Source of the DNA: Rhodobiaceae bacterium
GTDB lineage: Bacteria; Pseudomonadota; Alphaproteobacteria; Parvibaculales; Parvibaculaceae
Direction: 5' to 3'
NCBI GenBank assembly: GCA_003330885.1
Contig: CP030277.1
Coordinates: 62,001-126,000 of the forward strand
Length of the DNA stretch: 64,000 nucleotides
Both the position numbers and the translations under genes were made by a program. The notes under the pieces were generated by a model. The model was not told the DNA's origin and made no database searches. It was given only the letters and a program-made list of their open reading frames with translations. Shown piece by piece: positions 1 to 64,000 of the stretch; the stretch's first letter is position 1, and every line of letters begins with the position of its first letter.

Positions 1-14
1 TCTCCCAGGTTGTT

Positions 15-593
15 TCAAGAAGCGGCGAGCCCCTTCCACACAATGTCAAACGTGTCGCGAAGAAGCGCTGGTTTAACGTTCTTTTTGTCGCGTGCGGCAG
101 ATTTTGCCAGTTGCACAGCTGGCGCCATGAGAACAGCCTGAATGGAAGCAGTTGGTGCTTTTGCGAGCGTGCCGTCCTTTATTGCCTTGGTCATGACGCT
201 TTCAATCTTCTTGATCTTCTTTGCAATGCTCGCTTCGTTCGATGCATCAATCAGGTGGGCAGCCCCAACCGTTTCGGAAAAAAGAAAGTCGTTTGGTCGA
301 TCAACAACAAAGTCAAAAAGCGCAAACCACATATTGCGAATTTTGGCCGCGGAGTCGTCGCCGCTATCAGCGGCAGCAAACATGGTCTCAAACCAATCGG
401 TTTTGATGTCCAGATAGGTCTGCTGGATCAGTTCTTCTTTGTTGGCAAAATAGAGATAAATCGTGCCCGCAGACACACCAGCCCGCTTTGCGATCTTTGA
501 GACCGACACGTTGGCCAGCCCTCCTTCGATAACAACAGCGATGACCGCGTCGCGAATGGCTTGCCGTTTTTCTTCGTCTTTTGGTCGCGCCAC
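15..593 (-). CDS. TetR/AcrR family transcriptional regulator
   Basis: A 192-residue protein with an N-terminal TetR helix-turn-helix at about residues 10-55 (SVSKIAKRAGVSAGTIYLYF) followed by a variable all-helical ligand domain. The frame stays open up to a TTG at 641, but a GTG at 593 is preceded by an AGGGG ribosome site about 7 nt away and starts just before the usual basic lead-in (ARPKDEEKR), so I prefer it. The ligand is unknown. The next gene on the same strand is an alpha/beta hydrolase. A short CCAA-TTGG dyad at about 645-658, just upstream, could be an operator. Function beyond being a DNA-binding repressor is inference. Confidence 0.88.
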   Translation of the reverse strand: MARPKDEEKRQAIRDAVIAVVIEGGLANVSVSKIAKRAGVSAGTIYLYFANKEELIQQTYLDIKTDWFETMFAAADSGDDSAAKIRNMWFALFDFVVDRPNDFLFSETVGAAHLIDASNEASIAKKIKKIESVMTKAIKDGTLAKAPTASIQAVLMAPAVQLAKSAARDKKNVKPALLRDTFDIVWKGLAAS

Positions 594-666
594 GATTACC
601 CCTACTCTTGAACGGGGCGGAGTATGACATTTTGAGGCCAAAGACCAAAATTTCTTGGAAAACAGC

Positions 667-1347
667 CTAAATCATTGAAAAACGGCGAGAGGCATCCACT
701 AAGGCTGCGGCTGTTTCCTTTGGCGCCAGGGCAGGGTGAAGGTGAGTTCCCGTTAGACGGATCACGGGCCAACCCAGTTCTTCTGCGCGCCTGGCTTCGT
801 CATGAAAGACTGGCGAGGTTTGGATGAAGCCCCGCTTGGCACATGACCAATCTGGCATCTCGAAGGAATCATCAAACCAAGCAAGAGGCAGGCGAGGGAG
901 CTCAGCCAGGAAGGTTGTTTTGAGACCAGGCGATATGGGCGCCTCCGCGAGAAGGTCTCCTTCCCACCAGTCTGTCCAGATCGGCAGCAACCCATCTGTG
1001 ATTGGCAGAGATCGAACGAATTTGAGAAAGGCTGGTTCAACAGGAGGTGTCACGCCGCGTTCTGGGGGCATCATTGCATCGAGGCAGATAAAGCTTTTCG
1101 CGTTAAGGGTGCCTGCGAGAAACGCTGCCAATAAACCGCCGGCACTGTGACCAACCAGGATCGGATCTTCCAGTTCGGGCAGAGTGTCAAGCAGTCGAAG
1201 CGGCCATTCGCACCATCTTGTATGACTTGCCGGTGCATTGGGCGTTGGGACATAGGTTACAAATCCCAAGGCGCTCAAGGCGTCAGCGGTGGGAACGAGG
1301 GACGATGGCCCAACAAGCGGGCTATGGATGAGTACAAACTGAGGCAT
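667..1347 (-). CDS. alpha/beta hydrolase
   Basis: A 226-residue small alpha/beta-hydrolase without a signal peptide. The nucleophile elbow GHSAGG lies at about residues 66-71, after a strand reading DPILV. A C-terminal GTHLHP stretch near residue 200 supplies the probable catalytic His. The start ATG at 1347 has GAGAG about 6 nt upstream. It lies just upstream of the TetR gene on the same strand with a gap of about 70 nt, so the two may be cotranscribed. The substrate (ester, lactone or amide) cannot be told from sequence; 'putative esterase-like hydrolase' is as far as the evidence goes. Confidence 0.8.
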   Translation of the reverse strand: MPQFVLIHSPLVGPSSLVPTADALSALGFVTYVPTPNAPASHTRWCEWPLRLLDTLPELEDPILVGHSAGGLLAAFLAGTLNAKSFICLDAMMPPERGVTPPVEPAFLKFVRSLPITDGLLPIWTDWWEGDLLAEAPISPGLKTTFLAELPRLPLAWFDDSFEMPDWSCAKRGFIQTSPVFHDEARRAEELGWPVIRLTGTHLHPALAPKETAAALVDASRRFSMI

Positions 1348-1421
1348 TGCAGTCTCTCAGCAGCCTATCGGGACTACAGTGGTAGCATAATAACGACGGA
1401 CAATTTTATTGGCATTGATAG

Positions 1422-1451
1422 TGTCAATTCCGTAAGGTGTGCAAATTGACA
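1422..1451. promoter_or_regulatory. perfect inverted repeat upstream of the sulfatase
   Basis: TGTCAATT at 1422-1429 and AATTGACA at 1444-1451 form a perfect 8-bp inverted repeat with a 14-nt spacer, ending 30 nt before the preferred sulfatase start. It lies in the divergent region between the hydrolase and the sulfatase. A dyad in this place could be an operator, but no regulator can be assigned. Confidence 0.35.
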
Positions 1452-1481
1452 ATGAGTGCGCTGGCAAAAAGGGGATGCATC

Positions 1482-3260
1482 ATGTTTCAAGGGGTTCTTC
1501 GTGCGATGCCATGCACTTTGCTTGCGATAGGAGCCATGCTGGGCGTCTCTGCGACAGGGGCATCTGCAGAAACACGACCCAACGTCGTGGTTCTGCTCGT
1601 CGACGATGCGGGTCTGATGGATTTTTCAGCCTTCGGTGGCGAAGCGAACATGCCTAACATCGACCGGCTTGCTGCAGCCGGAGCGATGTTTACAGGTTAT
1701 CGGACCTCGCCTTCTTGCGCGCCATCAAGAGCCATGTTGCTCACCGGTGTCGACAATCACCGAACGGGCATTGCCACCATCCCTGAAATTGTTCGCTCGG
1801 AAGACCGATCTAAACCCGGTTATTCCATGAGCCTTGAACCCGGCGTCCAGACGGTGGCGGATCGATTGAAAGCGTCAGGCTATCGCACCTATATGACCGG
1901 CAAATGGCATCTGGGAAGCGATGAAGGCGACCTACCAAATCATCATGGATTTGATAGATCGTTTGCGCTAGACGCTTCCGGGGCCGACAACTGGGAACAA
2001 AAGCCTTACATGCCATACTATGCCACGGCCCCCTGGTTTGAGGATGGCGTGGCCGCCGATCTGCCGGATGACTTCTATTCGTCAAAATTTTTGATCGACA
2101 AGATGATCGATTACATCGGCGAAGATGCGGGAAGCGACGAACCTTTTTTCGCCTATATCGGCTTTCAGGCGATCCACATTCCTGTTCAGGCTCCCCGCGA
2201 GTTCATTGAAAACTATACTGGCGTTTATGATGAAGGGTGGCATGCATTGCGTACCGCGCGTTGGCAGCGTGCGCAGGAGATGGGGTTGATACCGCAGGAT
2301 GCGCCGCTGGCTCCTATGCCTGAAGGGCTACAAGACTGGGATGCCTTGAGCGCGGAAGACAAACATTTTTTCTCCAAAAGCATGGCGGTCAATGCCGGAA
2401 TGCTGGAAGCCATGGACTTTCATATTGGCCGCTTGATGCGCCACCTGGAGGCGTCCGGCGAACTAGCGAACACACTTTTCATTGTGACCGCCGACAATGG
2501 CCCGGCACCAAGCTCTATGTCGACAGTGGCAGTGATGAACTTGTGGATGGCGTTCAACGGCTACAACACCAATGTAGAGACCCTGGGTGAGAAGGGCAGC
2601 ATGGTGGCAATCGGGCCTGAATGGGCCAATGCGGCAGCCGCTCCGAGCAACCTCTTCAAATTCTATGCTGCAGAAGGTGGCATTCGTGTGCCTCTCATCA
2701 TCTCAGGCGCTGGTCTCGAGGCTCAGGCACCCGTTAAGAGCATAGCGATGGTGACAGATCTAACTCCCACGATTTTAGACTATGCAGGTATCGAAACCTC
2801 AGAAAATGACCCGGTGCCCATCAATGGACGCAGCCTGCGGCCTGTGCTCGACGGAGTTGCCGAGGAAACGCATGCCGCCACGACCCCCATTGCTCTTGAA
2901 GTATCAGGGAACTCCGCCTTGTTTCTCGAAGGGTATAAAATCACACGGAATTCACTGCCTTACGGAGATGGCATTTGGCGCCTTTACAATCTCGACATAG
3001 ACCCTGGAGAAACCAACGATCTGTCGGCAGCCGAGCCTGAGCGGATGCAAGCCATGTTGGTTCACTATCAAGACTATGTGGAGGAGTTTGGTGTTGTAGC
3101 CTTAGGGGATGACTTTAATCAGGTGGCTCAGATTACTTCCAATATTCTTCCTCGCATACTCAAGCGAAACTGGTGGGTCGTATTAATTGCCGGCATGGTT
3201 CTGCTTGGCGGGCTTGGCATCGCAGGGCGATTCACATGGAGGAAATTGCGGAATGCCTGA
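1482..3260 (+). CDS. secreted or membrane-anchored Cys-type sulfatase
   Basis: A 592-residue type I sulfatase that hydrolyses sulfate esters. A signal peptide (residues 1-29, ending TGASA) precedes the metal-binding VVLLVDDAG. The formylglycine site CAPSR (SPSCAPSRAMLLTG) fits the C-x-P-S-R signature, followed by GKWHLG and the metal-binding TADNGP. The C terminus has a membrane segment (WWVVLIAGMVLLGGLGIAG) ending in basic residues, so the enzyme is probably tethered with its catalytic domain in the periplasm. I chose ATG 1482 because AGGGG precedes it and it starts a proper signal peptide; an upstream in-frame GTG at 1437 falls inside an inverted repeat. The substrate is unknown; galactoside genes nearby suggest a sulfated sugar, which is inference. 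It needs a formylglycine-generating enzyme that this window does not convincingly provide. Confidence 0.9.
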   Translation: MFQGVLRAMPCTLLAIGAMLGVSATGASAETRPNVVVLLVDDAGLMDFSAFGGEANMPNIDRLAAAGAMFTGYRTSPSCAPSRAMLLTGVDNHRTGIATIPEIVRSEDRSKPGYSMSLEPGVQTVADRLKASGYRTYMTGKWHLGSDEGDLPNHHGFDRSFALDASGADNWEQKPYMPYYATAPWFEDGVAADLPDDFYSSKFLIDKMIDYIGEDAGSDEPFFAYIGFQAIHIPVQAPREFIENYTGVYDEGWHALRTARWQRAQEMGLIPQDAPLAPMPEGLQDWDALSAEDKHFFSKSMAVNAGMLEAMDFHIGRLMRHLEASGELANTLFIVTADNGPAPSSMSTVAVMNLWMAFNGYNTNVETLGEKGSMVAIGPEWANAAAAPSNLFKFYAAEGGIRVPLIISGAGLEAQAPVKSIAMVTDLTPTILDYAGIETSENDPVPINGRSLRPVLDGVAEETHAATTPIALEVSGNSALFLEGYKITRNSLPYGDGIWRLYNLDIDPGETNDLSAAEPERMQAMLVHYQDYVEEFGVVALGDDFNQVAQITSNILPRILKRNWWVVLIAGMVLLGGLGIAGRFTWRKLRNA

Positions 3261-4335
3261 TAGCGCCAAGAAGCATGTGGTGCACGGTCTGAAACTCTCC
3301 TTGTTCACCGGAAAGTTGGAGGCGTACTTCCGGGTGAAGGGTATCCCCCATGATTTTGTGGAGATGGATAGAGCCGACATGGCCAGATGCGCGAAGGCGA
3401 CAGGCATTGCACAGATGCCTCAGGTGGAAACACCTGATGGTGGTTGGCTGACTGACACCACTGCGATAATTGCGAAATTCGAAGCTGACGGCGATGGACC
3501 AAACCTGTCGCCTCAAACGCCGGTCGCCAAATTTGCGAGCCTGATGCTGGAAGACCTGTTTGATGAATGGTATTGGCGACCAGCTCTCTATTATCGCTGG
3601 GCGTTTGACGAAGATGCCGATCTCATGAGTTCGCAGGCCGCGCGTACAATATTGCGGGACATACGACTCCCGTTCTTCTTGCGACGCCAGTTTGTCCTTC
3701 GGCGACAGCGGAAGGTGTATATGGCAGAAGATGCCGTAACGCCAGAAACAGCGCCAGCCATTGAGGCCCACTATCACGAGACTCTTGCGGTTTTGAACGA
3801 AATCCTCGCAAAGCGGCCGTTTCTTATGGGTGAGCGTCCCTGTGAGGCCGACTTCGGCATGTTTGGACCCTTCTTTCGGCACTTCTTTTCTGATCCCACG
3901 CCTGGTGCGATCATGCGCGAAGAAGCGCCTCATGTGTGCGCCTGGGTCACGCGGCTTTGGGCCCTTCGGCCCGACGATCTGGAGAATGTACCGGAGATCA
4001 CAGAGGTGCCGGATGATCTCGGTTTCTTCTTTGAGATGTTCGGCAACGACTACCTCACTTATCTGCAGGCCAATGCAGATGCGGCGGATCGTGGTAACAA
4101 AAATGTTCGCCATGAAGCGCAGGGTGTCGAATGGACTGTTCCGACAGCGCCCTATCGCGTTTATTGCTTGAGCGAACTCAGTCGGCACTTTCTGGCACTA
4201 GGTCCAGACGACCAGCAACAGATACGGGCCTTGATTGGACCCGGTGTGGACGTTTTGGCAAAGAAGCCAACACCTATGGGCGGACCTGAGACATTTGTGG
4301 GCAGCGGAAAGCCGGTCACGCGCCTTTGGACCTAG
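3253..4335 (+). CDS. glutathione S-transferase-like protein with long C-terminal extension
   Basis: A 360-residue protein whose first 80 residues look like a GST N-terminal thioredoxin fold (LKLSLFTGKLEAYFRVKGI, then a cis-Pro-like QMPQVETPDGG and a DTTAI turn), followed by a helical GST-C domain with RPFLMGERPCEADFGMFG at about 193-210. At about 360 residues it is much longer than the usual 200-230; the final 100 or so residues form an extra domain I do not recognise. The start ATG at 3253 lies inside the last codons of the sulfatase (8-nt overlap), which implies translational coupling. Catalytic activity on glutathione conjugates is not shown; it may be a non-enzymatic GST-fold protein. Confidence 0.78.
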   Translation: MPDSAKKHVVHGLKLSLFTGKLEAYFRVKGIPHDFVEMDRADMARCAKATGIAQMPQVETPDGGWLTDTTAIIAKFEADGDGPNLSPQTPVAKFASLMLEDLFDEWYWRPALYYRWAFDEDADLMSSQAARTILRDIRLPFFLRRQFVLRRQRKVYMAEDAVTPETAPAIEAHYHETLAVLNEILAKRPFLMGERPCEADFGMFGPFFRHFFSDPTPGAIMREEAPHVCAWVTRLWALRPDDLENVPEITEVPDDLGFFFEMFGNDYLTYLQANADAADRGNKNVRHEAQGVEWTVPTAPYRVYCLSELSRHFLALGPDDQQQIRALIGPGVDVLAKKPTPMGGPETFVGSGKPVTRLWT

Positions 4336-4337
4336 GC

Positions 4338-5456
4338 TCAATCGAGCCGCGTCGCCGCGAGCTGTTCTTCATCGAGCGAGATGCCCAGGCCGGCCTTTTC
4401 AGTCAGGGTGACAATGCCATCTTTCTGCGTGATCGGATGGCTTAGCATGTAGTCCCGCCGATCCAGCCCCCACGACGGTGGATCATAGGGAAACTCAACA
4501 AAGGGGGCGCCACCAAGTCCAGCCATAAGATGAAAATTCGCCAGCATGCCGAGGCCGTTCGTCCAGGTGTGCGGCGTAAAGACTGTGCTGGTTTCTCGCA
4601 GCCGCTGCCCGAACTTTGCAAGGCCTGTAATGCCGCCCACAAGCGCGGCATCCGGTTGCACAATGTCAAAGGCGCCGCCGTCGACCATTGTCTGAAGACT
4701 CGACAATTCCCGTGTCATCTCTCCTCCCGCTATCTTCACAGAGGTCGCGTCCCTCAAACGCCTATGTCCGTCGAGGTCAGCGCGATCAAGTGGTTCCTCC
4801 ATCCAGAAAACACCTAAGCGTTCAAGCTCGCGGGCGACGGGAAGCGCTTCATCAAACGACCAGGGCGGCTCAGTATCCCAGGGCATCTGCCAGCCCTGAT
4901 TACAGTCGACCATAAGTGTCAGTTTCTCGCCAACACGTGCGCGAACAGCCTCAAGGCCCTTTACGTCTTCGCGCCACCCACCACTTTCACGGGCGCGAAA
5001 ACGAATTTTCATCGCCGGGAAACCGAGTGCGAGGAAGCGCTCGGCGACATCTGCCAGTTCCTCAGAGCCGTGCAGAGCTCCAGAAGAGGCGTAGACTGGA
5101 ACTTCGGGATTTGTACCTCCCAACATGCGCCAGACGGGTTCTTGGTTGATCTGTCCTGCGAGGTCCCAGAGCGCAATATCGAGCGGCCAACACCGACCAT
5201 AGTGAAAGTCTATGTTGGTGAGGACTTTGTTATGGCGGTCTAGGTCAAGTGGATCGCCACCTACGAACAGAGTCTCATGGCCCTCAAACCCAAGCATCAA
5301 GTCTCCTGATCCAATGCCCACCCGACCGTCTGTATCGAAAACACGAACGATGGTTGCATCAAAATAGTGCCGTGCCTGCCCGTCCCACGCCGCGCAGAAC
5401 GGCGGCGCAAGTGGCAACCGATGGTGGCTGATTGAGATACGGTCAATGGCGGTCAT
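4338..5456 (-). CDS. enolase-superfamily enzyme (mandelate racemase/muconate lactonizing type)
   Basis: A 372-residue member of the mandelate-racemase branch of the enolase superfamily, which abstracts the alpha proton of carboxylates. A capping domain (about 1-125) is followed by a barrel carrying the K-x-R-type base motif MKIRFR, the Mg ligands in MVDCNQGW, MEEPL and KIAGGE, an IVQPD strand and the catalytic His of PHTWTNGLG. The frame extends to 5495, into the end of the upstream transporter; I prefer ATG 5456, 7 nt after that gene's stop. Sugar-acid dehydratases and dipeptide epimerases share this fold. With a galactose block nearby, a sugar-acid dehydratase is plausible, but the specificity is inference. 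Confidence 0.85.
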   Translation of the reverse strand: MTAIDRISISHHRLPLAPPFCAAWDGQARHYFDATIVRVFDTDGRVGIGSGDLMLGFEGHETLFVGGDPLDLDRHNKVLTNIDFHYGRCWPLDIALWDLAGQINQEPVWRMLGGTNPEVPVYASSGALHGSEELADVAERFLALGFPAMKIRFRARESGGWREDVKGLEAVRARVGEKLTLMVDCNQGWQMPWDTEPPWSFDEALPVARELERLGVFWMEEPLDRADLDGHRRLRDATSVKIAGGEMTRELSSLQTMVDGGAFDIVQPDAALVGGITGLAKFGQRLRETSTVFTPHTWTNGLGMLANFHLMAGLGGAPFVEFPYDPPSWGLDRRDYMLSHPITQKDGIVTLTEKAGLGISLDEEQLAATRLD

Positions 5457-5463
5457 GGACGTC

Positions 5464-8070
5464 TCACGCTTTGGCGGTGCCGAAGTGTCTGTCACGCCAA
5501 TCGATAAGGGCGGGCAGGACGATGACGGTACAAAAAATCACCCAGACGATTGCGATGGTGAGGAGCAGCCCCATGCTCGCGAGCCCCCAGTGGCGGGAGA
5601 GAGACAGCGCGGAGAAAGCGCCGATGGTACTCAGCGCCGAGAGCACAATTGCCTGCGGCGTACTTGATTGCATAACTATGCCGACATTCGTCTCATGTCG
5701 TCGGCGCAAGACGAAATGAATGCCACTATCGATGCCCAGCCCAAAAATGAGCGGTAGCACAATGATGTTGGCAAAGTTGAACGAAACCCCGAGAAGGTTC
5801 GCGCTGGCGATCGTAAAGCAGGTGGCCAGGGCAAGTGGCGCCAACACCAGTAAAGCGTCGACGGCGGAACGAAGGACGATGAGAAGCAAAATCGCTATGG
5901 CGACGAAAGCGAGCATGCCTGCAAGGTAAAAAGACTGAACAACCAAGCCTCCAACATCTGCTTCGGTTAGAGCCCGGCCTGTTGCTTCCGGTGCAACAGA
6001 TCTGACAGCTGTCACAAAAGCTTCGAGGTCGGTTGAGGTGAGCAAGGGGGCGGCGGACATTGCGGTAACGCGAACTTCACCGTCCGTTCCAATGACCCGC
6101 GAGCGAAGCGCCCACGGTAGGTCTTCGAAAAGGACTTCCTCGGCGCTGAGCGCATCGCGCAGCCGGTCAACGTCCCGCAGAAGCGGCGTTGAAACCCGGG
6201 CTTCGAACTCCAGAAGCAGCTGGCCGGACGGATCCTCTTCCACAAGTGCAACCAAGTGAGCGCTGAGACGCCGAAAGTTTTGAGCGATTATGTCGTCCCC
6301 TGTCATCTCAGAAACGGTTTTGGCGAATTGCGACACTGCGTGCACCCGCTCGTCATTGGTCAACGGGGCTCCCGGGATTGCTGTCAGCGCTGGCCAAAGA
6401 AAGCCCTCAGCGTCGGACAGGATGTCGAGCTTGAGACCCTGCTCTGAAGGTACATAGGTAGTGGGGCTAATAACCTCACCAACTTCTGGCAGTCTTGAGA
6501 GGCGGGACGCGAGAGTGGTTGCTTCTTCAATAGTGTTGACGAGCACATCCGCCGCATAATCAGTCACCACACCATCGGATTGCAGTTCCAACAATGTTGT
6601 CACTGACTCTGATCCAGCGTCTCGGATGGCAAGCGTGCTGAAGTCAAACTGGGGCTGTCCTGAGATGGCAAGCGCAATTAGCGCCGCCAAGGCAACACCT
6701 ACGCTGAGGAACATAGAGTGCCCAGTGAGCCAGTTGGAGGTCGCATCGCCTATAAAGCGAGGCACATGATCTTGCGCCGGGTCTTCGCCAAATAGGGTCA
6801 ACAAAGCCGGAAGGACAGTAAAGCTTGCGACAAAAGCGAGGAAGAGAGATCCTGCCGCGATCATCCCAAGTTCGGCAAGGCCGCGATACTCCGTCGGTAT
6901 GAACGCTGCGAAGGCGATGGCAGACGTCGTGGCGCACAGAGCCACCGCTCCTCCCATTTCATGGGCAGCTGCGCGAACCGCATCCAGGTGGTCGTCGCCG
7001 GTCTGGCGCGCTTCGCGGTAGCGCAACGACACATGAATGCTGTGGTCGATGCCCAGCCCGATGAACAAGACAACAACAGCCGCGGAAATCATATTGAGGC
7101 TGCCGACAGAGAGGGTCGCATACCCCATTGTCCAGATGAGGCCGATAAAGAGCGTCCCCAGTATTGCCCCGATCAACCGCCACGATCTAAGGGCAAAGCC
7201 CAGGAGGGCGCCTGCAACCAATGTTGAGAGAATCCCCGCAAGAAAGACACTGTCCTGGATGGCCCAGATTTCATCATCTGCCAGAGCCACCCTCCCGGTC
7301 AGGCGAACGCGAACACCTACCTTTTGAAACACTGGGTCTGCAAGAAGGCGCCGCAGATCTTGCACCGCTGCTCGCTCCGCACTCTGTGAGCTGTAGTCCA
7401 GTGTGGGTTGAACCGTGATAACCCGGCGTTGGGGCTCCTCACCTGCTTCCAGAAATCCACCGAAATGGTCACTCGGATGTCCCGTAGTTAATGAGAGGGC
7501 GAGTGTGGCCAGATCAGATGTCAGTCGCTCGAAACTGGGAGGTAGTGTTTCGCCTGTTTCGCGGGCATCTATTCCCAGTCCAAGAAGGTCAAAAACCCCT
7601 TTTAGCGTCGGGTTTGCGGCAATGGCTGCCAAGGCGGGCTCAGCATTTGCGAGCAAATCAACGCGCGCTTCGAGTTCCTCTGGGCTGAGGTACAGAAAAC
7701 CATTTTGTCGAAAAAAGGGATCACCTTCTGCGAAATAAATGTTTCGATATTTGTCTGGTGCTGCTTCGAGCTTCAGGCTGATCAGCTCCGCCAGATCCTG
7801 TGCTTGCGCGCTGGTTGGCGCGTCGATCACGATGATCAAAGAGTTGAGGAATTGAGGAAAGGCCTGATCAAAAGCTGCGTTGCGTTGTTTGAAGGGCGCT
7901 GTTTCCGCGACGAGGCTTTCTTTGTCCGAATTGAATTGAAGGCTTGTTGCAACGAAGACCAAGCTTGCAACTGCAAATACCAATGCGCAGCAAAGGGTTA
8001 ACCACCCGCGTCTGGCTGAAAAGACCGCGATATCAGTCAATAAGCCTCGAAGAACCTGAGCAATACTCAA
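5464..8070 (-). CDS. hpnN: hopanoid-associated RND/MMPL transporter, HpnN-like
   Basis: An 868-residue inner-membrane RND protein with the duplicated MMPL layout: one N-terminal membrane segment (about 18-45), a periplasmic loop, a 5-6 helix bundle near 270-430 containing the VVLFIGLGIDHSIH motif, then a second segment near 440, a second loop, and a second bundle near 710-860 containing LPLIFGLGIDSGIH. The first loop carries QREAALDAAFP-like and PFFRQNGFLYLSPEEL stretches that I recall as typical of HpnN, which moves hopanoids to the outer membrane. The hpnM-like gene lies divergently next to it, which supports the call. No hopanoid synthesis gene (such as shc) is in view. General MMPL lipid exporter is the alternative. 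Confidence 0.8.
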   Translation of the reverse strand: MSIAQVLRGLLTDIAVFSARRGWLTLCCALVFAVASLVFVATSLQFNSDKESLVAETAPFKQRNAAFDQAFPQFLNSLIIVIDAPTSAQAQDLAELISLKLEAAPDKYRNIYFAEGDPFFRQNGFLYLSPEELEARVDLLANAEPALAAIAANPTLKGVFDLLGLGIDARETGETLPPSFERLTSDLATLALSLTTGHPSDHFGGFLEAGEEPQRRVITVQPTLDYSSQSAERAAVQDLRRLLADPVFQKVGVRVRLTGRVALADDEIWAIQDSVFLAGILSTLVAGALLGFALRSWRLIGAILGTLFIGLIWTMGYATLSVGSLNMISAAVVVLFIGLGIDHSIHVSLRYREARQTGDDHLDAVRAAAHEMGGAVALCATTSAIAFAAFIPTEYRGLAELGMIAAGSLFLAFVASFTVLPALLTLFGEDPAQDHVPRFIGDATSNWLTGHSMFLSVGVALAALIALAISGQPQFDFSTLAIRDAGSESVTTLLELQSDGVVTDYAADVLVNTIEEATTLASRLSRLPEVGEVISPTTYVPSEQGLKLDILSDAEGFLWPALTAIPGAPLTNDERVHAVSQFAKTVSEMTGDDIIAQNFRRLSAHLVALVEEDPSGQLLLEFEARVSTPLLRDVDRLRDALSAEEVLFEDLPWALRSRVIGTDGEVRVTAMSAAPLLTSTDLEAFVTAVRSVAPEATGRALTEADVGGLVVQSFYLAGMLAFVAIAILLLIVLRSAVDALLVLAPLALATCFTIASANLLGVSFNFANIIVLPLIFGLGIDSGIHFVLRRRHETNVGIVMQSSTPQAIVLSALSTIGAFSALSLSRHWGLASMGLLLTIAIVWVIFCTVIVLPALIDWRDRHFGTAKA

Positions 8071-8211
8071 CGTAAAACCTTGACCGTGTGAGCGGTTGGT
8101 CGCCGCGTGTAAAGAGCCGGGACGGGGACCTCCCCTGACCTGTATAATGGCTCAACTAATTGGCGGGACCAAATCTGTTCCCGTCCGCAACAGTTTGCTG
8201 TGGGAGGCGTT

Positions 8212-8850
8212 GTGAGAGTCATTGCCGTGGGGGCCCTGTTTCTGGGCATTGCAGGTGCGTTCGCACCCTTATTCGCAGAGGACACGCCGACCTTTCTTGA
8301 GCGGGCGGAGATTGCACCAGAGGTGGTGATTCTTCAGTTCATCGAAAAAGTTGAAAAAGCTCGGGTCTTTGAATCGGATCAGCTCTATCGCACACAACTT
8401 TCCCATCTCGTTCCTGTCATAGGCGATGCATTCGACATGCGGGCCATGTCGGCCGCAATAGTAGGACGTGTTGTCTGGCGAGGATGGTCCGAAGACGAAA
8501 GAGAGAATTTCGCCAGCATTATGACGGAGTTTCTGGCAGCAACCATCGCCAGCCGTCTGGAACTCGAAACGGATGCACCCACAGAAATACAGGCAACAAT
8601 CGATGGCCCCCGAGGCACGAAAATCGTGCAAACACTTTCTACGCAGAATGGCGAAAGCATTCGGGTGGACTATCGGTTGTCGCAGATCGATCGTGGTTGG
8701 GCGATCGTGGATATTGTTGCGGATGCAAAAGTGAGCGAAGTGGCAAGACGCAGAGCCGAGTTTCTTGGCATCATCAGAAACCAAGGCCATGCAGGTATCA
8801 TTGCAGCGATTGGCAAAAAGCTTGAGCAGTTAGACCAGACCGGCACATAG
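8212..8850 (+). CDS. hpnM: MlaC/Ttg2D-family periplasmic lipid-binding protein, HpnM-like
   Basis: A protein of about 212 residues with an N-terminal signal sequence (VIAVGALFLGIAGAFAPLFA) and an MlaC-type body: FDMRAMSAAIVGRVVWRGWSEDER corresponds to the 'F-D-x-x-x-x-A-R-x-x-L-G-x-x-W' region of MlaC and HpnM. It should act in the periplasm as a phospholipid or hopanoid carrier. GTG at 8212 has GGGAGG 4 nt upstream; GTG at 8200 is an in-frame alternative. It is divergent from the HpnN-like transporter, with about 140 nt between them, and the SDR gene follows 30 nt downstream. A general Mla-type phospholipid-binding protein is the alternative reading. Confidence 0.72.
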   Translation: MRVIAVGALFLGIAGAFAPLFAEDTPTFLERAEIAPEVVILQFIEKVEKARVFESDQLYRTQLSHLVPVIGDAFDMRAMSAAIVGRVVWRGWSEDERENFASIMTEFLAATIASRLELETDAPTEIQATIDGPRGTKIVQTLSTQNGESIRVDYRLSQIDRGWAIVDIVADAKVSEVARRRAEFLGIIRNQGHAGIIAAIGKKLEQLDQTGT

Positions 8851-8880
8851 TCGTCATCAATGAGCGTGGGGAGAGAGTGA

Positions 8881-9642
8881 ATGGAAATGTCGTTGAACGG
8901 AAGAGTGGCTCTTGTCACCGGCGGATCACGGGGTATTGGTCGCGCCATCTCGCTGGCGTTGGCAAAGGCAGGCGCTGATATCGCCATCAATTTTCGACGA
9001 GACGACAAAGCCGCCGAGGAAGTTGCAGCTGAGGTAAGAAAGCTTGGTCGCCGGGCTGAGGTCTATCCAGCTTCAGTCGATGATGGCGATCAGGCGGCTG
9101 CACTTGTTGCGTCAGTCCTGAAGGACTTTGGGTCAATCGGCATTCTCATCAACAATGCAGGCATCGCCAGCCGCGGTCAGACGGTGGCAGACACCGATCC
9201 GGCTGAACTAGAGCGTGTTGTGCGCGTGCACGCTTTGGCGCCACATCGACTGTCTCAACTAGTCCTTCCGGCCATGCGGGAAGAAGAGCGAGGGGACATT
9301 GTCATGATTTCAAGCGTTGCCACCCTGTCCAATGGTCCCAATGGGGCACCGTATAATATGGGAAAAGCGGCGATGGAGGCATTGGCCCTGACACTCGCCA
9401 AGGAAGAGCGGAAGAACGGCATCCGCACCAATATTGTCTCGCCGAGCCTGACGGTGACCGAGATGGGAACGCGCCTGGTGAAAGCCCGCTCCGGCGCCGA
9501 CATTCACGATCTGGATGCCACGTCGCCCTTCGGGCGCGTCTCAGTGCCTGAGGACGTCGCCGCCGCTGTGCTTTTCTTTGTCAGCAATGCTAACCCTTAC
9601 TGCAACGGGCAGAAACTCAATGTTGACGGTGGCGGTGCATGA
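8881..9642 (+). CDS. short-chain dehydrogenase/reductase (SDR)
   Basis: A 253-residue classical SDR. The nucleotide-binding TGGSRGIG sits at residues 14-21, NNAG near 94, the catalytic Ser in VMISSVA and the YNMGK Tyr/Lys pair at about 159-163; the end (NGQKLNVDGG) is typical of FabG-like proteins. A GGGGAGAG ribosome site precedes ATG 8881. Its stop overlaps the galT start in ATGA, so it is translationally coupled to galT-galK. This context suggests a sugar or sugar-alcohol dehydrogenase, though sequence alone supports only NAD(P)-dependent oxidoreductase. Confidence 0.88.
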   Translation: MEMSLNGRVALVTGGSRGIGRAISLALAKAGADIAINFRRDDKAAEEVAAEVRKLGRRAEVYPASVDDGDQAAALVASVLKDFGSIGILINNAGIASRGQTVADTDPAELERVVRVHALAPHRLSQLVLPAMREEERGDIVMISSVATLSNGPNGAPYNMGKAAMEALALTLAKEERKNGIRTNIVSPSLTVTEMGTRLVKARSGADIHDLDATSPFGRVSVPEDVAAAVLFFVSNANPYCNGQKLNVDGGGA

Positions 9643-10694
9643 CGCGAAAGCTCTACACGCGCACGGTACAGAAATCAGACGGGCGGGGCCTGACCTTTTA
9701 TGGATGGAAGGAACATGAGCGACCGGTCGTCGCTGACCTTCCACCGCTCGAGGCATCGGCTCTTCCTTACAAGCGTTGGCATCCATTGCGCCATGAATGG
9801 GTGAGCTATGCAGGATCGAGGCAGGGGCGAACTTTTTTCCCCGACGCTGCCTCATGTCCTCTCTGTCCGGCAAAAAGCGATGGTCTCACTGAAATACCGG
9901 CTGACGATTTTGAGATGGCGGTATTTGAAAACCGTTTTCCTGCCTTTCGTCTCGATGCAGGTGATGCCGAGCTTGTAGGCGGTGACGAGCCAGCGGTGGG
10001 GCGCTGTGAGGTCGTTGTTTTTTCTGCCGATCATGGCGGGTCGCTTGGTGGGCAATCTGTCGAGCGTATTGAGCTTCTGTTTGAGCTTTGGGCGCGCCAG
10101 GCCAGACAGATGATGGACGATCATGGGCTGGCGTGCGTCTTGCCCTACGAAAGTCGCGGCGAAGAGATTGGTGTCACGCTTCATCATCCTCATGGCCAGA
10201 TTTATGGCTTTGGCTTTGTGCCTGATCTCCTGATGAAAAGTGCAGAAGCACAGAAAGCAGCGCCGATCGTCAAAGACATTTTGGAGCGAACCCCGTCTCG
10301 GCTGATCCTGGACAAATCCGACCATGCAATGACCTTTGTGCCCGATATTGCTCGATACCCCTATGAATGTTGGGTGGCGCCGCATCGCCGTACGCCAGGC
10401 CCATGGGATTTGAGCACTGATGAACGCAGAGATATGGCCTATCAGCTGAAGCAGGCACTCCTGCGCTTGGATGGTCTCTTTGGAAAGCCAATGCCTTATG
10501 TCCTTTCTGCGCAAGTCGCGCCTGTCGGGTATGAAGACAGTTACCACTTTACCTTGCAGATCTGGCCGATCCGTCGGGCAGAAGACAAGCTGAAATTTCT
10601 CGCAAGCGTGGAACAGGTGAGTGGGGTCTTTCTGGTGGATGTGCCTCCCGCGGCTGCAGCAGACGCACTGCGCAATGTGGAAATAGAGGCATGA
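9639..10694 (+). CDS. galT: galactose-1-phosphate uridylyltransferase
   Basis: A 351-residue cytoplasmic enzyme of the Leloir pathway that swaps UMP between UDP-glucose and galactose-1-phosphate. A CPLC zinc-binding pair lies at about residues 72-75, FENRFPAF at about 100, and the active-site HHPHGQIYGF at about 182-191 contains the His that is uridylylated. The C-terminal half carries the second HIT-fold repeat (HFTLQIWP). The start overlaps the preceding SDR by 4 nt (ATGA) and the stop overlaps galK in the same way, so the three genes form one translationally coupled operon. Specificity is well supported by the galK partner. Confidence 0.95.
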   Translation: MTRKLYTRTVQKSDGRGLTFYGWKEHERPVVADLPPLEASALPYKRWHPLRHEWVSYAGSRQGRTFFPDAASCPLCPAKSDGLTEIPADDFEMAVFENRFPAFRLDAGDAELVGGDEPAVGRCEVVVFSADHGGSLGGQSVERIELLFELWARQARQMMDDHGLACVLPYESRGEEIGVTLHHPHGQIYGFGFVPDLLMKSAEAQKAAPIVKDILERTPSRLILDKSDHAMTFVPDIARYPYECWVAPHRRTPGPWDLSTDERRDMAYQLKQALLRLDGLFGKPMPYVLSAQVAPVGYEDSYHFTLQIWPIRRAEDKLKFLASVEQVSGVFLVDVPPAAAADALRNVEIEA

Positions 10695-11743
10695 CGAGTC
10701 ACGAAGATGTATTCGGCCAGGAAGCAGCCGTTACCTGCTTTGCGCCTGGCCGGGTCAATCTTATCGGTGAGTATACGGACCTCATTGGCGGGAACGTGCT
10801 GCCTATGCCGCTCACCAAAGGCATAACGGTCACCGCGGGTCCGGCAGTGTCGGGCATTCATGCTTTCAGCACCGCCGAAGAAACCAAGATTGAAATCAAT
10901 CTGCATGAGGGAAAAAAAGACCACTGGGCAGACTATGTGGCAGGTCCCCTTGTGATCGCAGAAAAGGCGGGCGCAACCATTCCGTCCATGAACCTGATGA
11001 TCGAGTCGGACTTGCCCGCGGGCGCGGGTGTCTCTTCGTCAGCGGCGCTTGAAGTAGCGACATTGAAGGCGCTGTTCGCGCTTACCGGCCAGGGTCGCTC
11101 AGACACTGACATCGCACTCCTGGCGCAAAAGTCTGAAAATGAGTTCTGCGGTGTCAAATGCGGGATCATGGACCAAATGGCCGTGTCCGTAGGCGACCAG
11201 GGGCATGCGCTGGCGCTCAATTGTGAAACGCTGGAATGGGATCAGGTCGCGCTACCCACAGGTTGGTCGATTGTGGTCATTCATTGCGGTGAGGCGAGGC
11301 AGCTTACCGACGGCGCCTACAACGAACGCCGTGCCGCACTGGATGCGGCCGCAGAGGAGCTAAGACCGCAACCGCTGAAGTTACAATCAGTCGATGTCGC
11401 CGAGAAACTGAGCGACCCGCTTGTGGCGCGTCGGGTGCGCCATGTTCTGTCTGAGCAGGCGCGAACACTGAGGGCGACAGAGGCGCTGCGCTCCGGAGAT
11501 ATGAAACTGCTGGGAGAACTCATGAATGAAAGCCATGAGTCGCTACGCGCCGATTTTGAAGTGTCCACAGGAAGTCTTGATCGACTGGTCGGAGCAGCAC
11601 GGGACGCAGGCGCTCTTGGCGCACGATTGACGGGTGCCGGGTTTGGTGGATGTATCGTTGCTCTGGTCGCAGAAAATGATCGTGAGACGTGGTGGCACGC
11701 CGTTTCAAACGAGTGCCCTGCCGCTTGGGCGGTTGAGCTCTAA
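10691..11743 (+). CDS. galK: galactokinase
   Basis: A 350-residue GHMP kinase that phosphorylates galactose at C1. All three signature motifs are visible: the galactokinase signature PGRVNLIGEYTD at about residues 19-30, the ATP-binding PAGAGVSSSAALE at about 110-122, and the C-terminal GAGFGGCIVAL near 317-327. The catalytic base Asp is in GIMDQMA. Start and galT stop overlap (ATGA). The stop is 7 nt from the convergent GH4 gene, with no visible terminator between. No galE or galM is in the window, so the rest of the Leloir pathway must lie elsewhere. Confidence 0.95.
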   Translation: MTSHEDVFGQEAAVTCFAPGRVNLIGEYTDLIGGNVLPMPLTKGITVTAGPAVSGIHAFSTAEETKIEINLHEGKKDHWADYVAGPLVIAEKAGATIPSMNLMIESDLPAGAGVSSSAALEVATLKALFALTGQGRSDTDIALLAQKSENEFCGVKCGIMDQMAVSVGDQGHALALNCETLEWDQVALPTGWSIVVIHCGEARQLTDGAYNERRAALDAAAEELRPQPLKLQSVDVAEKLSDPLVARRVRHVLSEQARTLRATEALRSGDMKLLGELMNESHESLRADFEVSTGSLDRLVGAARDAGALGARLTGAGFGGCIVALVAENDRETWWHAVSNECPAAWAVEL

Positions 11744-11750
11744 ATCATCT

Positions 11751-13064
11751 TCAATGGAACGCGGGCAGCCACTCGCCATGGGCTTCAATCAGGTCATCGG
11801 TGAGCGCCCAAATCTGATCCAGCGATAGTTCCGCCGCCGTATGGGGGTCCATCATAGCCGCGTGATACACATGTTCCCGCTTTCCGGTCGCCAATGCTTC
11901 AACAGCTAAAGACTGCACATTCACGTTGGTCTGCATCATGGCCGCAAGATGAGGCGGGAGTGCGCCCACCCGTGTCGGCATGACTCCGCGATGATCAATA
12001 AGGCACGGCACTTCAACAGAAGCTCCTTCAGGCAAGTTATCAATCAAACCATGATTGGGCACATTGCCATTGATCACGGTCGGTCGTCCTGTTTTGACGG
12101 CCCGCATAATCCGCGCTGCATATTCACCGGAATAGCTGATGGTGAGCTTGTTGGCATCAGCGAGCTCTTTCTCCTGTGCCCGCCACCCCGCGATTTGTTC
12201 TTCACATCGGCGAATATACTCATCCAACGGCACGTTGAACTCATCGATCAAATCGGGTCGGTCGCGCTTGATAAACCAAGGCACATATTCCGCGAAGTGC
12301 TCGCTGGACTCCGTGACAAAATAACCGGTGCGTTTCAGCATCTCATAACGCACCTTGTTGGCGGCCGGTTCACCTCCGGTTGCAGCAAGGTCTTTTAGCC
12401 GTGGATAGAGGTTCTCAATTCTTCCGTCTTCATGACGTTTCTCAAACGAGAGATAGAAAGACATGTGGTTGATACCGGCGCATTGATACTGGATCGACTT
12501 AAAGTCTTCGCCAAGGTCCTGCGCAAGCTCAAACGCTGTGCCCTGTACGGAATGACAAAGACCAACCTGGCGAATATCCGGCGCAAGCTGTGCGAGTGCC
12601 CAACAGTTTATCGCCATCGGGTTCACATATTGCAGCATGAGAGCGTTCGGGCAGTGCTGACGCATGTCCTCGGCGATATCAAGCAGCACCGGCACAGTCC
12701 GCAGGCCGCGCATGATGCCGCCCACACCTAAAGTGTCGGCAATAGTTTGGCGCAGGCCATATTTTTTCGGGATTTCGAAATCAGTGACAGTGCAAGGCTC
12801 AAAGCCGCCCACCTGGATCATCAGGATCACGAATTCCGCATCTCGCAGTGCCTCAATCCGGTCTTCCGTGGCAAGGATGGTGGGACTGACATTGAGGGAC
12901 GATGCAATCTTCTGCGCAACCATGTTGGAGGTTGCCAGCCGCTCAGGATCAATATCGTGAAGTGCGATCGTGCAGTCCGCGAACATGTCGTTCAGCAGAA
13001 CGTCGCCAACAATGTTTTTCATGAAGACGGTGCTGCCAGCCCCGATCAGACAAACTTTGGTCAT
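11751..13064 (-). CDS. melA: glycoside hydrolase family 4, alpha-galactosidase type
   Basis: A 437-residue GH4 enzyme, which uses NAD+ and a divalent metal in a redox-assisted cleavage. The Rossmann nucleotide motif VCLIGAGSTVF begins at residue 4 and DIDPERL ends the second strand. The metal-binding Cys/His appear in GLCHSVQGT (about 168-176), which matches the MelA subgroup, and AGINHMSF gives another conserved His. There is no signal peptide, so it acts in the cytoplasm on imported alpha-galactosides. It is divergent from the GH42 gene over a 100-nt shared region. An alpha-glucosidase or glucuronidase of GH4 is less likely given CHSVQG and the gal neighbours. Confidence 0.9.
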   Translation of the reverse strand: MTKVCLIGAGSTVFMKNIVGDVLLNDMFADCTIALHDIDPERLATSNMVAQKIASSLNVSPTILATEDRIEALRDAEFVILMIQVGGFEPCTVTDFEIPKKYGLRQTIADTLGVGGIMRGLRTVPVLLDIAEDMRQHCPNALMLQYVNPMAINCWALAQLAPDIRQVGLCHSVQGTAFELAQDLGEDFKSIQYQCAGINHMSFYLSFEKRHEDGRIENLYPRLKDLAATGGEPAANKVRYEMLKRTGYFVTESSEHFAEYVPWFIKRDRPDLIDEFNVPLDEYIRRCEEQIAGWRAQEKELADANKLTISYSGEYAARIMRAVKTGRPTVINGNVPNHGLIDNLPEGASVEVPCLIDHRGVMPTRVGALPPHLAAMMQTNVNVQSLAVEALATGKREHVYHAAMMDPHTAAELSLDQIWALTDDLIEAHGEWLPAFH

Positions 13065-13167
13065 TTTGAACTCCGAATAGAACGGGGCTGAGCTTCGGGC
13101 AACTTGCAGCGCGGGTCAATTTGGTAAAAGCTGCCAGCTCAAAAAAATACATGGGGAGGCGAGGGGC

Positions 13168-15123
13168 ATGGCGCGGCAACCAGAACTGGGTGTTTGTTAT
13201 TATCCTGAGCATTGGCCTGAGGTCATGTGGAAGCAGGATGCGGCCGATATGGTGAAGGCCGGTATTACCCATGTGCGCGTTGGGGAATTTGCCTGGTCTC
13301 GCTTTGAACCGGAGCCGGGAACGTATGATTTTGATTGGCTGGCACGAGCGATCGATACGTTAGGTGATGCCGGGTTAAAGCTCATTCTGGGAACGCCGAC
13401 GGCAACGCCACCTAAGTGGCTGGTTGACAAAATGCCAGACATGCTGCCGATCAGTCGCGAGGGTCGCACCCGCGGGTTTGGATCCCGGCGCCACTATTGT
13501 TTTTCTCACATAGGCTATCGCCGGGAATGCGCCAGGATCACCCGCGCTATGGCGGAGCGGTTTGGTGATCACCCAGCCGTTGTCGCCTGGCAGACCGACA
13601 ATGAATATGGCTGCCACAACACAACCCATTCCTACACACCGGCGGCGAAAGCCAACTTTCAAACCTGGCTTGAAGCACGCTACGAAACCATTGGCGCCCT
13701 GAATGAAGCTTGGGGCAATGTCTTCTGGAGCATGGAATATCTCAGTTTTGATGAGATCGAACTGCCCAACCAGGCGGTCACGGAAACCAACCCGGCCCAC
13801 CGGTGGGATTATCGGCGTTTCGCCTCAGACGAGGTGAAAGCCTTTAACAAGGTTCAGACAGATATTCTCCGCGAGCTCTCACCAGGCCGTGATTTAGTCC
13901 ACAATTTCATGACCTTTGTGACCGAATATGACCATTTCTCGGTTAGCGAAGATCTGGATGTGGCGAGCTGGGACAGCTATCCGATCGGCTCGCTCGACGT
14001 GATGCCTTTCGTCCGCGAGAACAAACAGCATTTTGTCCGAACCGGTGATCCCGACATTCAGGCCTATCATCATGATCTCTACCGCGCCTGTGGCCGCGGG
14101 CGTTTCTGGATCATGGAGCAACAGCCGGGACCGGTGAACTGGGCGCCCTACAACCCGGACCCGCTGCCGGGCATGCAACGGCTCTGGGGCTGGGAGGCCT
14201 TTGCCCATGGCGCGGAGCTTGTGTCCTATTTTCGCTGGCGCCAGGCGCCCTTTGCACAGGAACAGTTCCATGCCGGGCTCAACCGCCCAGATGGGGTGCC
14301 CGACCGTGCGCTCCACGAAGTCACCCAATTGGGATCTGAGCTGACGAGGCTCGGAGACATCGAGCCAGCCTCCCTAGCGGATGTGGCGATCGTCTATTCC
14401 TATGACAGCCACTGGGCGTTGCTGAACCAACCGCAGGGACAAAATTTCAGCTATATCGTTCAAACGCTGGCGATCTACCGTGCGTTGCGTGAGAAGGGGT
14501 TGAACGTCGATTTTGTTTCGCCTGATGCACCCCTCGATGGGTACAAGCTGGTGGTGCTTCCCAGCCAGATCCACGTGAGCGACGAGATGACGGCGCGACT
14601 CACCAGTTTTAGAGGCGACCTGATTGTTCTGCCACGTTCCGGCAGTCGCACGGTTTCGCATGAGATCCCAGCTAATCTGGCGCCAGGACCATTAAGCGAT
14701 CTTTTGGGAATCAAAGTAACCCGCGCGGAGAGCTTCCGGGAGTTTGCAGCTGTTGAGGTTGATTACAGAGCCAAGAGCTACACATTTGATCGTTGGCGCG
14801 AATATGTAGAAGGCGACGCGGAGACCGTGGCTCATACCACCGACGGGCATCCTGCGATCACGCGAAAGAAAAACGCTTACTATGTCGCCGGTTGGCCCGA
14901 TGAGGCCTTGCTGAGAGATTTTCTTGATGCGCGTGCCGCTGCTGCGGGACTCTCGACCCTCGATCTTCCCTTTGGTGTGCGAACACGCACGAGGGGCAAA
15001 TACCGCTTTTACGTGAACTACAATCCGCAAACCGTGTCTATCGCCGATTGTGTGTCGGGCGAATTGGTTTTGGGTTCGCTGGACTTGGCAGGCGCGGAAG
15101 TTGCTATCGAAAAACTGAGCTAG
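13168..15123 (+). CDS. glycoside hydrolase family 42 beta-galactosidase
   Basis: A 651-residue GH42 enzyme in three domains: a catalytic TIM barrel (about 1-390), a trimerisation domain of class I glutamine-amidotransferase fold (about 390-590) and a small C-terminal beta domain. The opening GVCYYPEHWPE is diagnostic. The acid/base Glu lies in AWQTDNEYGCH and the nucleophile Glu in FWIMEQQPGPVNW. It has no signal peptide, so it hydrolyses imported beta-galactosides in the cytoplasm and supplies galactose to galK and galT. GGGGAGG precedes ATG 13168. Its stop overlaps the convergent DUF819 gene by 4 nt. Confidence 0.94.
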   Translation: MARQPELGVCYYPEHWPEVMWKQDAADMVKAGITHVRVGEFAWSRFEPEPGTYDFDWLARAIDTLGDAGLKLILGTPTATPPKWLVDKMPDMLPISREGRTRGFGSRRHYCFSHIGYRRECARITRAMAERFGDHPAVVAWQTDNEYGCHNTTHSYTPAAKANFQTWLEARYETIGALNEAWGNVFWSMEYLSFDEIELPNQAVTETNPAHRWDYRRFASDEVKAFNKVQTDILRELSPGRDLVHNFMTFVTEYDHFSVSEDLDVASWDSYPIGSLDVMPFVRENKQHFVRTGDPDIQAYHHDLYRACGRGRFWIMEQQPGPVNWAPYNPDPLPGMQRLWGWEAFAHGAELVSYFRWRQAPFAQEQFHAGLNRPDGVPDRALHEVTQLGSELTRLGDIEPASLADVAIVYSYDSHWALLNQPQGQNFSYIVQTLAIYRALREKGLNVDFVSPDAPLDGYKLVVLPSQIHVSDEMTARLTSFRGDLIVLPRSGSRTVSHEIPANLAPGPLSDLLGIKVTRAESFREFAAVEVDYRAKSYTFDRWREYVEGDAETVAHTTDGHPAITRKKNAYYVAGWPDEALLRDFLDARAAAAGLSTLDLPFGVRTRTRGKYRFYVNYNPQTVSIADCVSGELVLGSLDLAGAEVAIEKLS

Positions 15124-16295
15124 GACAGCCAGCCGGCCATTGCAACGCCGATGAAATTAGCAATGGCATAACCAAGAACTCCCAGCATGACACCTGGGGT
15201 GACCAGCGGCTTCCAGCCCTGTGCTGCGGCCTGGGCCGCTGCCGGAGCAGGCCCGAGCGCGACAGCGTTGGAGGCAATCAACGCTTCCGCCAGATCAATC
15301 TTAAAGAGCTTTGTGGCAGCCAGAACCACCAGCAGATGAACACTCGCCATAATCCCGACAAAGCCAAAGATGGGGAGCGCACGATCAATCATGGCCATCA
15401 CGTCAGCGCCTGCGCCCATCACCCCGAAAAAGACATACATGAACAACATGCCAAGCGGAAAATCACCACTCATGGGTTCGATCTTTGAGGAAAACAGGTT
15501 CGCGACGAGAAGTGCATAGATGGTGACAAACAAGACGCCATAGCGGCTGAAGTTCGCAAGCCAGCCAATGCCTTGATCCGTACCCCAGCTGCCAATGAGC
15601 GCTGCTGTGCCATATCCCAGGAAACAGCAGAGCGCGGCACTGGATAGAAAGAGGGCGATATGCACCATGTTGAGGTCTTTGGATCCATGGTCCACGGCGC
15701 CACCTTCAACATTTGCCGTCTCTTCCATGATTTTGGATGGAAAAAAACGACGGATTGCGAGCGATGCCGGGAGCAAGACCAACACCATCAGAAAGAGTGT
15801 GCCGCCCACACTGTCGGCAGCGGCCATGGCACTGAGCAGGCTGCCATCGCTCATGCCCAAAGCTTGTGAGGTTGCTGCGAAATTCATCGAGCCCCCTATC
15901 CAGCTGGCGCCAACGGTTCCTGCGATATCCGCGCTGTTAGGGCCCATATCGATGAGCGACGCGCCAATAAAAACGCCGAGCACGGTGCCAATCGCCGCAA
16001 TAACGAAGCTGATGAGCATAGGGCCCGTAGCGGGCAGGATTTTCTTGAAGTCCGCTCGAAAGAGAAGAAGCGGGATTGCCAGCGACACGGCATAGCCCCA
16101 GACCAGGTCATAGAAGGGAGCGGAAAAGGGGATGACCCTGAAGTTTGCCAGCATGAGACCCGCCAGGATGACCAGGATGACGCCTGAGAGTGTCTGGCCG
16201 ATCTTTGTTCGCTCCGACCAGAAGCCGAAGGCAGCAAGCCCTAAGAAGACGGTCAGCAGGGCGTAGATATTGTCTGGCGAAATCAACGAAGTCAT
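15120..16295 (-). CDS. DUF819 family integral membrane protein
   Basis: A 391-residue polytopic inner-membrane protein with roughly ten to eleven hydrophobic helices. The GTVGASWIGGSMNFAATSQALGM stretch near residues 145-167 and the second-half motif ALIASNAVALGPAPAAAQAAA are typical of DUF819 (YjcL-like), a family resembling sodium symporters with an inverted repeat. No transported substrate is established. It is convergent with GH42 (4-nt overlap) and lies 21 nt after the acyl-CoA synthetase on the same strand, so it could be in that operon. Confidence 0.85.
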   Translation of the reverse strand: MTSLISPDNIYALLTVFLGLAAFGFWSERTKIGQTLSGVILVILAGLMLANFRVIPFSAPFYDLVWGYAVSLAIPLLLFRADFKKILPATGPMLISFVIAAIGTVLGVFIGASLIDMGPNSADIAGTVGASWIGGSMNFAATSQALGMSDGSLLSAMAAADSVGGTLFLMVLVLLPASLAIRRFFPSKIMEETANVEGGAVDHGSKDLNMVHIALFLSSAALCCFLGYGTAALIGSWGTDQGIGWLANFSRYGVLFVTIYALLVANLFSSKIEPMSGDFPLGMLFMYVFFGVMGAGADVMAMIDRALPIFGFVGIMASVHLLVVLAATKLFKIDLAEALIASNAVALGPAPAAAQAAAQGWKPLVTPGVMLGVLGYAIANFIGVAMAGWLS

Positions 16296-16316
16296 GAAGC
16301 CGTCCTAGTGTGCCTG

Positions 16317-17774
16317 TTACTCTGTTGCAGCGATGCGCTCGGCGCGGAGTTGAGAGCGCCGAACCTTACCAGCATCATCCCGCACAGGTGCATCAACAAA
16401 TTCAAATGTTCGTGGGATCTTGTAGCGCGACAACGTTTCTGCGAGATGGGCAGTTAGAGCATCAACATCAACCCCATCCGGTGCATCAATGATCCCGTGA
16501 ACAAGGTTCCCCATATCGTCATCGGGCAAGCCGATGACAGCACTGGACCGTACACCGGGGAAGGCGTCAATCGCAGCTTCCGTCTCTGCCGGATAGATAT
16601 TGGCCCCGCCTGACAAGATCATGTCGGTTTGCCTGTCAGCAAGATAGAGGAAGCCATCCTCATCCATGGACCCCATGTCGCCAAGGCTTTCCCATCCGCC
16701 ATCAATGGCTTTGGGTTCGGCACCTAGATAGTGGTACGTGGTTCCCTGTCCCTTGTCGGGACGCATGAAGACCTCGCCCACCTCACCCGGAGGCAGTTCA
16801 TTGCGGTTTTCATCCAGAATTTTCATTTGGCCTCCGGCCATGGGACGCCCGACAGACCCTTTATGCTCCATCCATTCAGTACCGGTGATCCAGGTGACGC
16901 TCTGTGCTTCCGTTCCGGCATAGAGTTCGTGAATTCGCTCACCGCCCAGCCAATTGATCCATTCTTCTTTGAGCCAGGCAGGGCAGGGGGCTGCCAGGTG
17001 AAGCACCATGCGCAATGCTGAAAGGTCGTACCTGGTGCGGATGTCTTCGGGCAGACGCCAGATACGCTGCATCATGGTCGGCACCATCATCACCCAATCG
17101 ACACGATGTTCTTCCAGAAGGCGCAAAGTCTCCTCCGCATCAAACCGCGTCATGATGATGATGTGATTGCCGCAGATGAGCGCCCGGCAGGAAAAGCTGA
17201 AGGGCGCATTGTGATAGAGCGGCCCCGGCACCAGCTGCGCTTTGTCCACATCCATGCCGAGCGGAGCCTCTTCTGGATCAAACACACCGGGTTCCGCAGC
17301 CACAATGATTTTGGGCCGCCCTGTGCTGCCACCGGAGGTGGGCGCTTTCCAGTGCTTTGAGATTTTTGTCGGAAGCGGCGCATCTGAGAGAGAGCTGTCG
17401 GGTTCGAAACCTGCTGCTAGACAGGTGACGTCGCCATGCGCACCGGGCTTTGCACCGATCACCAGCTTGGCATTTGCCACTTCGATAATGGCCTGTCGTT
17501 CCACATGAGGAAGTTTCGCTGAGACAGGCTGGGGTGTCGCTCCTAGCTTCCAAACCGCAAAGGCGGCCTCATAGAACTCAATTCCGTTGGGCAGTCCAAT
17601 GGTCACCAAATCGCCTTCGACAACGCCCAGCGCTTCATAAGCGCGCGCCAGCTTGTTGGTGCGCGCGTCAAATTCAGTCCGGGTGACCGTGCGCCCTTCA
17701 TGGGTGATGGCAGGTGCGTGCGCGTCTTTTTCAACCCAGAAGGCGATGGCTTGGCCGATTGGCAATGCAGTCAT
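16317..17774 (-). CDS. AMP-dependent acyl-CoA synthetase/ligase
   Basis: A 485-residue ANL-superfamily enzyme that activates a carboxylic acid as acyl-AMP and then acyl-CoA. The P-loop-like A3 motif reads TSGGSTGRPKII (about 145-156). The A5 region is ELYAGTEAQ, the A7/A8 region SLGDMGSMDEDGFLYLADRQTDMI, and the C-terminal lysine region reads LSRYKIPRTFEFVD and GKVRRSQLR. It is short for a long-chain FadD (about 550) and more like bile-acid, cyclohexane-carboxylate or fatty-acid ligases of the short type. Substrate unknown. Probable operon with the DUF819 gene downstream. Confidence 0.87.
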   Translation of the reverse strand: MTALPIGQAIAFWVEKDAHAPAITHEGRTVTRTEFDARTNKLARAYEALGVVEGDLVTIGLPNGIEFYEAAFAVWKLGATPQPVSAKLPHVERQAIIEVANAKLVIGAKPGAHGDVTCLAAGFEPDSSLSDAPLPTKISKHWKAPTSGGSTGRPKIIVAAEPGVFDPEEAPLGMDVDKAQLVPGPLYHNAPFSFSCRALICGNHIIIMTRFDAEETLRLLEEHRVDWVMMVPTMMQRIWRLPEDIRTRYDLSALRMVLHLAAPCPAWLKEEWINWLGGERIHELYAGTEAQSVTWITGTEWMEHKGSVGRPMAGGQMKILDENRNELPPGEVGEVFMRPDKGQGTTYHYLGAEPKAIDGGWESLGDMGSMDEDGFLYLADRQTDMILSGGANIYPAETEAAIDAFPGVRSSAVIGLPDDDMGNLVHGIIDAPDGVDVDALTAHLAETLSRYKIPRTFEFVDAPVRDDAGKVRRSQLRAERIAATE

Positions 17775-17835
17775 TTGTGACTATCCCCGTTTTTTTCTTT
17801 GTTAAACCGGAGTGTACCGTGCAGAGCGATTGCAA

Positions 17836-18900
17836 TCAAAAAGCGAAGCCCAGAGTCATAGACCCAAACTGATCAGGCTTAGGTTGCTGAGAATATTCGC
17901 GTGTTCTGTAAACATGGGTGAAGCTCACGCGGGTGCGCCCCCAGATTGCCACCGCCCCAAGCCGAAGGTCGCTGACAAAGTATTTTTTATCCACGCTGTG
18001 ACTGTCGCGAAAAAGATTTCCGTCCAGAAACATGTCGCGTCCAACGACACGGCCTTCTGCCCCTGCAAAGAGATACCAGTCAATGCTGCCGTCCGACGGG
18101 GTGAACTGTTCAGACCCACCCACGCCTGGATAGATGCGTGCTGGTCCAAAATCGTCCGGCAGGTCTGGTCCGATGCGAATGATGCCGCCGCCGCCAGCAT
18201 AGGTTTGAACATTGCCAAGAGCAGCAACGACATAGGGAATGCCGTCAATCTCTAACCCACCAAGTTGCGAGGGGGAGAGGTCCGGACTATTCCATGCCCG
18301 TTCAAAGGTTACATTGAGCCCAAGTTCGTTCCGAAGTTGATTGTCCCACCCGGCGGCCTCATCAGCACCGATCAATTGATGCCAATTGTTTTGGACAAAT
18401 TCGCCCCCAGCCGCGGGGCCTACCACCCCAACATCAAACTTCCATTGGTCTTGAAATGTGCCGTGCCCCTCTGTCGCCCAGAGAGTCTGCAATGTGAAGG
18501 TGAGATGCAGCCACGCCGCATAGGGACGGTCAGACGCAAGAAGGCCGGATACGTCCGTGTCGTCCGGGGTGAAAATCGAATGGCCGAGCGCCAATCCCAC
18601 CCGGTGGGATGCCGGACGTGCATCATCAAGGCCGAACGGGACGCGGGCTGTCGCAACCTCTTTTTGCCAGCCGGTCAGGTTCAGTGGGTGGGACAGCACC
18701 GATGCCTGCAGACCGTTTGTATAGTGCCGGTCTGTATTGGCAGCGTTAGCAAATAGGTCGTTTTCGACCTGAACAGTGCCAAATGCCCATTGTCTTGACG
18801 TTTCCGACTTGTCCTGCTCGGCGGCATGGGCTCCTGCAAGAAACACTATTGAGCCAAAGGCGATCAGGGCCGTTAGGCGGCTGGTTTGGGACGCTGACAT
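17836..18900 (-). CDS. LpxR-like outer-membrane protein (lipid A 3'-O-deacylase family, DUF2219)
   Basis: A 354-residue protein with a signal peptide (about 1-27, ending AGAHA) and an outer-membrane beta-barrel ending in Phe. The family hallmark is visible after the signal: VENDLFANAANTDRHYTNG corresponds to LpxR's N-D-x-F...T-D-x-x-Y-T-N-G, which holds catalytic and calcium-binding residues. The LGHSIFTPDD segment with its His follows at about 110-120. LpxR removes the 3' acyloxyacyl chains from lipid A; whether this distant member does so is untested. It lies near acyl-CoA ligase genes but on its own promoter region. Confidence 0.8.
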   Translation of the reverse strand: MSASQTSRLTALIAFGSIVFLAGAHAAEQDKSETSRQWAFGTVQVENDLFANAANTDRHYTNGLQASVLSHPLNLTGWQKEVATARVPFGLDDARPASHRVGLALGHSIFTPDDTDVSGLLASDRPYAAWLHLTFTLQTLWATEGHGTFQDQWKFDVGVVGPAAGGEFVQNNWHQLIGADEAAGWDNQLRNELGLNVTFERAWNSPDLSPSQLGGLEIDGIPYVVAALGNVQTYAGGGGIIRIGPDLPDDFGPARIYPGVGGSEQFTPSDGSIDWYLFAGAEGRVVGRDMFLDGNLFRDSHSVDKKYFVSDLRLGAVAIWGRTRVSFTHVYRTREYSQQPKPDQFGSMTLGFAF

Positions 18901-19005
18901 GGATACTCCGGGGGCTTGAGCTTGACGGCGGCCAGACTAGACCTTCCAATATCCCCAGCAACTAAAAATATTCGACATGAACGTCAAGGGATCGGGGAGG
19001 ATCGA

Positions 19006-20592
19006 ATGACAGCATCTGCCGCAAAGCTTTCAATGACGCCGGAGGAGGCCGCGACCTGCGGAATGGTGATCGCCCTCTACGCAGAAGCGGCGCCGGATCG
19101 TCCAGCCATTCTCTCCCCCCTTGGCGATCGGACCTATGCTGAGCTCAATGAACGGTCCAACCAGCTTGTGAGGGCATTGCGCAGTGCGGGATTGAAGGAG
19201 GGAGACGCCGTCGCTCTTCTCTGTGCTAACCGCCCAGAGTTCGTTGAGGCTTGTATCGCTGTCTCCCGATGCGGCATGCGTCTCACCCCGATCAACTGGC
19301 ACCTCACTGCCGAAGAGATCGGCTACATCGTTGAAAACTGCGAGGCGAAATCCTTCATAGCTGATGCGCGGTTCGCTGAAAAAGCAGCGGAAGCGTCCAC
19401 CATGACACCGCATCTCATTCAGAAGCTCGCCGTAGCGGGAGAGATCAACGGTTTCACCTCTTACGATGACGCGCTGGATGCAGAGCCTGCCCACAATATT
19501 GAGGACCCGACGGCCGGCACTCAGATGCTCTACACATCTGGCACGACAGGGCATCCCAAGGGTGTTTATCGGAAAGCCGCGCCGCCAGTGTCGCCTCTTC
19601 TCGTCAAACTTCGGGAGACCGCCGCCTTTGATCCAACGAAAGACGTGGCGCTGTCGACCGGTCCTCTCTATCACGCGGCCCCTCTTGCCCTGAACCTGAA
19701 CTTCCCACTTATGTCCGGCGTGGGTGTTGTGCTGATGGACAAGTGGGATGCGGAAGAAACTTTGAAGCTTGTTGCCAAGCACAAGGTCACCCACACCCAT
19801 GTTGTGCCGACCATGCTGCATCGAATTCTCTCATTGCCTGACGACGCGCGAAACCAATATGACGTCTCCAGCCTGCGCTGGGTTCTGCACGGCGCAGCGC
19901 CCTGTCCTGTTCACGTGAAGGAAGACACGATCAAATGGCTCGGCAATGTCGTCTATGAATATTACGCGGCAACTGAGGGTGGCGGCATTTTTGTGGAGTC
20001 GGAAGAATGGCTCACGAAGCGCGGGACTGTCGGCCGTGCGCTGGAGGGTGTGACGGTCGAAGTGCAGGACGATGCAGGCGTTGAAATACCTGCCGGGGAG
20101 ATCGGCACCATCTATTTCAAAGCACCTGAGACCGGGCGGTTTGAATATTTCAAAGCACCTGAAAAAACCGATGGGGCCTATCGTGGAAATTACTACACCA
20201 TGGGCGACATGGGCTATGTCGATGAAGACGGGTACCTCTTTCTCACAGGCCGCTCAGCAGAAGTGATCATCTCCGGTGGGGTCAATATTTATCCCGCAGA
20301 AGTGGATCAGGAGCTTCTCCGTCACCCGGCCGTTGCGGATGTGGCGACCATTGGTGTTCCAAATGAGGAATGGGGTGAAGAAGTGAAATCCGTCGTCCAG
20401 CTGGAAGAAGGCGTTGAAGCGTCCCAGGCGACCAAGGACGACCTGCTCGCCTTTGCCGCAGAGCACCTGCCTGGCTACAAGCGCCCGCGTTCCATCGACT
20501 TCGCGGATGATCTGCCCCGCTTGCCGACAGGAAAGATCGTGCGTCGCCAGGTACGCGAGCCTTATTGGGAAGGCCACGGCAAGTCAATCTGA
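19006..20592 (+). CDS. AMP-dependent acyl-CoA synthetase
   Basis: A 528-residue acyl-CoA synthetase of the FadD-like ANL family. The A3 motif is MLYTSGTTGHPKGVYRK (about 178-194), A5 is YEYYAATEGGG, the TMGDMGYVDEDGYLFLTGR hinge region follows, and the C-terminal catalytic Lys lies in LPTGKIVRRQVREPY. The frame runs upstream to 18916, but GGGGAGG sits 5-6 nt before ATG 19006 and fits this start. It is followed 38 nt later by an SDR, and beyond that convergently by an acyl-CoA dehydrogenase, so a beta-oxidation-like pathway for a fatty or alicyclic acid is likely. It is not a close copy of the synthetase at 16.3-17.8 kb. Confidence 0.9.
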   Translation: MTASAAKLSMTPEEAATCGMVIALYAEAAPDRPAILSPLGDRTYAELNERSNQLVRALRSAGLKEGDAVALLCANRPEFVEACIAVSRCGMRLTPINWHLTAEEIGYIVENCEAKSFIADARFAEKAAEASTMTPHLIQKLAVAGEINGFTSYDDALDAEPAHNIEDPTAGTQMLYTSGTTGHPKGVYRKAAPPVSPLLVKLRETAAFDPTKDVALSTGPLYHAAPLALNLNFPLMSGVGVVLMDKWDAEETLKLVAKHKVTHTHVVPTMLHRILSLPDDARNQYDVSSLRWVLHGAAPCPVHVKEDTIKWLGNVVYEYYAATEGGGIFVESEEWLTKRGTVGRALEGVTVEVQDDAGVEIPAGEIGTIYFKAPETGRFEYFKAPEKTDGAYRGNYYTMGDMGYVDEDGYLFLTGRSAEVIISGGVNIYPAEVDQELLRHPAVADVATIGVPNEEWGEEVKSVVQLEEGVEASQATKDDLLAFAAEHLPGYKRPRSIDFADDLPRLPTGKIVRRQVREPYWEGHGKSI

Positions 20593-20630
20593 GGAAAACC
20601 GAACTGATCTGACAGTCATGGGAGGATGTC

Positions 20631-21530
20631 ATGGGTATTTGTGAAGGACGCAGTGTCATTGTCACGGGTGGGGCCCGTGGCATTGGACGGGAATATTGTC
20701 TGGAGTTTGCCCGTCAGGGTGCCAAAGTCATGGTCAATGACCTTGGCGGCGACCGTGCCGGCGGCGGCAAAGATGTTGGTGCGGCCGAAGAAGTTGCGGA
20801 AGAAATTCGCGCCATGGGCGGCGAAGCGATTGCCAATGGGGCTGATGTCGCCGACTGGGATCAGTCTGGCGCCATGATCAGCCAAGCGATCGACACGTTC
20901 GGTGGCCTGGATGTTGTCGTCAACAATGCGGGCATCTTGCGTGACCGGATGCTGGTCAACATGTCGATTGACGAATGGGATGCGGTGATCCGCGTGCATC
21001 TGCGCGGGACCTTCTGCCCTATGCGCCACGCTTCTGCCTATTGGCGGGACCGGTCAAAAGCCGGTGAGGCAAATGACGCCCGCATCATAAACACAACCAG
21101 CGTTTCTGGCCTGTTCGGCAACCAGGGACAGTCAAATTATGGCGCCGCCAAATCGGGCATTGCGTCCATGACCGTAATTTCTGCCAAGGAACTCATGCGC
21201 TACGGCATCACTGTGAACGCCATTTCGCCCGGCGCACTGACACGCATGACGGAAGATTTGGGGCCACCTCCGGAAGAAGTACCGGAAGGAACCTGGAGCC
21301 CGCGCGATCCGGGCAATATCGCACCTATTTGTGTCTGGCTCGGCAGTTCAGAATCGAAAGATGTGACCGGACAGGTCTTTGAGAGCATGCGCGGCAGGCT
21401 CTGTGTCTATGAAGGCTGGCACCGTGGCCCCGTGGTGGAACAGGACGCGCGCTTCGATCCGGCCAAGCTCGGCCCCATTGTCGAGAGGATGATGAAGGAC
21501 CGCCGCCCCGATCAGGGCATGGGCGAGTGA
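20631..21530 (+). CDS. SDR, (3R)-hydroxyacyl-CoA dehydrogenase-like
   Basis: A 299-residue SDR resembling the dehydrogenase unit of multifunctional enzyme type 2. It begins with VIVTGGARGIGREYCLEFARQGAKVMVNDLGG, where the N-D-L-G-G ending is typical of this subgroup, followed by VNNAGILRDRML, the Ser of TTSVSG and the YGAAK Tyr/Lys pair (about 169-173). The C terminus is longer than classical SDRs by about 50 residues. It follows the acyl-CoA synthetase by 38 nt with a GGGAGG ribosome site before ATG 20631, so both are probably one operon oxidising 3-hydroxyacyl-CoA. Confidence 0.87.
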   Translation: MGICEGRSVIVTGGARGIGREYCLEFARQGAKVMVNDLGGDRAGGGKDVGAAEEVAEEIRAMGGEAIANGADVADWDQSGAMISQAIDTFGGLDVVVNNAGILRDRMLVNMSIDEWDAVIRVHLRGTFCPMRHASAYWRDRSKAGEANDARIINTTSVSGLFGNQGQSNYGAAKSGIASMTVISAKELMRYGITVNAISPGALTRMTEDLGPPPEEVPEGTWSPRDPGNIAPICVWLGSSESKDVTGQVFESMRGRLCVYEGWHRGPVVEQDARFDPAKLGPIVERMMKDRRPDQGMGE

Positions 21531-21536
21531 GCTGTC

Positions 21537-21558
21537 GCTGGGGTGTTAAAACCCCAGC
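21537..21558. terminator. hairpin at convergent gene ends
   Basis: GCTGGGGT at 21537-21544 pairs with ACCCCAGC at 21551-21558 across a 6-nt loop. It sits exactly between the convergent SDR and acyl-CoA dehydrogenase and includes the dehydrogenase stop codon. There is no clear U-run on either side, so it is a probable but weak bidirectional terminator. Confidence 0.45.
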
Positions 21559-22745
21559 ACCGCTTTCGCAATCACGTTGCGCTGGATTTCGTTGGAGCCG
21601 CCATAGATGGAAGAGGCACGCCCAAACGCCATATTGACGACAGGCAGAAGCGAGTAATCAGGCCCGACCGGCTTCTGATTGCTTCGGCCTTCCAGGTCGT
21701 CCACATGGGAGGGCAGTGCATAATGCTGCAACGCCTCGACGGTAAGGCTCGCGAGTTCCTGTTGCACTTCCGAGCCGATGATCTTCAGGATCGAGCTTTC
21801 AGGCCCTGCGTCTTTGCCTGCAGCCACGTCTGCCAGAATGCGCAGATCCGTATATTCAAGGCTCTGAAGCTTCACTTCTATCTCTGACAGTTTGCGGCGG
21901 AACCCATCCTGGTCCCAGAGCGTGTCACCATTGCCGCCCGTTTCTGTATTGGCGATCGTTTTCAAGCGGTCGACCGCCATTTTGGATTGGGCAACACCGG
22001 CAATGCCTGTGCGCTCATTCACGAGCAGGAACTTAGCATAAGTCCAGCCTTTACCTTCCTCCCCGATGCGGTTTGCTACTGGAACGCGCACGTCAGTGAA
22101 GAACACTTCATTCAGATGATGGAGGCCATCAATGGAGACGATGGGTTTTACTTCGACACCTGGTGTCTTCATGTCGATGAGAACAAAGCTGATGCCTTCC
22201 TGCTGCTTGCCGCTATCGTCTGTGCGGACGAGACAGAAAATCCAGTCAGCTTCGTGAGCATAAGATGTCCAGATCTTCTGACCATTGATGATGTAGTCAT
22301 CACCGTCGCGCACGGCCTTCGTTTTGAGCGAGGAAAGGTCAGAGCCGGACCCTGGTTCTGAATAGCCCTGACACCACCAGACATCCCCATTCAGGATGCC
22401 GGGCAGGTGCTGCGCTTTCTGTTCTTCATTGCCGAATGCATAGATGACAGGCCCCACCATGGAGAGGCCAAACGCCATCAGACGCGGCGCGCCGGCGCGG
22501 CTCACCTCTTCATCCCAGATATGCTTCTGCGTGATGGTCCATCCGGTACCGCCATGCTCGACCGGCCAATGAGGGGCCGCCCAGCCTTTGTCTGCGAGAA
22601 TCTTGTGCCATTTTTTCAGAAGCGGTTTCTCAATCGCAACGCCGACAGAGGGCGCTTCTTTCACGTCCTGCGGCAGGGTGTCTTCCAGGAAGCTGCGTAC
22701 CTCCGCACGAAATGCGTCATCTTCAGCGTTGAGTGAGAGGTCCAT
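21546..22745 (-). CDS. acyl-CoA dehydrogenase
   Basis: A 399-residue FAD-dependent acyl-CoA dehydrogenase of the FadE-like group used in beta-oxidation of fatty, sterol side-chain or alicyclic acyl-CoAs. It shows the helical N-terminal domain, the FAD-contact region GYSEPGSGSDLSSLKTKAVRDGDDYIINGQKIWTS (about 120-154) and the C-terminal IYGGSNEIQRNVIAK. The start is set at ATG 22745, 7 nt after GGAGAC; an in-frame GTG lies 6 nt upstream. It is convergent with the SDR and faces the putative acyl-CoA ligase operon, which points to one catabolic module. Confidence 0.9.
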   Translation of the reverse strand: MDLSLNAEDDAFRAEVRSFLEDTLPQDVKEAPSVGVAIEKPLLKKWHKILADKGWAAPHWPVEHGGTGWTITQKHIWDEEVSRAGAPRLMAFGLSMVGPVIYAFGNEEQKAQHLPGILNGDVWWCQGYSEPGSGSDLSSLKTKAVRDGDDYIINGQKIWTSYAHEADWIFCLVRTDDSGKQQEGISFVLIDMKTPGVEVKPIVSIDGLHHLNEVFFTDVRVPVANRIGEEGKGWTYAKFLLVNERTGIAGVAQSKMAVDRLKTIANTETGGNGDTLWDQDGFRRKLSEIEVKLQSLEYTDLRILADVAAGKDAGPESSILKIIGSEVQQELASLTVEALQHYALPSHVDDLEGRSNQKPVGPDYSLLPVVNMAFGRASSIYGGSNEIQRNVIAKAVLGF

Positions 22746-22823
22746 GAGCACAGTCTCCTATATGCCTTGAATGGTTGGGTCCATTCTACCCAACCATTCA
22801 GGCGCTGGCGAGCGACGGGTTCT

Positions 22824-23279
22824 TTACGCAGCGTTGCCCGTTGAAAGAACTGCGTGCCAGGTCTCGACGGCGGCGCGACGATGATGGAACGCGGCCTGAT
22901 AGTCCGGATCGACAAAGAGGGACAGGTAGTCAGCTGGTGTTGGGAAATGCCCAATGATGATGAGGTCCCAGTCCGTCGCCGGCCCAATGACGGCGCCCTG
23001 GTGGAAACCGGTGAGAAGGAACGCACCGCCAACAGCAGCAGCCCGGGGCGTGCTGACCGAACTGTACCGCATCATTGCTTCCAATCCGGTTGCTTCAGGC
23101 TCCTTTTCACTCGGCGCGTACTGTGCCTGGGCGCGGAGTTTCACATAATTCACAGCGGCGATGGGTGCGTCGGCAGGCAGATCGAACAGATGGGCCCACT
23201 GGTCAGCAGTGGGCATGTTGCGGTCGGTTCCATAGAAGGACGTGAGGTTTGCAAGAAGAGATTCTTTTGAGGAGGACAT
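22824..23279 (-). CDS. DUF1330/EthD-like small protein
   Basis: A 151-residue soluble protein. The second half (WDLIIIGHFPTPADYLSLFVDPDYQAAFHHRRAAVE) resembles ferredoxin-like DUF1330/EthD dimeric alpha-beta-barrel proteins, in which D-x-Y-x-x-x-x-x-H-R-x-x-A is typical. The start ATG 23279 (MSSSKES) follows a GAGAG; the open frame further upstream is not needed. It is divergent from the TetR gene at 23392 across a region holding an inverted repeat, so it is probably the target of that regulator. No enzymatic role can be assigned. Confidence 0.72.
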   Translation of the reverse strand: MSSSKESLLANLTSFYGTDRNMPTADQWAHLFDLPADAPIAAVNYVKLRAQAQYAPSEKEPEATGLEAMMRYSSVSTPRAAAVGGAFLLTGFHQGAVIGPATDWDLIIIGHFPTPADYLSLFVDPDYQAAFHHRRAAVETWHAVLSTGNAA

Positions 23280-23339
23280 GGGGATTCTCTCATGGTTATG
23301 AATTCGACAAAAATCGTTGAAAACGTCAATTCCGGGATA

Positions 23340-23367
23340 TTTGACACAATCGGGTAAATCTGTCAAA
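23340..23367. promoter_or_regulatory. candidate operator between small DUF gene and TetR gene
   Basis: TTTGACA at 23340-23346 and TGTCAAA at 23361-23367 form a perfect 7-bp inverted repeat with a 14-nt spacer, 25 nt upstream of the TetR start and about 60 nt upstream of the divergent gene. Position and symmetry fit a TetR operator. Each arm also resembles a -35 hexamer. Confidence 0.42.
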
Positions 23368-23391
23368 CGCGAGATCTGATCGGAGATCCAT

Positions 23392-24018
23392 ATGCCCACG
23401 TCATCCGCCCCAAAACCCAATCATTTAGGCGCTCAACAGCGCTCAGCGATCTTGGACAAGGCGTTTGCGCTCTTTGCGCGGCAGGGGTACAGGCGCACGT
23501 CTTTTGGCGATATCGCCGAGGAAGTGGGGCTCTCGCGCCCCGCCATCTATCACTATTTCAAGAACAAGGACGCCGTGTTTACGGCGGTCACTGACCGTAT
23601 TCACAAAGACATTTCGCTCGCCATCGATCGGGCGATGGACAAGCCCGGTTCTGTCGAAGACCGCCTATTGGCCGTCTTTGAAGCGCGCGCCGGTCGAGAC
23701 TATGCGCTTCTCTTTGTGTCGCCCTATGGCAGGGAACTATTGGAAGAACGCAAAAAACGGGAGGGAGGCGATAGCCGAGACTCTGGCGTTCAAGCCCGTA
23801 TGGCAATGGAACAGATCATCCGCGAAGGCGAAACATCGGGGGACCTTGCCCTTTCCGTGTTGGGCATGACCCCGGAAAGCACCATCGACCTGTTGGAACA
23901 TTTTTTCGAAGGTCTGTTGGCGCGCGAGGCGTCGGAAGCAAATGCAAGCGCGGCAGCGCGGTCAATGGTCGGGTTGTTCGTTGCAGGGCTGCGAATATCA
24001 CCACCGAGCGAAGGGTAA
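23392..24018 (+). CDS. TetR/AcrR family transcriptional regulator
   Basis: A 208-residue TetR regulator. The helix-turn-helix lies at about residues 20-65 (ILDKAFALFARQGYRRTSF, then GLSRPAIYHYFKNKDAVF), with a helical ligand domain after it. It is divergent from the 151-residue DUF1330/EthD-like gene, beyond which lies the acyl-CoA dehydrogenase, so it plausibly controls the fatty-acid block; an inverted repeat at 23340-23367 is the candidate operator. The inducer, possibly an acyl-CoA, is inference. Confidence 0.9.
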   Translation: MPTSSAPKPNHLGAQQRSAILDKAFALFARQGYRRTSFGDIAEEVGLSRPAIYHYFKNKDAVFTAVTDRIHKDISLAIDRAMDKPGSVEDRLLAVFEARAGRDYALLFVSPYGRELLEERKKREGGDSRDSGVQARMAMEQIIREGETSGDLALSVLGMTPESTIDLLEHFFEGLLAREASEANASAAARSMVGLFVAGLRISPPSEG

Positions 24019-24092
24019 TCCGCATTTCCTAGACATTTGGCGCTCATCACGGCAGCATCCTACCTAAAAGCAAACGCTTGGGGTGGGGACAT

Positions 24093-25145
24093 ATGCGCAC
24101 ATTTTTGATCATTCTTGGATTGGTATTAGCGGTTGTTCTTTGGCGCGGATATGAGTTCGCTTCAACGGCAGGCATGTTCCGCGCCCTCGAACCCCAAATG
24201 GCAGGGCAATGCACAATCGTACCGGGTGTTGTCGGCCCGGAAGATCACACCATCGATCCCGAGACAGGCATCGTCTATCTCTCCGGCTATGACCGGGTGA
24301 GTGCGATTGGCGGGAGCCCAAAGCCTGGCGCCATCTGGACCTATGACCTGAACGACCCGGAAGCTGTGCCGGTCAATGCAACACCCGACGCAGATGCTGG
24401 TTTTCAACCCCATGGCATTTCCCTCTATATCGGGGAAGACGGTTCACGACGTCTCTTCGTGATCAACCACGGCAATAACGAACAAGCAGTCGACATTTTC
24501 GACGTGGGTGAGGGCAGCCTCCAGAAAGTCACCACCGTGACCGGAGAGCTTTTGCGCACGCCCAATGATCTTGTGGCCGTGTCGCCCGAGGCCTTCTATT
24601 TCTCCAACGATCATCGCTTTCTCGCCGATGATTTCATGCGACCTTTTGAAGACTTTTTGGGGCTCCCCATGACCGACGCCGTTCTTTATGACGGCACCGA
24701 CTTCAGAACCGTTGCACCCAGCGTCAAAGGCGCAAACGGGATCAACGTGAGCGCTGATGGCGAAACACTTTATTTGAGTGCTGCCCGCGGAGGCGCCGTT
24801 CACGTCTATGACCGTGATCTATCTTCCGGTGATCTGACATATCGCAAGACAATTGAGCTGCCGGGCTTGCCCGACAATATTGAGCTTCTGCCGGACGGCC
24901 AGTTGCTGGTCGCGCTGCATCCCAAAGCGCTTGAGCTGCTTGCCCATTTTGGTGACCCAACGCAGAACGCGCCATCACACATCGTGAAGGTTGACCCGGA
25001 AAGCGGGAATGTTGAAACGATCTTCCTGGGTCTGGGCGAAGACCTGTCGGCTGCCAGCACCGGAGCGATCTTCAAAGATCGTCTGATCGTTGGCGCCATC
25101 ATTGAATCGAAATTCTTAGATTGTGACCTTTCAGCATCCAACTAA
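24093..25145 (+). CDS. paraoxonase/SMP-30-like beta-propeller protein
   Basis: A 350-residue protein with an N-terminal hydrophobic anchor or signal (FLIILGLVLAVVLWRGY) followed by a six-bladed propeller of the arylesterase/strictosidine-synthase type. Visible features are GPEDHTIDPETGIVYLSGYDR (about 49-69), PHGISLY, a conserved RTPNDLVAVSPEAFYFSNDH calcium-site stretch, GANGINVSADGETLYLSAA and LPGLPDNIELLPDG. These match serum paraoxonase and related lactonases. Probably periplasmic or membrane-anchored. ATG 24093 follows GGGGTGGGG. The GPH symporter starts 16 nt downstream, so they may be cotranscribed. Confidence 0.82.
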   Translation: MRTFLIILGLVLAVVLWRGYEFASTAGMFRALEPQMAGQCTIVPGVVGPEDHTIDPETGIVYLSGYDRVSAIGGSPKPGAIWTYDLNDPEAVPVNATPDADAGFQPHGISLYIGEDGSRRLFVINHGNNEQAVDIFDVGEGSLQKVTTVTGELLRTPNDLVAVSPEAFYFSNDHRFLADDFMRPFEDFLGLPMTDAVLYDGTDFRTVAPSVKGANGINVSADGETLYLSAARGGAVHVYDRDLSSGDLTYRKTIELPGLPDNIELLPDGQLLVALHPKALELLAHFGDPTQNAPSHIVKVDPESGNVETIFLGLGEDLSAASTGAIFKDRLIVGAIIESKFLDCDLSASN

Positions 25146-25161
25146 CACCTAGGACACCTTT

Positions 25162-26571
25162 GTGAGCAAAACATCTTCTGGCGTCAGTCGAAGCGCCACC
25201 ATCCTGCATGGATCAGTGGGCCTGCCCACGGCCATGTTTGGCTACCCGATTGCCATCTGGCTGCCGGCATTTTATGCCGGTGAACTAGGCGTGTCGCTGG
25301 CCGTGGTTGGCACGATGATCATGCTGGCACGCCTCACGGATGTAGTGACAGACCCGGTCATTGGATTTCTGTCAGACAGGTCAAAACTGCCAATGGGGCG
25401 ACGCAAACCTTTCATGGTTGCAGGTCTGCCCATCCTCGCCTTGGGCGTGATCATGCTCTTCCTGCCAAACCAGTTGGGGTTCTCTTCGGTTGGCCCGATG
25501 CATCTGGTTTTGTGGATCAGCATCATGTTTCTGGGCGCGACCATGGTCTACATCCCCTATTACGCTTGGGGGGCAGAGCTGTCACCGGACTATAATGAGC
25601 GCAGCCGTATCACAGCGGTGCGAGAGATTTTCATCCTGGTGGGCCTTGCTTTCGCTGCGGCGATCCCATTCGGCGTAGAACTGGTGAATGGAGAGGGCGC
25701 AGGGCGTGATCCTGGGCTCGTACTTGAAGCCATGGCCTGGGCCATTGTGATCCTGATGCCGTCACTGGTGTTGCTGGTTGTTTGGCGTGTGGCTGAACCC
25801 AAATCAGAGGTTCGAAAAGATGTACCTCTTTTGGACGGTCTGAGACTTGTCCTTCGCAATGGTCCCATGGTGCGCGTGCTTGCTATTGTGCTGATTGTCA
25901 CCGGCGGGGAGGCTTTCCGAAATGCATTGTCTCTTTTCTTTATGCGCGATGTGATCGGCATCAACAGCATCGGCTCACTTTACTTCATCTACTTTGGTGC
26001 GGGGCTCGCCGCCATTCCGTTCTGGCTGTGGCTTGGACGCAAGATGGGAAAACACAAAGCCTTTGCTGTATGTATGGCGACCGTCGCGGCGATCTCCATC
26101 GCGACGTACTTTCTCGGACCAGGCGATGTGACTCCGTTCACCTTGCTCTTCATCGCCAAAGGCTTTTGCTTCGGTGGCCTGCAATTCCTGCCGCTTTCAA
26201 TGCTCGCAGATGTTGTTGATGTGGATACAGCCAGATCCAAGGGTGAGCGGGCAGGCACCTTCTTTGCGATTTCCGGCATGACCGCAAAGCTGGCAACGGC
26301 CTTCGGAACCGGGATCTCATTGAACGTCGTCGCGTTTTTTGGCTTCAATCCATCAGGCGATGCAGGCGTCAATGGGGCAACTGAGCTGAACTGGCTGGCG
26401 ATCAATTATGCCATCATGCCAGCGGTCTTCTTCATTGCAGCACTCTGGCTGACCTGGAACTATCCACTCACCGCCGAGCGTCAGGCGCGATTGCGTGGCC
26501 TGATCGAACGACGAACAGCACGCCTGCAAGCAGAAGCTGAGTCTCTAACCCGCGCTGGCGAAACAAGTTAA
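25162..26571 (+). CDS. GPH-family (MelB-like) cation:sugar symporter
   Basis: A 469-residue MFS-fold transporter with about 12 membrane helices. DVVTDPVIGFLSDRSKLPMGRRKPF (about 54-78) matches the melibiose-permease signature in the loop between helices 2 and 3 (D-x-x-x-D-P-x-x-G-x-x-x-D-R...G-R-R-x-P). The second half has SMLADVVDVDTARSKGERAGTFFAI, also typical. It should co-transport a glycoside with Na+ or H+ across the inner membrane. It begins with GTG. Followed 47 nt later by a D-aminoacylase-like gene, so the substrate may not be a plain sugar. Confidence 0.87.
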   Translation: MSKTSSGVSRSATILHGSVGLPTAMFGYPIAIWLPAFYAGELGVSLAVVGTMIMLARLTDVVTDPVIGFLSDRSKLPMGRRKPFMVAGLPILALGVIMLFLPNQLGFSSVGPMHLVLWISIMFLGATMVYIPYYAWGAELSPDYNERSRITAVREIFILVGLAFAAAIPFGVELVNGEGAGRDPGLVLEAMAWAIVILMPSLVLLVVWRVAEPKSEVRKDVPLLDGLRLVLRNGPMVRVLAIVLIVTGGEAFRNALSLFFMRDVIGINSIGSLYFIYFGAGLAAIPFWLWLGRKMGKHKAFAVCMATVAAISIATYFLGPGDVTPFTLLFIAKGFCFGGLQFLPLSMLADVVDVDTARSKGERAGTFFAISGMTAKLATAFGTGISLNVVAFFGFNPSGDAGVNGATELNWLAINYAIMPAVFFIAALWLTWNYPLTAERQARLRGLIERRTARLQAEAESLTRAGETS

Positions 26572-26618
26572 AAGGCGGGCAGCCTGGTAGGTGCCTGCCG
26601 CCGCGACCGGAGGAAAGA

Positions 26619-28355
26619 ATGAGTGATTTTGATCTGATAATTCGGAGCGGTACGGTGCTCGATGGTACGGGCGCCGAAGGCTACCGTGCAGATGTCGCTA
26701 TCAAGTCGGGGTGCGTAGCGGCAGTGGGTCATGTTGAAGGATCTGCAACCGAAGAGATTGATGCATCGGACATGCTGGTGACGCCGGGTTGGGTCGACGT
26801 TCACACCCATTATGATGGTCAGGTGACCTGGGACAGCTTCGTGACGCCGTCCTCCTTGCATGGGGCAACCACTGTTGTAATGGGAAATTGCGGTGTTGGC
26901 TTTGCCCCCGTCCGCAAGCAGGACCACAAGACACTGATTAGTCTGATGGAAGGCGTGGAGGACATTCCAGGGGCTGCCCTTCATGAGGGTCTCAGCTGGA
27001 ACTGGGAAAGTTTCCCGGAATATCTCGATGCCATCGAGGAACGAGCGCATGACATTGATGTGGCCGCGCAGGTTCCTCACGGCGCACTGCGTGTGTATGT
27101 CATGGGCGAACGAGGTGCGGCGCTTGAGAAAGCGACGGTTGAAGATATCGCGGAGATGGCACGCCTCAACAGAGAGGCTGTAGAAGCGGGTGCGCTTGGC
27201 TTTACGACATCGCGAACGATACTGCACAAAACTGCGGAAGGAGCCGCTGTCCCTACCTATGATGCCGCTCGCGAAGAATTGCTGGGCATTGCCGAGGAAA
27301 TGGGAAAATCCGGCGCAGGTGTTTTGCAGCTGGTGAGCGACTTTGCGGACCTTCAGGTTGAGTTTGAAACGCTGACGGAAATGGCCCGTCTTTCACGCCG
27401 GCCTTTGAGCCTCTCTTTGGCGCAGGCAGACGTCATGCCGGGACGCTACAAAGAGCTTCTGGCAAAGCTGGAGGAAGCCAACCGTGCGGGGTTGGAGATG
27501 CGCGGTCAGGTCGCCAACCGTCCGGTTGGCCTGTTGCTGGGCCTGCAGGGATCGGTGCATCCATTTATCACTTACCCGTCTTATCGGGGGATTGCCGAGC
27601 TCCCGCTCGCAGAACGGGTGGCGAAGATGCGCGAGCCTGGCTTCCGGGACAGGCTTCTCTCAGAGAAACCACAGAAGGGCAATGTGTTCGCAAACCATAT
27701 TGCCAGCTCCTACGACAAGATGTTTCAGTTGGGCGATCCACCAAACTATGAGCCGGAACCTTCAACGAGCGTTGCAGCTGTGGCGGCGCGAGAGGGCAAA
27801 CAGCCAGATGAGCTAGCCTACGAGATTCTGCTTCAGAACGAGGGGCGCGAATTCCTCTATTTCCCGTTCCTGAACTATGCGGAATTCTCGCTCGATGCGA
27901 CCAAAGAGATGCTTGAAAGCGACTACACAATTCCCGGCCTCTCTGATGGCGGTGCTCATGTCGGGGCCATCTGCGATGGCAGCTTTCCAACCTACATGCT
28001 GACCCATTGGGCCCGGGATCGAACGCGCGGCGGTCGGTTTGACCTTGCCTGGCTTGTTAAAAGACAGACCCGAGACACCGCAATATCTATGGGTCTGATG
28101 GACCGTGGCCTGATCGCGCCTGGATATAAAGCAGACCTCAACGTCATCGACTTTGAAAAGCTCAGACTTCATCCGCCGCACATGATTTTTGATTTGCCCG
28201 CAAACACCCGCCGCCTTATGCAGCATGCCGATGGCTATGTTGCAACGATCGTCAGTGGTGAGGTGATCCGCCGTGAGGGGAAGGCGACGGGCGCTCTGCC
28301 CGGAAAGCTTGTTCGGGGTGCGCAGGAGCCGCCCTCAAAACTCGCTGCTGAATAG
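26619..28355 (+). CDS. N-acyl-D-amino-acid deacylase-like amidohydrolase
   Basis: A 578-residue metal-dependent amidohydrolase. The [18 protein letters not shown] segment (about 53-70) carries the first metal-binding His pair. [33 protein letters not shown] and the composite-domain ending ([19 protein letters not shown], then [17 protein letters not shown]) match the D-aminoacylase group. It has no signal peptide. A GGAGG-like site precedes ATG 26619, 47 nt after the symporter. D-aminoacylases, dihydropyrimidinases and related cyclic-amide hydrolases are hard to separate by eye; D-aminoacylase-type is the best fit. Confidence 0.87.
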
Positions 28356-28357
28356 GC

Positions 28358-29296
28358 TTAGTCAGCCTCAGGCACATCCATCGCAAGTCGAAAGCTGACC
28401 ATGGATTGCCGCGCAACGGGCGAAAGGGAGTAGCGGGTCTGAGGCCGGACAGGCCCCGGCGCATCGGTCCAGGAGTGTCCCCTTAAAGCGAATTCCTGAC
28501 ACGCCGCGTCTGAGAGAGGCGAGCCGTCGGCTGGTAGATCCTCATAGCTGCCCGTCCAGCAATCTGCTGTCCATTCCCATGCATTGCCGATCATGTCGTA
28601 GAGCCCATTGGGGTTCGGTTGGTAGCTGGCGACCGGTGCCGTATAGAGCGCGCCGTCATCGCAGGGTTCCCCGGCCTTGGCGGTCTTGTTCTTTGAGGTG
28701 AGGTCGGGAACATTGCCAAAATTGCAGACGTCATATCGCGTGCCCCAAAAGGGCTCGGACAGGTTTGCCGCGCTCGCAAGATGCCACTCTGCTTCGCTCG
28801 GAAGTCGATATGAGTTGCCATCACGATCAGACGCCCAGGCAATATAGGCGAGCGCATCCTCACGCGATACGCAAACCACAGGATCAGACTCCGTTTGTTC
28901 GAAGCCTGGAGCGCGCCAGTCCGCCGCCTCGTCTTGTGCCCAGCCATATTGTGTATAGGTCCAGCATCCAAGCCGCGTCCGGTGACCGGTTGCTTCGGCA
29001 AATTGAGCGAACTGAGCGCGGGTCACCTGTGTCACAGCCATCATGAAGGGTTCGGCTATTGTGATTTCAACGGCGGGGAGTTCATCTGGACCCATCTGGT
29101 CGCCCTGAACATCTGACCCCATCGTGAAGATCGCGGGCTCAATCCTCTCAAACTGGAGGCAATCTGTGCAGTCCACTTTTTCTTCCAAGAGCGGATCCGC
29201 TGCACTTGCAGGAGCAATAAGGGTTAGTGTGGATGCAAATGCCACGAACAGCGCATAGGTGGCGGATAAACTGATAGGTGGCGTGCTGAACATCAT
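28358..29296 (-). CDS. SUMF1/FGE-fold secreted protein lacking catalytic cysteines
   Basis: A 312-residue protein with a signal peptide (about 1-34, ending APASA) and a formylglycine-generating-enzyme (SUMF1) fold: FTMGSDVQGDQMGPDELPAVEITIAEPFMMAVTQVTRAQFAQF, YRLPSEAEWHLAS, GLYDMIGNAWEWTADCW and FRLAMD are all family hallmarks. True FGEs have two redox cysteines in R-G-G-S-x-x-C...Y-C-x-R-Y-R; here the segment reads LRGHSWTDAPGPVRPQTRYSLSP, with no Cys. It is therefore unlikely to convert the sulfatase Cys. Other SUMF1 proteins are binding proteins or have different oxidase roles. Its stop nearly meets the convergent amidohydrolase. Confidence 0.85.
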   Translation of the reverse strand: MMFSTPPISLSATYALFVAFASTLTLIAPASAADPLLEEKVDCTDCLQFERIEPAIFTMGSDVQGDQMGPDELPAVEITIAEPFMMAVTQVTRAQFAQFAEATGHRTRLGCWTYTQYGWAQDEAADWRAPGFEQTESDPVVCVSREDALAYIAWASDRDGNSYRLPSEAEWHLASAANLSEPFWGTRYDVCNFGNVPDLTSKNKTAKAGEPCDDGALYTAPVASYQPNPNGLYDMIGNAWEWTADCWTGSYEDLPADGSPLSDAACQEFALRGHSWTDAPGPVRPQTRYSLSPVARQSMVSFRLAMDVPEAD

Positions 29297-29443
29297 GCGC
29301 AAGTCTTTCCCGAAGACTGACATGTGTCAATTCGCAGAACTGAAAAGTGACCGACACTTGAAAAAGTACGATGACCGGTTTTGGAGGGTGGCCAATAGAC
29401 GCTCTCTTTTTAGGACTATGAGATAAGCCTGAGGAGGCAGACG

Positions 29444-29854
29444 ATGGCAACCGCAACCCCCAAGCGAAAAACGGCAAAGAAGAAGGCCGCTAAACGCCCA
29501 GCCACCAAAAGAAAGGTAGCAAAAAAGGCACCGAGCAAGAAAAGGCCTGCAGCCAAATCCGCGACATCTAACAAACGAGCCACACATCAGACGAAGCTCG
29601 ATCAGCAAATAAAGGTGATTTCCAAAGAAATTGATCGGGTTGAACGCGAAGGAAAGAAGGTTCTGAAGGACGCGCAGACCCGGTATGACAAGACGGTCAA
29701 GCAGTTGCATGCTGAACGCGCCCGCCTGGAGAAACAGGTTGGCACGCTCGCGACGAAAAGTGAGCTTGCCTATGACGATGTGCGTAAGGGGATAGAAGCG
29801 GCCTATCGCGATCTCTCCAAAGCCGTAAAACAGGCCTACAAGCACTTTTCCTGA
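29444..29854 (+). CDS. histone H1-like Lys/Ala-rich protein
   Basis: A 136-residue basic protein in two parts. Residues 1-50 are a disordered Lys/Ala/Pro tail (repeats like KKKAAKRPATKRK and KKAPSKKRPAAK) resembling histone H1 and bacterial H1-like tails. Residues 50-136 are a charged helical, probably coiled-coil, stretch (QIKVISKEIDRVEREGKKVLKDAQTRYDKTV) with no helix breaker. A GAGGAG site precedes ATG 29444 and a strong terminator follows, so it is monocistronic. It may bind DNA or RNA, or organise the nucleoid. This is inference from composition, and I know no closer family. Confidence 0.75.
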   Translation: MATATPKRKTAKKKAAKRPATKRKVAKKAPSKKRPAAKSATSNKRATHQTKLDQQIKVISKEIDRVEREGKKVLKDAQTRYDKTVKQLHAERARLEKQVGTLATKSELAYDDVRKGIEAAYRDLSKAVKQAYKHFS

Positions 29855-29882
29855 TATCGCTTGAACAGTTGCCGAACAGTTA

Positions 29883-29913
29883 GGGCGCTCCTGGAGGGAG
29901 CGCCCTTTCTTTT
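29883..29913 (+). terminator. Rho-independent terminator of the H1-like gene
   Basis: GGGCGCTCC (29883-29891) and GGAGCGCCC (29897-29905) form a perfect 9-bp stem with a 5-nt loop, followed by TTTCTTTT. It lies 29 nt after the stop of the histone H1-like gene. Confidence 0.93.
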
Positions 29914-30004
29914 GGCACGAGTAGTGCAATATCCCTTGCTGTCGCGTGGCCTTCACGCTTTACTCCCGCCATCGAAATTCAAAAGCGTTGACGGAGAGAC
30001 AATT

Positions 30005-30943
30005 ATGAACCGCGTTTGCGAACATCTAGGCTCGAAATACCCTATCGTGCAGGCCCCTATGGGCTGGATTGCGCGCTCACAACTGGCATCAGCCGTATGC
30101 GAAGCCGGTGGCATGGGCATCATCGAAACCTCTTCTGGGGAGACTGAGGCCTGTCAGGCGGAAATCCGCAAAATGCAGGAAATCACTGACAAACCCTTTG
30201 GTGTGAACCTGCCGATCATGTTTCTGCGGGAGAAGGCGATCCTCGACTTTGTTTGTGAGAGCGGTGTGAAACTCGTCACTACGTCTGCAGGCAGCCCAAA
30301 GAAATTTATTGGTCCGCTCAAAGAAGCAGGCATCACGGTGTACCACGCAGTACCCACGGTCGAAGCGGCGGTCAAGTGCGCGGAAGCAGGCGTTGACGGT
30401 CTGGTTGTTGAGGGTGCCGAAGGCGGCGGTTTCAAAAATCCGGAGGAAGTGTCCACGCTGGTTCTGCTGCAGGCCATCCGCGCGAAGGTCGATATTCCAT
30501 TGATCGCAGCTGGCGGTATCACAGACGGCAAGGGCATGGTGGCGGCCTTCGCTCTTGGCGCAGAGGGTGTGCAGATGGGGACTCGCTTTGTGAGCGCTGC
30601 TGAAAGTCCGGTTCATGCAAACTACAAAAATGCGATCATTGAAGCGAACGAAGCCGGGACCTGGGTTCTGAACAAAAAAGCCTCGCCCTGCATCCGTGCG
30701 TTGAAGACAGAACGCACCGCGAAAATTCATGAAGACGGTCTGATGCCCGCAGATACGTTTGCGAACATTCTCGATCTCTATTTCGGGGGTGACATGGAAG
30801 CAAGCGTAGGCTTGGCGGGTCAGTCCGTTGGGCTCATCGATGAAGTCAAGTCGGTGAAACAGATTATTGAAGAAACAGTGACTGAGTTTTTCGAGATCAC
30901 AAGCCGCATGGGCGCATGCGCAGACAATAAGAACTTCGGCTGA
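30005..30943 (+). CDS. nitronate monooxygenase (2-nitropropane dioxygenase family)
   Basis: A 312-residue FMN-dependent TIM-barrel enzyme that oxidises nitronates to carbonyls and nitrite, or a related flavoprotein. IVQAPMGWIARSQLASAVCEAGGMGIIE (about 14-41) begins the barrel. VVEGAEGGGFKNPEEV and IAAGGITDGKGMVAAFALGAEGVQMGTRFV carry the FMN-phosphate motif. The start is ATG 30005, preceded by GGAGAG; the open frame further upstream overlaps the terminator region. The nearby GH1 gene begins 25 nt downstream and may be cotranscribed. The FabK-like enoyl reductase is the main alternative for this fold, but the C-terminal parts suggest NMO. Confidence 0.88.
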   Translation: MNRVCEHLGSKYPIVQAPMGWIARSQLASAVCEAGGMGIIETSSGETEACQAEIRKMQEITDKPFGVNLPIMFLREKAILDFVCESGVKLVTTSAGSPKKFIGPLKEAGITVYHAVPTVEAAVKCAEAGVDGLVVEGAEGGGFKNPEEVSTLVLLQAIRAKVDIPLIAAGGITDGKGMVAAFALGAEGVQMGTRFVSAAESPVHANYKNAIIEANEAGTWVLNKKASPCIRALKTERTAKIHEDGLMPADTFANILDLYFGGDMEASVGLAGQSVGLIDEVKSVKQIIEETVTEFFEITSRMGACADNKNFG

Positions 30944-30967
30944 CGTCGTAGACCCGGGGAGGGGCAG

Positions 30968-32188
30968 ATGACCAAGTTTCCAGAAGGCTTTATCTGGGGC
31001 ACCGCGACCGCGGCACATCAGGTTGAAGGAAACAACACCTCCAACGACTTCTGGTTGATGGAGCACACCGAGCCGACAATGTTCAAAGAGCCGTCGGGAG
31101 ATGCCTGTGATCAATTCCATCTCTACGAGCAGGATGTGCGACTTCTAAAAGAGCTTGGTTTCAACGCTTATCGTTTTTCTGTTGAGTGGGCGCGGGTGGA
31201 ACCTGAAAAGGGCGAGATTTCGAACGCGGCTCTTGAGCATTATCGGCGCATGACCGCGTTTGTGAGAGAGCAAGGGCTTACGCCCATTGTGACGCTTCAC
31301 CACTTCACATCGCCTCTATGGTTTGCGCGCGAAGGTGGTTTTGCCTCAGAAGACGGGCCGGCCCATTTCGCAAACTATGCGGGCATCATGGCGGATGTGT
31401 TGGGGGACAATTGGGGGCAGGTCTGCACCATCAATGAAATCAACATTCCCATGCGCTTCTTTCATGACGGAATGCTGGGTGATCAATCACGTCTCGCGCC
31501 GTTTCTTGAAGCAGCGCAGAAGCGCTGCGGGTCAGATGCTTTCTCTTCGTTCTTCATTGGCGATATTGCAGGTGCTGCAGAAGGCATGAAAAAGGGGCAC
31601 CGTCTCGCGGTTGACGCAATTCGTGCGAGAGCGCCGGAAACCCCAGTGGGCGTTACCCTTGCCATTCAGGACGAACAGGCGATTGAGGGCGGTGAAGCAT
31701 TGCGGGATGCGGCCCGCGCTCGCTGCATTGATGCGTTTCTCGACATCACCAAGGGCGATGATTTTGTCGGCGTTCAGACTTACTCCCGATCCATCTATGG
31801 GCCGGACGGGAAGCTCAAGGTGCCCGACGAAGTCGAGACCACACAGATGGGGTATGAGTTTTATCCAGAAGCGCTCGAAGCAACCATTCGCTACACGGCC
31901 AACTATACCGGTCTGCCAATCATCGTGACTGAGAGCGGCATTGGGACTGAAGATGACAGCAGGCGTCGCGCCTATGTGGAGACTGCGCTCCGAGGTGTCC
32001 AGAACTGCCTCGCCGACGGCATCGATGTCCAAGGCTATTGCTACTGGTCCATGCTCGATAATTTCGAATGGATGTTGGGCTATAAGCCAACCTTCGGTCT
32101 GATCGCTGTTGACCGCATCACCCAGACACGGACCGTGAAGCCGAGTGCTCAATGGTTGGGCGCGATTGCAAAAGCCAATGCGATTTAG
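30968..32188 (+). CDS. glycoside hydrolase family 1 (beta-glucosidase/beta-galactosidase type)
   Basis: A 406-residue GH1 protein, shorter than the usual 440-480. The N-terminal signature FPEGFIWGTATAAHQVEGNN is clear. The acid/base Glu sits in TINEINIPM, where the family usually has T-x-N-E-P, and the nucleophile is in IIVTESGIGTED where I/V-T-E-N-G is usual. YCYWSMLDNFEWMLGYKPTFGLIAVD is standard. It lacks a signal peptide and acts in the cytoplasm. The altered motif neighbours (Pro to Ile, Asn to Ser) could change substrate choice. A GGGGAGGGG site precedes ATG 30968. Confidence 0.92.
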   Translation: MTKFPEGFIWGTATAAHQVEGNNTSNDFWLMEHTEPTMFKEPSGDACDQFHLYEQDVRLLKELGFNAYRFSVEWARVEPEKGEISNAALEHYRRMTAFVREQGLTPIVTLHHFTSPLWFAREGGFASEDGPAHFANYAGIMADVLGDNWGQVCTINEINIPMRFFHDGMLGDQSRLAPFLEAAQKRCGSDAFSSFFIGDIAGAAEGMKKGHRLAVDAIRARAPETPVGVTLAIQDEQAIEGGEALRDAARARCIDAFLDITKGDDFVGVQTYSRSIYGPDGKLKVPDEVETTQMGYEFYPEALEATIRYTANYTGLPIIVTESGIGTEDDSRRRAYVETALRGVQNCLADGIDVQGYCYWSMLDNFEWMLGYKPTFGLIAVDRITQTRTVKPSAQWLGAIAKANAI

Positions 32189-32450
32189 AAACTAAAAGCG
32201 CGTGCCATTGACTCGAGGAGGAGGGTCGAGCCAGGGCACGCGCTTGATGGCTCCTGTAGGCCTGCGAACGCACAGGAGCCGTGCGGGGGACCACCTCCCC
32301 GCAATTGGTCTAAGCGTTTTCAGGGTGAGGACAACGCCGCCACCGGTCTGAGGTTAGGACGAACGTGGATCCGGTTATCCGTCCGAAAACGCGACAAAAC
32401 AAGGTGACTAGAGCCCGGTTTTGAGACACTCAAAACCGAGACGGCTCTAG
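32189..32450 (-). ncRNA. candidate structured RNA with an anti-SD loop
   Basis: A run of stem-loops fills the 258-nt gap after the GH1 stop. Perfect pairings: 32196-32206 with 32235-32245 (11 bp), with an inner CTCGA/TCGAG stem and loop at 32217-32225; 32249-32257 with 32272-32280 (9 bp); 32282-32288 with 32297-32303 (7 bp); and 32408-32425 with 32429-32450 (18 bp, one 4-nt bulge). On the minus strand the apical loop reads CCCTCCTCC, like the 16S anti-Shine-Dalgarno end. The same hairpin is followed by TTTTAGTTT on that strand, so it could be the terminator of a small RNA or of a 3' UTR of the gene at 32447. The RNA call is inference; the pairings are directly seen. Confidence 0.5.
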
Positions 32451-32947
32451 TGAAGAAGCGGCATGCCATTCGTCCAGTTATGTTGGTGAACACTGAATAC
32501 CGGCTGTAATTGGACACCGGCCGAACTAAGAGCCAGGGCCAGATGTTGTCCCGACCGGAGCGCGGCATCTGAAAGGTTTGCGGGTACTGCTCCTTCTCCC
32601 ATAACCGAGGATTGAAACTGATCGACCAGGGTGAGAACACGGGCTTCGTCGGCCTGCAAAGACCGCCATTTGAAACATGGGGACCCAAGCGGTCGCCCGA
32701 ATTGCGCTTCAAGGTCTGTTAGAAAATCGAGAAAGCATGGCAACGCTTCTGGTGCATCAATCGCCGCAAATGCAGCTTCAAGCCTGATCCGGCCGCATCC
32801 GCCCTCTGACCCCTTGCGAGACGCTCGCGTCGCCCAAACCACAAATTGCTCCGCAAAGCTCAGTGTCGAAAGGTCGGTGCCTGGCTGGTACCGCGCTGGC
32901 GTGTGTTGCCCGCCGTCCGGTCGGGGAGAGAACTCCAGCACTTTCAT
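32447..32947 (-). CDS. hypothetical protein
   Basis: A 166-residue soluble protein without recognisable motif, signal or membrane segment. Composition is mixed, with aromatic-rich patches. AAGGAG lies 9 nt before ATG 32947, so translation is plausible, and the reading frame is clean on the strand opposite to GH1. The stop codon sits inside the 3' arm of the 18-bp stem of the structured region. RraA lies about 100 nt upstream on the same strand. No function proposed. Confidence 0.6.
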   Translation of the reverse strand: MKVLEFSPRPDGGQHTPARYQPGTDLSTLSFAEQFVVWATRASRKGSEGGCGRIRLEAAFAAIDAPEALPCFLDFLTDLEAQFGRPLGSPCFKWRSLQADEARVLTLVDQFQSSVMGEGAVPANLSDAALRSGQHLALALSSAGVQLQPVFSVHQHNWTNGMPLLH

Positions 32948-33046
32948 CTGTATGGCTCCTTGAGATCATGTTGTTCCATCTTAATAATGAAAGTAATAAT
33001 GAATCGCAAGAAGAAAATGCAGAAAAATGGGGGGGCTATCCGTGAG

Positions 33047-33532
33047 CTAAGTGAGCGCGGTCTGCGAGACAATCACGCCGTCCCGATCAGCATAGAGCCA
33101 AGCGCCGGGGGCGAAGGTGACGCCACCAAAGGTAACGGGCAGATCGATATCACCGAGACCCTTTTTGATGCTTCTGCGGGGATGGTGACCAATGGCCTTG
33201 ATGCCAACCTTCTCGGCTGCAAGCTCATCTCTGTCACGGACACAGCCAAAGACCAGGACGCCGGCCCAGCCGTTTGATGCCGCAAGCTGCGCGAGATTGC
33301 CGCCAAACAGCGCACAGCGCAAAGAACCACCACCGTCGACCACAAGCACGCGCCCGTCGCCCGGGCCTTCGACGGCTGAGCGGACAAGCGCATTGTCTTC
33401 AAAAACTTTGAGCGTGGTGATGGGCCCATGAAAGGTCAGTTGCCCTCCATAATCGAAGAAGATCGGATCGACGTGGGCAATACTGTCCGCGTGCGCATCG
33501 CTCAGGTCGGTCGTCGCCAAAGATGTAGACAT
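33047..33532 (-). CDS. rraA: RraA family protein (RNase E inhibitor or 4-hydroxy-4-methyl-2-oxoglutarate aldolase type)
   Basis: Starting at ATG 33532, preceded by GGAGG, it is 161 residues, the usual length of RraA. It shows ATTDLSDAH at the start, GRVLVVDGGGSLRCALFGGNLAQLAASNGWAGVLVFGCVRDRDEL (about 65-109) with the G-x-x-R-D metal and substrate site, and FGGVTFAPGAWLYADRDGVIVS at the end. E. coli RraA inhibits RNase E; other members are aldolases for oxo acids. Sequence cannot separate these by eye. An in-frame extension to 33643 is open but has no ribosome site. Confidence 0.85.
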   Translation of the reverse strand: MSTSLATTDLSDAHADSIAHVDPIFFDYGGQLTFHGPITTLKVFEDNALVRSAVEGPGDGRVLVVDGGGSLRCALFGGNLAQLAASNGWAGVLVFGCVRDRDELAAEKVGIKAIGHHPRRSIKKGLGDIDLPVTFGGVTFAPGAWLYADRDGVIVSQTALT

Positions 33533-33695
33533 GGAAGCCTCCGTAACGTGTTTCACATTCCTATAGCGCGAGGGTGGATGAGCGCCAAGAGCAAGCATCG
33601 AAATAGCTACATCCTTTGATGTAATGCGGTACCTTACGGGCAATCACGACCTGGTCGGCTGTTGAGAAACAACACGCAATATCCTTGGGGGGAAA

Positions 33696-35063
33696 ATGAC
33701 AGACGCAACATTGGCGACGAGCGGAACAAAGAAGCTTGGCGTGGGGGCCTATGTCGGTTACGGCGTCGGGGATCTTGCGGTCAATCTCTTCTTCCAGTCG
33801 GCATTGATTTTCTTGCTCTTCTTTTACACCGACGTGTTTGGTATCTCGCCGGCGGCGGCAGCATCGATATTTCTTGTCGCGAGGGTGGTGGACGCCATTA
33901 CTGACCCAATGATGGGCATGATCGCGGACCGGACGCGGACCAGATGGGGAAAGTTTAGACCGTACCTGTTGATTGGAGGTCCGCCGCTGGCTCTTATTGC
34001 GGTTGCCACCTTCTCAGCGCCTGATCTAGGTGACAGCGGGAAGATCGTCTACGCATATGTGACCTACATACTGTTTGGCATTGCCTACACGGTCGTGAGC
34101 ATTCCCTATTCGGGCTTAACCGCCGTGATCACCGATGACGGGCAGGAACGGACAATTCTCTCAGCGTACCGCATGGCATTTGCAATGGTCGGAGGTCTGA
34201 TCGTGTCTGCTGCAACATGGCCATTGGTTGAGGCTTTTGGCGGCGGCGTCATCGGGTATCAAATGACCATCGGCATCTATGGTATTGCCGCCATTCTGTT
34301 ACTGGCCATTACCTTTGCGACAACGACAGAAACCGAAGTCTCCAATTTGGCGAAGCCGCCGACCATCGCCGAAAGTATTGGCGCTCTCTCCGGCAATCTG
34401 CCGCTCTGGTTGATTATCATTGCGTTTTGGATGGGTATGATGGCTTTCACCATCCGCTCGTCTGCGATTATCTACTATTTTGTCTACAATCTCGGGCGGG
34501 AAGATCTCATCGCGTTCTACATGCCGTCGCTGGCTGCAGCCCATCTTCTCGGCGTGATTGTGACACCGTGGATAGCGAAGCGTATCGGGAAGAAAGGAAC
34601 CTATTTCTGGGGTTCAGTCATGGGGATCCTGTCGGGTTTGGCCCTTTACATAACGCCTTATGATGCGATCCCAGCCATTTTCGCAATTTCTATCCTCGGC
34701 GGCTTTTTCTTTGCAGCGCCCACAGTGATGGGGTGGTCCATGCTGCCCGATACAATTGAGTATGCGGAATGGAAACAGGGTGTGCGGGCTGATGGCGCGA
34801 TTTATGCCGCTGCAAGCTTTTTTCAAAAACTCGCCATGGCGATTGGTGGGGCCATGGCGGGGCTCATTCTCAGCATGACTGGTTATGTGGCGAACCAGGC
34901 CCAAACGCCCGAAGCGCTGAATGGTATTCTCTTTATGGTGGCGCTTGGCCCTGTGATTGCTATGGCCATCGGCATCTTCGCCATCTGGTTCTACCAGCTG
35001 GATGATGAGACCCATGCGACCATCCGCGCCGAACTGGATGAACGGCGCTCATCTGCGCGTTGA
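33696..35063 (+). CDS. GPH-family (MelB-like) cation:sugar symporter
   Basis: A 455-residue, 12-helix symporter. The MelB signature lies near residues 60-90: ARVVDAITDPMMGMIADRTRTRWGKFRPYLL, with the conserved D-x-x-x-D-P and the R-W-G-x-x-R-P loop. Later GWSMLPDTIEYAEWKQGVRADGAIYA (about 350-370) is typical of XynB/UidB/MelB-type permeases, and the family uses Na+ or H+. A GGGGGG site precedes ATG 33696. With GH1, GH4 and GH42 in the window, uptake of a beta- or alpha-glycoside is the best guess. Confidence 0.9.
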   Translation: MTDATLATSGTKKLGVGAYVGYGVGDLAVNLFFQSALIFLLFFYTDVFGISPAAAASIFLVARVVDAITDPMMGMIADRTRTRWGKFRPYLLIGGPPLALIAVATFSAPDLGDSGKIVYAYVTYILFGIAYTVVSIPYSGLTAVITDDGQERTILSAYRMAFAMVGGLIVSAATWPLVEAFGGGVIGYQMTIGIYGIAAILLLAITFATTTETEVSNLAKPPTIAESIGALSGNLPLWLIIIAFWMGMMAFTIRSSAIIYYFVYNLGREDLIAFYMPSLAAAHLLGVIVTPWIAKRIGKKGTYFWGSVMGILSGLALYITPYDAIPAIFAISILGGFFFAAPTVMGWSMLPDTIEYAEWKQGVRADGAIYAAASFFQKLAMAIGGAMAGLILSMTGYVANQAQTPEALNGILFMVALGPVIAMAIGIFAIWFYQLDDETHATIRAELDERRSSAR

Positions 35064-35113
35064 TCCAGTTTGCGTAAATCTGTCAAAGATGATAATGAAA
35101 ATTAATCGCAAAA

Positions 35114-36349
35114 ATGGATTCATCCGCCATGACAGAACAGACTTTGTCTGAACCCCAAGCTGCCGAAAGTCGGAAGATCGACACAGCGCTCATCATGACG
35201 GGGCTCATGGCATTTTCCATGGGTCAAACCATGATCTTTGCGATTGCTGGTCCTGCAACGCGGCTGATGGGTCTGGCGGAAACCGACCTCGGGCTCATCG
35301 TTTCACTCGCCGCAGTCACCTACACAATCGCTGTGCCGATATGGGGGCGAGTGAGCGACCGCATTGGCCGCGTGGCCGTAATCTATGTTGGTCTTATTGC
35401 TTATGCCGTTGCGACGGTTGCATTTGCCTATGTCATGCATCTGGGCATGACGGGTGTGCTGCTCGCGCCGATGAGTCTGATGCTGCTCATCGGCATTCGC
35501 ATGAGCCTCACGATTGGCTCTGGCGGTGTGCATCCCGGTGCCACTGCTTTCATGGCTGATATCACAGAGAGTTCAAAACGAGCTGCAGGTGTTGCCATGG
35601 TTGGCGCTGCTTTTGGGTTGGGGGCAATTGTGGGGCCTGTCCTGGCGGGGCTTCTCTCCTCGTTCGGACTTTTATTTCCGCTTTACGCTTCCGCCGTTGT
35701 TGCAGGGATCCTGGGAATTGTCATCGCAGTAAAAGTGCCTGAACCCCAGCGAGCAAGAACAGAAAATGCCGGTCAGATGCCCATGCTTGATCCACGCATC
35801 CGGTCGTTCTTTCTTCTGGCGCTCATCGCCTTCACAACTGTCGCCATCATTCAGCAGACAAGTGCTTTCTATTTCATGGATCGATTTGATCTCAGCCCTG
35901 AGGCGACCGCGAGAAATGTCGGAATCTCTGTTGGCTGCATGTCTCTGGCTATGATGGCGGTGCAGGCTGGACTGATCCAGGTGTTGAAAGTTTCTCCAAA
36001 GTCCATGTTGATTATGGGCTTTGCCGGCACGGCTGCCGGGCTGGCATTGGTTCTCTGGGCGCCATCGCTTGCATTTACCTATGCAGCCTATGCCGTCATT
36101 GGCATTGGTGGTGGGTTGATAAATCCCGGTTTGCTGGCAGGCGCATCGCTGCGGGTGGGGGCAGATCATCAAGGCGCAGTGGCCGGTGTCGTGGCGGCAG
36201 GCATGGGGGCTGGATACATAGTCGGGCCTCTTCTCGGGACCTACCTGTTCTCCCTCAATCTCTTCTACCCATTTACGTTTGCTGTGGTGCTCTCAATCGC
36301 CAGTGTCTTGGCAGCCCTATTCCTTAGAACGCAGCCAAACGCATCGTAA
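35114..36349 (+). CDS. major facilitator superfamily transporter
   Basis: A 411-residue MFS protein with 12 predicted helices. The loop 2-3 motif is VPIWGRVSDRIGRVAVI (G-R-x-S-D-R-x-G-R), typical of drug:H+ antiporters and small-molecule exporters; the second half has GGGLINPGLLAGASL. Start is uncertain: ATG 35114 and ATG 35129 are both in frame without a strong ribosome site. It lies 50 nt after the GPH symporter and might be cotranscribed. Substrate unknown. Confidence 0.85.
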   Translation: MDSSAMTEQTLSEPQAAESRKIDTALIMTGLMAFSMGQTMIFAIAGPATRLMGLAETDLGLIVSLAAVTYTIAVPIWGRVSDRIGRVAVIYVGLIAYAVATVAFAYVMHLGMTGVLLAPMSLMLLIGIRMSLTIGSGGVHPGATAFMADITESSKRAAGVAMVGAAFGLGAIVGPVLAGLLSSFGLLFPLYASAVVAGILGIVIAVKVPEPQRARTENAGQMPMLDPRIRSFFLLALIAFTTVAIIQQTSAFYFMDRFDLSPEATARNVGISVGCMSLAMMAVQAGLIQVLKVSPKSMLIMGFAGTAAGLALVLWAPSLAFTYAAYAVIGIGGGLINPGLLAGASLRVGADHQGAVAGVVAAGMGAGYIVGPLLGTYLFSLNLFYPFTFAVVLSIASVLAALFLRTQPNAS

Positions 36350-36483
36350 GAAACGTCTGAATGAGATTTTGTGTGTGGGGCCCCAATTGGACCGGTTGGT
36401 GGGGCAGCTATTGGCGCTTGAAAGACTGCGGTTGGGCGACAACATATCAGACAACAACCATGTACCAAATCTGAGGGGCGAAC

Positions 36484-36948
36484 ATGTCTGAGGTTAAACT
36501 GACCGGTGGGTGCCAATGCGGTGCCGTAAGATATGTGCTCAACGCGCCGCCGATCATGGCCTATGCGTGTCACTGTACCGAGTGTCAGCGCATCTCAGCC
36601 AGCGCCTTCGCGACATCTTGCGTTATCCTGCAGGACACGATGCACATCGAACAAGGCGAGTTGAGCAGGATAGATTGGACGGTGGAGAGTGGCGCTCATC
36701 GCTATGGTGAGTACTGTGCATCGTGCGGTGTCAGAATCCGCCACGGAAGCGAACCATCACAAGGCATCTATTCGCTGCGCGGCGGAACGCTGGATGACTC
36801 CAAATGGGCAACACCTGCAGCGCACACCTGGCAGTCCAGCGCCCTTGAGTGGTTCACCCCACCCAAAGACGCTCTGTTGTATGACGGGCAGCCGACCGAC
36901 TACGCGCCGATTGCCGAACGCTATGCCAAAGTGATGGGACTCAGCTGA
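36484..36948 (+). CDS. GFA (CENP-V) domain protein
   Basis: A 154-residue zinc-binding protein of the glutathione-dependent formaldehyde-activating (GFA) family. The Cys ligands are visible in GGCQCGAVRY (about 9-16), CHCTECQRISASAF (about 30-43) and YCASCGVRIRHG (about 79-90). In the type member it helps glutathione react with formaldehyde; many members have other or unknown roles. A second GFA protein is at 61.8-62.2 kb. A GAGGGGCG site precedes ATG 36484. Confidence 0.88.
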   Translation: MSEVKLTGGCQCGAVRYVLNAPPIMAYACHCTECQRISASAFATSCVILQDTMHIEQGELSRIDWTVESGAHRYGEYCASCGVRIRHGSEPSQGIYSLRGGTLDDSKWATPAAHTWQSSALEWFTPPKDALLYDGQPTDYAPIAERYAKVMGLS

Positions 36949-36960
36949 GCGCCCAGTCTT

Positions 36961-38112
36961 TTAGGCACTAAGTCCCTCATAGGCAGCTGCGAGAAGTCCC
37001 ATGGCGCGTGGGTCACCGGCAAGATCTGGTCCCATCTGGTTCATCACATAAGCAATGCCGACGCCTGCAGTGGGATCACCCATCACGAAAGATCCGCCCC
37101 AGCCAGAATGTCCGATGGTGGCTTCATTGGGGCCATAGAGAAGTCCACCAACATTGCGCAGCACCCCGGCACCCCAGCTGCCTGGCAGGCCGAGCACCAG
37201 GTCCTCGTTGAAGATCTGTTCGGCTGACAGTTTCTCACGCGTTTCTGGGCTGATGAGCTGTTTGCCGTTAAGCGTGCCGTCGGTTGCAACCGCGCCATAG
37301 AGTTTTGCTAGAGCGCTTGCCGACCCGCGGCCCCCAGCGGAAGAAAGCTCTGCCGCGCGCCAGGCGCGTGTGTTTGGCGCAAGCGCTGACGGCGCGGGGT
37401 TTGCAAAGGTGAGTTTCTGCACATCATTGAGGCCAGCTTCATCAAGCGACTGCGCGTTCTTTGCATCAATCATTTCAGCGATGCGCGGCTCTTCGCTTTC
37501 CGGTAGGCCGATATGAAAGTCCACGTCCCAGGGACCAGCCACTTCTTCGCGGAAGAATTGCCCAATGGTTTTGCCCGTGATGCGTTTCACCAACTCGCCG
37601 GTTGGGAAGGCGAATGTGAGGGCGTGGTAGCCGGAGCGTGTGCCGGGCTCCCAAAGCGGTTCAGCCGCGGCCATGCGGGCAGCCATAGCGTCGTGATCAT
37701 AAAGATCTTCTGTCGTCAGTGGTTCACGGACTGTGGAGACACCAGACTGGTGAGACAGCACCTGACCGACCGTTAGCTGGTCTTTGCCGTGGGCCCCGAA
37801 TTCTGGCCAGTATTTGGAGATCTTGTCATCGTAAGACAACTGACTGCGTTCCACGAGGAGGGCGAGGCAAAGCGCTCCGACAGCCTTTGTGGTCGACCAG
37901 ACATTAGGAAGCGTGTCGCGCTGCCAGTCTTTTGTCTTCGCAGCGTCTGCATGGCCGCCCCAGATATCGACCAGATATTTCCCGTCCTTCCAGATGGCAA
38001 ACGACGCCCCCACTTCACCTGCAGTCGCAAAGTTGTTGGCGAAGGCATCCCGCACCGCCTCAAATCCTGGTGCCACGTCTCCTTTGATATCCAGCGTAGC
38101 TGCGTCCGACAT
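36961..38112 (-). CDS. beta-lactamase-fold serine hydrolase (EstB/class VIII esterase)
   Basis: A 383-residue serine hydrolase of the class C beta-lactamase/transpeptidase fold. The S-x-x-K nucleophile motif is WSTTKAV (about 72-78), the Y-x-x base motif is in SGYHALTF (about 161), and the third motif reads HSGWGGSFVMGDP, the H-S-G-W-G form common in EstB-type esterases instead of K-T-G. There is no signal peptide, so it acts in the cytoplasm. Carboxylesterase is more likely than beta-lactam resistance. It is convergent with the GFA gene, 12 nt away. Confidence 0.87.
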   Translation of the reverse strand: MSDAATLDIKGDVAPGFEAVRDAFANNFATAGEVGASFAIWKDGKYLVDIWGGHADAAKTKDWQRDTLPNVWSTTKAVGALCLALLVERSQLSYDDKISKYWPEFGAHGKDQLTVGQVLSHQSGVSTVREPLTTEDLYDHDAMAARMAAAEPLWEPGTRSGYHALTFAFPTGELVKRITGKTIGQFFREEVAGPWDVDFHIGLPESEEPRIAEMIDAKNAQSLDEAGLNDVQKLTFANPAPSALAPNTRAWRAAELSSAGGRGSASALAKLYGAVATDGTLNGKQLISPETREKLSAEQIFNEDLVLGLPGSWGAGVLRNVGGLLYGPNEATIGHSGWGGSFVMGDPTAGVGIAYVMNQMGPDLAGDPRAMGLLAAAYEGLSA

Positions 38113-38227
38113 GATCTTCTCCCCATTTGTAGTTTGTTTTGAGGAAAGCCTATCGGGTGATTAGGCGTCTGGCCAAACGAAATCTGAAACCTCTAGCGAG
38201 GACCATCAGGGTACGGCAGCGAGGGGC

Positions 38228-38698
38228 CTAGTTAGGCGGATATAGCCGCGCGAGCCGCCTGTGCCTATGCCGAAAAATGGCCGCCACGACGCAGTTGGTC
38301 AGCGGCGACAGAAATCTCAGGCGCGGAATAACCGTCACCACGTCACGTACCTCTGCGCCGTTACCTTGTTCCGTCAAATACCGCTCGTGTCGCCACAGCT
38401 TTTGAAGCAGCGTGTGAGATGTTTCGACAAAATGCGATGGCCCGACGTCATGGAGCACGAAGGTGTGCCGGTCGAACGGCAGAAACCTGAACAACAGGAT
38501 ACATGAGGTGAAAAGCGGCCGGTTGAGCGGAGCCGAGGAAAAATCAAATCCAGCCTGCGGAAAAGTCATTGTGATGAGTGGATTCAGTTCGGCATTTACT
38601 CCGGCAGCAGACGTCATGATCGGCCAAAGTTCGTGCACGGGGCGCCCGACGCGGCTTGTAATATCAATGGCGGGTTTGCGTGACGATGTCTCTCCCAC
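38228..38698 (-). CDS. SRPBCC-like hypothetical protein
   Basis: A 156-residue protein. The start IDITSRVGRPVHELWPIMTSAAGVNAELNPLITMTFP resembles polyketide-cyclase/START-like SRPBCC folds, in which the opening beta strand and helix read like this, and a later GPSHFVETSHTLLQKLWRHERY helix would fit the C-terminal helix. No catalytic residues are assignable. It probably binds a hydrophobic ligand. It follows the EstB gene by about 115 nt with a separate start region. Confidence 0.62.
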   Translation of the reverse strand: MGETSSRKPAIDITSRVGRPVHELWPIMTSAAGVNAELNPLITMTFPQAGFDFSSAPLNRPLFTSCILLFRFLPFDRHTFVLHDVGPSHFVETSHTLLQKLWRHERYLTEQGNGAEVRDVVTVIPRLRFLSPLTNCVVAAIFRHRHRRLARLYPPN

Positions 38699-38793
38699 AG
38701 CGACTTCCCTGCTAAATGCCTGAATTCATCCCCACAGCTAAATGGATGAATCGCAAATGTGCAACCATCAGCGCTTGAGCAGCAGGCAATCAC

Positions 38794-38825
38794 GCAAAGA
38801 AAAACCCCGGCAGTTGCCCGCCGGG
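38794..38825 (-). terminator. terminator of the orphan 156-residue gene (copy 1 of a duplicated element)
   Basis: On the minus strand CCCGGC/GCCGGG form a stem (38806-38811 with 38820-38825), followed by a run of T and TTTCTTTG, 43 nt after the stop of the gene at 38869. These 32 bases are identical to 39443-39474. Confidence 0.85.
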
Positions 38826-38868
38826 TGTCAAATTCTATCGTTTGTGTTTTCCCTTTATGGGGCCAGCA

Positions 38869-39339
38869 TCAACCGACTTTTCCATTCCAGAAAGTGTGCA
38901 GAGGATGACCGTCTATGATTGCAGGTGCGATCTGTGTAAACACGTAGAGGCCATATTCATCGCCAGCTACAGCTAGGTCCTGCATCGAAAGTGTGATTAC
39001 CCAATCATTGGCAAAAGGTCCTTTGGAGGCAATCGCAGCACCAACAGTTGTGCCTCCTGGGTATCCATTTTTAACGATACGAGCCACGAAATTCTGTCCG
39101 GAGCCCAATGGCCCAGCATTTGGTATCCACACCTGTCCCGCAAAAGACACGAGAGCATCAGGTTCTTCGCCTTGGACCGGAGTCCATGTGCCAGTTGAGG
39201 AGTCGTATCGACTTCCTAAGTTATAACCGTTGTGTGGATCTGAGCCGCCTGGCGCTACATCAGGCAGGATGACGTGATTGTAGTTTGCAGCAGTTGGAAG
39301 GGTAATATTTCCAGTGGGGTGTGCACAAAAAGCAATCAT
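38869..39339 (-). CDS. hypothetical protein, possible C1q/tail-fibre-like beta-jelly roll
   Basis: A 156-residue protein with a beta-rich composition. It has regularly spaced glycines and strands (NYNHVILPDVAPGGSDPHNGYNLGSRYDSSTGTWTPVQG, then VSFAGQVWIPNAG and VARIVKNGYPGG), much as in C1q/TNF-like or phage-tail jelly-roll domains. It has no cysteine-rich region, signal or membrane span. GGAGG lies 8 nt before ATG 39339, so it is probably expressed. It sits between aceA and a second copy of the aceA terminator. No function can be assigned. Confidence 0.6.
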   Translation of the reverse strand: MIAFCAHPTGNITLPTAANYNHVILPDVAPGGSDPHNGYNLGSRYDSSTGTWTPVQGEEPDALVSFAGQVWIPNAGPLGSGQNFVARIVKNGYPGGTTVGAAIASKGPFANDWVITLSMQDLAVAGDEYGLYVFTQIAPAIIDGHPLHTFWNGKVG

Positions 39340-39362
39340 GGGTTAGGCCTCCGTTGAAAGGA

Positions 39363-39382
39363 ACGTGTCTCCAATTGGACAC
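39363..39382. promoter_or_regulatory. inverted repeat upstream of the orphan gene
   Basis: CGTGTC at 39363-39368 and GACACG at 39377-39382 flank an 8-nt centre containing the palindrome core CAATTG. It ends 24 nt upstream of the ATG at 39339. It may be an operator or a 5' hairpin. No regulator known. Confidence 0.3.
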
Positions 39383-39442
39383 GCTCTGCAGAGTGTTAAC
39401 TGAAATTGCTGCTTTAAGGTGGAGGTATTGTGGCGAAATCCG

Positions 39443-39475
39443 GCAAAGAAAAACCCCGGCAGTTGCCCGCCGGGG
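39443..39475 (-). terminator. Rho-independent terminator of aceA (copy 2 of a duplicated element)
   Basis: On the minus strand CCCCGGC and GCCGGGG (39469-39475 with 39454-39460) form a 7-bp stem followed by TTTTTCTTTG. It lies 26 nt downstream of the aceA stop. Its 32-nt core matches 38794-38825 exactly. Confidence 0.92.
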
Positions 39476-39501
39476 TTCTCGTAAAGCTATGAGCTTTAAG
39501 A

Positions 39502-40797
39502 TTATTCAGCAGCGTCTGTCTTGAACTGCGCGCTCTCAGTTGACTCACCCAGAGCCGTCGTTGAGCTTTCGCCGCCAGCAGCAGCAACAGAGACCATGTC
39601 GAAATAGCCTGTGCCAACTTCACGCTGGTGACGTGTAGCTGTGTAGCCGTCGCCTTCAGCAGCAAATTCAGCTTGCTGCAGTTCGGAGTAAGCAGCCATG
39701 CCACGATCACGGTAGCCCGATGCGAGCTGGAACATGCCGTAGTTGAGCTGGTGGAAGCCAGCAAGCGTAACGAACTGGTACTTGTAGCCCATTGCTGCGA
39801 TTTCACGCTGGAACTTGGCAATTGTGTCCTTGTCCAGGTTGGCTTCCCAGTTGAAGGAAGGCGAGCAGTTGTAAGCAAGCATCTGGTTAGGATGGTCTTT
39901 GCGAACTTCTTCAGCGAAACGCTTCGCGTCGTCGAGGTTCGGTACAGAAGTTTCCCACCACAAGAGGTCAGCATATTTAGCGAACTGCTTGCCACGAGCG
40001 ATACAGTGATCAACGCCTGTGCCGTCTTTCAGACGATAGAAGCCTTCAGGTGTCCGGCCAGCATCGAAGTCGATGAACTCGTGATCCCGCTCGTCAACGT
40101 CAGACGTGATGAGCTTCGCAGATTCAGCATCTGTCCGAGCCATGATGAGCGTTGGTGTGCCCATAACGTCTGCGGCAAGACGCGCAGCGTTCAGGTTACG
40201 CTCGTGCGCTTTTGTTGGGATAAGAACTTTACCGCCCAAGTGACCGCACTTCTTCTCAGAAGCAAGCTGGTCTTCGTAGTGGACGCCAGCAGCGCCAGCT
40301 TCGATGTAAGCTTTCATGATTTCGAAGCAGTTCAGAGGTCCGCCGAAACCAGCTTCCGCATCAGCAACGATAGGAACGAACCAATCGCGTGTTGCGCCAC
40401 CTTCAGAATGCTCGATCTGGTCGGCACGCTGAAGCGTCTTGTTGATGCGTTTGGCAAGCTCAGGGCCAGCGTTCGCAGGGTAGAGGCTCTGGTCAGGGTA
40501 CATAGCAGAAGCTGTGTTGGCATCTGCAGCAACCTGCCAACCCGACAGGTAGATTGCTTTCAGACCAGCGCGAACCATCTGCATGGCCTGGTTGCCGGAA
40601 AGAGCGCCAAGTGAGTGGATGTAGTCTTCGGTGTGAAGACCTTCCCACAGCTTGTTGGCGCCGCGTGTTGCGAGCGTGTGCTCGATTGGGAAAGAACCGC
40701 GAAGCTTTTCAACTTCTTCAACTGTGTAGTTGCGCTCGACGTCGTCGAAGCGACCAGCTGGGGCGCTAGGGATAATATCGTAGAACGTTTTGCTCAT
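39502..40797 (-). CDS. aceA: isocitrate lyase
   Basis: A 431-residue enzyme that splits isocitrate into glyoxylate and succinate, opening the glyoxylate shunt for growth on acetate and fatty acids. The signature [12 protein letters not shown] (about 191-202) carries the catalytic Cys of K-K-C-G-H. Other clear regions are [35 protein letters not shown] and [16 protein letters not shown]. It is downstream of aceB on the same strand with 60 nt between and its own strong terminator. Codon use looks more biased than neighbours, as expected for a highly expressed gene. Confidence 0.97.
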
Positions 40798-40857
40798 AGC
40801 ATTGTCCTTTAGTTAGAGGTGACACTCAGTCGAGCTATCGGTTGAGTGGTAGTGCGA

Positions 40858-42483
40858 TTAATTCCCGCTTTTGACGAGAAGTTCATAGGCCGGAAGGGTG
40901 AGAAATTCCTCGCAATCCCGGGATGTTGCCATTTCGGCGAACATAGAGATCGCCTCGTCAAAATGGCCGGATGTCCAACGCTCTTCGCCGAGCGTTTCTT
41001 CAAGTTTCTTCATTTCATCGTCGAGAAGCGTTTCGAAGAGTTCTTTCGTAACCTTCTGCCCGTCAGCAAGATCAACTTCGTGATAGAGCCACTGCCAGAT
41101 CTGCGTGCGGCTGATTTCAGCTGTCGCGGCATCTTCCATGAGATTGTAAAGCGGCACGGCGCCCCGGCCACCAAGCCAGGCTTCAATGTACTGAACACCT
41201 ACACGGCAGCAATCGCGCAGGCCTTCTTCAGTACGCTCGCCTTTATGGGGCTCGATCATCTGCTTCTGAGCGATGTTCACATCCTGGCGCTGGCGGGCGA
41301 GCTGGTTGGTCTCAGGCAGTTTGCCGAAGATTTCACTCACCACATCGACCATGCCCGGGTGGGCAATCCATGTGCCGTCATGACCATTATTTGCTTCACG
41401 CTCTTTGTCTGCGCGGATTTTTGCAAAGGCTGCTTCATTGGCTGCATCGTCGCCCTTCACAGGGATCTGCGCTGCCATGCCGCCCATCGCGAATGCGCCG
41501 CGCTTGTGGCAGGTCTTGATGAGCAACAGGGAGTATGCGGACAGGAATGCGTCGCCCATGCCAACCTGCGCCCGGTCTGGCAGAATGTAGTTCGCATTTT
41601 TTCCAAGGCGCTTGATGTAGCTGAAAATGTAGTCCCAACGACCACAGTTCAGTCCGACAATATGGTCGCGCATTTCGTAGAGAATTTCGTCCATCTCAAA
41701 CGCTGCAGGCAGCGTTTCGATCAGGATCGTGCAGCGCGCGGTCCCAACAGGAAGGCCAAGCGCCTTTTCGGCATGTGTGAAGACATCATTCCACAAGCGC
41801 GCTTCCAGATGGCTTTCCATCTTCGGAAGGTAGAAGTAAGGACCCGTGCCATTGGCTTTGAGGTTTGCATGGCTATGAAAGAGATACATGCCAAAGTCGA
41901 ACATGCCGCCTGACATGTTCTGGCCATCAATTTTCAGATGCGCTTCTTCCAGATGCCAACCGCGAGGACGGACGATAAGAGTTGCCCGCTCACCATTTGG
42001 CAGGGCGTCATATGTCTTGCCATTGGTCTCGTCGGTGAAGCCGATGGTGCCCGCCCACAGATCCATAAGGTTGAGCTGACCGCCGATCATATTGTCCCAG
42101 GTCGGTGACGCGGCATCTTCAAAATCGGTCATGTAGGAGTTGGCGCCGGAATTCAGCGCATTAATAACCATCTTCCGGTTGTCGACAGGACCGGTGATTT
42201 CGATCCGGCGATCCAGCAGATCTTTTGGAATGGGAGAGATTTTCCAGTCGCCATCCCGCACTGATTGAGTTTCAGGCAGGAAGTCGGGCAGTTCACCGGC
42301 GTCGAACCGCTTTTGGCGTTCGGCACGGGCTTCCAGAAGCTCACGACGACGGCCGCCAAAATTCCGTTCCAGATCTGCGACAAAGGCCAAAGCCTCGTCG
42401 GTCAGAACGCGTTCGTATCCTGGCTTCATCGCGCCGACAATCTCGACGCCCTCAACGCTGGACTTCACCTGAGCCTGGCTCAT
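40858..42483 (-). CDS. aceB: malate synthase A
   Basis: A 541-residue malate synthase of isoform A, which condenses glyoxylate with acetyl-CoA to malate. Conserved stretches include TDFEDAASPTWDNMIGGQLNLMD (about 138-160), ARCTILIETLPAAFEMDEILYEMRDHIVGLNCGRWDYIFSYIKRL and GMAAQIPVKGDD. It forms an operon with aceA, transcribed away from the ScfR-type regulator at 42686. The 202-nt region between carries inverted repeats that are candidate regulatory sites. Confidence 0.96.
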   Translation of the reverse strand: MSQAQVKSSVEGVEIVGAMKPGYERVLTDEALAFVADLERNFGGRRRELLEARAERQKRFDAGELPDFLPETQSVRDGDWKISPIPKDLLDRRIEITGPVDNRKMVINALNSGANSYMTDFEDAASPTWDNMIGGQLNLMDLWAGTIGFTDETNGKTYDALPNGERATLIVRPRGWHLEEAHLKIDGQNMSGGMFDFGMYLFHSHANLKANGTGPYFYLPKMESHLEARLWNDVFTHAEKALGLPVGTARCTILIETLPAAFEMDEILYEMRDHIVGLNCGRWDYIFSYIKRLGKNANYILPDRAQVGMGDAFLSAYSLLLIKTCHKRGAFAMGGMAAQIPVKGDDAANEAAFAKIRADKEREANNGHDGTWIAHPGMVDVVSEIFGKLPETNQLARQRQDVNIAQKQMIEPHKGERTEEGLRDCCRVGVQYIEAWLGGRGAVPLYNLMEDAATAEISRTQIWQWLYHEVDLADGQKVTKELFETLLDDEMKKLEETLGEERWTSGHFDEAISMFAEMATSRDCEEFLTLPAYELLVKSGN

Positions 42484-42609
42484 GGTCTCAAACCTCCGCT
42501 GTCACTGGGTGGCCCCTGATCGTAGCGTCAGGGTGCTTTGAGCGGGGTCATACAACTCGCACAATAGAATGTCCAACGATTCATAAGTCATTGAAAATAT
42601 TAAAGTAAA

Positions 42610-42664
42610 AATCTTTACACGATTCCTGTGAGATTCTGTAGTAAATGTAAATCTTGTAAAGATT
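42610..42664. promoter_or_regulatory. inverted repeats between aceB and the ScfR-type regulator
   Basis: AATCTTTACA at 42610-42619 is the inverse of TGTAAAGATT at 42655-42664. A tighter dyad AATCTT-GTA-AAGATT lies at 42650-42664, 22 nt upstream of the regulator ATG. The stretch is A/T-rich against a G+C-rich background. These are good candidates for binding by the neighbouring XRE regulator (auto- and aceBA control), but no binding motif is established for this protein. Confidence 0.5.
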
Positions 42665-42685
42665 GGCAACGGGAAAGCGCGAAAA

Positions 42686-44143
42686 ATGGCGTATGAGAAG
42701 CAGGACAAGAAGGTCTTTGCAGGCCCCCGCGTGCGGCGCCTCCGAAGGGATAAAGGCCTGACCCAGGCCCGCATGGCAGAGGAACTTTCCATCTCCGCCA
42801 GCTATCTGAACCTGATTGAGCGCAATCAAAGGCCGGTTTCTGCCCAGATTCTGCTCCGGATGGCAGATGTCTTCGATGTAGATCTGCGCTCGCTGGGGGG
42901 AGATGAGGAGGCGAGGGCCCTCTCAGCGCTGAAAGAGGTGTTCTCCGACCCGCTCATGCGGGACACCGGCCTTTCCGACCAGGACCTGAAAGAGGTGGCT
43001 GACGCGACGCCGGCGATCGCTGATGCGGTTGCGACCCTGTATCGCTCCTATCAGGAGGCCGTCGAGGCGAGTTCAATGCTGGCAGAGCGTCTGGCAGATC
43101 GGGATGACGACACCACCTCTCAAGGGACGGGCCAGCCCATTGAAGAGGTCCGCGATTTCATCAATGCCCACACCAATCATTTTCCAGAGCTTGATGAGGC
43201 AGCCGAAGACCTTTACGCAAACGCGAAATTGTCGGCGGATGAGCCTTATGTCGCACTGCGCGATTATTTACGCGATACCCATGGTGTGAGCACACGCGTC
43301 GTTCCGTCTGATTTCATGTCGGGTGAACTCCGTCGCTACGACCGACACCGCCAGACCATGTTCCTGTCTGAATTGCTCGATCAGCCCGGCCGGTCCTTTC
43401 AGCTTGCCTACCAGGTTGGCTTTCTTGAACAGGCCAAAACCCTGGAGCAGTTGGTTGAACAATCAGGGTTGAGTGATGATGAGGCGCGACGGCTGCTGCG
43501 CATCGCCCTTGCCAACTATTTCGCAGCGGCTCTGCTCATGCCCTATGACGCGTTTTTTCGTACAGCGCAGGAAACCAAATATGACATTCGATTGCTGGGG
43601 AGACGCTTTGGCACAAGCTTCGAGCAGGTGTGCCATCGGCTGACGACGTTGCAGCGAGCTGGCGCGAGAGGGATTCCCTTCTTCCTCATCCGTGTCGACA
43701 ATGCAGGCAATGTCTCAAAACGCTTTTCGGCAGCAGGGTTTCACTTTGCGCGCTTCGGCGGAACCTGTCCGCGCTGGAATGTGCACGATGCGTTTCGCGT
43801 GCCAGGGCAAGTCTATACGCAGGTCGTCGCCATGGACGATGGCACCCGCTATTTCTCCATCGCCAGAACTGTAAGCCGTGCCGGATCTGGCATTGGCGTG
43901 CCGGGAGACCAATATGTGGTGGGCCTTGGGTGCGATATTTCACATGCGCGTGATTTCGCCTATTCACTAGGGCATGATCTGGACAATGAAGAAGCCGCGA
44001 CGCCCATTGGGGTCAATTGCCGCCTCTGTGAGCGGCTGGACTGCTCTCAACGAGCCTTTCCGCCTCTTAAACGCAAGCTGCATGTCGAAGAACATGTGCG
44101 CGGCGTATCTGCTTTCGGCGCGCCCTCAGATGGAGCGGACTAA
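42686..44143 (+). CDS. XRE-family transcriptional regulator, short-chain fatty-acyl type (ScfR/RamB-like)
   Basis: A 485-residue regulator. An XRE helix-turn-helix (RVRRLRRDKGLTQARMAEELSISASYLNLIERNQRPVSAQ, about 12-50) is followed by an IrrE/DUF955-type domain (about 170-330) and a C-terminal DUF2083 region with a Cys cluster (NCRLCERLDCSQRAF, about 450-465). This architecture is that of RamB of corynebacteria and ScfR proteins, which control acetate, propionate and glyoxylate-shunt genes in response to acyl-CoA levels. Divergence from aceBA strongly suggests it regulates them. The Cys cluster may bind a metal or sense redox state. Confidence 0.9.
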   Translation: MAYEKQDKKVFAGPRVRRLRRDKGLTQARMAEELSISASYLNLIERNQRPVSAQILLRMADVFDVDLRSLGGDEEARALSALKEVFSDPLMRDTGLSDQDLKEVADATPAIADAVATLYRSYQEAVEASSMLAERLADRDDDTTSQGTGQPIEEVRDFINAHTNHFPELDEAAEDLYANAKLSADEPYVALRDYLRDTHGVSTRVVPSDFMSGELRRYDRHRQTMFLSELLDQPGRSFQLAYQVGFLEQAKTLEQLVEQSGLSDDEARRLLRIALANYFAAALLMPYDAFFRTAQETKYDIRLLGRRFGTSFEQVCHRLTTLQRAGARGIPFFLIRVDNAGNVSKRFSAAGFHFARFGGTCPRWNVHDAFRVPGQVYTQVVAMDDGTRYFSIARTVSRAGSGIGVPGDQYVVGLGCDISHARDFAYSLGHDLDNEEAATPIGVNCRLCERLDCSQRAFPPLKRKLHVEEHVRGVSAFGAPSDGAD

Positions 44144-44149
44144 AGCGTA

Positions 44150-44869
44150 ATGTCTGGGTCTTCCAAAGAATGGGCGATTGTTTTGTCTGTAGCACTGCTG
44201 CTTCATGCAGCTGCTGGGCTCATCTGGTGGTGGACACCCACGATCGTGTTCAAGGAGCCGGGTGCGAGCTCGATGCGCCTGGCACTGGCTCCAAGCAATG
44301 TTCCAAGTGATGACCGTTCAGAGACCGTACCACATGACGAGGATGAACCTGTTCTGCCTGAGCCTGAGGTTGAGCCTGTCCGAGAACCCGTGGTGCCGAC
44401 ACCACCGCGAGAGCCAGTGGTTGAGCCCATCGCCCCTTTGCCTGATCCAACGCCGCGGAGAGATGAGCAAAGCATTTCTGCTGAACAAGCAGCGTCAACG
44501 CCGTCACCAACCACGTCCGTCTCGACCACAGACCAAACCGGGCAGGCAAATGCGTCAGTCGGAATCTCGAACGCAAATATGGAAGCGGATTACCTGGCAA
44601 CGCTGGCAAGCTGGCTTGCGCGACACAAACGCTATCCCAGAGCCGCGCGACGCCGAAACCTTGAGGGCGTTGCGACATTGTCATTCACGGTAAACGCAGC
44701 GGGAAATGTGCTGCGCTACGCAGTGGTCAAATCCAGTGGCTATGAGGTGCTGGACCGTGAGGTCGAGAACATGCTGCAGCGGGCGGAACCTTTACCATCC
44801 CTGCCACAAGATCTGCGTCGCGCATCGTTGGACATCACCATCCCCATTCGCTTTGAACTTGCGCGTTAG
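44150..44869 (+). CDS. TonB-family energy transducer
   Basis: A 239-residue protein with one N-terminal membrane helix (WAIVLSVALLLHAAAGLIWWW, about 6-26), a Pro/Glu-rich periplasmic linker (VLPEPEVEPVREPVVPTPPREPVVEPIAPLP), and a C-terminal TonB domain (HKRYPRAARRRNLEGVATLSFTV, then AVVKSSGYEVLDREV and IPIRFEL, about 155-239). It couples the proton motive force to outer-membrane receptors with ExbBD, none of which are in view. It starts 6 nt after the ScfR stop, so it is likely cotranscribed with the regulator. Confidence 0.88.
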   Translation: MSGSSKEWAIVLSVALLLHAAAGLIWWWTPTIVFKEPGASSMRLALAPSNVPSDDRSETVPHDEDEPVLPEPEVEPVREPVVPTPPREPVVEPIAPLPDPTPRRDEQSISAEQAASTPSPTTSVSTTDQTGQANASVGISNANMEADYLATLASWLARHKRYPRAARRRNLEGVATLSFTVNAAGNVLRYAVVKSSGYEVLDREVENMLQRAEPLPSLPQDLRRASLDITIPIRFELAR

Positions 44870-44883
44870 GCAGGCGGCAGATC

Positions 44884-45846
44884 TCAGTCCGTTTTGGACG
44901 CGCCTGAGAATAGCGCGCGCAGAGTGCACCAGCTTACAAAGCTGATGATAAGCGTTGCGATTAGAAGGAGACTCACGGCGAGGAGGCCGGCCCCAATGTC
45001 AGGCTCGGGTGCCATGGCATATCGTTTGAGGGCAGCCCCTGCGAGAGCTGCAGAGGGGAAAGTGAAAGCCCACCAGGACATCTGGAAGGATAGGGCAAAG
45101 AACCGTCGCGCCATTGTGGCGAGAAGCAGGGCAATAAACAGCCCGGCAAAGAAGAGTCCTTCTGAGAGAGGGGTAAAAGCACCAGATAGCACCGCCGTCG
45201 ACGAGGCCGCCAATGCCGGCGGGGCAATCAACACAAAGAGGGTCGGCAAGAACTGTTGTGGCAACTGCCCATGAAAAAGAATGCGGTTCAGGACGACCGG
45301 AAGAAGTGCGAGCCAAAACAGAAGCGCCACAGCAAAGCAGAAGAGGGCGATCGTCAGGGAGCCATCATCGGGTAGGGTCGCAGGCACCACAAACAGTCCA
45401 GCGATCGGAACAAACATCGATGGGTTGGCTATGGTGATTTCAACATTGTGGACAATCCAGATCCGCAAAACAGAGATGGCCAGCCCGATATGCAGTATCG
45501 CTGCAAAACTCCACAATGGTGTGCTGACGCCAAAACTCTGCTGGTCAAGCCAGGAAGCCAGAAGCAACAGAGAGATGGTGAACCCGGGGAAAAAATTGGC
45601 GATATTGGTGTCGCAGAAATCCTCGACGGCGAGTTGGAAATGAAACGTCGCTTTGGCTGCATAGGCCAAAGTGACGATTGAACCAACAATAGCCGTTAGC
45701 ATGAATAGAGCGTGGGCGACGATAGCAGCATCTGGATAAAGCGAAGCTGCCAGCATCCAGGCACTTGCTAAACCGCCAAGGCCCATGCTGACGCCAAAAT
45801 AGGCAGGGGAAATGGTGTGTGAAATGGCTTTTAGCTTCTCAAACAT
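44884..45846 (-). CDS. TehA/SLAC1-like (TDT family) membrane protein
   Basis: A 320-residue integral membrane protein with about ten helices. The opening SPAYFGVSMGLGGLASAW and the rest of the helical pattern, with Gly and Phe in the middle of helices, match the TehA/SLAC1 anion channel and tellurite-resistance/dicarboxylate (TDT) family. A phenylalanine gate appears plausible in the fifth helix region, but I cannot place it surely. The start is ATG 45846, with a possible upstream in-frame codon at 45882. It is convergent with the TonB gene. Confidence 0.72.
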   Translation of the reverse strand: MFEKLKAISHTISPAYFGVSMGLGGLASAWMLAASLYPDAAIVAHALFMLTAIVGSIVTLAYAAKATFHFQLAVEDFCDTNIANFFPGFTISLLLLASWLDQQSFGVSTPLWSFAAILHIGLAISVLRIWIVHNVEITIANPSMFVPIAGLFVVPATLPDDGSLTIALFCFAVALLFWLALLPVVLNRILFHGQLPQQFLPTLFVLIAPPALAASSTAVLSGAFTPLSEGLFFAGLFIALLLATMARRFFALSFQMSWWAFTFPSAALAGAALKRYAMAPEPDIGAGLLAVSLLLIATLIISFVSWCTLRALFSGASKTD

Positions 45847-46041
45847 GCTGCACACTCTAGCCAGCCGCCTGGAAAGTGCCATTCACTTTTATGGATGCCT
45901 GCATGAGAACATGGTGAACGGAGTGTAAACGCTCTCCAAACCGATGGGACTAAACCGCTTGTTAGCGAATTGCCCGTAACGTCGCGATGTGAGTTCCTCA
46001 CCAACTGATGGAACGATGGTGATCGCAGGGCGAGAGTGTTT

Positions 46042-46830
46042 ATGGGCAACCCAAGAAGAAGATTTAGAATTGAAACCGTGAACATTCATACGCGCGATCG
46101 CGTTGAATCTGGCGAGCCTGTTGCACTCGCGACAGAAATGCATGTGCCAGATAGTGTTGCCTCAGAGCGTCATCAAGAGATTATGGATGCCATTGGTAAG
46201 CTTGGTCATTCCGTAGACACCAGCGCAGTCGCCGATCTGGCGCTTCCAGACGCAGCGCCTGATGCGCTGCTTGATAAATACAAAGAAGAGATCAAAGAGG
46301 CCGCCAAGCTCAAGTCTGAGCTGGATCTCATGCAGGCTGCCATTCAACGAACAAAGAGCGAGATTGTTGCGCTGCGCTATGATGGTGCATCGTCTGAACG
46401 CATCAGGTCAGTGACTGATGAGCTTGATGAGGTTGTTGCCGGCACCGAAGCAGCGACAGAGGGTATTCTGGGTGCGGTGGAATTGATCGATAGCAATGCT
46501 TCTGCCCTTGGCACAACGTTGACGGGTGTCGAGGCAAGCCAGGCACTTGAAATCCAGGAGCAGGTCGTCGCGATCTTTGAAGCCTGTAACTTTCAAGACA
46601 TTACCGGCCAACGGATTACCAAGGTCGTGAACGCTCTTCGCTATATTGAAGAGCGTATTGAAAGCATGCAGGTCATCTGGGGCGAATCTGGTTTTGACGG
46701 TGTTGAAGCGGCTGACGATGGAGCCGCTGGTGCTGACGTTCCAGAAGGGCGGGCCTTGGCCAGTGGACCTTCAATGCCAGAAGCAGATGACCGGGCAAGC
46801 CAGGCGGATATTGACGCGTTGTTCGACTAA
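46042..46830 (+). CDS. cheZ: CheZ-family phosphatase
   Basis: A 262-residue protein with a long helical body. The conserved CNFQDITGQRITKVVNALRYIEERI (about 182-206) carries the CheZ catalytic D-x-x-x-Q (DITGQ), equivalent to Asp143 and Gln147 of E. coli CheZ. The tail DDRASQADIDALFD resembles the CheY-binding C-terminal helix, separated from the body by a flexible acidic linker. It should dephosphorylate a CheY-like receiver, but no che genes lie in the window. ATG 46042 follows GAGAG; a GTG 6 nt upstream is in frame. It is convergent with the sensor-kinase-like gene. Confidence 0.85.
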   Translation: MGNPRRRFRIETVNIHTRDRVESGEPVALATEMHVPDSVASERHQEIMDAIGKLGHSVDTSAVADLALPDAAPDALLDKYKEEIKEAAKLKSELDLMQAAIQRTKSEIVALRYDGASSERIRSVTDELDEVVAGTEAATEGILGAVELIDSNASALGTTLTGVEASQALEIQEQVVAIFEACNFQDITGQRITKVVNALRYIEERIESMQVIWGESGFDGVEAADDGAAGADVPEGRALASGPSMPEADDRASQADIDALFD

Positions 46831-46930
46831 AGCGCTTCGCGCTAATGCGGTTCATAAAAGCAACAAAAGTGTGTAATCTCAGCGCTACTTTTGGTCGCGA
46901 AGGAACGCGAGACGCAGTAGCTGATCCGCG

Positions 46931-48490
46931 TCAGCGCACAAGCCTTGCAGCTGGCAAAATCATTTCAACGACAGCATGACCTTTTGAGGATCTCTCGATT
47001 GAGAGTGTGCCGCCGTGTAGCTCTGCAACTTTGCGTGTGAGCGACAGGGCGAGTCCCATGTCCCGCGGTCGGCTGCGCCCCTCAGCACTGACAAATGGGT
47101 CTTCAACCAAGGCGCAGGCATCTTGGGTGATGTCGTCATAGGGAAGGGCCATTTCAGCACCGGTTGGACTGTTAATAGCGGCTTGAATGGTCAGGGACTG
47201 ATTGATCTCACTCACACCCAATTCGATGCGTGAACCGGTTCCAGTTGTGTGCAGCAGCTCTGTGATGAGGCGGAAGATACCCTGGCGCAGCTTCTTGGCA
47301 TCCCCACGAAATCCGGGCACATCAGCGCATGATTGCAACGATAGCGTCACGCCTGCCTCGGCCGCCCGTCGGCTCTGCGCAGTCACAACAGTCTCAAGGA
47401 GCGCGTCAAGGTTGCAGATGTCGTTTGCTAGGGACGTGTCATCAGGCTCTGACTCAGCAACGCTGAGAAGATCCTCAATCATGTCCAGCAGCATTGTGCC
47501 GGATTGGTGTATGTCCTGGGCATAGTCCCGGTACCGCTCTGCGAGCGGCCCAAACTGGGCATCCTTCATGATCTCGGAGAAGCCAATAATGTGCGTGAGC
47601 GGTGTGCGCAGGTCGTGATTGACGTTGGAGAAAAAGCTGTTTGTACGCCGCTCTGAAGTGAGACCTTGCTTCTCCGCATCGCGGATCGTTCGTTCCAGGT
47701 GCTTGCGCACAGTGGTGTCTGTAAACGCTGCTACCCGCGCAGGCTGTCCACCCCATTCGGTTTCAACAATCCGGAGGTCAGCCGTACGTTCTTCGCCATT
47801 TGGGTGCTTGATCCGGATATCACGTTCTCCAGGCGTCGTCGGCATGTCCAGTCGCTCGCCGGCCAGAGATTCCAGTGGACGACCCAAAAGATCAGCCGCA
47901 GCTGAGTTGGCGAAGGCAACTTTGCCGTCATTATCGAGAATGACCATGGCGTCCGCGGCTTCTTGCACCACAGTCACGGGCACCGGCTCGTCAGATGTCT
48001 CCTCTGCCACTGCTTCTGGTGCAGGCAAAGGAGATAGCGCTTTAAGCCGAGTAAATCGGGCGATCGCAATGGCTGTCGGCGTCAGCAAATCTTCCGCATG
48101 AAAGGCATCAAAGATACAGGCATCGTCCGCACCCTGTTTGATGGCTCGTGCGGCTGTCGCGTGGTTAAAGACGTGGGTTTCAAACAGCGCGATCACAGGC
48201 ACGTCTGGGCCAAGACTCACAACCCGCGCTAAGGCGTCGAAATCGCGGTCCGACCCAATCCCCATATCGTACAAAATGGCGTCGAGCCCTGGCGCAAGCA
48301 GGGGGGCGATACCGCGTGATCGAGCGACTGGGGAGATATCGGCGTCTAGACCGTCAAAAATTGAGCCGGGCAGAGCAGCATCGCTCACCAGCGCAAGCGA
48401 AAGGCGCGCAGGAGCAGGCTGAAGACTGGCGGTTACCGCCTGCTGAGCAGACGACCCTACGGCTGAAGGGGTGGGGGCGGATCGAATCAT
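46931..48490 (-). CDS. PAS-domain sensor histidine kinase-like protein with degenerate domains
   Basis: A 519-residue soluble protein. Residues 30-150 look like a receiver (LYDMGIGSDRDFDAL with a candidate phospho-Asp) that lacks the conserved Lys. A PAS domain follows (about 170-270, DAMVILDNDGKVAFANSAAADLLGR), then a HisKA domain with the phosphorylatable His in VNHDLRTPLTHIIGF. The ATPase region is eroded: the N box reads LITELLHTTG without its Asn, no D-x-G-x-G is visible, and the G2 box is GLALSL. It may be a pseudokinase or a His phosphotransfer protein, as alphaproteobacterial ChpT is. It faces cheZ convergently. Confidence 0.8.
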   Translation of the reverse strand: MIRSAPTPSAVGSSAQQAVTASLQPAPARLSLALVSDAALPGSIFDGLDADISPVARSRGIAPLLAPGLDAILYDMGIGSDRDFDALARVVSLGPDVPVIALFETHVFNHATAARAIKQGADDACIFDAFHAEDLLTPTAIAIARFTRLKALSPLPAPEAVAEETSDEPVPVTVVQEAADAMVILDNDGKVAFANSAAADLLGRPLESLAGERLDMPTTPGERDIRIKHPNGEERTADLRIVETEWGGQPARVAAFTDTTVRKHLERTIRDAEKQGLTSERRTNSFFSNVNHDLRTPLTHIIGFSEIMKDAQFGPLAERYRDYAQDIHQSGTMLLDMIEDLLSVAESEPDDTSLANDICNLDALLETVVTAQSRRAAEAGVTLSLQSCADVPGFRGDAKKLRQGIFRLITELLHTTGTGSRIELGVSEINQSLTIQAAINSPTGAEMALPYDDITQDACALVEDPFVSAEGRSRPRDMGLALSLTRKVAELHGGTLSIERSSKGHAVVEMILPAARLVR

Positions 48491-48722
48491 TCGATGGTCT
48501 CATCATTAAGCTTTCGCTAACCATGAGGCCTGCTTGGTAAACAGAGCGTAAAGAAAAGCGCTATTTAGGTGCTTTTCGGCGAATAAGCACAAGTCAAATA
48601 CGGACCGCTGAGGCGTAGTTTTTCTTTTGTTTTCATGACTTTACAACGCCTGCCCGAAGGCAGACGCTATCCTTGCCAATCCCTTAACAGTTAACTTCTT
48701 GGTAAGCGCTAAAGATCGCTGC

Positions 48723-49181
48723 CTAGGTTTTTGCGGGCTTTGGCAGAATGAGGCGCCCATCATCCTCGAATTTCCAATAGGGATTGAAGGCGACTTCCCA
48801 GGCATGCCCATCTGGATCAGCGAAATAGCCCGAATACCCGCCCCAGAAGGCTTTATGCGCGGGTTTCAGGACTTTAGCCCCATAAGGTGCGCCCTTGTCG
48901 CCAATCAGGGCCAGGAGCTCATCCACTTCAGCTTCGCTCCGCGCATTATAGGCAACCGCGAAGCCCTGATAGCCCGCTGCCGGGACAGTTGTATCGAGGT
49001 CAGCATCTTTCGCGAGCTCTTCATGCCCAAACAGCCCGAAAACAAACCCGCCAGCGTCATAGGCAGTCATGCCTTCTGTCATGAATGGCTGCCAGCCCAA
49101 CAGGTCTTCATAGAAGGACCGGGTCCGTGCCATATCGGACGTTCCAAAAGTGATGATGCTGTAGCGTTGTTCCATGGACAT
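48723..49181 (-). CDS. VOC/glyoxalase-fold protein
   Basis: A 152-residue vicinal-oxygen-chelate protein made of paired beta-alpha-beta-beta-beta modules. It starts YSIITFGTSDMARTRSFYEDLLGWQP (about 5-30) and ends WGGYSGYFADPDGHAWEVAFNPYW, where the D-P-D-G-H...E pattern carries metal-ligand-like residues. ATG 49181 has GGGAGA 3-4 nt upstream. Members are lyases, dioxygenases or resistance proteins; no specificity can be given. It is divergent from hisS. Confidence 0.9.
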   Translation of the reverse strand: MSMEQRYSIITFGTSDMARTRSFYEDLLGWQPFMTEGMTAYDAGGFVFGLFGHEELAKDADLDTTVPAAGYQGFAVAYNARSEAEVDELLALIGDKGAPYGAKVLKPAHKAFWGGYSGYFADPDGHAWEVAFNPYWKFEDDGRLILPKPAKT

Positions 49182-49380
49182 TTTTCTCCCTGTTTTGGGG
49201 CATTGGAACATAAGTGGAACATTTCAACAAGGACTCGCAACGAAAATCCAAAAGAGTCTGAGACTGCAAAGGTTTGCCTCGCGAGGGAGGCTTGCGGCGG
49301 CTGCGGGCTTGCGTTACCACTGCGCGGCTCAAGAGTAGCAAAAGTCCGGGCAAGAGCGGCAAGACCCAAAGCAGCGAAAA

Positions 49381-50883
49381 ATGGCGAAAAAGAAAAAGAC
49401 ATTTCGCCCCAAGGCACGCGTGCCAAAGGGGTTGAGGGATATTCCCGCGGCAACGGTCCGCGCGGAAGGTGCCATGCTTGCGCGTATCCGGGAGGTTTAC
49501 GAGCTTTATGGCTTCGAGCCTCTGGAGACATCGGCCTTCGAATATGCCGATGCGCTTGGGAAGTTTCTGCCAGATGAAGACCGCCCAAATGAAGGTGTGT
49601 TCTCCTTTCAGGATGACGACGATCAATGGTTGTCGCTCCGCTACGACCTGACCGCGCCGCTCGCCCGTTTTGTGGCTGAGAATTACGACGGTTTGCCAAA
49701 ACCATTCCGGCGCTACCAGACGGGTCCCGTCTGGCGAAATGAAAAGCCAGGACCAGGTCGTTTCCGTCAGTTTACGCAGTTTGATGCAGATACGGTGGGC
49801 GCTCCCGGCCCCGCGGCGGACGCTGAAATGTGCATGATGGCCGCCGACTGCCTGGAGGCTCTGGGCATCCCGCGCAGTTCCTATGTCATGCGCGTCAACA
49901 ACCGCAAAGTGCTTGACGGTGTCTTCGAGACCTGCGGCATCGTTGGCGAAGGCCCAGAGTTCGAAAAACAACACCTCACCGTTATGCGCGCCATCGATAA
50001 GCTCGACCGGTTGGGAAGTGACGGCGTGCGTCTTCTTCTCGGCCCAGGACGCAAAGATGAGTCTGGCGACTTCACCGAAGGCGCTGGACTCTCCGACGAC
50101 CAGATTGAGCGCATCATCGCCTTCACAGAATCGGGCGGTGGCACGCGCGCTGCTGTATGCAGCGCAATGGAAGGTCTTGTTGGCGAGAGCGACATTGGCC
50201 GCGAAGGGGTCGCGGAGCTCCGTGAAATCGATGCGCTGCTTACCGCCGTTGGCTATGAAGAAGACCGCATTGCGTTTGATCCAGCAGTCGTCCGCGGCCT
50301 TGGCTACTACACAGGGCCTGTCTACGAAGCGGAACTCACCTTTGAAGCAACGGACGAAGAGGGCCAGCAGCGTCGCTTCGGATCGGTTGGCGGCGGTGGG
50401 CGCTATGATGATCTCGTGGAGCGCTTCAAAGGCGTGAAAGTGCCAGCGACCGGGTTTTCAATTGGTGTCAGCCGTCTGTTTGCAGCACTTGAAGCTCTGG
50501 ACAAGATTGAAGAAAACACAGTTGCAGCCCCCGTCATCGTTCTCGTGATGGATAAGGAAGCCATGCCTGGCTATCAGAAGATGGTGAGTGAGCTTCGCTC
50601 TGCAGGCATTCGCGCCGAGCTTTATCTCGGCGGGTCAGGCATGCGCGCTCAGGTGAAATATGCCGACCGTCGTGGTGCACCCATTGTCGTCATTGAAGGT
50701 GAGGATGAGCGCCAAAAAGGTGAAGTCACGCTGAAAGACCTGATCCTCGGCGCGGAAAAGTCAGAAGAAATCACAGACAATGCGGAATGGCGGGAAAGCG
50801 CCCATGCACAGGTTTCTGTGCCGCGGACCGTACTCGTTGATCATGTGCAGGAAATTCTCGGCCGACATAGCAAGGCTCACTGA
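49381..50883 (+). CDS. hisS: histidyl-tRNA synthetase, alphaproteobacterial type
   Basis: A 500-residue class II aminoacyl-tRNA synthetase that charges tRNA-His. Motif 1 lies near [15 protein letters not shown]; motif 2 is [32 protein letters not shown] (about 107-139); motif 3 is in [14 protein letters not shown] (about 357-370). The HisA region reads [16 protein letters not shown] instead of the more usual G-L-D-Y-Y. A basic tail ([17 protein letters not shown]) opens the protein. It precedes hisZ and hisG in the same direction. The sequence is clearly HisRS, of a divergent type. Confidence 0.94.
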
Positions 50884-50977
50884 CACGCTGGCACCCGCTG
50901 GCGGTCATGTGGGCCTGACAGGCGACACTCTTTCAGAATTCTTTGCATTTCCATGTTAGACAGGAGCCCGTGATCAT

Positions 50978-51027
50978 GTTCCCAGAGCGTTACCAGGTGA
51001 AGTGTTGTGACTTCACCGTCCGGGAAC
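50978..51027 (+). promoter_or_regulatory. structured leader upstream of hisZ
   Basis: GGTGAAGT at 50996-51003 pairs with ACTTCACC at 51010-51017 over a 6-nt loop, and an outer GTTCCC (50978-50983) matches GGGAAC (51022-51027). The element sits in the 168-nt hisS-hisZ gap, 25 nt before the first possible start of hisZ. There is no run of His codons, so it is not a classic attenuator; it could be a processing site or a regulatory leader. Confidence 0.4.
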
Positions 51028-51052
51028 GCGCTAAAGAAGGTTCCAGGGAACG

Positions 51053-52249
51053 GTGCGGGATGAAACCATGACAAGCATTTCCAGCAGTGGGGACGAGCTC
51101 AAGGCACGCGAGCAACAGGCAGCGGCCGTTCGGGCATCCTTCGAAGCAGCCTCATTTGAACCTGTAACCGCACCTGTTCTCCAGCCCGCCGATATTTTTC
51201 TGGACCGGTCGGGCGAAGACATCAGACGGCGCACCTACCTGTTTACAGATGCGGGCGGCCAGGAGCTTTGTCTCCGACCAGAACTCACCATTCCCGTCTG
51301 CCGTTTATACCTTGAAAATGATCCGGAAGGCGCAACCCCTCGACGTCTATGTGCCAGCGGGCCCGTTTACCGCTACCAGCCTGCGGGCTCTGAAAAGCTG
51401 AGCGAATACAATCAGTGTGGCCTTGAAATTTTGGGGACCGTTGATGAGGCGGCGGCCGATGCCGAAATTACCCGCCTGGGCGTTGCCGCGGTCGAAGCCG
51501 CAGGTCTAACAGACTTTCAGTTGGCGCTGGGGGATCTCTCTCTCTTTGATGCGCTGATTGATGCGATCAACATTCCCAACGGCTGGAAAGGACGCTTGCG
51601 ACGTCAGTTCTGGCGACCGGACTTTTTTGCAAATCTGTTGAGGGATCTCTCAAACGGCGAGGGACAGGCAAATGGTGAAGACCAGCATGGTCTATTGTCT
51701 GTTCTGGTCGGCCTTGATGAAAAACAGGCCACGACGCTTCTAACAGACGTCTTAAAGCTCGGCGGCATCGCCCCCGTAGGCGGGCGTGGTGTAGACGAGA
51801 TTGCCAGTCGTTTGCTTGAGAAGGCAGGTGAGGCGACGACAGAACAGATGCCAAAGGAAGCTGCAGGGATCATTGCCGCTTATATGAAGATCTCTGTTCC
51901 GGCGTCCGACGCGGTTGATCAGGTCGGAAACCTTCTCAAAAAGAACGGCATTCTTGCCGACGCTGCGCTTGAGAAACTGGCGGTTCGTCTGACAGCAATC
52001 TCGGATGCGGGGGTCGATCTTGGACGTGCGACCTTCTCCACAGGGTTTGGTCGGAAGCTGGAATATTATACGGGCCACGTTTTCGAACTACGTGTGCCCG
52101 AACTTGGCAATGACGCGGTGATTATGGGCGGTGGTCGGTATGATAGCCTCTTGCAGAGCCTCGGTGCGCCGCAACCTGTTCAGGCCGTCGGATGTGCCAT
52201 CGCGTTGGAAAGGCTCTTTCAGGCGACCAATAAGGGAGAAGTAGAATGA
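51053..52249 (+). CDS. hisZ: ATP phosphoribosyltransferase regulatory subunit
   Basis: A 398-residue HisRS paralogue without tRNA-charging function that forms a complex with HisG in the first step of histidine synthesis. It keeps the class II catalytic fold (LQPADIFLDRSGEDIRRRTYLF, LCLRPELTIPVCRLYL, YQPAGSEKLSEYNQCGLEILG) and has GRKLEYYTGHVFELRVPE, but lacks the HisRS anticodon-binding domain. Its stop overlaps the hisG start by 4 nt (ATGA), a clear sign of coupling. The start may be GTG 51053 or ATG 51068. Confidence 0.93.
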   Translation: MRDETMTSISSSGDELKAREQQAAAVRASFEAASFEPVTAPVLQPADIFLDRSGEDIRRRTYLFTDAGGQELCLRPELTIPVCRLYLENDPEGATPRRLCASGPVYRYQPAGSEKLSEYNQCGLEILGTVDEAAADAEITRLGVAAVEAAGLTDFQLALGDLSLFDALIDAINIPNGWKGRLRRQFWRPDFFANLLRDLSNGEGQANGEDQHGLLSVLVGLDEKQATTLLTDVLKLGGIAPVGGRGVDEIASRLLEKAGEATTEQMPKEAAGIIAAYMKISVPASDAVDQVGNLLKKNGILADAALEKLAVRLTAISDAGVDLGRATFSTGFGRKLEYYTGHVFELRVPELGNDAVIMGGGRYDSLLQSLGAPQPVQAVGCAIALERLFQATNKGEVE

Positions 52250-53226
52250 GCACCGACAAACTCATTTTGGGTCTCCCCTCCAAGGGTCGTCTTCAGGAGA
52301 ATGCCTCTGAGTTTTTCAAGCGAGCAGGACTCAAAGTCTCCAAACATGGCGGGCGCGGCTATACCGGCACGCTAAAAGGCGTCTCCGGCGTCGAGATTGC
52401 CTTCCTGTCGGCATCTGAAATTGCTGGAAACCTGGAGCAGGGCACCATCCATTTCGGGATTACCGGTGAAGACCTGATCCGGGAAAAGCTTGCCGCCCCT
52501 GACCAGAGCGTTGAGCTGCTGCTCAAACTTGGGTTCGGTCACGCTGACGTGGTGGTCGCGGTTCCGCAGAGCTGGATTGATGTCGACAAGATGTCTGACC
52601 TGGACGATGTAGCATTGGCGTTTCACGCAAAGCGCGGCAAGCGCCTGCGGGTGGCAACGAAATATTTCAATCTCACACGCATGTTCTTTGCAGACCATGG
52701 GATCAATGATTACCGCATTGTGGAGAGCCTGGGCGCAACGGAAGGCGCGCCAGCGGCTGGTTCCGCAGAAGCCATTGTTGATATCACATCGACAGGGGCG
52801 ACCCTGGTTGCGAATAATCTGAAGATCCTCGACGACGGGGTTATGCTTCGCAGTGAAGCCAACCTCGTGGCATCCCTGAATGCCGATTGGGGCGATGTGT
52901 CACTCGCAGCAGCGCGGGTAATCCTCGACCGCTTGGATGCAAGAGATCGCGCGGAGAACCACATGCTTGTTGCTGCACGTGGACCATTTGATCCAGCAAC
53001 GATGGCGGAAGATCTGGACCGTCATTATCAGTGCGCTGCGGACGTGATCAGCGCGTTTGCCGGCGGAGGGGAAGTGCGGGTGATCTGTCCGACAGCGCAG
53101 GTTCAGGCGGTTGCTGATCACCTGCGTCAGGCAGGGGCGGAAACCGTGTCAGCCAGCAAGGCGGACTATCTCTTCGCGGCGGAGAATGTGCTGCACGACC
53201 AGCTGCTGAAACGCCTGGGCCGCTAG
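52246..53226 (+). CDS. hisG: ATP phosphoribosyltransferase
   Basis: A 326-residue HisG that joins ATP to PRPP in the first committed step of histidine synthesis. LILGLPSKGRLQENASEFFKRAGL is the start, GVEIAFLSASEIAGNLEQGTIHFGITGEDLIRE (about 46-78) and VDITSTGATLVANNLKILDDG (about 180-200) are the catalytic and PRPP-loop regions. At 326 residues it is longer than the short HisG (about 210-230) usually paired with HisZ, as is common in alphaproteobacteria. Coupled to hisZ (4-nt overlap). Confidence 0.94.
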   Translation: MSTDKLILGLPSKGRLQENASEFFKRAGLKVSKHGGRGYTGTLKGVSGVEIAFLSASEIAGNLEQGTIHFGITGEDLIREKLAAPDQSVELLLKLGFGHADVVVAVPQSWIDVDKMSDLDDVALAFHAKRGKRLRVATKYFNLTRMFFADHGINDYRIVESLGATEGAPAAGSAEAIVDITSTGATLVANNLKILDDGVMLRSEANLVASLNADWGDVSLAAARVILDRLDARDRAENHMLVAARGPFDPATMAEDLDRHYQCAADVISAFAGGGEVRVICPTAQVQAVADHLRQAGAETVSASKADYLFAAENVLHDQLLKRLGR

Positions 53227-53235
53227 AACGCGGCC
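53218..53235. terminator. hairpin at the convergent ends of hisG and the SDR
   Basis: GGCCGC (53218-53223) and GCGGCC (53230-53235) form a 6-bp stem over a 6-nt loop, overlapping the hisG stop. There is no clear U-run, so termination is only suspected. Confidence 0.35.
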
Positions 53236-53244
53236 TCGGTAGTA

Positions 53245-54051
53245 TCAGGACTGAAGACTGGCCAGAAAGGCCTGCTTTTTCTTATTGCCTTGCGTCTCCA
53301 TATACCGAAACACCCGCTGAAGGCTCTTCGGAAAAGCCATAATGAGGCTCGCCATGCGTCCTTCGCCTTTTGGCAGCCAGGTTTCAAGGTCACCTGAGGC
53401 GAGGGCGTCCATGACCCGCTTTGCTGTTTCCTCAGCTGAGAGCGGGTCAGCATTGCCTGCAAAGTTGAGCGGTGATCCATCCGGGTGAGACATTTCCTCA
53501 CGCAGCATCGGCGTGTCTATTGCACTGGGGTAGAGACCTCCAACATTGATGCCGTGAGGGGTGAGCTCAAGTGCAAGGGCGGCAGTGAAGCCGCGAAGAC
53601 CAAATTTCGACGCGGTGTAGGCCGCACTGTCTTTTAAGGGGAAGAGACCAGCCAAAGAAACAATGTTGAAAATCTGACCTTTGCCTCTGCTCAACATGCC
53701 CCGCGCCGCCGCCTGACACAGGCGCATTGGTGCCGTGAGGTTAATGTCAATATGCTTGGTGAGGAGGGCATCATCAAGTGTCGATACGGACCCGGGGACG
53801 CCGATGCCGGCATTGTTGATTAGGAGATCGATGGCGGGCTCACCGCTCTCCAGCCGTGCACACAGGCGCTGCAAATCATCGCTATCGCACAGATCAGCAC
53901 TGATCAACTCTTCCGTGGAACTGGCGTGAAACGCTGACAGCTCCGAACTTCGGTCAGTCAGCACTAGATGATCGCCTTGAGCCCGAAACTCTTCCGCAAG
54001 AGCGCCGCCGAGACCTCCCGCCGCACCGGTGATCATGACCGTCCTGCTCAT
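53245..54051 (-). CDS. short-chain dehydrogenase/reductase
   Basis: A 268-residue SDR. TVMITGAAGGLGGALAEEFRAQGDHLVLTDRS opens the Rossmann fold, NNAGIGVPGS follows, and the active site is Ser in NIVSLAG with YTASK (about 148-152). ATG 54051 overlaps the stop of the FMO gene by 4 nt, so the two are translationally coupled. With a Baeyer-Villiger/FMO-type partner it may interconvert alcohol and ketone before or after oxygenation, which is inference. Confidence 0.86.
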   Translation of the reverse strand: MSRTVMITGAAGGLGGALAEEFRAQGDHLVLTDRSSELSAFHASSTEELISADLCDSDDLQRLCARLESGEPAIDLLINNAGIGVPGSVSTLDDALLTKHIDINLTAPMRLCQAAARGMLSRGKGQIFNIVSLAGLFPLKDSAAYTASKFGLRGFTAALALELTPHGINVGGLYPSAIDTPMLREEMSHPDGSPLNFAGNADPLSAEETAKRVMDALASGDLETWLPKGEGRMASLIMAFPKSLQRVFRYMETQGNKKKQAFLASLQS

Positions 54052-55409
54052 GCAGCCTCCGCTTTCGCCGTCGCGCGAACAGCTTCGTAATGCCCGTCGG
54101 GAACATCGGGCCATCCCATATGTTTGCGCAGATCAGCCATCGCTTTCTTGTAGGCGTCCACATTGACATAAGTCGCGTGCCGGTCGGATCCGACATAATT
54201 GACGCCGCCTGAAAGGTCTGGCTGGTGAGAGGCGAGTCGTTTGTGGAAACGCTTAGCCTGCTTTGGTTGATCCCGCTCCGCCAAGATCGCGCGGGCGATC
54301 AGATCCGCCATATTGTCGAACAGTTTGTAAGCGCCGCCATTGGTTTCCATAAAGCCCAGTGAGAACAGGTTGGCATGGCCCTTCACAAACAGATTCATGT
54401 AGAGATCGGGGCGGCCCGCCTTCCAGGTGAACTCTGCCGGGTCAACATAGGGGATTTTCCACTCATACCCTGTGGCACAGAGCACCAGATCAATTTCTTC
54501 GCGGCTACCATCCTTGAAGACAACATGCTTGCCGTCGAGACGTTCGACATCTCCTTTCGCTTTGATGTCGCCATGGCCAAGATAGTGAAGCAGCTGAGTA
54601 TTGAGGATTGGATGGCTTTCGAAAATCTTGTGATCCGGCGCGGGCAACCCAAGGCGCGTCAGATCCCCGTTGATGAAGCGCAAGAGCAGCCCAAACACTT
54701 TCTGTGTCAGCCACATTGGTAGATGCGGCCCTTCATGGGCGAAAACATCGGCAGGCTTCCCCATCAGATGTTTCGGAATGAAGTGATAGCCGCGCCGCAG
54801 GCTAATGAAGGCATCATCTGCGGCGGCAGCCGCATCACACGCAATGTCACACCCTGAATTGCCTGCCCCAACGATCAGAACCCGCTTCCCTCGAAACTCA
54901 TCCATATGGTGGAAGCCATTGGCGTGGCGGACTTCACCGCCAAAAGGACCATCGGCCCAGTCGGGCAGGGTTGGATGCCAGTTCGTGCCATTGACGCAAA
55001 TGAGCCAGCGATAGGGGCGTGTCTCTCCATTGGAGAGCGTTACCTGCCAACCGTTTTTCTCAGACTTCGTGTCTGTCACCTCAGTGTTGAAAGTGATGTC
55101 GTCATAAAGCCCATAGTCACGCGCGAACGCCTGCATATAGGAGTGGATCTGCCTGTTGGACGGATAGTCCGGATAATCCTCCGGCATGGGGAAGTCCGTG
55201 TAATGTGACTGTGTCTTCGACGAAATGAAATGCGCTGAGGCATACATGGGCGAGCCCGGGTTTTCCGCATCCCAAATGCCACCCACATCGGAATGCCGCT
55301 CAAAAATATCAAACTCAATGCCGAGCAGTTTGAACGTCCGCGCGAGCGCAAGCCCGCCTGGGCCAGCGCCCACAATACATGCGCGGTTAGGAATGGAAGA
55401 GGCTGTCAT
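54048..55409 (-). CDS. flavin-containing monooxygenase/Baeyer-Villiger-like monooxygenase
   Basis: A 453-residue FAD/NADPH monooxygenase. The FAD motif is ACIVGAGPGGLALARTFKLLGIEFDIFERHSDVGGIWD (about 9-46), the FMO fingerprint lies in FGGEVRHANGFHHMDEFRGKRVLIVGAGNSGCDIACD (about 149-190), and a C-terminal LVLCATGYEWKIPYVDP motif is present. ATG 55409 has GGAG 6 nt upstream. It forms an operon with the SDR at 53.2 kb. Divergent TetR at 55513 probably controls it. Substrate is a ketone, amine or sulfide; sequence cannot tell. Confidence 0.88.
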   Translation of the reverse strand: MTASSIPNRACIVGAGPGGLALARTFKLLGIEFDIFERHSDVGGIWDAENPGSPMYASAHFISSKTQSHYTDFPMPEDYPDYPSNRQIHSYMQAFARDYGLYDDITFNTEVTDTKSEKNGWQVTLSNGETRPYRWLICVNGTNWHPTLPDWADGPFGGEVRHANGFHHMDEFRGKRVLIVGAGNSGCDIACDAAAAADDAFISLRRGYHFIPKHLMGKPADVFAHEGPHLPMWLTQKVFGLLLRFINGDLTRLGLPAPDHKIFESHPILNTQLLHYLGHGDIKAKGDVERLDGKHVVFKDGSREEIDLVLCATGYEWKIPYVDPAEFTWKAGRPDLYMNLFVKGHANLFSLGFMETNGGAYKLFDNMADLIARAILAERDQPKQAKRFHKRLASHQPDLSGGVNYVGSDRHATYVNVDAYKKAMADLRKHMGWPDVPDGHYEAVRATAKAEAA

Positions 55410-55424
55410 GGCGAGCTCCAATTG

Positions 55425-55472
55425 TGAGGGTTCCTCATATTTGTAAAAAGTGATAAACCCTCATATTATGAG
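55425..55472. promoter_or_regulatory. dyads between the monooxygenase and TetR genes
   Basis: TGAGGGTT (55425-55432) is inverse to AACCCTCA (55456-55463), and the perfect dyad CTCATA-T-TATGAG lies at 55460-55472. Both are in the 103-nt divergent region and are good candidates for the TetR operator controlling both directions. Confidence 0.5.
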
Positions 55473-55512
55473 AATCAAGCAAAAATATTCCCGATAAAGA
55501 TGAAGTTCCCGA

Positions 55513-56154
55513 ATGCCGGCTGTCTCCGTATCTTCCAAAAGAACCACTGTGCGAAAAATACCGACGCAGGCACGTGCGAAAGAACGGTTTGAACGGATCC
55601 TGGATGCCGCCCGCAGCCTCATTGAAGAAAGCGGCAGCGAACACCTGAAGATGAGCGATGTCGCATCGCGGGCGGGCGTGCCGATTGGCTCGGTCTATCA
55701 ATACTTCCCTGATAAATCTTCGATCATCGTCACTCTTGCAGAGCGGATCATGGAGCTGGTGAATGACGGCCTTGCCCTCGCAATGGGCGAAGTGACGTCA
55801 CTGGAAGAAGGGGAGGAAGCGCTGACATCGACACTGATGGCCTATTACCAGCTCTTTCTTGCAGAGCCCGTTGCACGCGACATCTGGTTTGGCATTCAGG
55901 CAGACAAGACGTTGAATGCGCTCGACATCGACGACAGCCGGGCGAATGGCATGATTGTTTATGAGACGCTCAAGAAATTTACGCCACGACGAGACTGGAA
56001 GCGCCTTGAGACGGCCTGCTTTTTAGTGATGCAACTGACAGGCATGGCTGTGCGGCTGGCGATTTCTGTCGACCGAAAAGAGGGCGACCGGATCATGGCA
56101 GTCTATAAAGACATGATCCGGCGCGAACTCATTGCGGTGACGACCGAGGGTTAG
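55513..56154 (+). CDS. TetR/AcrR family transcriptional regulator
   Basis: A 213-residue TetR regulator. The helix-turn-helix lies at about residues 22-65 (ERILDAARSLIEESGSEHLKMSDVASRAGVPIGSVYQYF). The C-terminal ligand domain resembles regulators that start with PTQARAKERFERILDAA. It is divergent from the FMO/SDR operon across dyads at 55425-55472. Its TAG stop overlaps the TAA of the convergent glyA gene at 56151-56154. Confidence 0.92.
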   Translation: MPAVSVSSKRTTVRKIPTQARAKERFERILDAARSLIEESGSEHLKMSDVASRAGVPIGSVYQYFPDKSSIIVTLAERIMELVNDGLALAMGEVTSLEEGEEALTSTLMAYYQLFLAEPVARDIWFGIQADKTLNALDIDDSRANGMIVYETLKKFTPRRDWKRLETACFLVMQLTGMAVRLAISVDRKEGDRIMAVYKDMIRRELIAVTTEG

Positions 56155-57413
56155 AGGCCTGGCACCGGAAAGCGGGCAGTAAGCGCACTGACTTCATCCG
56201 CAAGCTCCGCCAGGTGTTCGTCGTTCTCAGCTGACCTAAGTGCTGACGCGATCAACCGCCCGACAATTGCCATATCGGCTTCGCCCATACCGCGTGCGGT
56301 AGGAGCCGGCGTTCCCAATCGCAAACCCGATGGTCGCATGGGCGGGTTTGGGTCGTCTGGGATCACTTGCTTGTTTGTGGTGAGCTCAATCCGGTCAAGG
56401 ACCTCTTGAGCTTGTCGCCCGTCAATTCCGAAGCTTTCGACCGTGTCGATGACAAGCAGGTGGTTCTCCGTGCCTCCGGTCACAAGTCGCACCTGATGGT
56501 CCCGAAGCGATTGAGCCAGCGCCTGCGCGTTGGCGAGCACCGCCCGCGCATAGGTTCTGAAGTCCGGCGCTGCCGCAAGTTTTAGCGTGAGGGCGGTGGC
56601 CGCGACCTGATTCATATGCGGCCCGCCCTGCAGGCCCGGAAAGACCGACGCATCAATCGCTTTTGCATGTTTCGCTTTCGAGAGAATGAGCCCACCGCGC
56701 GGCCCCCTGAGCGACTTATGTGTGGTCGTAGTCATGACATCGAACCCATGGTCGAGCGGATTCTGCAACGCGTCTCCTGCTATGAGACCGCCGACGTGGG
56801 AGACGTCGGCCATGGTGAGAGCGCCGACTTTGTCAGCAATTACCTGAAACCGGGCATAGTTCACCTCCCGCGGATAGGAAGAGTGTCCGCAGACGATGAG
56901 CTTTGGTTTTTCCTTAAGCGCGGTTTCTTCCAGCGAGTCATAGTCAAGATCGCCTTTGTCACCGACAGTCTTGTAGCGCACGAAATTAAAGAGACGCCCC
57001 ATATGGCTTACCGGTGCCCCATGCGTGAGGTGGCCCCCATGGCTTAAGTCCATGGCCAGAATGGTGTCGCCTGGCTCCAGAAGCCCCAGATAGACCGCCT
57101 GGTTCATAGGCGATCCAGACAGCGGCTGCACATTGGCATGTTCTGCCCTGAAAAGGCTGCACGCGCGCTCCCGTGCGAGGGTTTCGATGGTGTCCGTATT
57201 GGGCTGTCCGCCATAGTAACGGCGACCGGGATAGCCTTCAGAATACTTGTTGGTGAAAGCACTGCCGAGCAGCGGCAGAACCTCTGGAAAGCAATAGTTT
57301 TCCGACGGGATGAGTTCGAGCCCTTTGCGCTGCCGATCTTCTTCTGAGGTCAGTGCCGAAAATAGGTCCGGGTCTTTGTGTGCGAGGTCATCGCGAAGCC
57401 GATTGAGATTCAT
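56151..57413 (-). CDS. glyA: serine hydroxymethyltransferase, divergent type
   Basis: A 420-residue PLP enzyme that interconverts serine and glycine with tetrahydrofolate. The PLP lysine is in TTTTHKSLRGPRGG (about 222-235), preceded by GYPGRRYYGGQPNTDTIE, AMDLSHGGHLTHGAPVS and MADVSHVGGLIAG. The start at ATG 57413 gives NRLRDDLAHKDPDLF. The sequence reads IPSENY where typical GlyA has I-A-S-E-N, so it appears a divergent or second copy. It lies near the FMO and TetR genes without an obvious metabolic link. Confidence 0.92.
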   Translation of the reverse strand: MNLNRLRDDLAHKDPDLFSALTSEEDRQRKGLELIPSENYCFPEVLPLLGSAFTNKYSEGYPGRRYYGGQPNTDTIETLARERACSLFRAEHANVQPLSGSPMNQAVYLGLLEPGDTILAMDLSHGGHLTHGAPVSHMGRLFNFVRYKTVGDKGDLDYDSLEETALKEKPKLIVCGHSSYPREVNYARFQVIADKVGALTMADVSHVGGLIAGDALQNPLDHGFDVMTTTTHKSLRGPRGGLILSKAKHAKAIDASVFPGLQGGPHMNQVAATALTLKLAAAPDFRTYARAVLANAQALAQSLRDHQVRLVTGGTENHLLVIDTVESFGIDGRQAQEVLDRIELTTNKQVIPDDPNPPMRPSGLRLGTPAPTARGMGEADMAIVGRLIASALRSAENDEHLAELADEVSALTARFPVPGL

Positions 57414-57851
57414 TCTGTTTCTCCGTTTCAAAGCCAAAATGTCAAACGCCCGGCCAGCTCTTCTTTAAAAGGCTGCCCAGGCGAACGGCTTTGAAATCGG
57501 CTTCCGCGCTCCCTTGTGGTTGTTCACTCTTCAATCAGAGTGGTTTCCCACATCCATCTCCATACAAAGGAAGAGGACTTTCGCCAGTCACGCGGAATAT
57601 ATGGACCAGTCGGGTCACTGGGAGAAAACCACGTCATACGGGTAGCCGCAACTATTTCGTGGACCACGCGGGTAACCATAATGCTGTGAAATTGTAGTTT
57701 TTCCGTCACACCGGACAGCAGACACGCGAGACGGAACAAAAGCCATCTGGCACACAAGAGAAAACCGCTTTACGAATAGTACAATATGAATTGATCGTTT
57801 CGTCTTCAGGAAGATCATCTACGTTTTCATTGGTTTTGGGGGGAACTTACC
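57414..57851. other. 438-nt intergenic region without a gene
   Basis: No convincing coding frame or tRNA is seen. It holds two related 9-10 nt direct repeats (ACGGGTAGCC at about 57639 and GCGGGTAACC at about 57668), each after a C-A-C/C-A-T segment. The rest gives the divergent promoter area for glyA and the outer-membrane protein. A TACAAT at 57780-57785 could be a -10 box, but its -35 is not obvious. A GGGGGG ribosome site precedes the next gene. Confidence 0.6.
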
Positions 57852-58466
57852 ATGAAGAAATTTGTAACTCTTGCGGCATCGACAGCTCTATCGCTGGCAG
57901 CTCTAACCGGAGCAGCAATGGCAGAAGAAGGTAAAGCGAAAGGTGGCTGGTACGTCAGTGGCGGCATTGGGTACAATATCGTCGACGATGTGGATGTGAC
58001 CGGCGGTTCGTTTCAGATTGACGATGGTTACCTGGTTCAAGGTGCAATTGGCTATGACACCGGTGACATCACCTCTTATGGCAAATTCCGCATTGAGGCA
58101 GAAATCGGATATGCGGAAAATGACAATGACTCTGTGACTGCTGGCGGTGTGACTGGAAATGTTGGCGGATCGTTGGAGCAGACCTTCTACATGGTCAATG
58201 GCTACATAGATTTTGTTCCTGGTGGCACGCTGCGTCCTTACCTCGGCGTTGGTCTGGGTATCGTAGATGGTGACCAGACAGTCACTGTCGGTGGTCTCGC
58301 CGCTTCTGGCAGCGGCACTGAGTTCGCATATCGCGGTCTTGCCGGTCTGAGCTATCATTTGGACGACAATTGGGCGCTGGATCTCGGATATCGCTTCACG
58401 GCGTATGATGCCAATGGGGACGTTGAGAACCATTCGATCGTCACGGGTATTCGCTACGGCTTCTGA
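57852..58466 (+). CDS. outer-membrane beta-barrel protein
   Basis: A 204-residue protein with a signal peptide (MKKFVTLAASTALSLAALTGAAMA) and an eight-strand OmpA/OmpW-like barrel. Alternating hydrophobic residues form strands (GGWYVSGGIGYNIVDDVDV, YGKFRIEAEIGYAENDNDS, NWALDLGYRFTAYD) and the terminal Phe (SIVTGIRYGF) is the BAM signal. It is probably a surface protein or adhesin-like porin. A strong terminator follows, so it is monocistronic with its own promoter. Confidence 0.88.
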   Translation: MKKFVTLAASTALSLAALTGAAMAEEGKAKGGWYVSGGIGYNIVDDVDVTGGSFQIDDGYLVQGAIGYDTGDITSYGKFRIEAEIGYAENDNDSVTAGGVTGNVGGSLEQTFYMVNGYIDFVPGGTLRPYLGVGLGIVDGDQTVTVGGLAASGSGTEFAYRGLAGLSYHLDDNWALDLGYRFTAYDANGDVENHSIVTGIRYGF

Positions 58467-58503
58467 TCATCGTTTGATCGCAGCCCTCGCAGGCAGTTTG
58501 GGA

Positions 58504-58532
58504 GGGGACGCACAGTGTGCGGCCCCTTTTTT
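58504..58532 (+). terminator. Rho-independent terminator of the outer-membrane protein gene
   Basis: GGGG (58504-58507) and CGCAC (58509-58513) pair with GTGCG (58517-58521) and CCCC (58523-58526) with one A-G mismatch, followed by six T. It lies 38 nt past the stop. Confidence 0.93.
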
Positions 58533-58549
58533 GTGGGTTGATGATCCGC

Positions 58550-59152
58550 CTAACTGTCGAAAGGTGCCTGATCGATCAAGGAATCCAGGTCGAGGTCACG
58601 CAGGGCTGTTGCGATATTGGATGTCGGGTGGCGCAGCGCTTCTGCGTTTAGAAGGTTCTTGAGGTGCGATTTGCACCCGCTCCTTGGATGTTCTTCCAGA
58701 ATTCTCTCTAGCGTTTTTGTGGGAATTTCGTCAATCCGCATACCGACAACATCTACCATGGCGCCCATGTGCAGCAGGGCTACCTCCGGTAGGTCATGAT
58801 CTGCGGAAGCCAGGTCTGTGTGTAGCGAGATGGCTGTATTCACAGAGGAAGCGAGACGGCTGTCAGCGCCGCGAGCGAGCAGGAACGTTTCTGCCGCATT
58901 GCCTCCGCGAACTTCGAACGGCTCCTCGCCTTCTGTTGCATGGTCAAGGCCCAGGTCATGGAACAGGGCGCCGATGTAAAGCGCTTCTTTGTCGGCACGC
59001 CGCCCAGTCTTCTCGCCCAAGAGCTCGGCAAACAGAAAACTTCTATGGCAATGGTGCACCATCACCGGCGCAGAAACCTCCGTCAGAAACGAAGTTGCGG
59101 CCTGCGCGATCGTGCTGTCGGGTGCCGACGGAAGTCGGGTGATCAAGGTCAT
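58550..59152 (-). CDS. HD-domain phosphohydrolase
   Basis: A 200-residue HD-domain protein. HHCHRSFLFAELL (about 32-44) gives the first metal His and IGALFHDLGLDH the H-D pair, with TAISLHTD farther on. ATG 59152 follows GGAGG by 5-6 nt; the longer open frame is unneeded. HD proteins hydrolyse nucleotides or act as cyanamide hydratase-like enzymes, and this one resembles the latter group in layout. Substrate not determined. It is convergent with the terminator region of the outer-membrane gene. Confidence 0.82.
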   Translation of the reverse strand: MTLITRLPSAPDSTIAQAATSFLTEVSAPVMVHHCHRSFLFAELLGEKTGRRADKEALYIGALFHDLGLDHATEGEEPFEVRGGNAAETFLLARGADSRLASSVNTAISLHTDLASADHDLPEVALLHMGAMVDVVGMRIDEIPTKTLERILEEHPRSGCKSHLKNLLNAEALRHPTSNIATALRDLDLDSLIDQAPFDS

Positions 59153-59261
59153 GTATCCTCCTGGTTTGAGACTGAGAGGAAACTTGGGGGGTGGTGTTGG
59201 AAGCGGCCAGAGCGGAATGCGACAGATTGTTGGTTCAATCCGACAAACGGCGAGGGGCGGG

Positions 59262-59882
59262 CTATACCTGCATTCTGGCGTCTGCACCGCGTAGGAAAAC
59301 CCACGCGACACCAACCACCCAAACTGCGATCAGTACATGATAGAGGTGCCAACTCACCGCCTGTCCAAGCACAGGTGATTGGCGAACAACCAGAATATTG
59401 AAGAGGAAGATGGCAAACAAACCCGCAGCAACGATCTGATTGGCCTGTGTCGGGGCCGGCGCGAGATAGGCCAGAACAACGCCCCCAACAAGCATTGCTG
59501 GCACGAAGAGGAGTGGGATTGCTGTGCCCGTATCGCTATAGACGACCACTCCGATCAGAAGAGCTATCCCAACTAGAACAACCATTGCCGTAGAAGATTG
59601 GAATGGAGCGAAGCGCACTCTGATTAATTCAGCAACAATCAATGTGAGCCCCGTCGCACCGCCGGTAAGCGACAAGGTGCGATGGAGGGATGCCCATGCA
59701 TCAATGGCGCCCGCATCAAATGCGCTGCTTCCAAAGCGCCAGACACCCACTGCGGCGGCAAGCCCAAAGAGGAAAATACCAGGGGCAGCAAGTATGTACC
59801 CGCCGCGGGCGAGCCGGACGGCTGCCCAAAGGGCAGCTGCGACAAGCACTGCTTCAGAGAGAGCGTAGTGCGGACCGGGCAT
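59262..59882 (-). CDS. small integral membrane protein
   Basis: A 206-residue protein with about six to seven hydrophobic helices (LSEAVLVAAALWAAVRLA, GIFLFGLAAAVGVWRFG, LTGGATGLTLIVAELI, MVVLVGIALLIGVVVY, FVPAMLVGGVVLAYLA). ATG 59882 lies 7 nt after AGGAG and 2 nt after the stop of the sterol-desaturase gene, so the two are almost certainly one operon. It could be an accessory for that enzyme. Unrecognised family. Confidence 0.78.
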   Translation of the reverse strand: MPGPHYALSEAVLVAAALWAAVRLARGGYILAAPGIFLFGLAAAVGVWRFGSSAFDAGAIDAWASLHRTLSLTGGATGLTLIVAELIRVRFAPFQSSTAMVVLVGIALLIGVVVYSDTGTAIPLLFVPAMLVGGVVLAYLAPAPTQANQIVAAGLFAIFLFNILVVRQSPVLGQAVSWHLYHVLIAVWVVGVAWVFLRGADARMQV

Positions 59883-59884
59883 GA

Positions 59885-60826
59885 TCAATCTCCTGCTGGT
59901 GCGAGAGATGGGGAGGAGGTCTCACTGCGAGAGGCATAATATTCTCGCTTAATGTCCTCAGAGGTCAGCCGCGATCCGTCATGGCTCCAGCCGGGAGGGG
60001 CTAACAGGTAGAGCGCGCGGTCTTTGAGTGTCAGGCCCTTTTGCAGTTGGTCCTGCACGATGCCCCAATATTCGTGGAAGGCGATCTTGATCGGATTAAA
60101 CGTATCCAGGTTTTTCACAAGGCCATAGACCGGGCGATCTTCCAGATCTTCTTCGGCGAAGGTGCCGAACAGGCGGTCCCAGATGATCAGCGTGCCGCCA
60201 TAATTCGCATCCAGATATTGCGGATTGTTGGCGTGATGGACCCGGTGATGGGACGGCGTGTTGAAAATGAATTCAAACCAGCGCGGTAGTTTCCCGATTG
60301 TCTCTGTATGCAGCAGGAACTGGTAGCTTGAATTCACCAGCGCAACGAACAGGATCACCGCTGGATTGAAACCGATGATGACGAGCGGCACATAGAGCAG
60401 CAGCATGCCGGAGAAATGCTTTGTCCAGGCCTGGCGCAGCGCCACGGAATAATTGTAGTGCTGGCTGGAATGGTGAACCACATGCATCGCCCAGGGCCAG
60501 CGCACCCGGTGGGCAAGCCGATGGTGCACATAGAAACGCAGATCATTGGCGATGAAGCAGATGACCACTGTTGTGATCGTGATCGGCAAGGAGATGATCT
60601 GGTACTGCATGGCCCAATACATGGCGCCAACAGAGATGAAGGCCGCCGCACCATTTGCAACCGAACTCATCAGCCCCATGAAGATGCAGGTGAGATTGTC
60701 TTTCGCATTCAGCTCACCGCGCGCTTTCAGGAAGCGGATTGAGAAAGCTTCGATGAGGATGAAACTGAAATAGAACGCAAGCGTGACGACGGTGAAATTC
60801 GTGGCAATCAACTGTTCAAGTGTCAT
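59885..60826 (-). CDS. sterol desaturase/fatty acid hydroxylase family protein
   Basis: A 313-residue di-iron membrane oxygenase. Three His boxes are visible: YVHHRLAHR (about 99-107), HVVHHSSQHYN (about 116-126) and HHRVHHANN (about 193-201), as in the fatty acid hydroxylase superfamily (ERG3/SUR2/CrtZ types). At least four hydrophobic segments place the His boxes on the cytoplasmic side. The next gene downstream is the small membrane protein, and a LysR regulator is divergent. Substrate (sterol, hopanoid, ether lipid or fatty acid) is open. Confidence 0.9.
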   Translation of the reverse strand: MTLEQLIATNFTVVTLAFYFSFILIEAFSIRFLKARGELNAKDNLTCIFMGLMSSVANGAAAFISVGAMYWAMQYQIISLPITITTVVICFIANDLRFYVHHRLAHRVRWPWAMHVVHHSSQHYNYSVALRQAWTKHFSGMLLLYVPLVIIGFNPAVILFVALVNSSYQFLLHTETIGKLPRWFEFIFNTPSHHRVHHANNPQYLDANYGGTLIIWDRLFGTFAEEDLEDRPVYGLVKNLDTFNPIKIAFHEYWGIVQDQLQKGLTLKDRALYLLAPPGWSHDGSRLTSEDIKREYYASRSETSSPSLAPAGD

Positions 60827-60913
60827 GGGTCTGTTCCCCCGAGATTTGGTGGCTCTATCTGGCCGACGAGGAAACCCTACCGAGCCTCATTAAAGAAATT
60901 AATTGAGTAATAC

Positions 60914-60926
60914 TGCAATATTTGCA
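60914..60926. promoter_or_regulatory. LysR-type T-N11-A box
   Basis: TGCAA-TAT-TTGCA at 60914-60926 is a perfect dyad and fits T-N11-A exactly. It lies 15 nt upstream of the LysR ATG, in the divergent region with the sterol-desaturase operon, the usual place for a LysR site. Confidence 0.55.
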
Positions 60927-60941
60927 ACCATCAGGAACAAG

Positions 60942-61850
60942 ATGGTAGACCTTAGACTTATCAAGCATTTCGAGACGGTTTTTCGCCTTGGCAGCTTCTC
61001 CAAAGCGGCTGAAGCGTTGGGCTTGACCCACTCGGCCATCACCAAAAGCATCAAAACTCTGGAAGAAACCTGGCAGGTCCGGCTCTTTAACCGCACAACG
61101 CGGCTGGTCGCGCCGACAGAAGCAGGGCGGCGTCTTTTCCCCATGGCGGTGGATCTGCTCGCCTTTGCTGACAATGTGAAACGGGAAACCCAGCAGGGGG
61201 AGCGGGAACTAAAGGTGATTTCCGGGCCCGCGATCCTGGAGAGCTTCATACATCCGGGCATTCTGAAGTTTCGGGAAACGCACCCCAAGACCAAGATCAC
61301 GGTGGAAACCATGCCACCAACCATCGCGATTGAGGAACTGGTTCAGCGCCGGGTGCATCTACTGCTCTATCACAACAACACCGTATCGGGTTTGCCTTAC
61401 GCGAACTCTCTACGGGTTCGGGAATTGGTGCGCGAGCCCTACACGGTTGTCTTTCGGCCCGGTCACCCGGTGCTCAAGACCGATCGGAGCTTGGGTGCCA
61501 TGCTCGACTATGACTGGACGATTGCGGGCTTCGATCCGGCTTTTGAAGGCAATCTCGAACCGGAAATTCGTCACGCTCTGCAGGAGGGTGGCTTCCCGCG
61601 GTACCGCCTGCTCAATCAGACCGCTTGCTTCGACATGGTTCAGAAGTCAGACATGCTGACCGCAGCACCTACGTCGGCGGTAAAGGAAATTGTGGAGGCA
61701 GGTACGCTTGGCTCAGCGCCATACCCCGCCGACATGGATTTCTCTATGAGTGCGGTAACGCTTATGGATGCAGGCACTGAGCCCACGGTCACTGCATTTC
61801 TTGATGCGCTGGGTGCGGTGTGGGGCGAAGATCAATCCGGCGGCACATAG
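60942..61850 (+). CDS. LysR-family transcriptional regulator
   Basis: A 302-residue LysR regulator. The winged HTH spans about residues 1-60 (LRLIKHFETVFRLGSFSKAAEALGLTHSAITKSIKTLEE) and a periplasmic-binding-type effector domain follows (ISGPAILESFIHPGILKFRETHPKTKITVE and later). ATG 60942 follows AGGAAC; the frame is open further up but in the operator. It is divergent from the sterol-desaturase operon, which it probably regulates. Its stop overlaps the end of the convergent GFA gene by 19 nt. Confidence 0.9.
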   Translation: MVDLRLIKHFETVFRLGSFSKAAEALGLTHSAITKSIKTLEETWQVRLFNRTTRLVAPTEAGRRLFPMAVDLLAFADNVKRETQQGERELKVISGPAILESFIHPGILKFRETHPKTKITVETMPPTIAIEELVQRRVHLLLYHNNTVSGLPYANSLRVRELVREPYTVVFRPGHPVLKTDRSLGAMLDYDWTIAGFDPAFEGNLEPEIRHALQEGGFPRYRLLNQTACFDMVQKSDMLTAAPTSAVKEIVEAGTLGSAPYPADMDFSMSAVTLMDAGTEPTVTAFLDALGAVWGEDQSGGT

Positions 61851-62239
61851 TCGCCGTCAAACTGTTGCAAGCTATCGGTAATCTCATACCAATCTGGTTT
61901 CGACGCCGTGTGGATATGCCCCATGGGCTTTATGCCCGGATCATCATCGAGAATGGATGCCGCCACCACATAGATCCCACTATCTGTTGCAAGGTCACCC
62001 AGGGATGAGCCGCAATGCTCACAAAATGCGCGCCTGTGAACGTTTGGCGCTTCCGGCTCAAGCCGCGTGATGTGGCACTCACCGCTGGTGATTTTGAGAT
62101 CCGCAACGGGGCCAATCAGCACAGCGGAGAAGACACCCGCCGCCTTGCGGCAGCGTGAGCAGTGGCAATAGCTGAGCGAATTTGGGCTCCCCGAAATTTC
62201 CAGCGTCACGGCCCCGCAGAGACAGCTTCCCTTGATCAT
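61832..62239 (-). CDS. GFA domain protein
   Basis: A 135-residue second GFA-fold protein with zinc ligands in GSCLCGAVTLEI (about 5-12), CHCSRCRKAAGVFSAV (about 25-35) and FCEHCGSSLGDL (about 67-78). GGGAGG precedes ATG 62239. It differs from the 36.5-kb GFA protein throughout, so it is not a recent copy. Convergent overlap with LysR is 19 nt. Confidence 0.86.
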   Translation of the reverse strand: MIKGSCLCGAVTLEISGSPNSLSYCHCSRCRKAAGVFSAVLIGPVADLKITSGECHITRLEPEAPNVHRRAFCEHCGSSLGDLATDSGIYVVAASILDDDPGIKPMGHIHTASKPDWYEITDSLQQFDGDYVPPD

Positions 62240-62306
62240 GTGCACCTCCCTTGATGTGGCTCACATATAGGGAGAGGGGCTCAGAACCGGGAGAGGGCGA
62301 GACACG

Positions 62307-62339
62307 GTCTCCTGACACTAAGTGGCAGGAGACTTTTCC
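62307..62339 (+). terminator. strong hairpin with U-run
   Basis: GTCTCCTG (62307-62314) pairs with CAGGAGAC (62326-62333), with an inner CACT/AGTG stem, followed by TTTTCC. It would terminate plus-strand transcription coming past LysR, although the nearest plus gene ends 457 nt upstream. Confidence 0.75.
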
Positions 62340-62340
62340 T

Positions 62341-63063
62341 CTAGCCGTTGCGGCGGTCCATCACCCACAACTGAGCCGCAACACCAAGATTGATCAGGAC
62401 AAACAAGGGCACCACAAGCATGGGCGCAATTGACATGGGGTAGGTGAACACAGCGCGTGCATCCGGCGCGTCAGTGAAGACATAGAGCGGTCCGGGTAAG
62501 CCCAGCTGCAGCAGGATGGGGGCGGCAGGCACAATCACCAGAGCGCCAATAAGGTTCCAGCGCAGGAAACCGCGTCGCGACATCTGTCTCCGCTGAAGCC
62601 GGGAACCCATCCATAGGGCGGACAGACCAAACAATAGATCGGGGATGCCGACCAACAGCTCGAAATAGAGGGGAAACTCGCCGATGGACGTTTTATAGGC
62701 CGTTCCCAGAGCAGAAATCCTCAGCGCATGGAAATAGGCCAACCAGTGAAGGGGCGTGCCCTCCACGATCCTGGCGAGTCCTCTGCGGAGCTCCGAAAAC
62801 AAGAGGATCGGGAGCACACAGATTGAAACCGTGATCACCTGCAGCCAAAGTCCGGGCAGATATGGCATCAGCGCGTCGCTTATAAAGAGTCCCCTCGCGC
62901 CAAGTACGCTTGTCAGAACACCATAGGCGGCAATCCAAAATAGGAAGAGTGTGACGGCGCGGTGGAGGTCAACACGATGGCTTTGCAGGGCGCAACGCCT
63001 CGACAGAAAGAACACAAAGCCGAGCTGGACCATTAATAGGAATGGTGTGAGCGATAGGGGCAT
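62341..63063 (-). CDS. integral membrane protein
   Basis: A 240-residue membrane protein with about six hydrophobic helices (LTPFLLMVQLGFVFFL, VTLFLFWIAAYGVLTS, LPGLWLQVITVSICVLPILLF, FPLYFELLVGIPDLLFGLSAL, FLRWNLIGALVIVPAAPILLQLG, SIAPMLVVPLFVLINLGVAA). GAGGAG lies 7 nt upstream of ATG 63063. It is 28 nt downstream of the SDR gene, so both may form one operon. Family not recognised. Confidence 0.75.
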   Translation of the reverse strand: MPLSLTPFLLMVQLGFVFFLSRRCALQSHRVDLHRAVTLFLFWIAAYGVLTSVLGARGLFISDALMPYLPGLWLQVITVSICVLPILLFSELRRGLARIVEGTPLHWLAYFHALRISALGTAYKTSIGEFPLYFELLVGIPDLLFGLSALWMGSRLQRRQMSRRGFLRWNLIGALVIVPAAPILLQLGLPGPLYVFTDAPDARAVFTYPMSIAPMLVVPLFVLINLGVAAQLWVMDRRNG

Positions 63064-63091
63064 GGAATTTCTCCTCGGTGCGTGGGTGTCG

Positions 63092-63829
63092 CTACCAGTT
63101 CTCCGCAAAGGGACGGATCACCAGATCAAAGCTCCAAGTTGAGCGGTCCTGGTGCGCGACATGGAAGACTTCTTCCGCGATGGCCTTGGGGTGGGCAAAA
63201 AAGGCTTCTCGTTCATGAGGCCAGTCGTCCGGTGGCATGAGCCAAGTGGCTTCCTCGGCATCTGCGTCGAACCAGGTCACGTCGATGGCGGCATCGACGG
63301 TGACGTACGCCACGTGAATGCCTTTGGGGCCGAGGTCCCGCGCCATGGCTTCTGCGAGGACACGTTGAGCGGCTTTTGTGGGGGCAAAGAGCGCATATTT
63401 TGGAACACCGCGATGAGACGCGGTGTTGCCCGTCACAACGATCGTGCCTGCTCCAGCATCAATCATTGCTGGCGTAACATGCCGCGCGAGCGTGAGCAGA
63501 GATGTTGCATTGACGCGGAAGTTGCGTTCAAAGCCTTCAGGGTCGGCATCCAGAAAGGTATCGAACGTATGAGAGACCGCGTTGTGGACAACAATATGTG
63601 GAGGACCCAATTCCTGGGTAATCCTCTCCAGAACGCTCTCAAAGCGCTTTAGGTCGCTCACATCGCAAACATAGGCGTGAGTGTGGGGGATCTCCTTTTC
63701 TAGCGCCGCAAGACGTTCCGCATTGCGGGCGATCATCGCAACCTCATAGCCGCCGTCAACGAACCGACGCACAAGAGATGTACCGGTTGCATCGCCAACG
63801 CCCACAATCAAACAGATTTGACGGGTCAT
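63092..63829 (-). CDS. SDR-fold protein lacking catalytic Tyr and Ser
   Basis: A 245-residue SDR. The start QICLIVGVGDATGTSLVRRFVDGGYEVAMIARN gives a Rossmann fold with an altered glycine pattern. VVHNAVSHTFD replaces N-N-A-G, and the catalytic region reads ITVVTGNTASHRGVPKYALFAPTKAA-like: the Tyr of Y-x-x-x-K is Phe (FAPTK), with Lys kept, and the Ser position is Asn/Thr. Redox activity is therefore doubtful. It may bind a nucleotide or serve a non-oxidative role. GGGAG precedes ATG 63829. Confidence 0.82.
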   Translation of the reverse strand: MTRQICLIVGVGDATGTSLVRRFVDGGYEVAMIARNAERLAALEKEIPHTHAYVCDVSDLKRFESVLERITQELGPPHIVVHNAVSHTFDTFLDADPEGFERNFRVNATSLLTLARHVTPAMIDAGAGTIVVTGNTASHRGVPKYALFAPTKAAQRVLAEAMARDLGPKGIHVAYVTVDAAIDVTWFDADAEEATWLMPPDDWPHEREAFFAHPKAIAEEVFHVAHQDRSTWSFDLVIRPFAENW

Positions 63830-63843
63830 GTTCAGCACTCCCG

Positions 63844-64000
63844 TCACGCGGCTGACGGCGCGCGGCCATAGGGCGCGCCGTATTTTGGATTTTCCTCGCC
63901 CGCCAGCACCACATCGTGCAGCCCTAGATCCACCTCATAAGTGCGGACCCATTCAAGCTCGCCCTTCTGCATCAGCTTCGAAGAATGGGGAGAGCGGGCG
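63844..64000 (-). CDS. 3' end of an unidentified gene, cut by the window edge
   Basis: On the minus strand the last 51 codons are open and end at TGA 63844-63846, 14 nt before the SDR start. The peptide ends LEWVRTYEVDLGLHDVVLAG and then PKYGAPYGRAPSAA. It is too short to identify, but it probably is the upstream member of the same operon. Confidence 0.6.
   Translation of the reverse strand, partial: ARSPHSSKLMQKGELEWVRTYEVDLGLHDVVLAGEENPKYGAPYGRAPSAA

Follow-up and report, generated by a model that had tools for sequence, protein, structure and literature searches.

A conserved three-hairpin RNA element, a candidate anti-Shine-Dalgarno RNA in the 3' UTR of an alphaproteobacterial gene, and an inserted palindromic repeat of near-uniform orientation

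Several described systems combine structured small RNAs with C-rich loops, upstream protein genes or iron control. In the αr14 RNAs of Alphaproteobacteria, each of three hairpins exposes an unpaired CCUCCUCCC motif (PMC10746234). The related CcsR RNAs share a transcript with a protein gene that lies upstream of them (PMC10746234, PMC10253847) and are linked to a short DUF1127 gene (PMC10253847). Small RNAs derived from 3' UTRs have been described in Rhodobacter sphaeroides (PMC8625941), and Staphylococcus has a Fur-repressed iron-sparing small RNA, IsrR (PMC9410917). In Caulobacter crescentus iron starvation involves the small RNA RusT, and no small RNA is known in the Fur regulon of that organism (PMC11005374).

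The locus that we compare with these systems lies in the window, by which we mean the whole stretch of 64,000 nucleotides analyzed here. It is a gap between a GH1 glycosidase gene on the plus strand (30968..32188; Pfam PF00232), the end of which is also the end of the RNA described below, and a convergent gene for a 166-residue protein on the minus strand (32447..32947), which belongs to no Pfam family and has orthologues in 29 of 40 genomes of the family. A repeat listing of the window contained no inverted repeats, and the hairpins were therefore taken from fold calculations. By RNA energies the gap is densely folded on both strands: the fold of 32180-32465 has z = -5.3 on the plus strand and z = -6.7 on the minus strand, and none of 200 shuffles was equally stable, so that the hairpins of the original prediction exceed what chance would produce. 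The long minus-strand hairpin at 32196-32245, with the loop CCCTCCTCC at 32217-32225 and then TTTTAGTTT, is also as that prediction described it. However, the four hairpins do not form the one cluster that it proposed. When the gap is used as a DNA query against the host genome and its sisters, bases 1-116 match a single place per sister genome, while bases 124-262 match many places in every genome. The gap hairpins are two unrelated objects: a conserved RNA (part A), whose hairpins 1-3 (32196-32303) form a single-copy unit, and an inserted mobile repeat (part B). The extent first given to the element must be shortened correspondingly, as 32312-32450 is inserted repeat that is absent from three sister species.

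Part A is a 117-nt structured RNA element (32189..32305, minus strand), supported by a covariance model (CM R2), by pair changes and by conservation, which occupies the place of the 3' UTR of the 166-residue gene. Read along the minus strand, the order is stop codon, hairpin 3, hairpin 2, hairpin 1 and U-rich tail. Hairpin 3 (32282..32303, minus), GCGGGGAGGUGGUCCCCCGC with the loop AGGUGGUC, holds an SD-like GGAGG; in the six-species alignment it is invariant over 18 columns, and its outermost pair goes from U-A to G-C in G002. Hairpin 2 (32249..32280, minus) is variable in sequence, but both the alignment and the folds show the hairpin to be retained. Hairpin 1 (32196..32245, minus) has a long, terminator-like stem in which four pairs carry double changes, and its 9-nt loop CCCUCCUCC (32217..32225, minus) is an anti-Shine-Dalgarno (aSD) sequence whose CUCCUCC is kept in six of six species, although the stem has changed in G002. 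The U-rich tail (32187..32197, minus) reaches the stop codon of the GH1 gene. Because this T-run follows hairpin 1 on the minus strand only, any terminator here would belong to the 166-residue gene rather than to GH1. The tail is interrupted, reading UUUUAGUUU in the window and GCUACUUUUU in G002. The distance from the stop codon to hairpin 3 is 6 nt in G004-G006, 42 nt in G002 and about 141-144 nt in the two genomes where part B is inserted, G000 (the genome of the window) and G001. A kissing contact between the loops of hairpin 3 (AGGUGG) and hairpin 1 (CCUCCU), with five of six pairs when matched by eye, is conceivable.

The alignment comprises six orthologues, the sixth of which (G002) was located via the 166-residue protein. 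All six fold the same three minus-strand hairpins, and the consensus has 38 pairs, with 96.9% of the pair cells standard. The pairings covary in relatives, as the original prediction would have it: nine pairs show double, pair-keeping changes, a count reached by none of 500 shuffles, and slid controls are 36-50% paired, though the signal comes from only six sequences, five of them close, and largely from G002 and partly from G005. The direction of single changes indicates which strand is used. Among the pairs that are Watson-Crick in the consensus, the five close species show six independent single changes, all of which yield G.U when read on the minus strand and A.C when read on the plus, with no case of the reverse (one-sided chance 1/64); these six of six informative wobble changes favour the minus strand for the RNA. 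Part A is more conserved than both flanking coding sequences, i.e., the ends of the 166-residue gene and of GH1, in all 15 species pairs. For example, between G000 and G005 the identity is 88.0% for part A, 56.6% for the end of the 166-residue coding sequence and 76.7% for the end of GH1. Between G000 and G001 part A is 95% identical, with part B lying between the stop codon and part A in both.

CM R2 finds part A in six of seven congeneric genomes (the named congeners being MAGs labelled Rhodobiaceae or Alphaproteobacteria), in a single copy and always directly downstream of the orthologue of the 166-residue gene; in the seventh (G003) the corresponding place downstream of the orthologue (L046) is masked with N. 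The model has no match in the 33 genomes searched from the family's other genera, where the 166-residue orthologue is followed nearly immediately by a different gene, nor in 285 further genomes of the class, which were searched with stricter filters that may lose weak matches. The exact 20-mer of hairpin 3 occurs, among 84,980 genomes, in three congeneric MAGs and one planctomycete; nothing else of the element accompanies the planctomycete match, which appears fortuitous. Part A thus seems to have arisen within this genus. Rfam covariance models gave no match to part A on either strand, even at E <= 5. Over the whole window the sole Rfam match lies outside the gap, a ZMP/ZTP riboswitch on the minus strand at 57468-57601 (51.5 bits against a gathering score of 39). 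The window also holds a glyoxylate-shunt cluster at 39502-44143, with isocitrate lyase and malate synthase genes beside a short-chain fatty acyl-CoA regulator of the ScfR type.

Upstream of the 166-residue gene lies a Fur-like operator (32989..33009, minus) of the TTGCGANTCATTCTCATTTGC kind, conserved in the family in both position and sequence. Operators such as TTGCGAGTCATTCTCATTTGC are found 40-110 nt upstream of the 166-residue orthologues across the family, and in G018 (GCGAATGATTATCATTTGC) and G035 (GCAAATGATTATCAATTGC) they form near-perfect 9-1-9 palindromes of the Fur-box kind, a layout described for the Fur box (PMC9368920). The operator matrix was built from other genera's orthologues of this same gene, and independent support comes from the palindromic form and from a second site. 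This second Fur-like site (35091-35111, 23.2 bits) is situated just upstream of an MFS_1 transporter gene (35114-36349, plus). The copy upstream of the 166-residue gene is degenerate, scoring 22.0 bits against 25.4-36.4 for the training set, but in a matrix scan of 1.26 Mb the two best matches are the two window sites, the next scoring 18.2 bits; a stricter operator pattern matched the window's own site alone. We infer that Fur may bind at the operator of the 166-residue gene. Elsewhere in the same genome (L082:284-350, at about 1000284 of G000), two palindromes of the TTAGAA/TTCTAA type stand upstream of an ORF beginning MDGEGKCPFSG; we take the palindromes to resemble the Irr iron-control element, and the ORF is presumably KatG-like.

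Taken together with the operator, part A could be the structured 3' UTR, with an intrinsic terminator, of an iron-starvation mRNA and also act in trans as an aSD small RNA; this is the reading that we prefer, although we regard it as evenly poised. Specifically, iron starvation would derepress the Fur-like operator so that the host mRNA is made; this mRNA would end at hairpin 1 as an intrinsic terminator, with part A as its 3' UTR; part A, either released from the host mRNA or terminating it, would yield a small RNA; and the CCUCCUCC loop, being exposed, would base-pair with other mRNAs at extended Shine-Dalgarno sequences, so reducing their translation. The structure, strand, linkage, constant loop and operator come from comparison of genomes, and it is from these that transcription, iron control, processing and trans action of the loop are proposed. 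In six genomes part A sits between the stop codon and the terminator-like hairpin of a coding gene, the position of a 3'-UTR-derived small RNA. What was originally predicted, a small RNA with an anti-SD loop, keeps its minus-strand structure, terminator-like hairpin and conserved pairings, but as a stand-alone RNA it is less supported than the alternative offered with it, the 3' UTR of the 166-residue gene, given that the element begins 6 nt past the stop codon in three congeners. Shine-Dalgarno sequences of the GGAGGAG type are rare (5 of 737 sampled ORFs, too few for testing), and a fatty acid desaturase and a P450, each from a family of iron enzymes, account for two of the five. Iron-enzyme genes among these candidates may be taken as a lead, not as a test. 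Hairpin 3, the least variable part of the element, is left unexplained by the trans-acting model.

The main rival is a part A that acts only in cis, with the terminator and stabilizing hairpins shielding the 166-residue mRNA from exonucleases and the CCUCCUCC loop having no targets in trans. This is a realistic if somewhat doubtful alternative. It agrees with a single-copy element that directly adjoins the stop codon and has a terminator-like end, with the lack of evidence for an independent promoter, and with the 3' end of the host coding sequence being the least conserved part in most species pairs; terminator function alone could suffice for hairpin 1. Termination requires no fixed loop sequence, though, and CUCCUCC is invariant in six species while the stem pairs change. 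Part A has also stayed intact in G000 and G001 (95%) even though part B puts about 140 nt between it and the stop codon. The same persistence of a discrete 117-nt conserved block despite a 140-nt insertion would be expected of an independent small RNA gene with its own promoter within or after the 166-residue gene. We consider this unlikely, as the 6 nt between stop codon and hairpin 3 in three species would force the promoter into the end of the coding sequence, and that end is poorly conserved (56.6-87.3% identity to G000 among close species).

Two further explanations are much weaker. Three hairpins, a length of about 117 nt and one CCUCCUCC loop could suggest membership of the cuckoo (CcsR/αr14) family, and a likeness to rhizobial cuckoo RNAs had indeed been part of the original prediction. 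The likeness fades on inspection: the CCUCCUCCC motif is found in one of the three hairpins, the last, the element is restricted to one genus, the Rfam models are negative, and a search of the genome with PF06568 (DUF1127) gave no match, the neighbouring gene encoding instead the 166-aa protein without a Pfam family. Kinship was rejected on these grounds, and we hold membership to be very improbable. That all the hairpins are palindromic DNA repeats without any RNA role is true of part B, but for part A it is hardly credible at all, as the element is single-copy with compensatory changes and strand-specific wobble, and the explanation is false there if the alignment is right.

Part B (32312..32450, plus strand) is a palindromic dispersed repeat of about 139 nt with two stem-loops, 32313-32403 and 32408-32450. 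Alignment to the sister species shows it to be missing from G006, G004 and G005, where the junction is clean, and to be shared with G001. It lies precisely where the 166-residue gene has its stop codon, TAG in the window and in G001; the empty sites have TGA, TAA or TAG. A mobile dispersed repeat is characterized by many copies and by orthologous sites that are filled in some genomes and empty in others, and part B is a later insertion unrelated to part A. Its 55-nt core, with the consensus AGCATTTCCAGGATAAGTGG..CCGGTTATCCGTCCGGAAATGCGACAAAAC, was modelled as R1, which has at least 117 copies in G000 at E <= 0.01; the copy numbers are lower bounds, as 150 of 1785 first-look candidates were scored. 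A second core in the window (50986-51040, plus) has the same orientation. No other repeat of equal frequency was found in the sampled sequence. At L093:879-1119 (about 3.20 Mb in G000), four cores stand in tandem with a 62-base spacing, all on the plus strand. Rfam snoRNA matches on part B are weak, far under threshold, and were discarded. An origin from RAYT/REP elements was likewise rejected: the genome has no match to PF01797 (Y1 transposase), while control genomes gave matches.

The one-way orientation of part B is the strangest observation of this analysis and a clear statistical anomaly. Of the R1 copies scored in G000, the plus strand carries 112 and the minus strand five. Switches of the GC skew in sampled stretches place the origin near 3.17 Mb and the terminus near 1.06 Mb; plus and minus copies number 49:2 on one replichore and 63:3 on the other, with an overall p of about 2e-27. 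A separate cmsearch of sampled stretches of G000 gave 26 plus and 2 minus copies at 28 distinct places (the window and L097 overlap, and one place was listed twice), and the same for G006 gave 14:0. Among the matches listed, a single copy in G006 is on the minus strand and three copies in G001 are on the plus strand, and within each contig of the draft congeners, as of G023 and G032 (another genus), the listed copies all point the same way. A tool artefact is ruled out by the cmsearch on samples and by plain pattern counts. Orientation by gene direction was also rejected: the copies adjoin genes of both strands, so that transcription does not explain it. With somewhat less than even confidence we propose that insertion or retention of the family follows a single orientation all the way round the circular chromosome, whichever way the replication fork travels. 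Lagging-strand targeting of insertions and polar motifs such as KOPS and Chi flip at the origin and terminus, and no mechanism is known to us by which insertions would be aligned with the Watson or the Crick strand through both. The dull explanation is shared ancestry without inversions, but copies limited to a subset of species, such as the window copy, follow the same orientation. If the proposal is true, it would imply either a novel polarity of the whole chromosome or a mode of copying that preserves orientation; the pattern is not accounted for by replication-linked models, and existing genomes suffice for testing it.

Part B resembles REP/BIME and MITE-type repeats in being short, palindromic, mostly intergenic and multicopy, with precise empty sites. 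It differs from them in that no Y1 (RAYT-type) transposase gene was found in its genome and in the near-uniform orientation of copies on both replichores.

Confirmation would make part A an anti-SD RNA under Fur control, carried by an alphaproteobacterial protein gene in its 3' UTR; within that group, a direct Fur-regulon small RNA has been noted as missing in Caulobacter (PMC11005374). The analysis supplies exact coordinates and a mutable loop. RusT is an alphaproteobacterial iron-starvation small RNA, as part A may be, but it is encoded by a separate gene, is bound by Hfq and has no Fur box. The Rhodobacter sphaeroides 3'-UTR-derived RNAs share with part A a structured RNA between stop codon and terminator; their sequences are unrelated, and their processing is measured where that of part A is conjectural. 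The αr14/cuckoo RNAs (NfeR1 of Sinorhizobium meliloti, CcsR1-4 of Rhodobacter sphaeroides) are, like part A, about 115 nt long and alphaproteobacterial, with three hairpins and a CCUCCUCC anti-SD loop, and the CcsR RNAs also have an upstream protein gene. They have three aSD loops against one, the host gene of part A is not a DUF1127 gene, and part A has no Rfam match and is confined to one genus; part A may act like them, yet is not classed with them. The closest working analogue is IsrR, in which a Fur-type operator precedes hairpins leading to a Rho-independent terminator and a C-rich loop pairs with the Shine-Dalgarno sequence. IsrR is a stand-alone Firmicutes gene with three C-rich regions and no homology to part A, whose own response to iron is a prediction.
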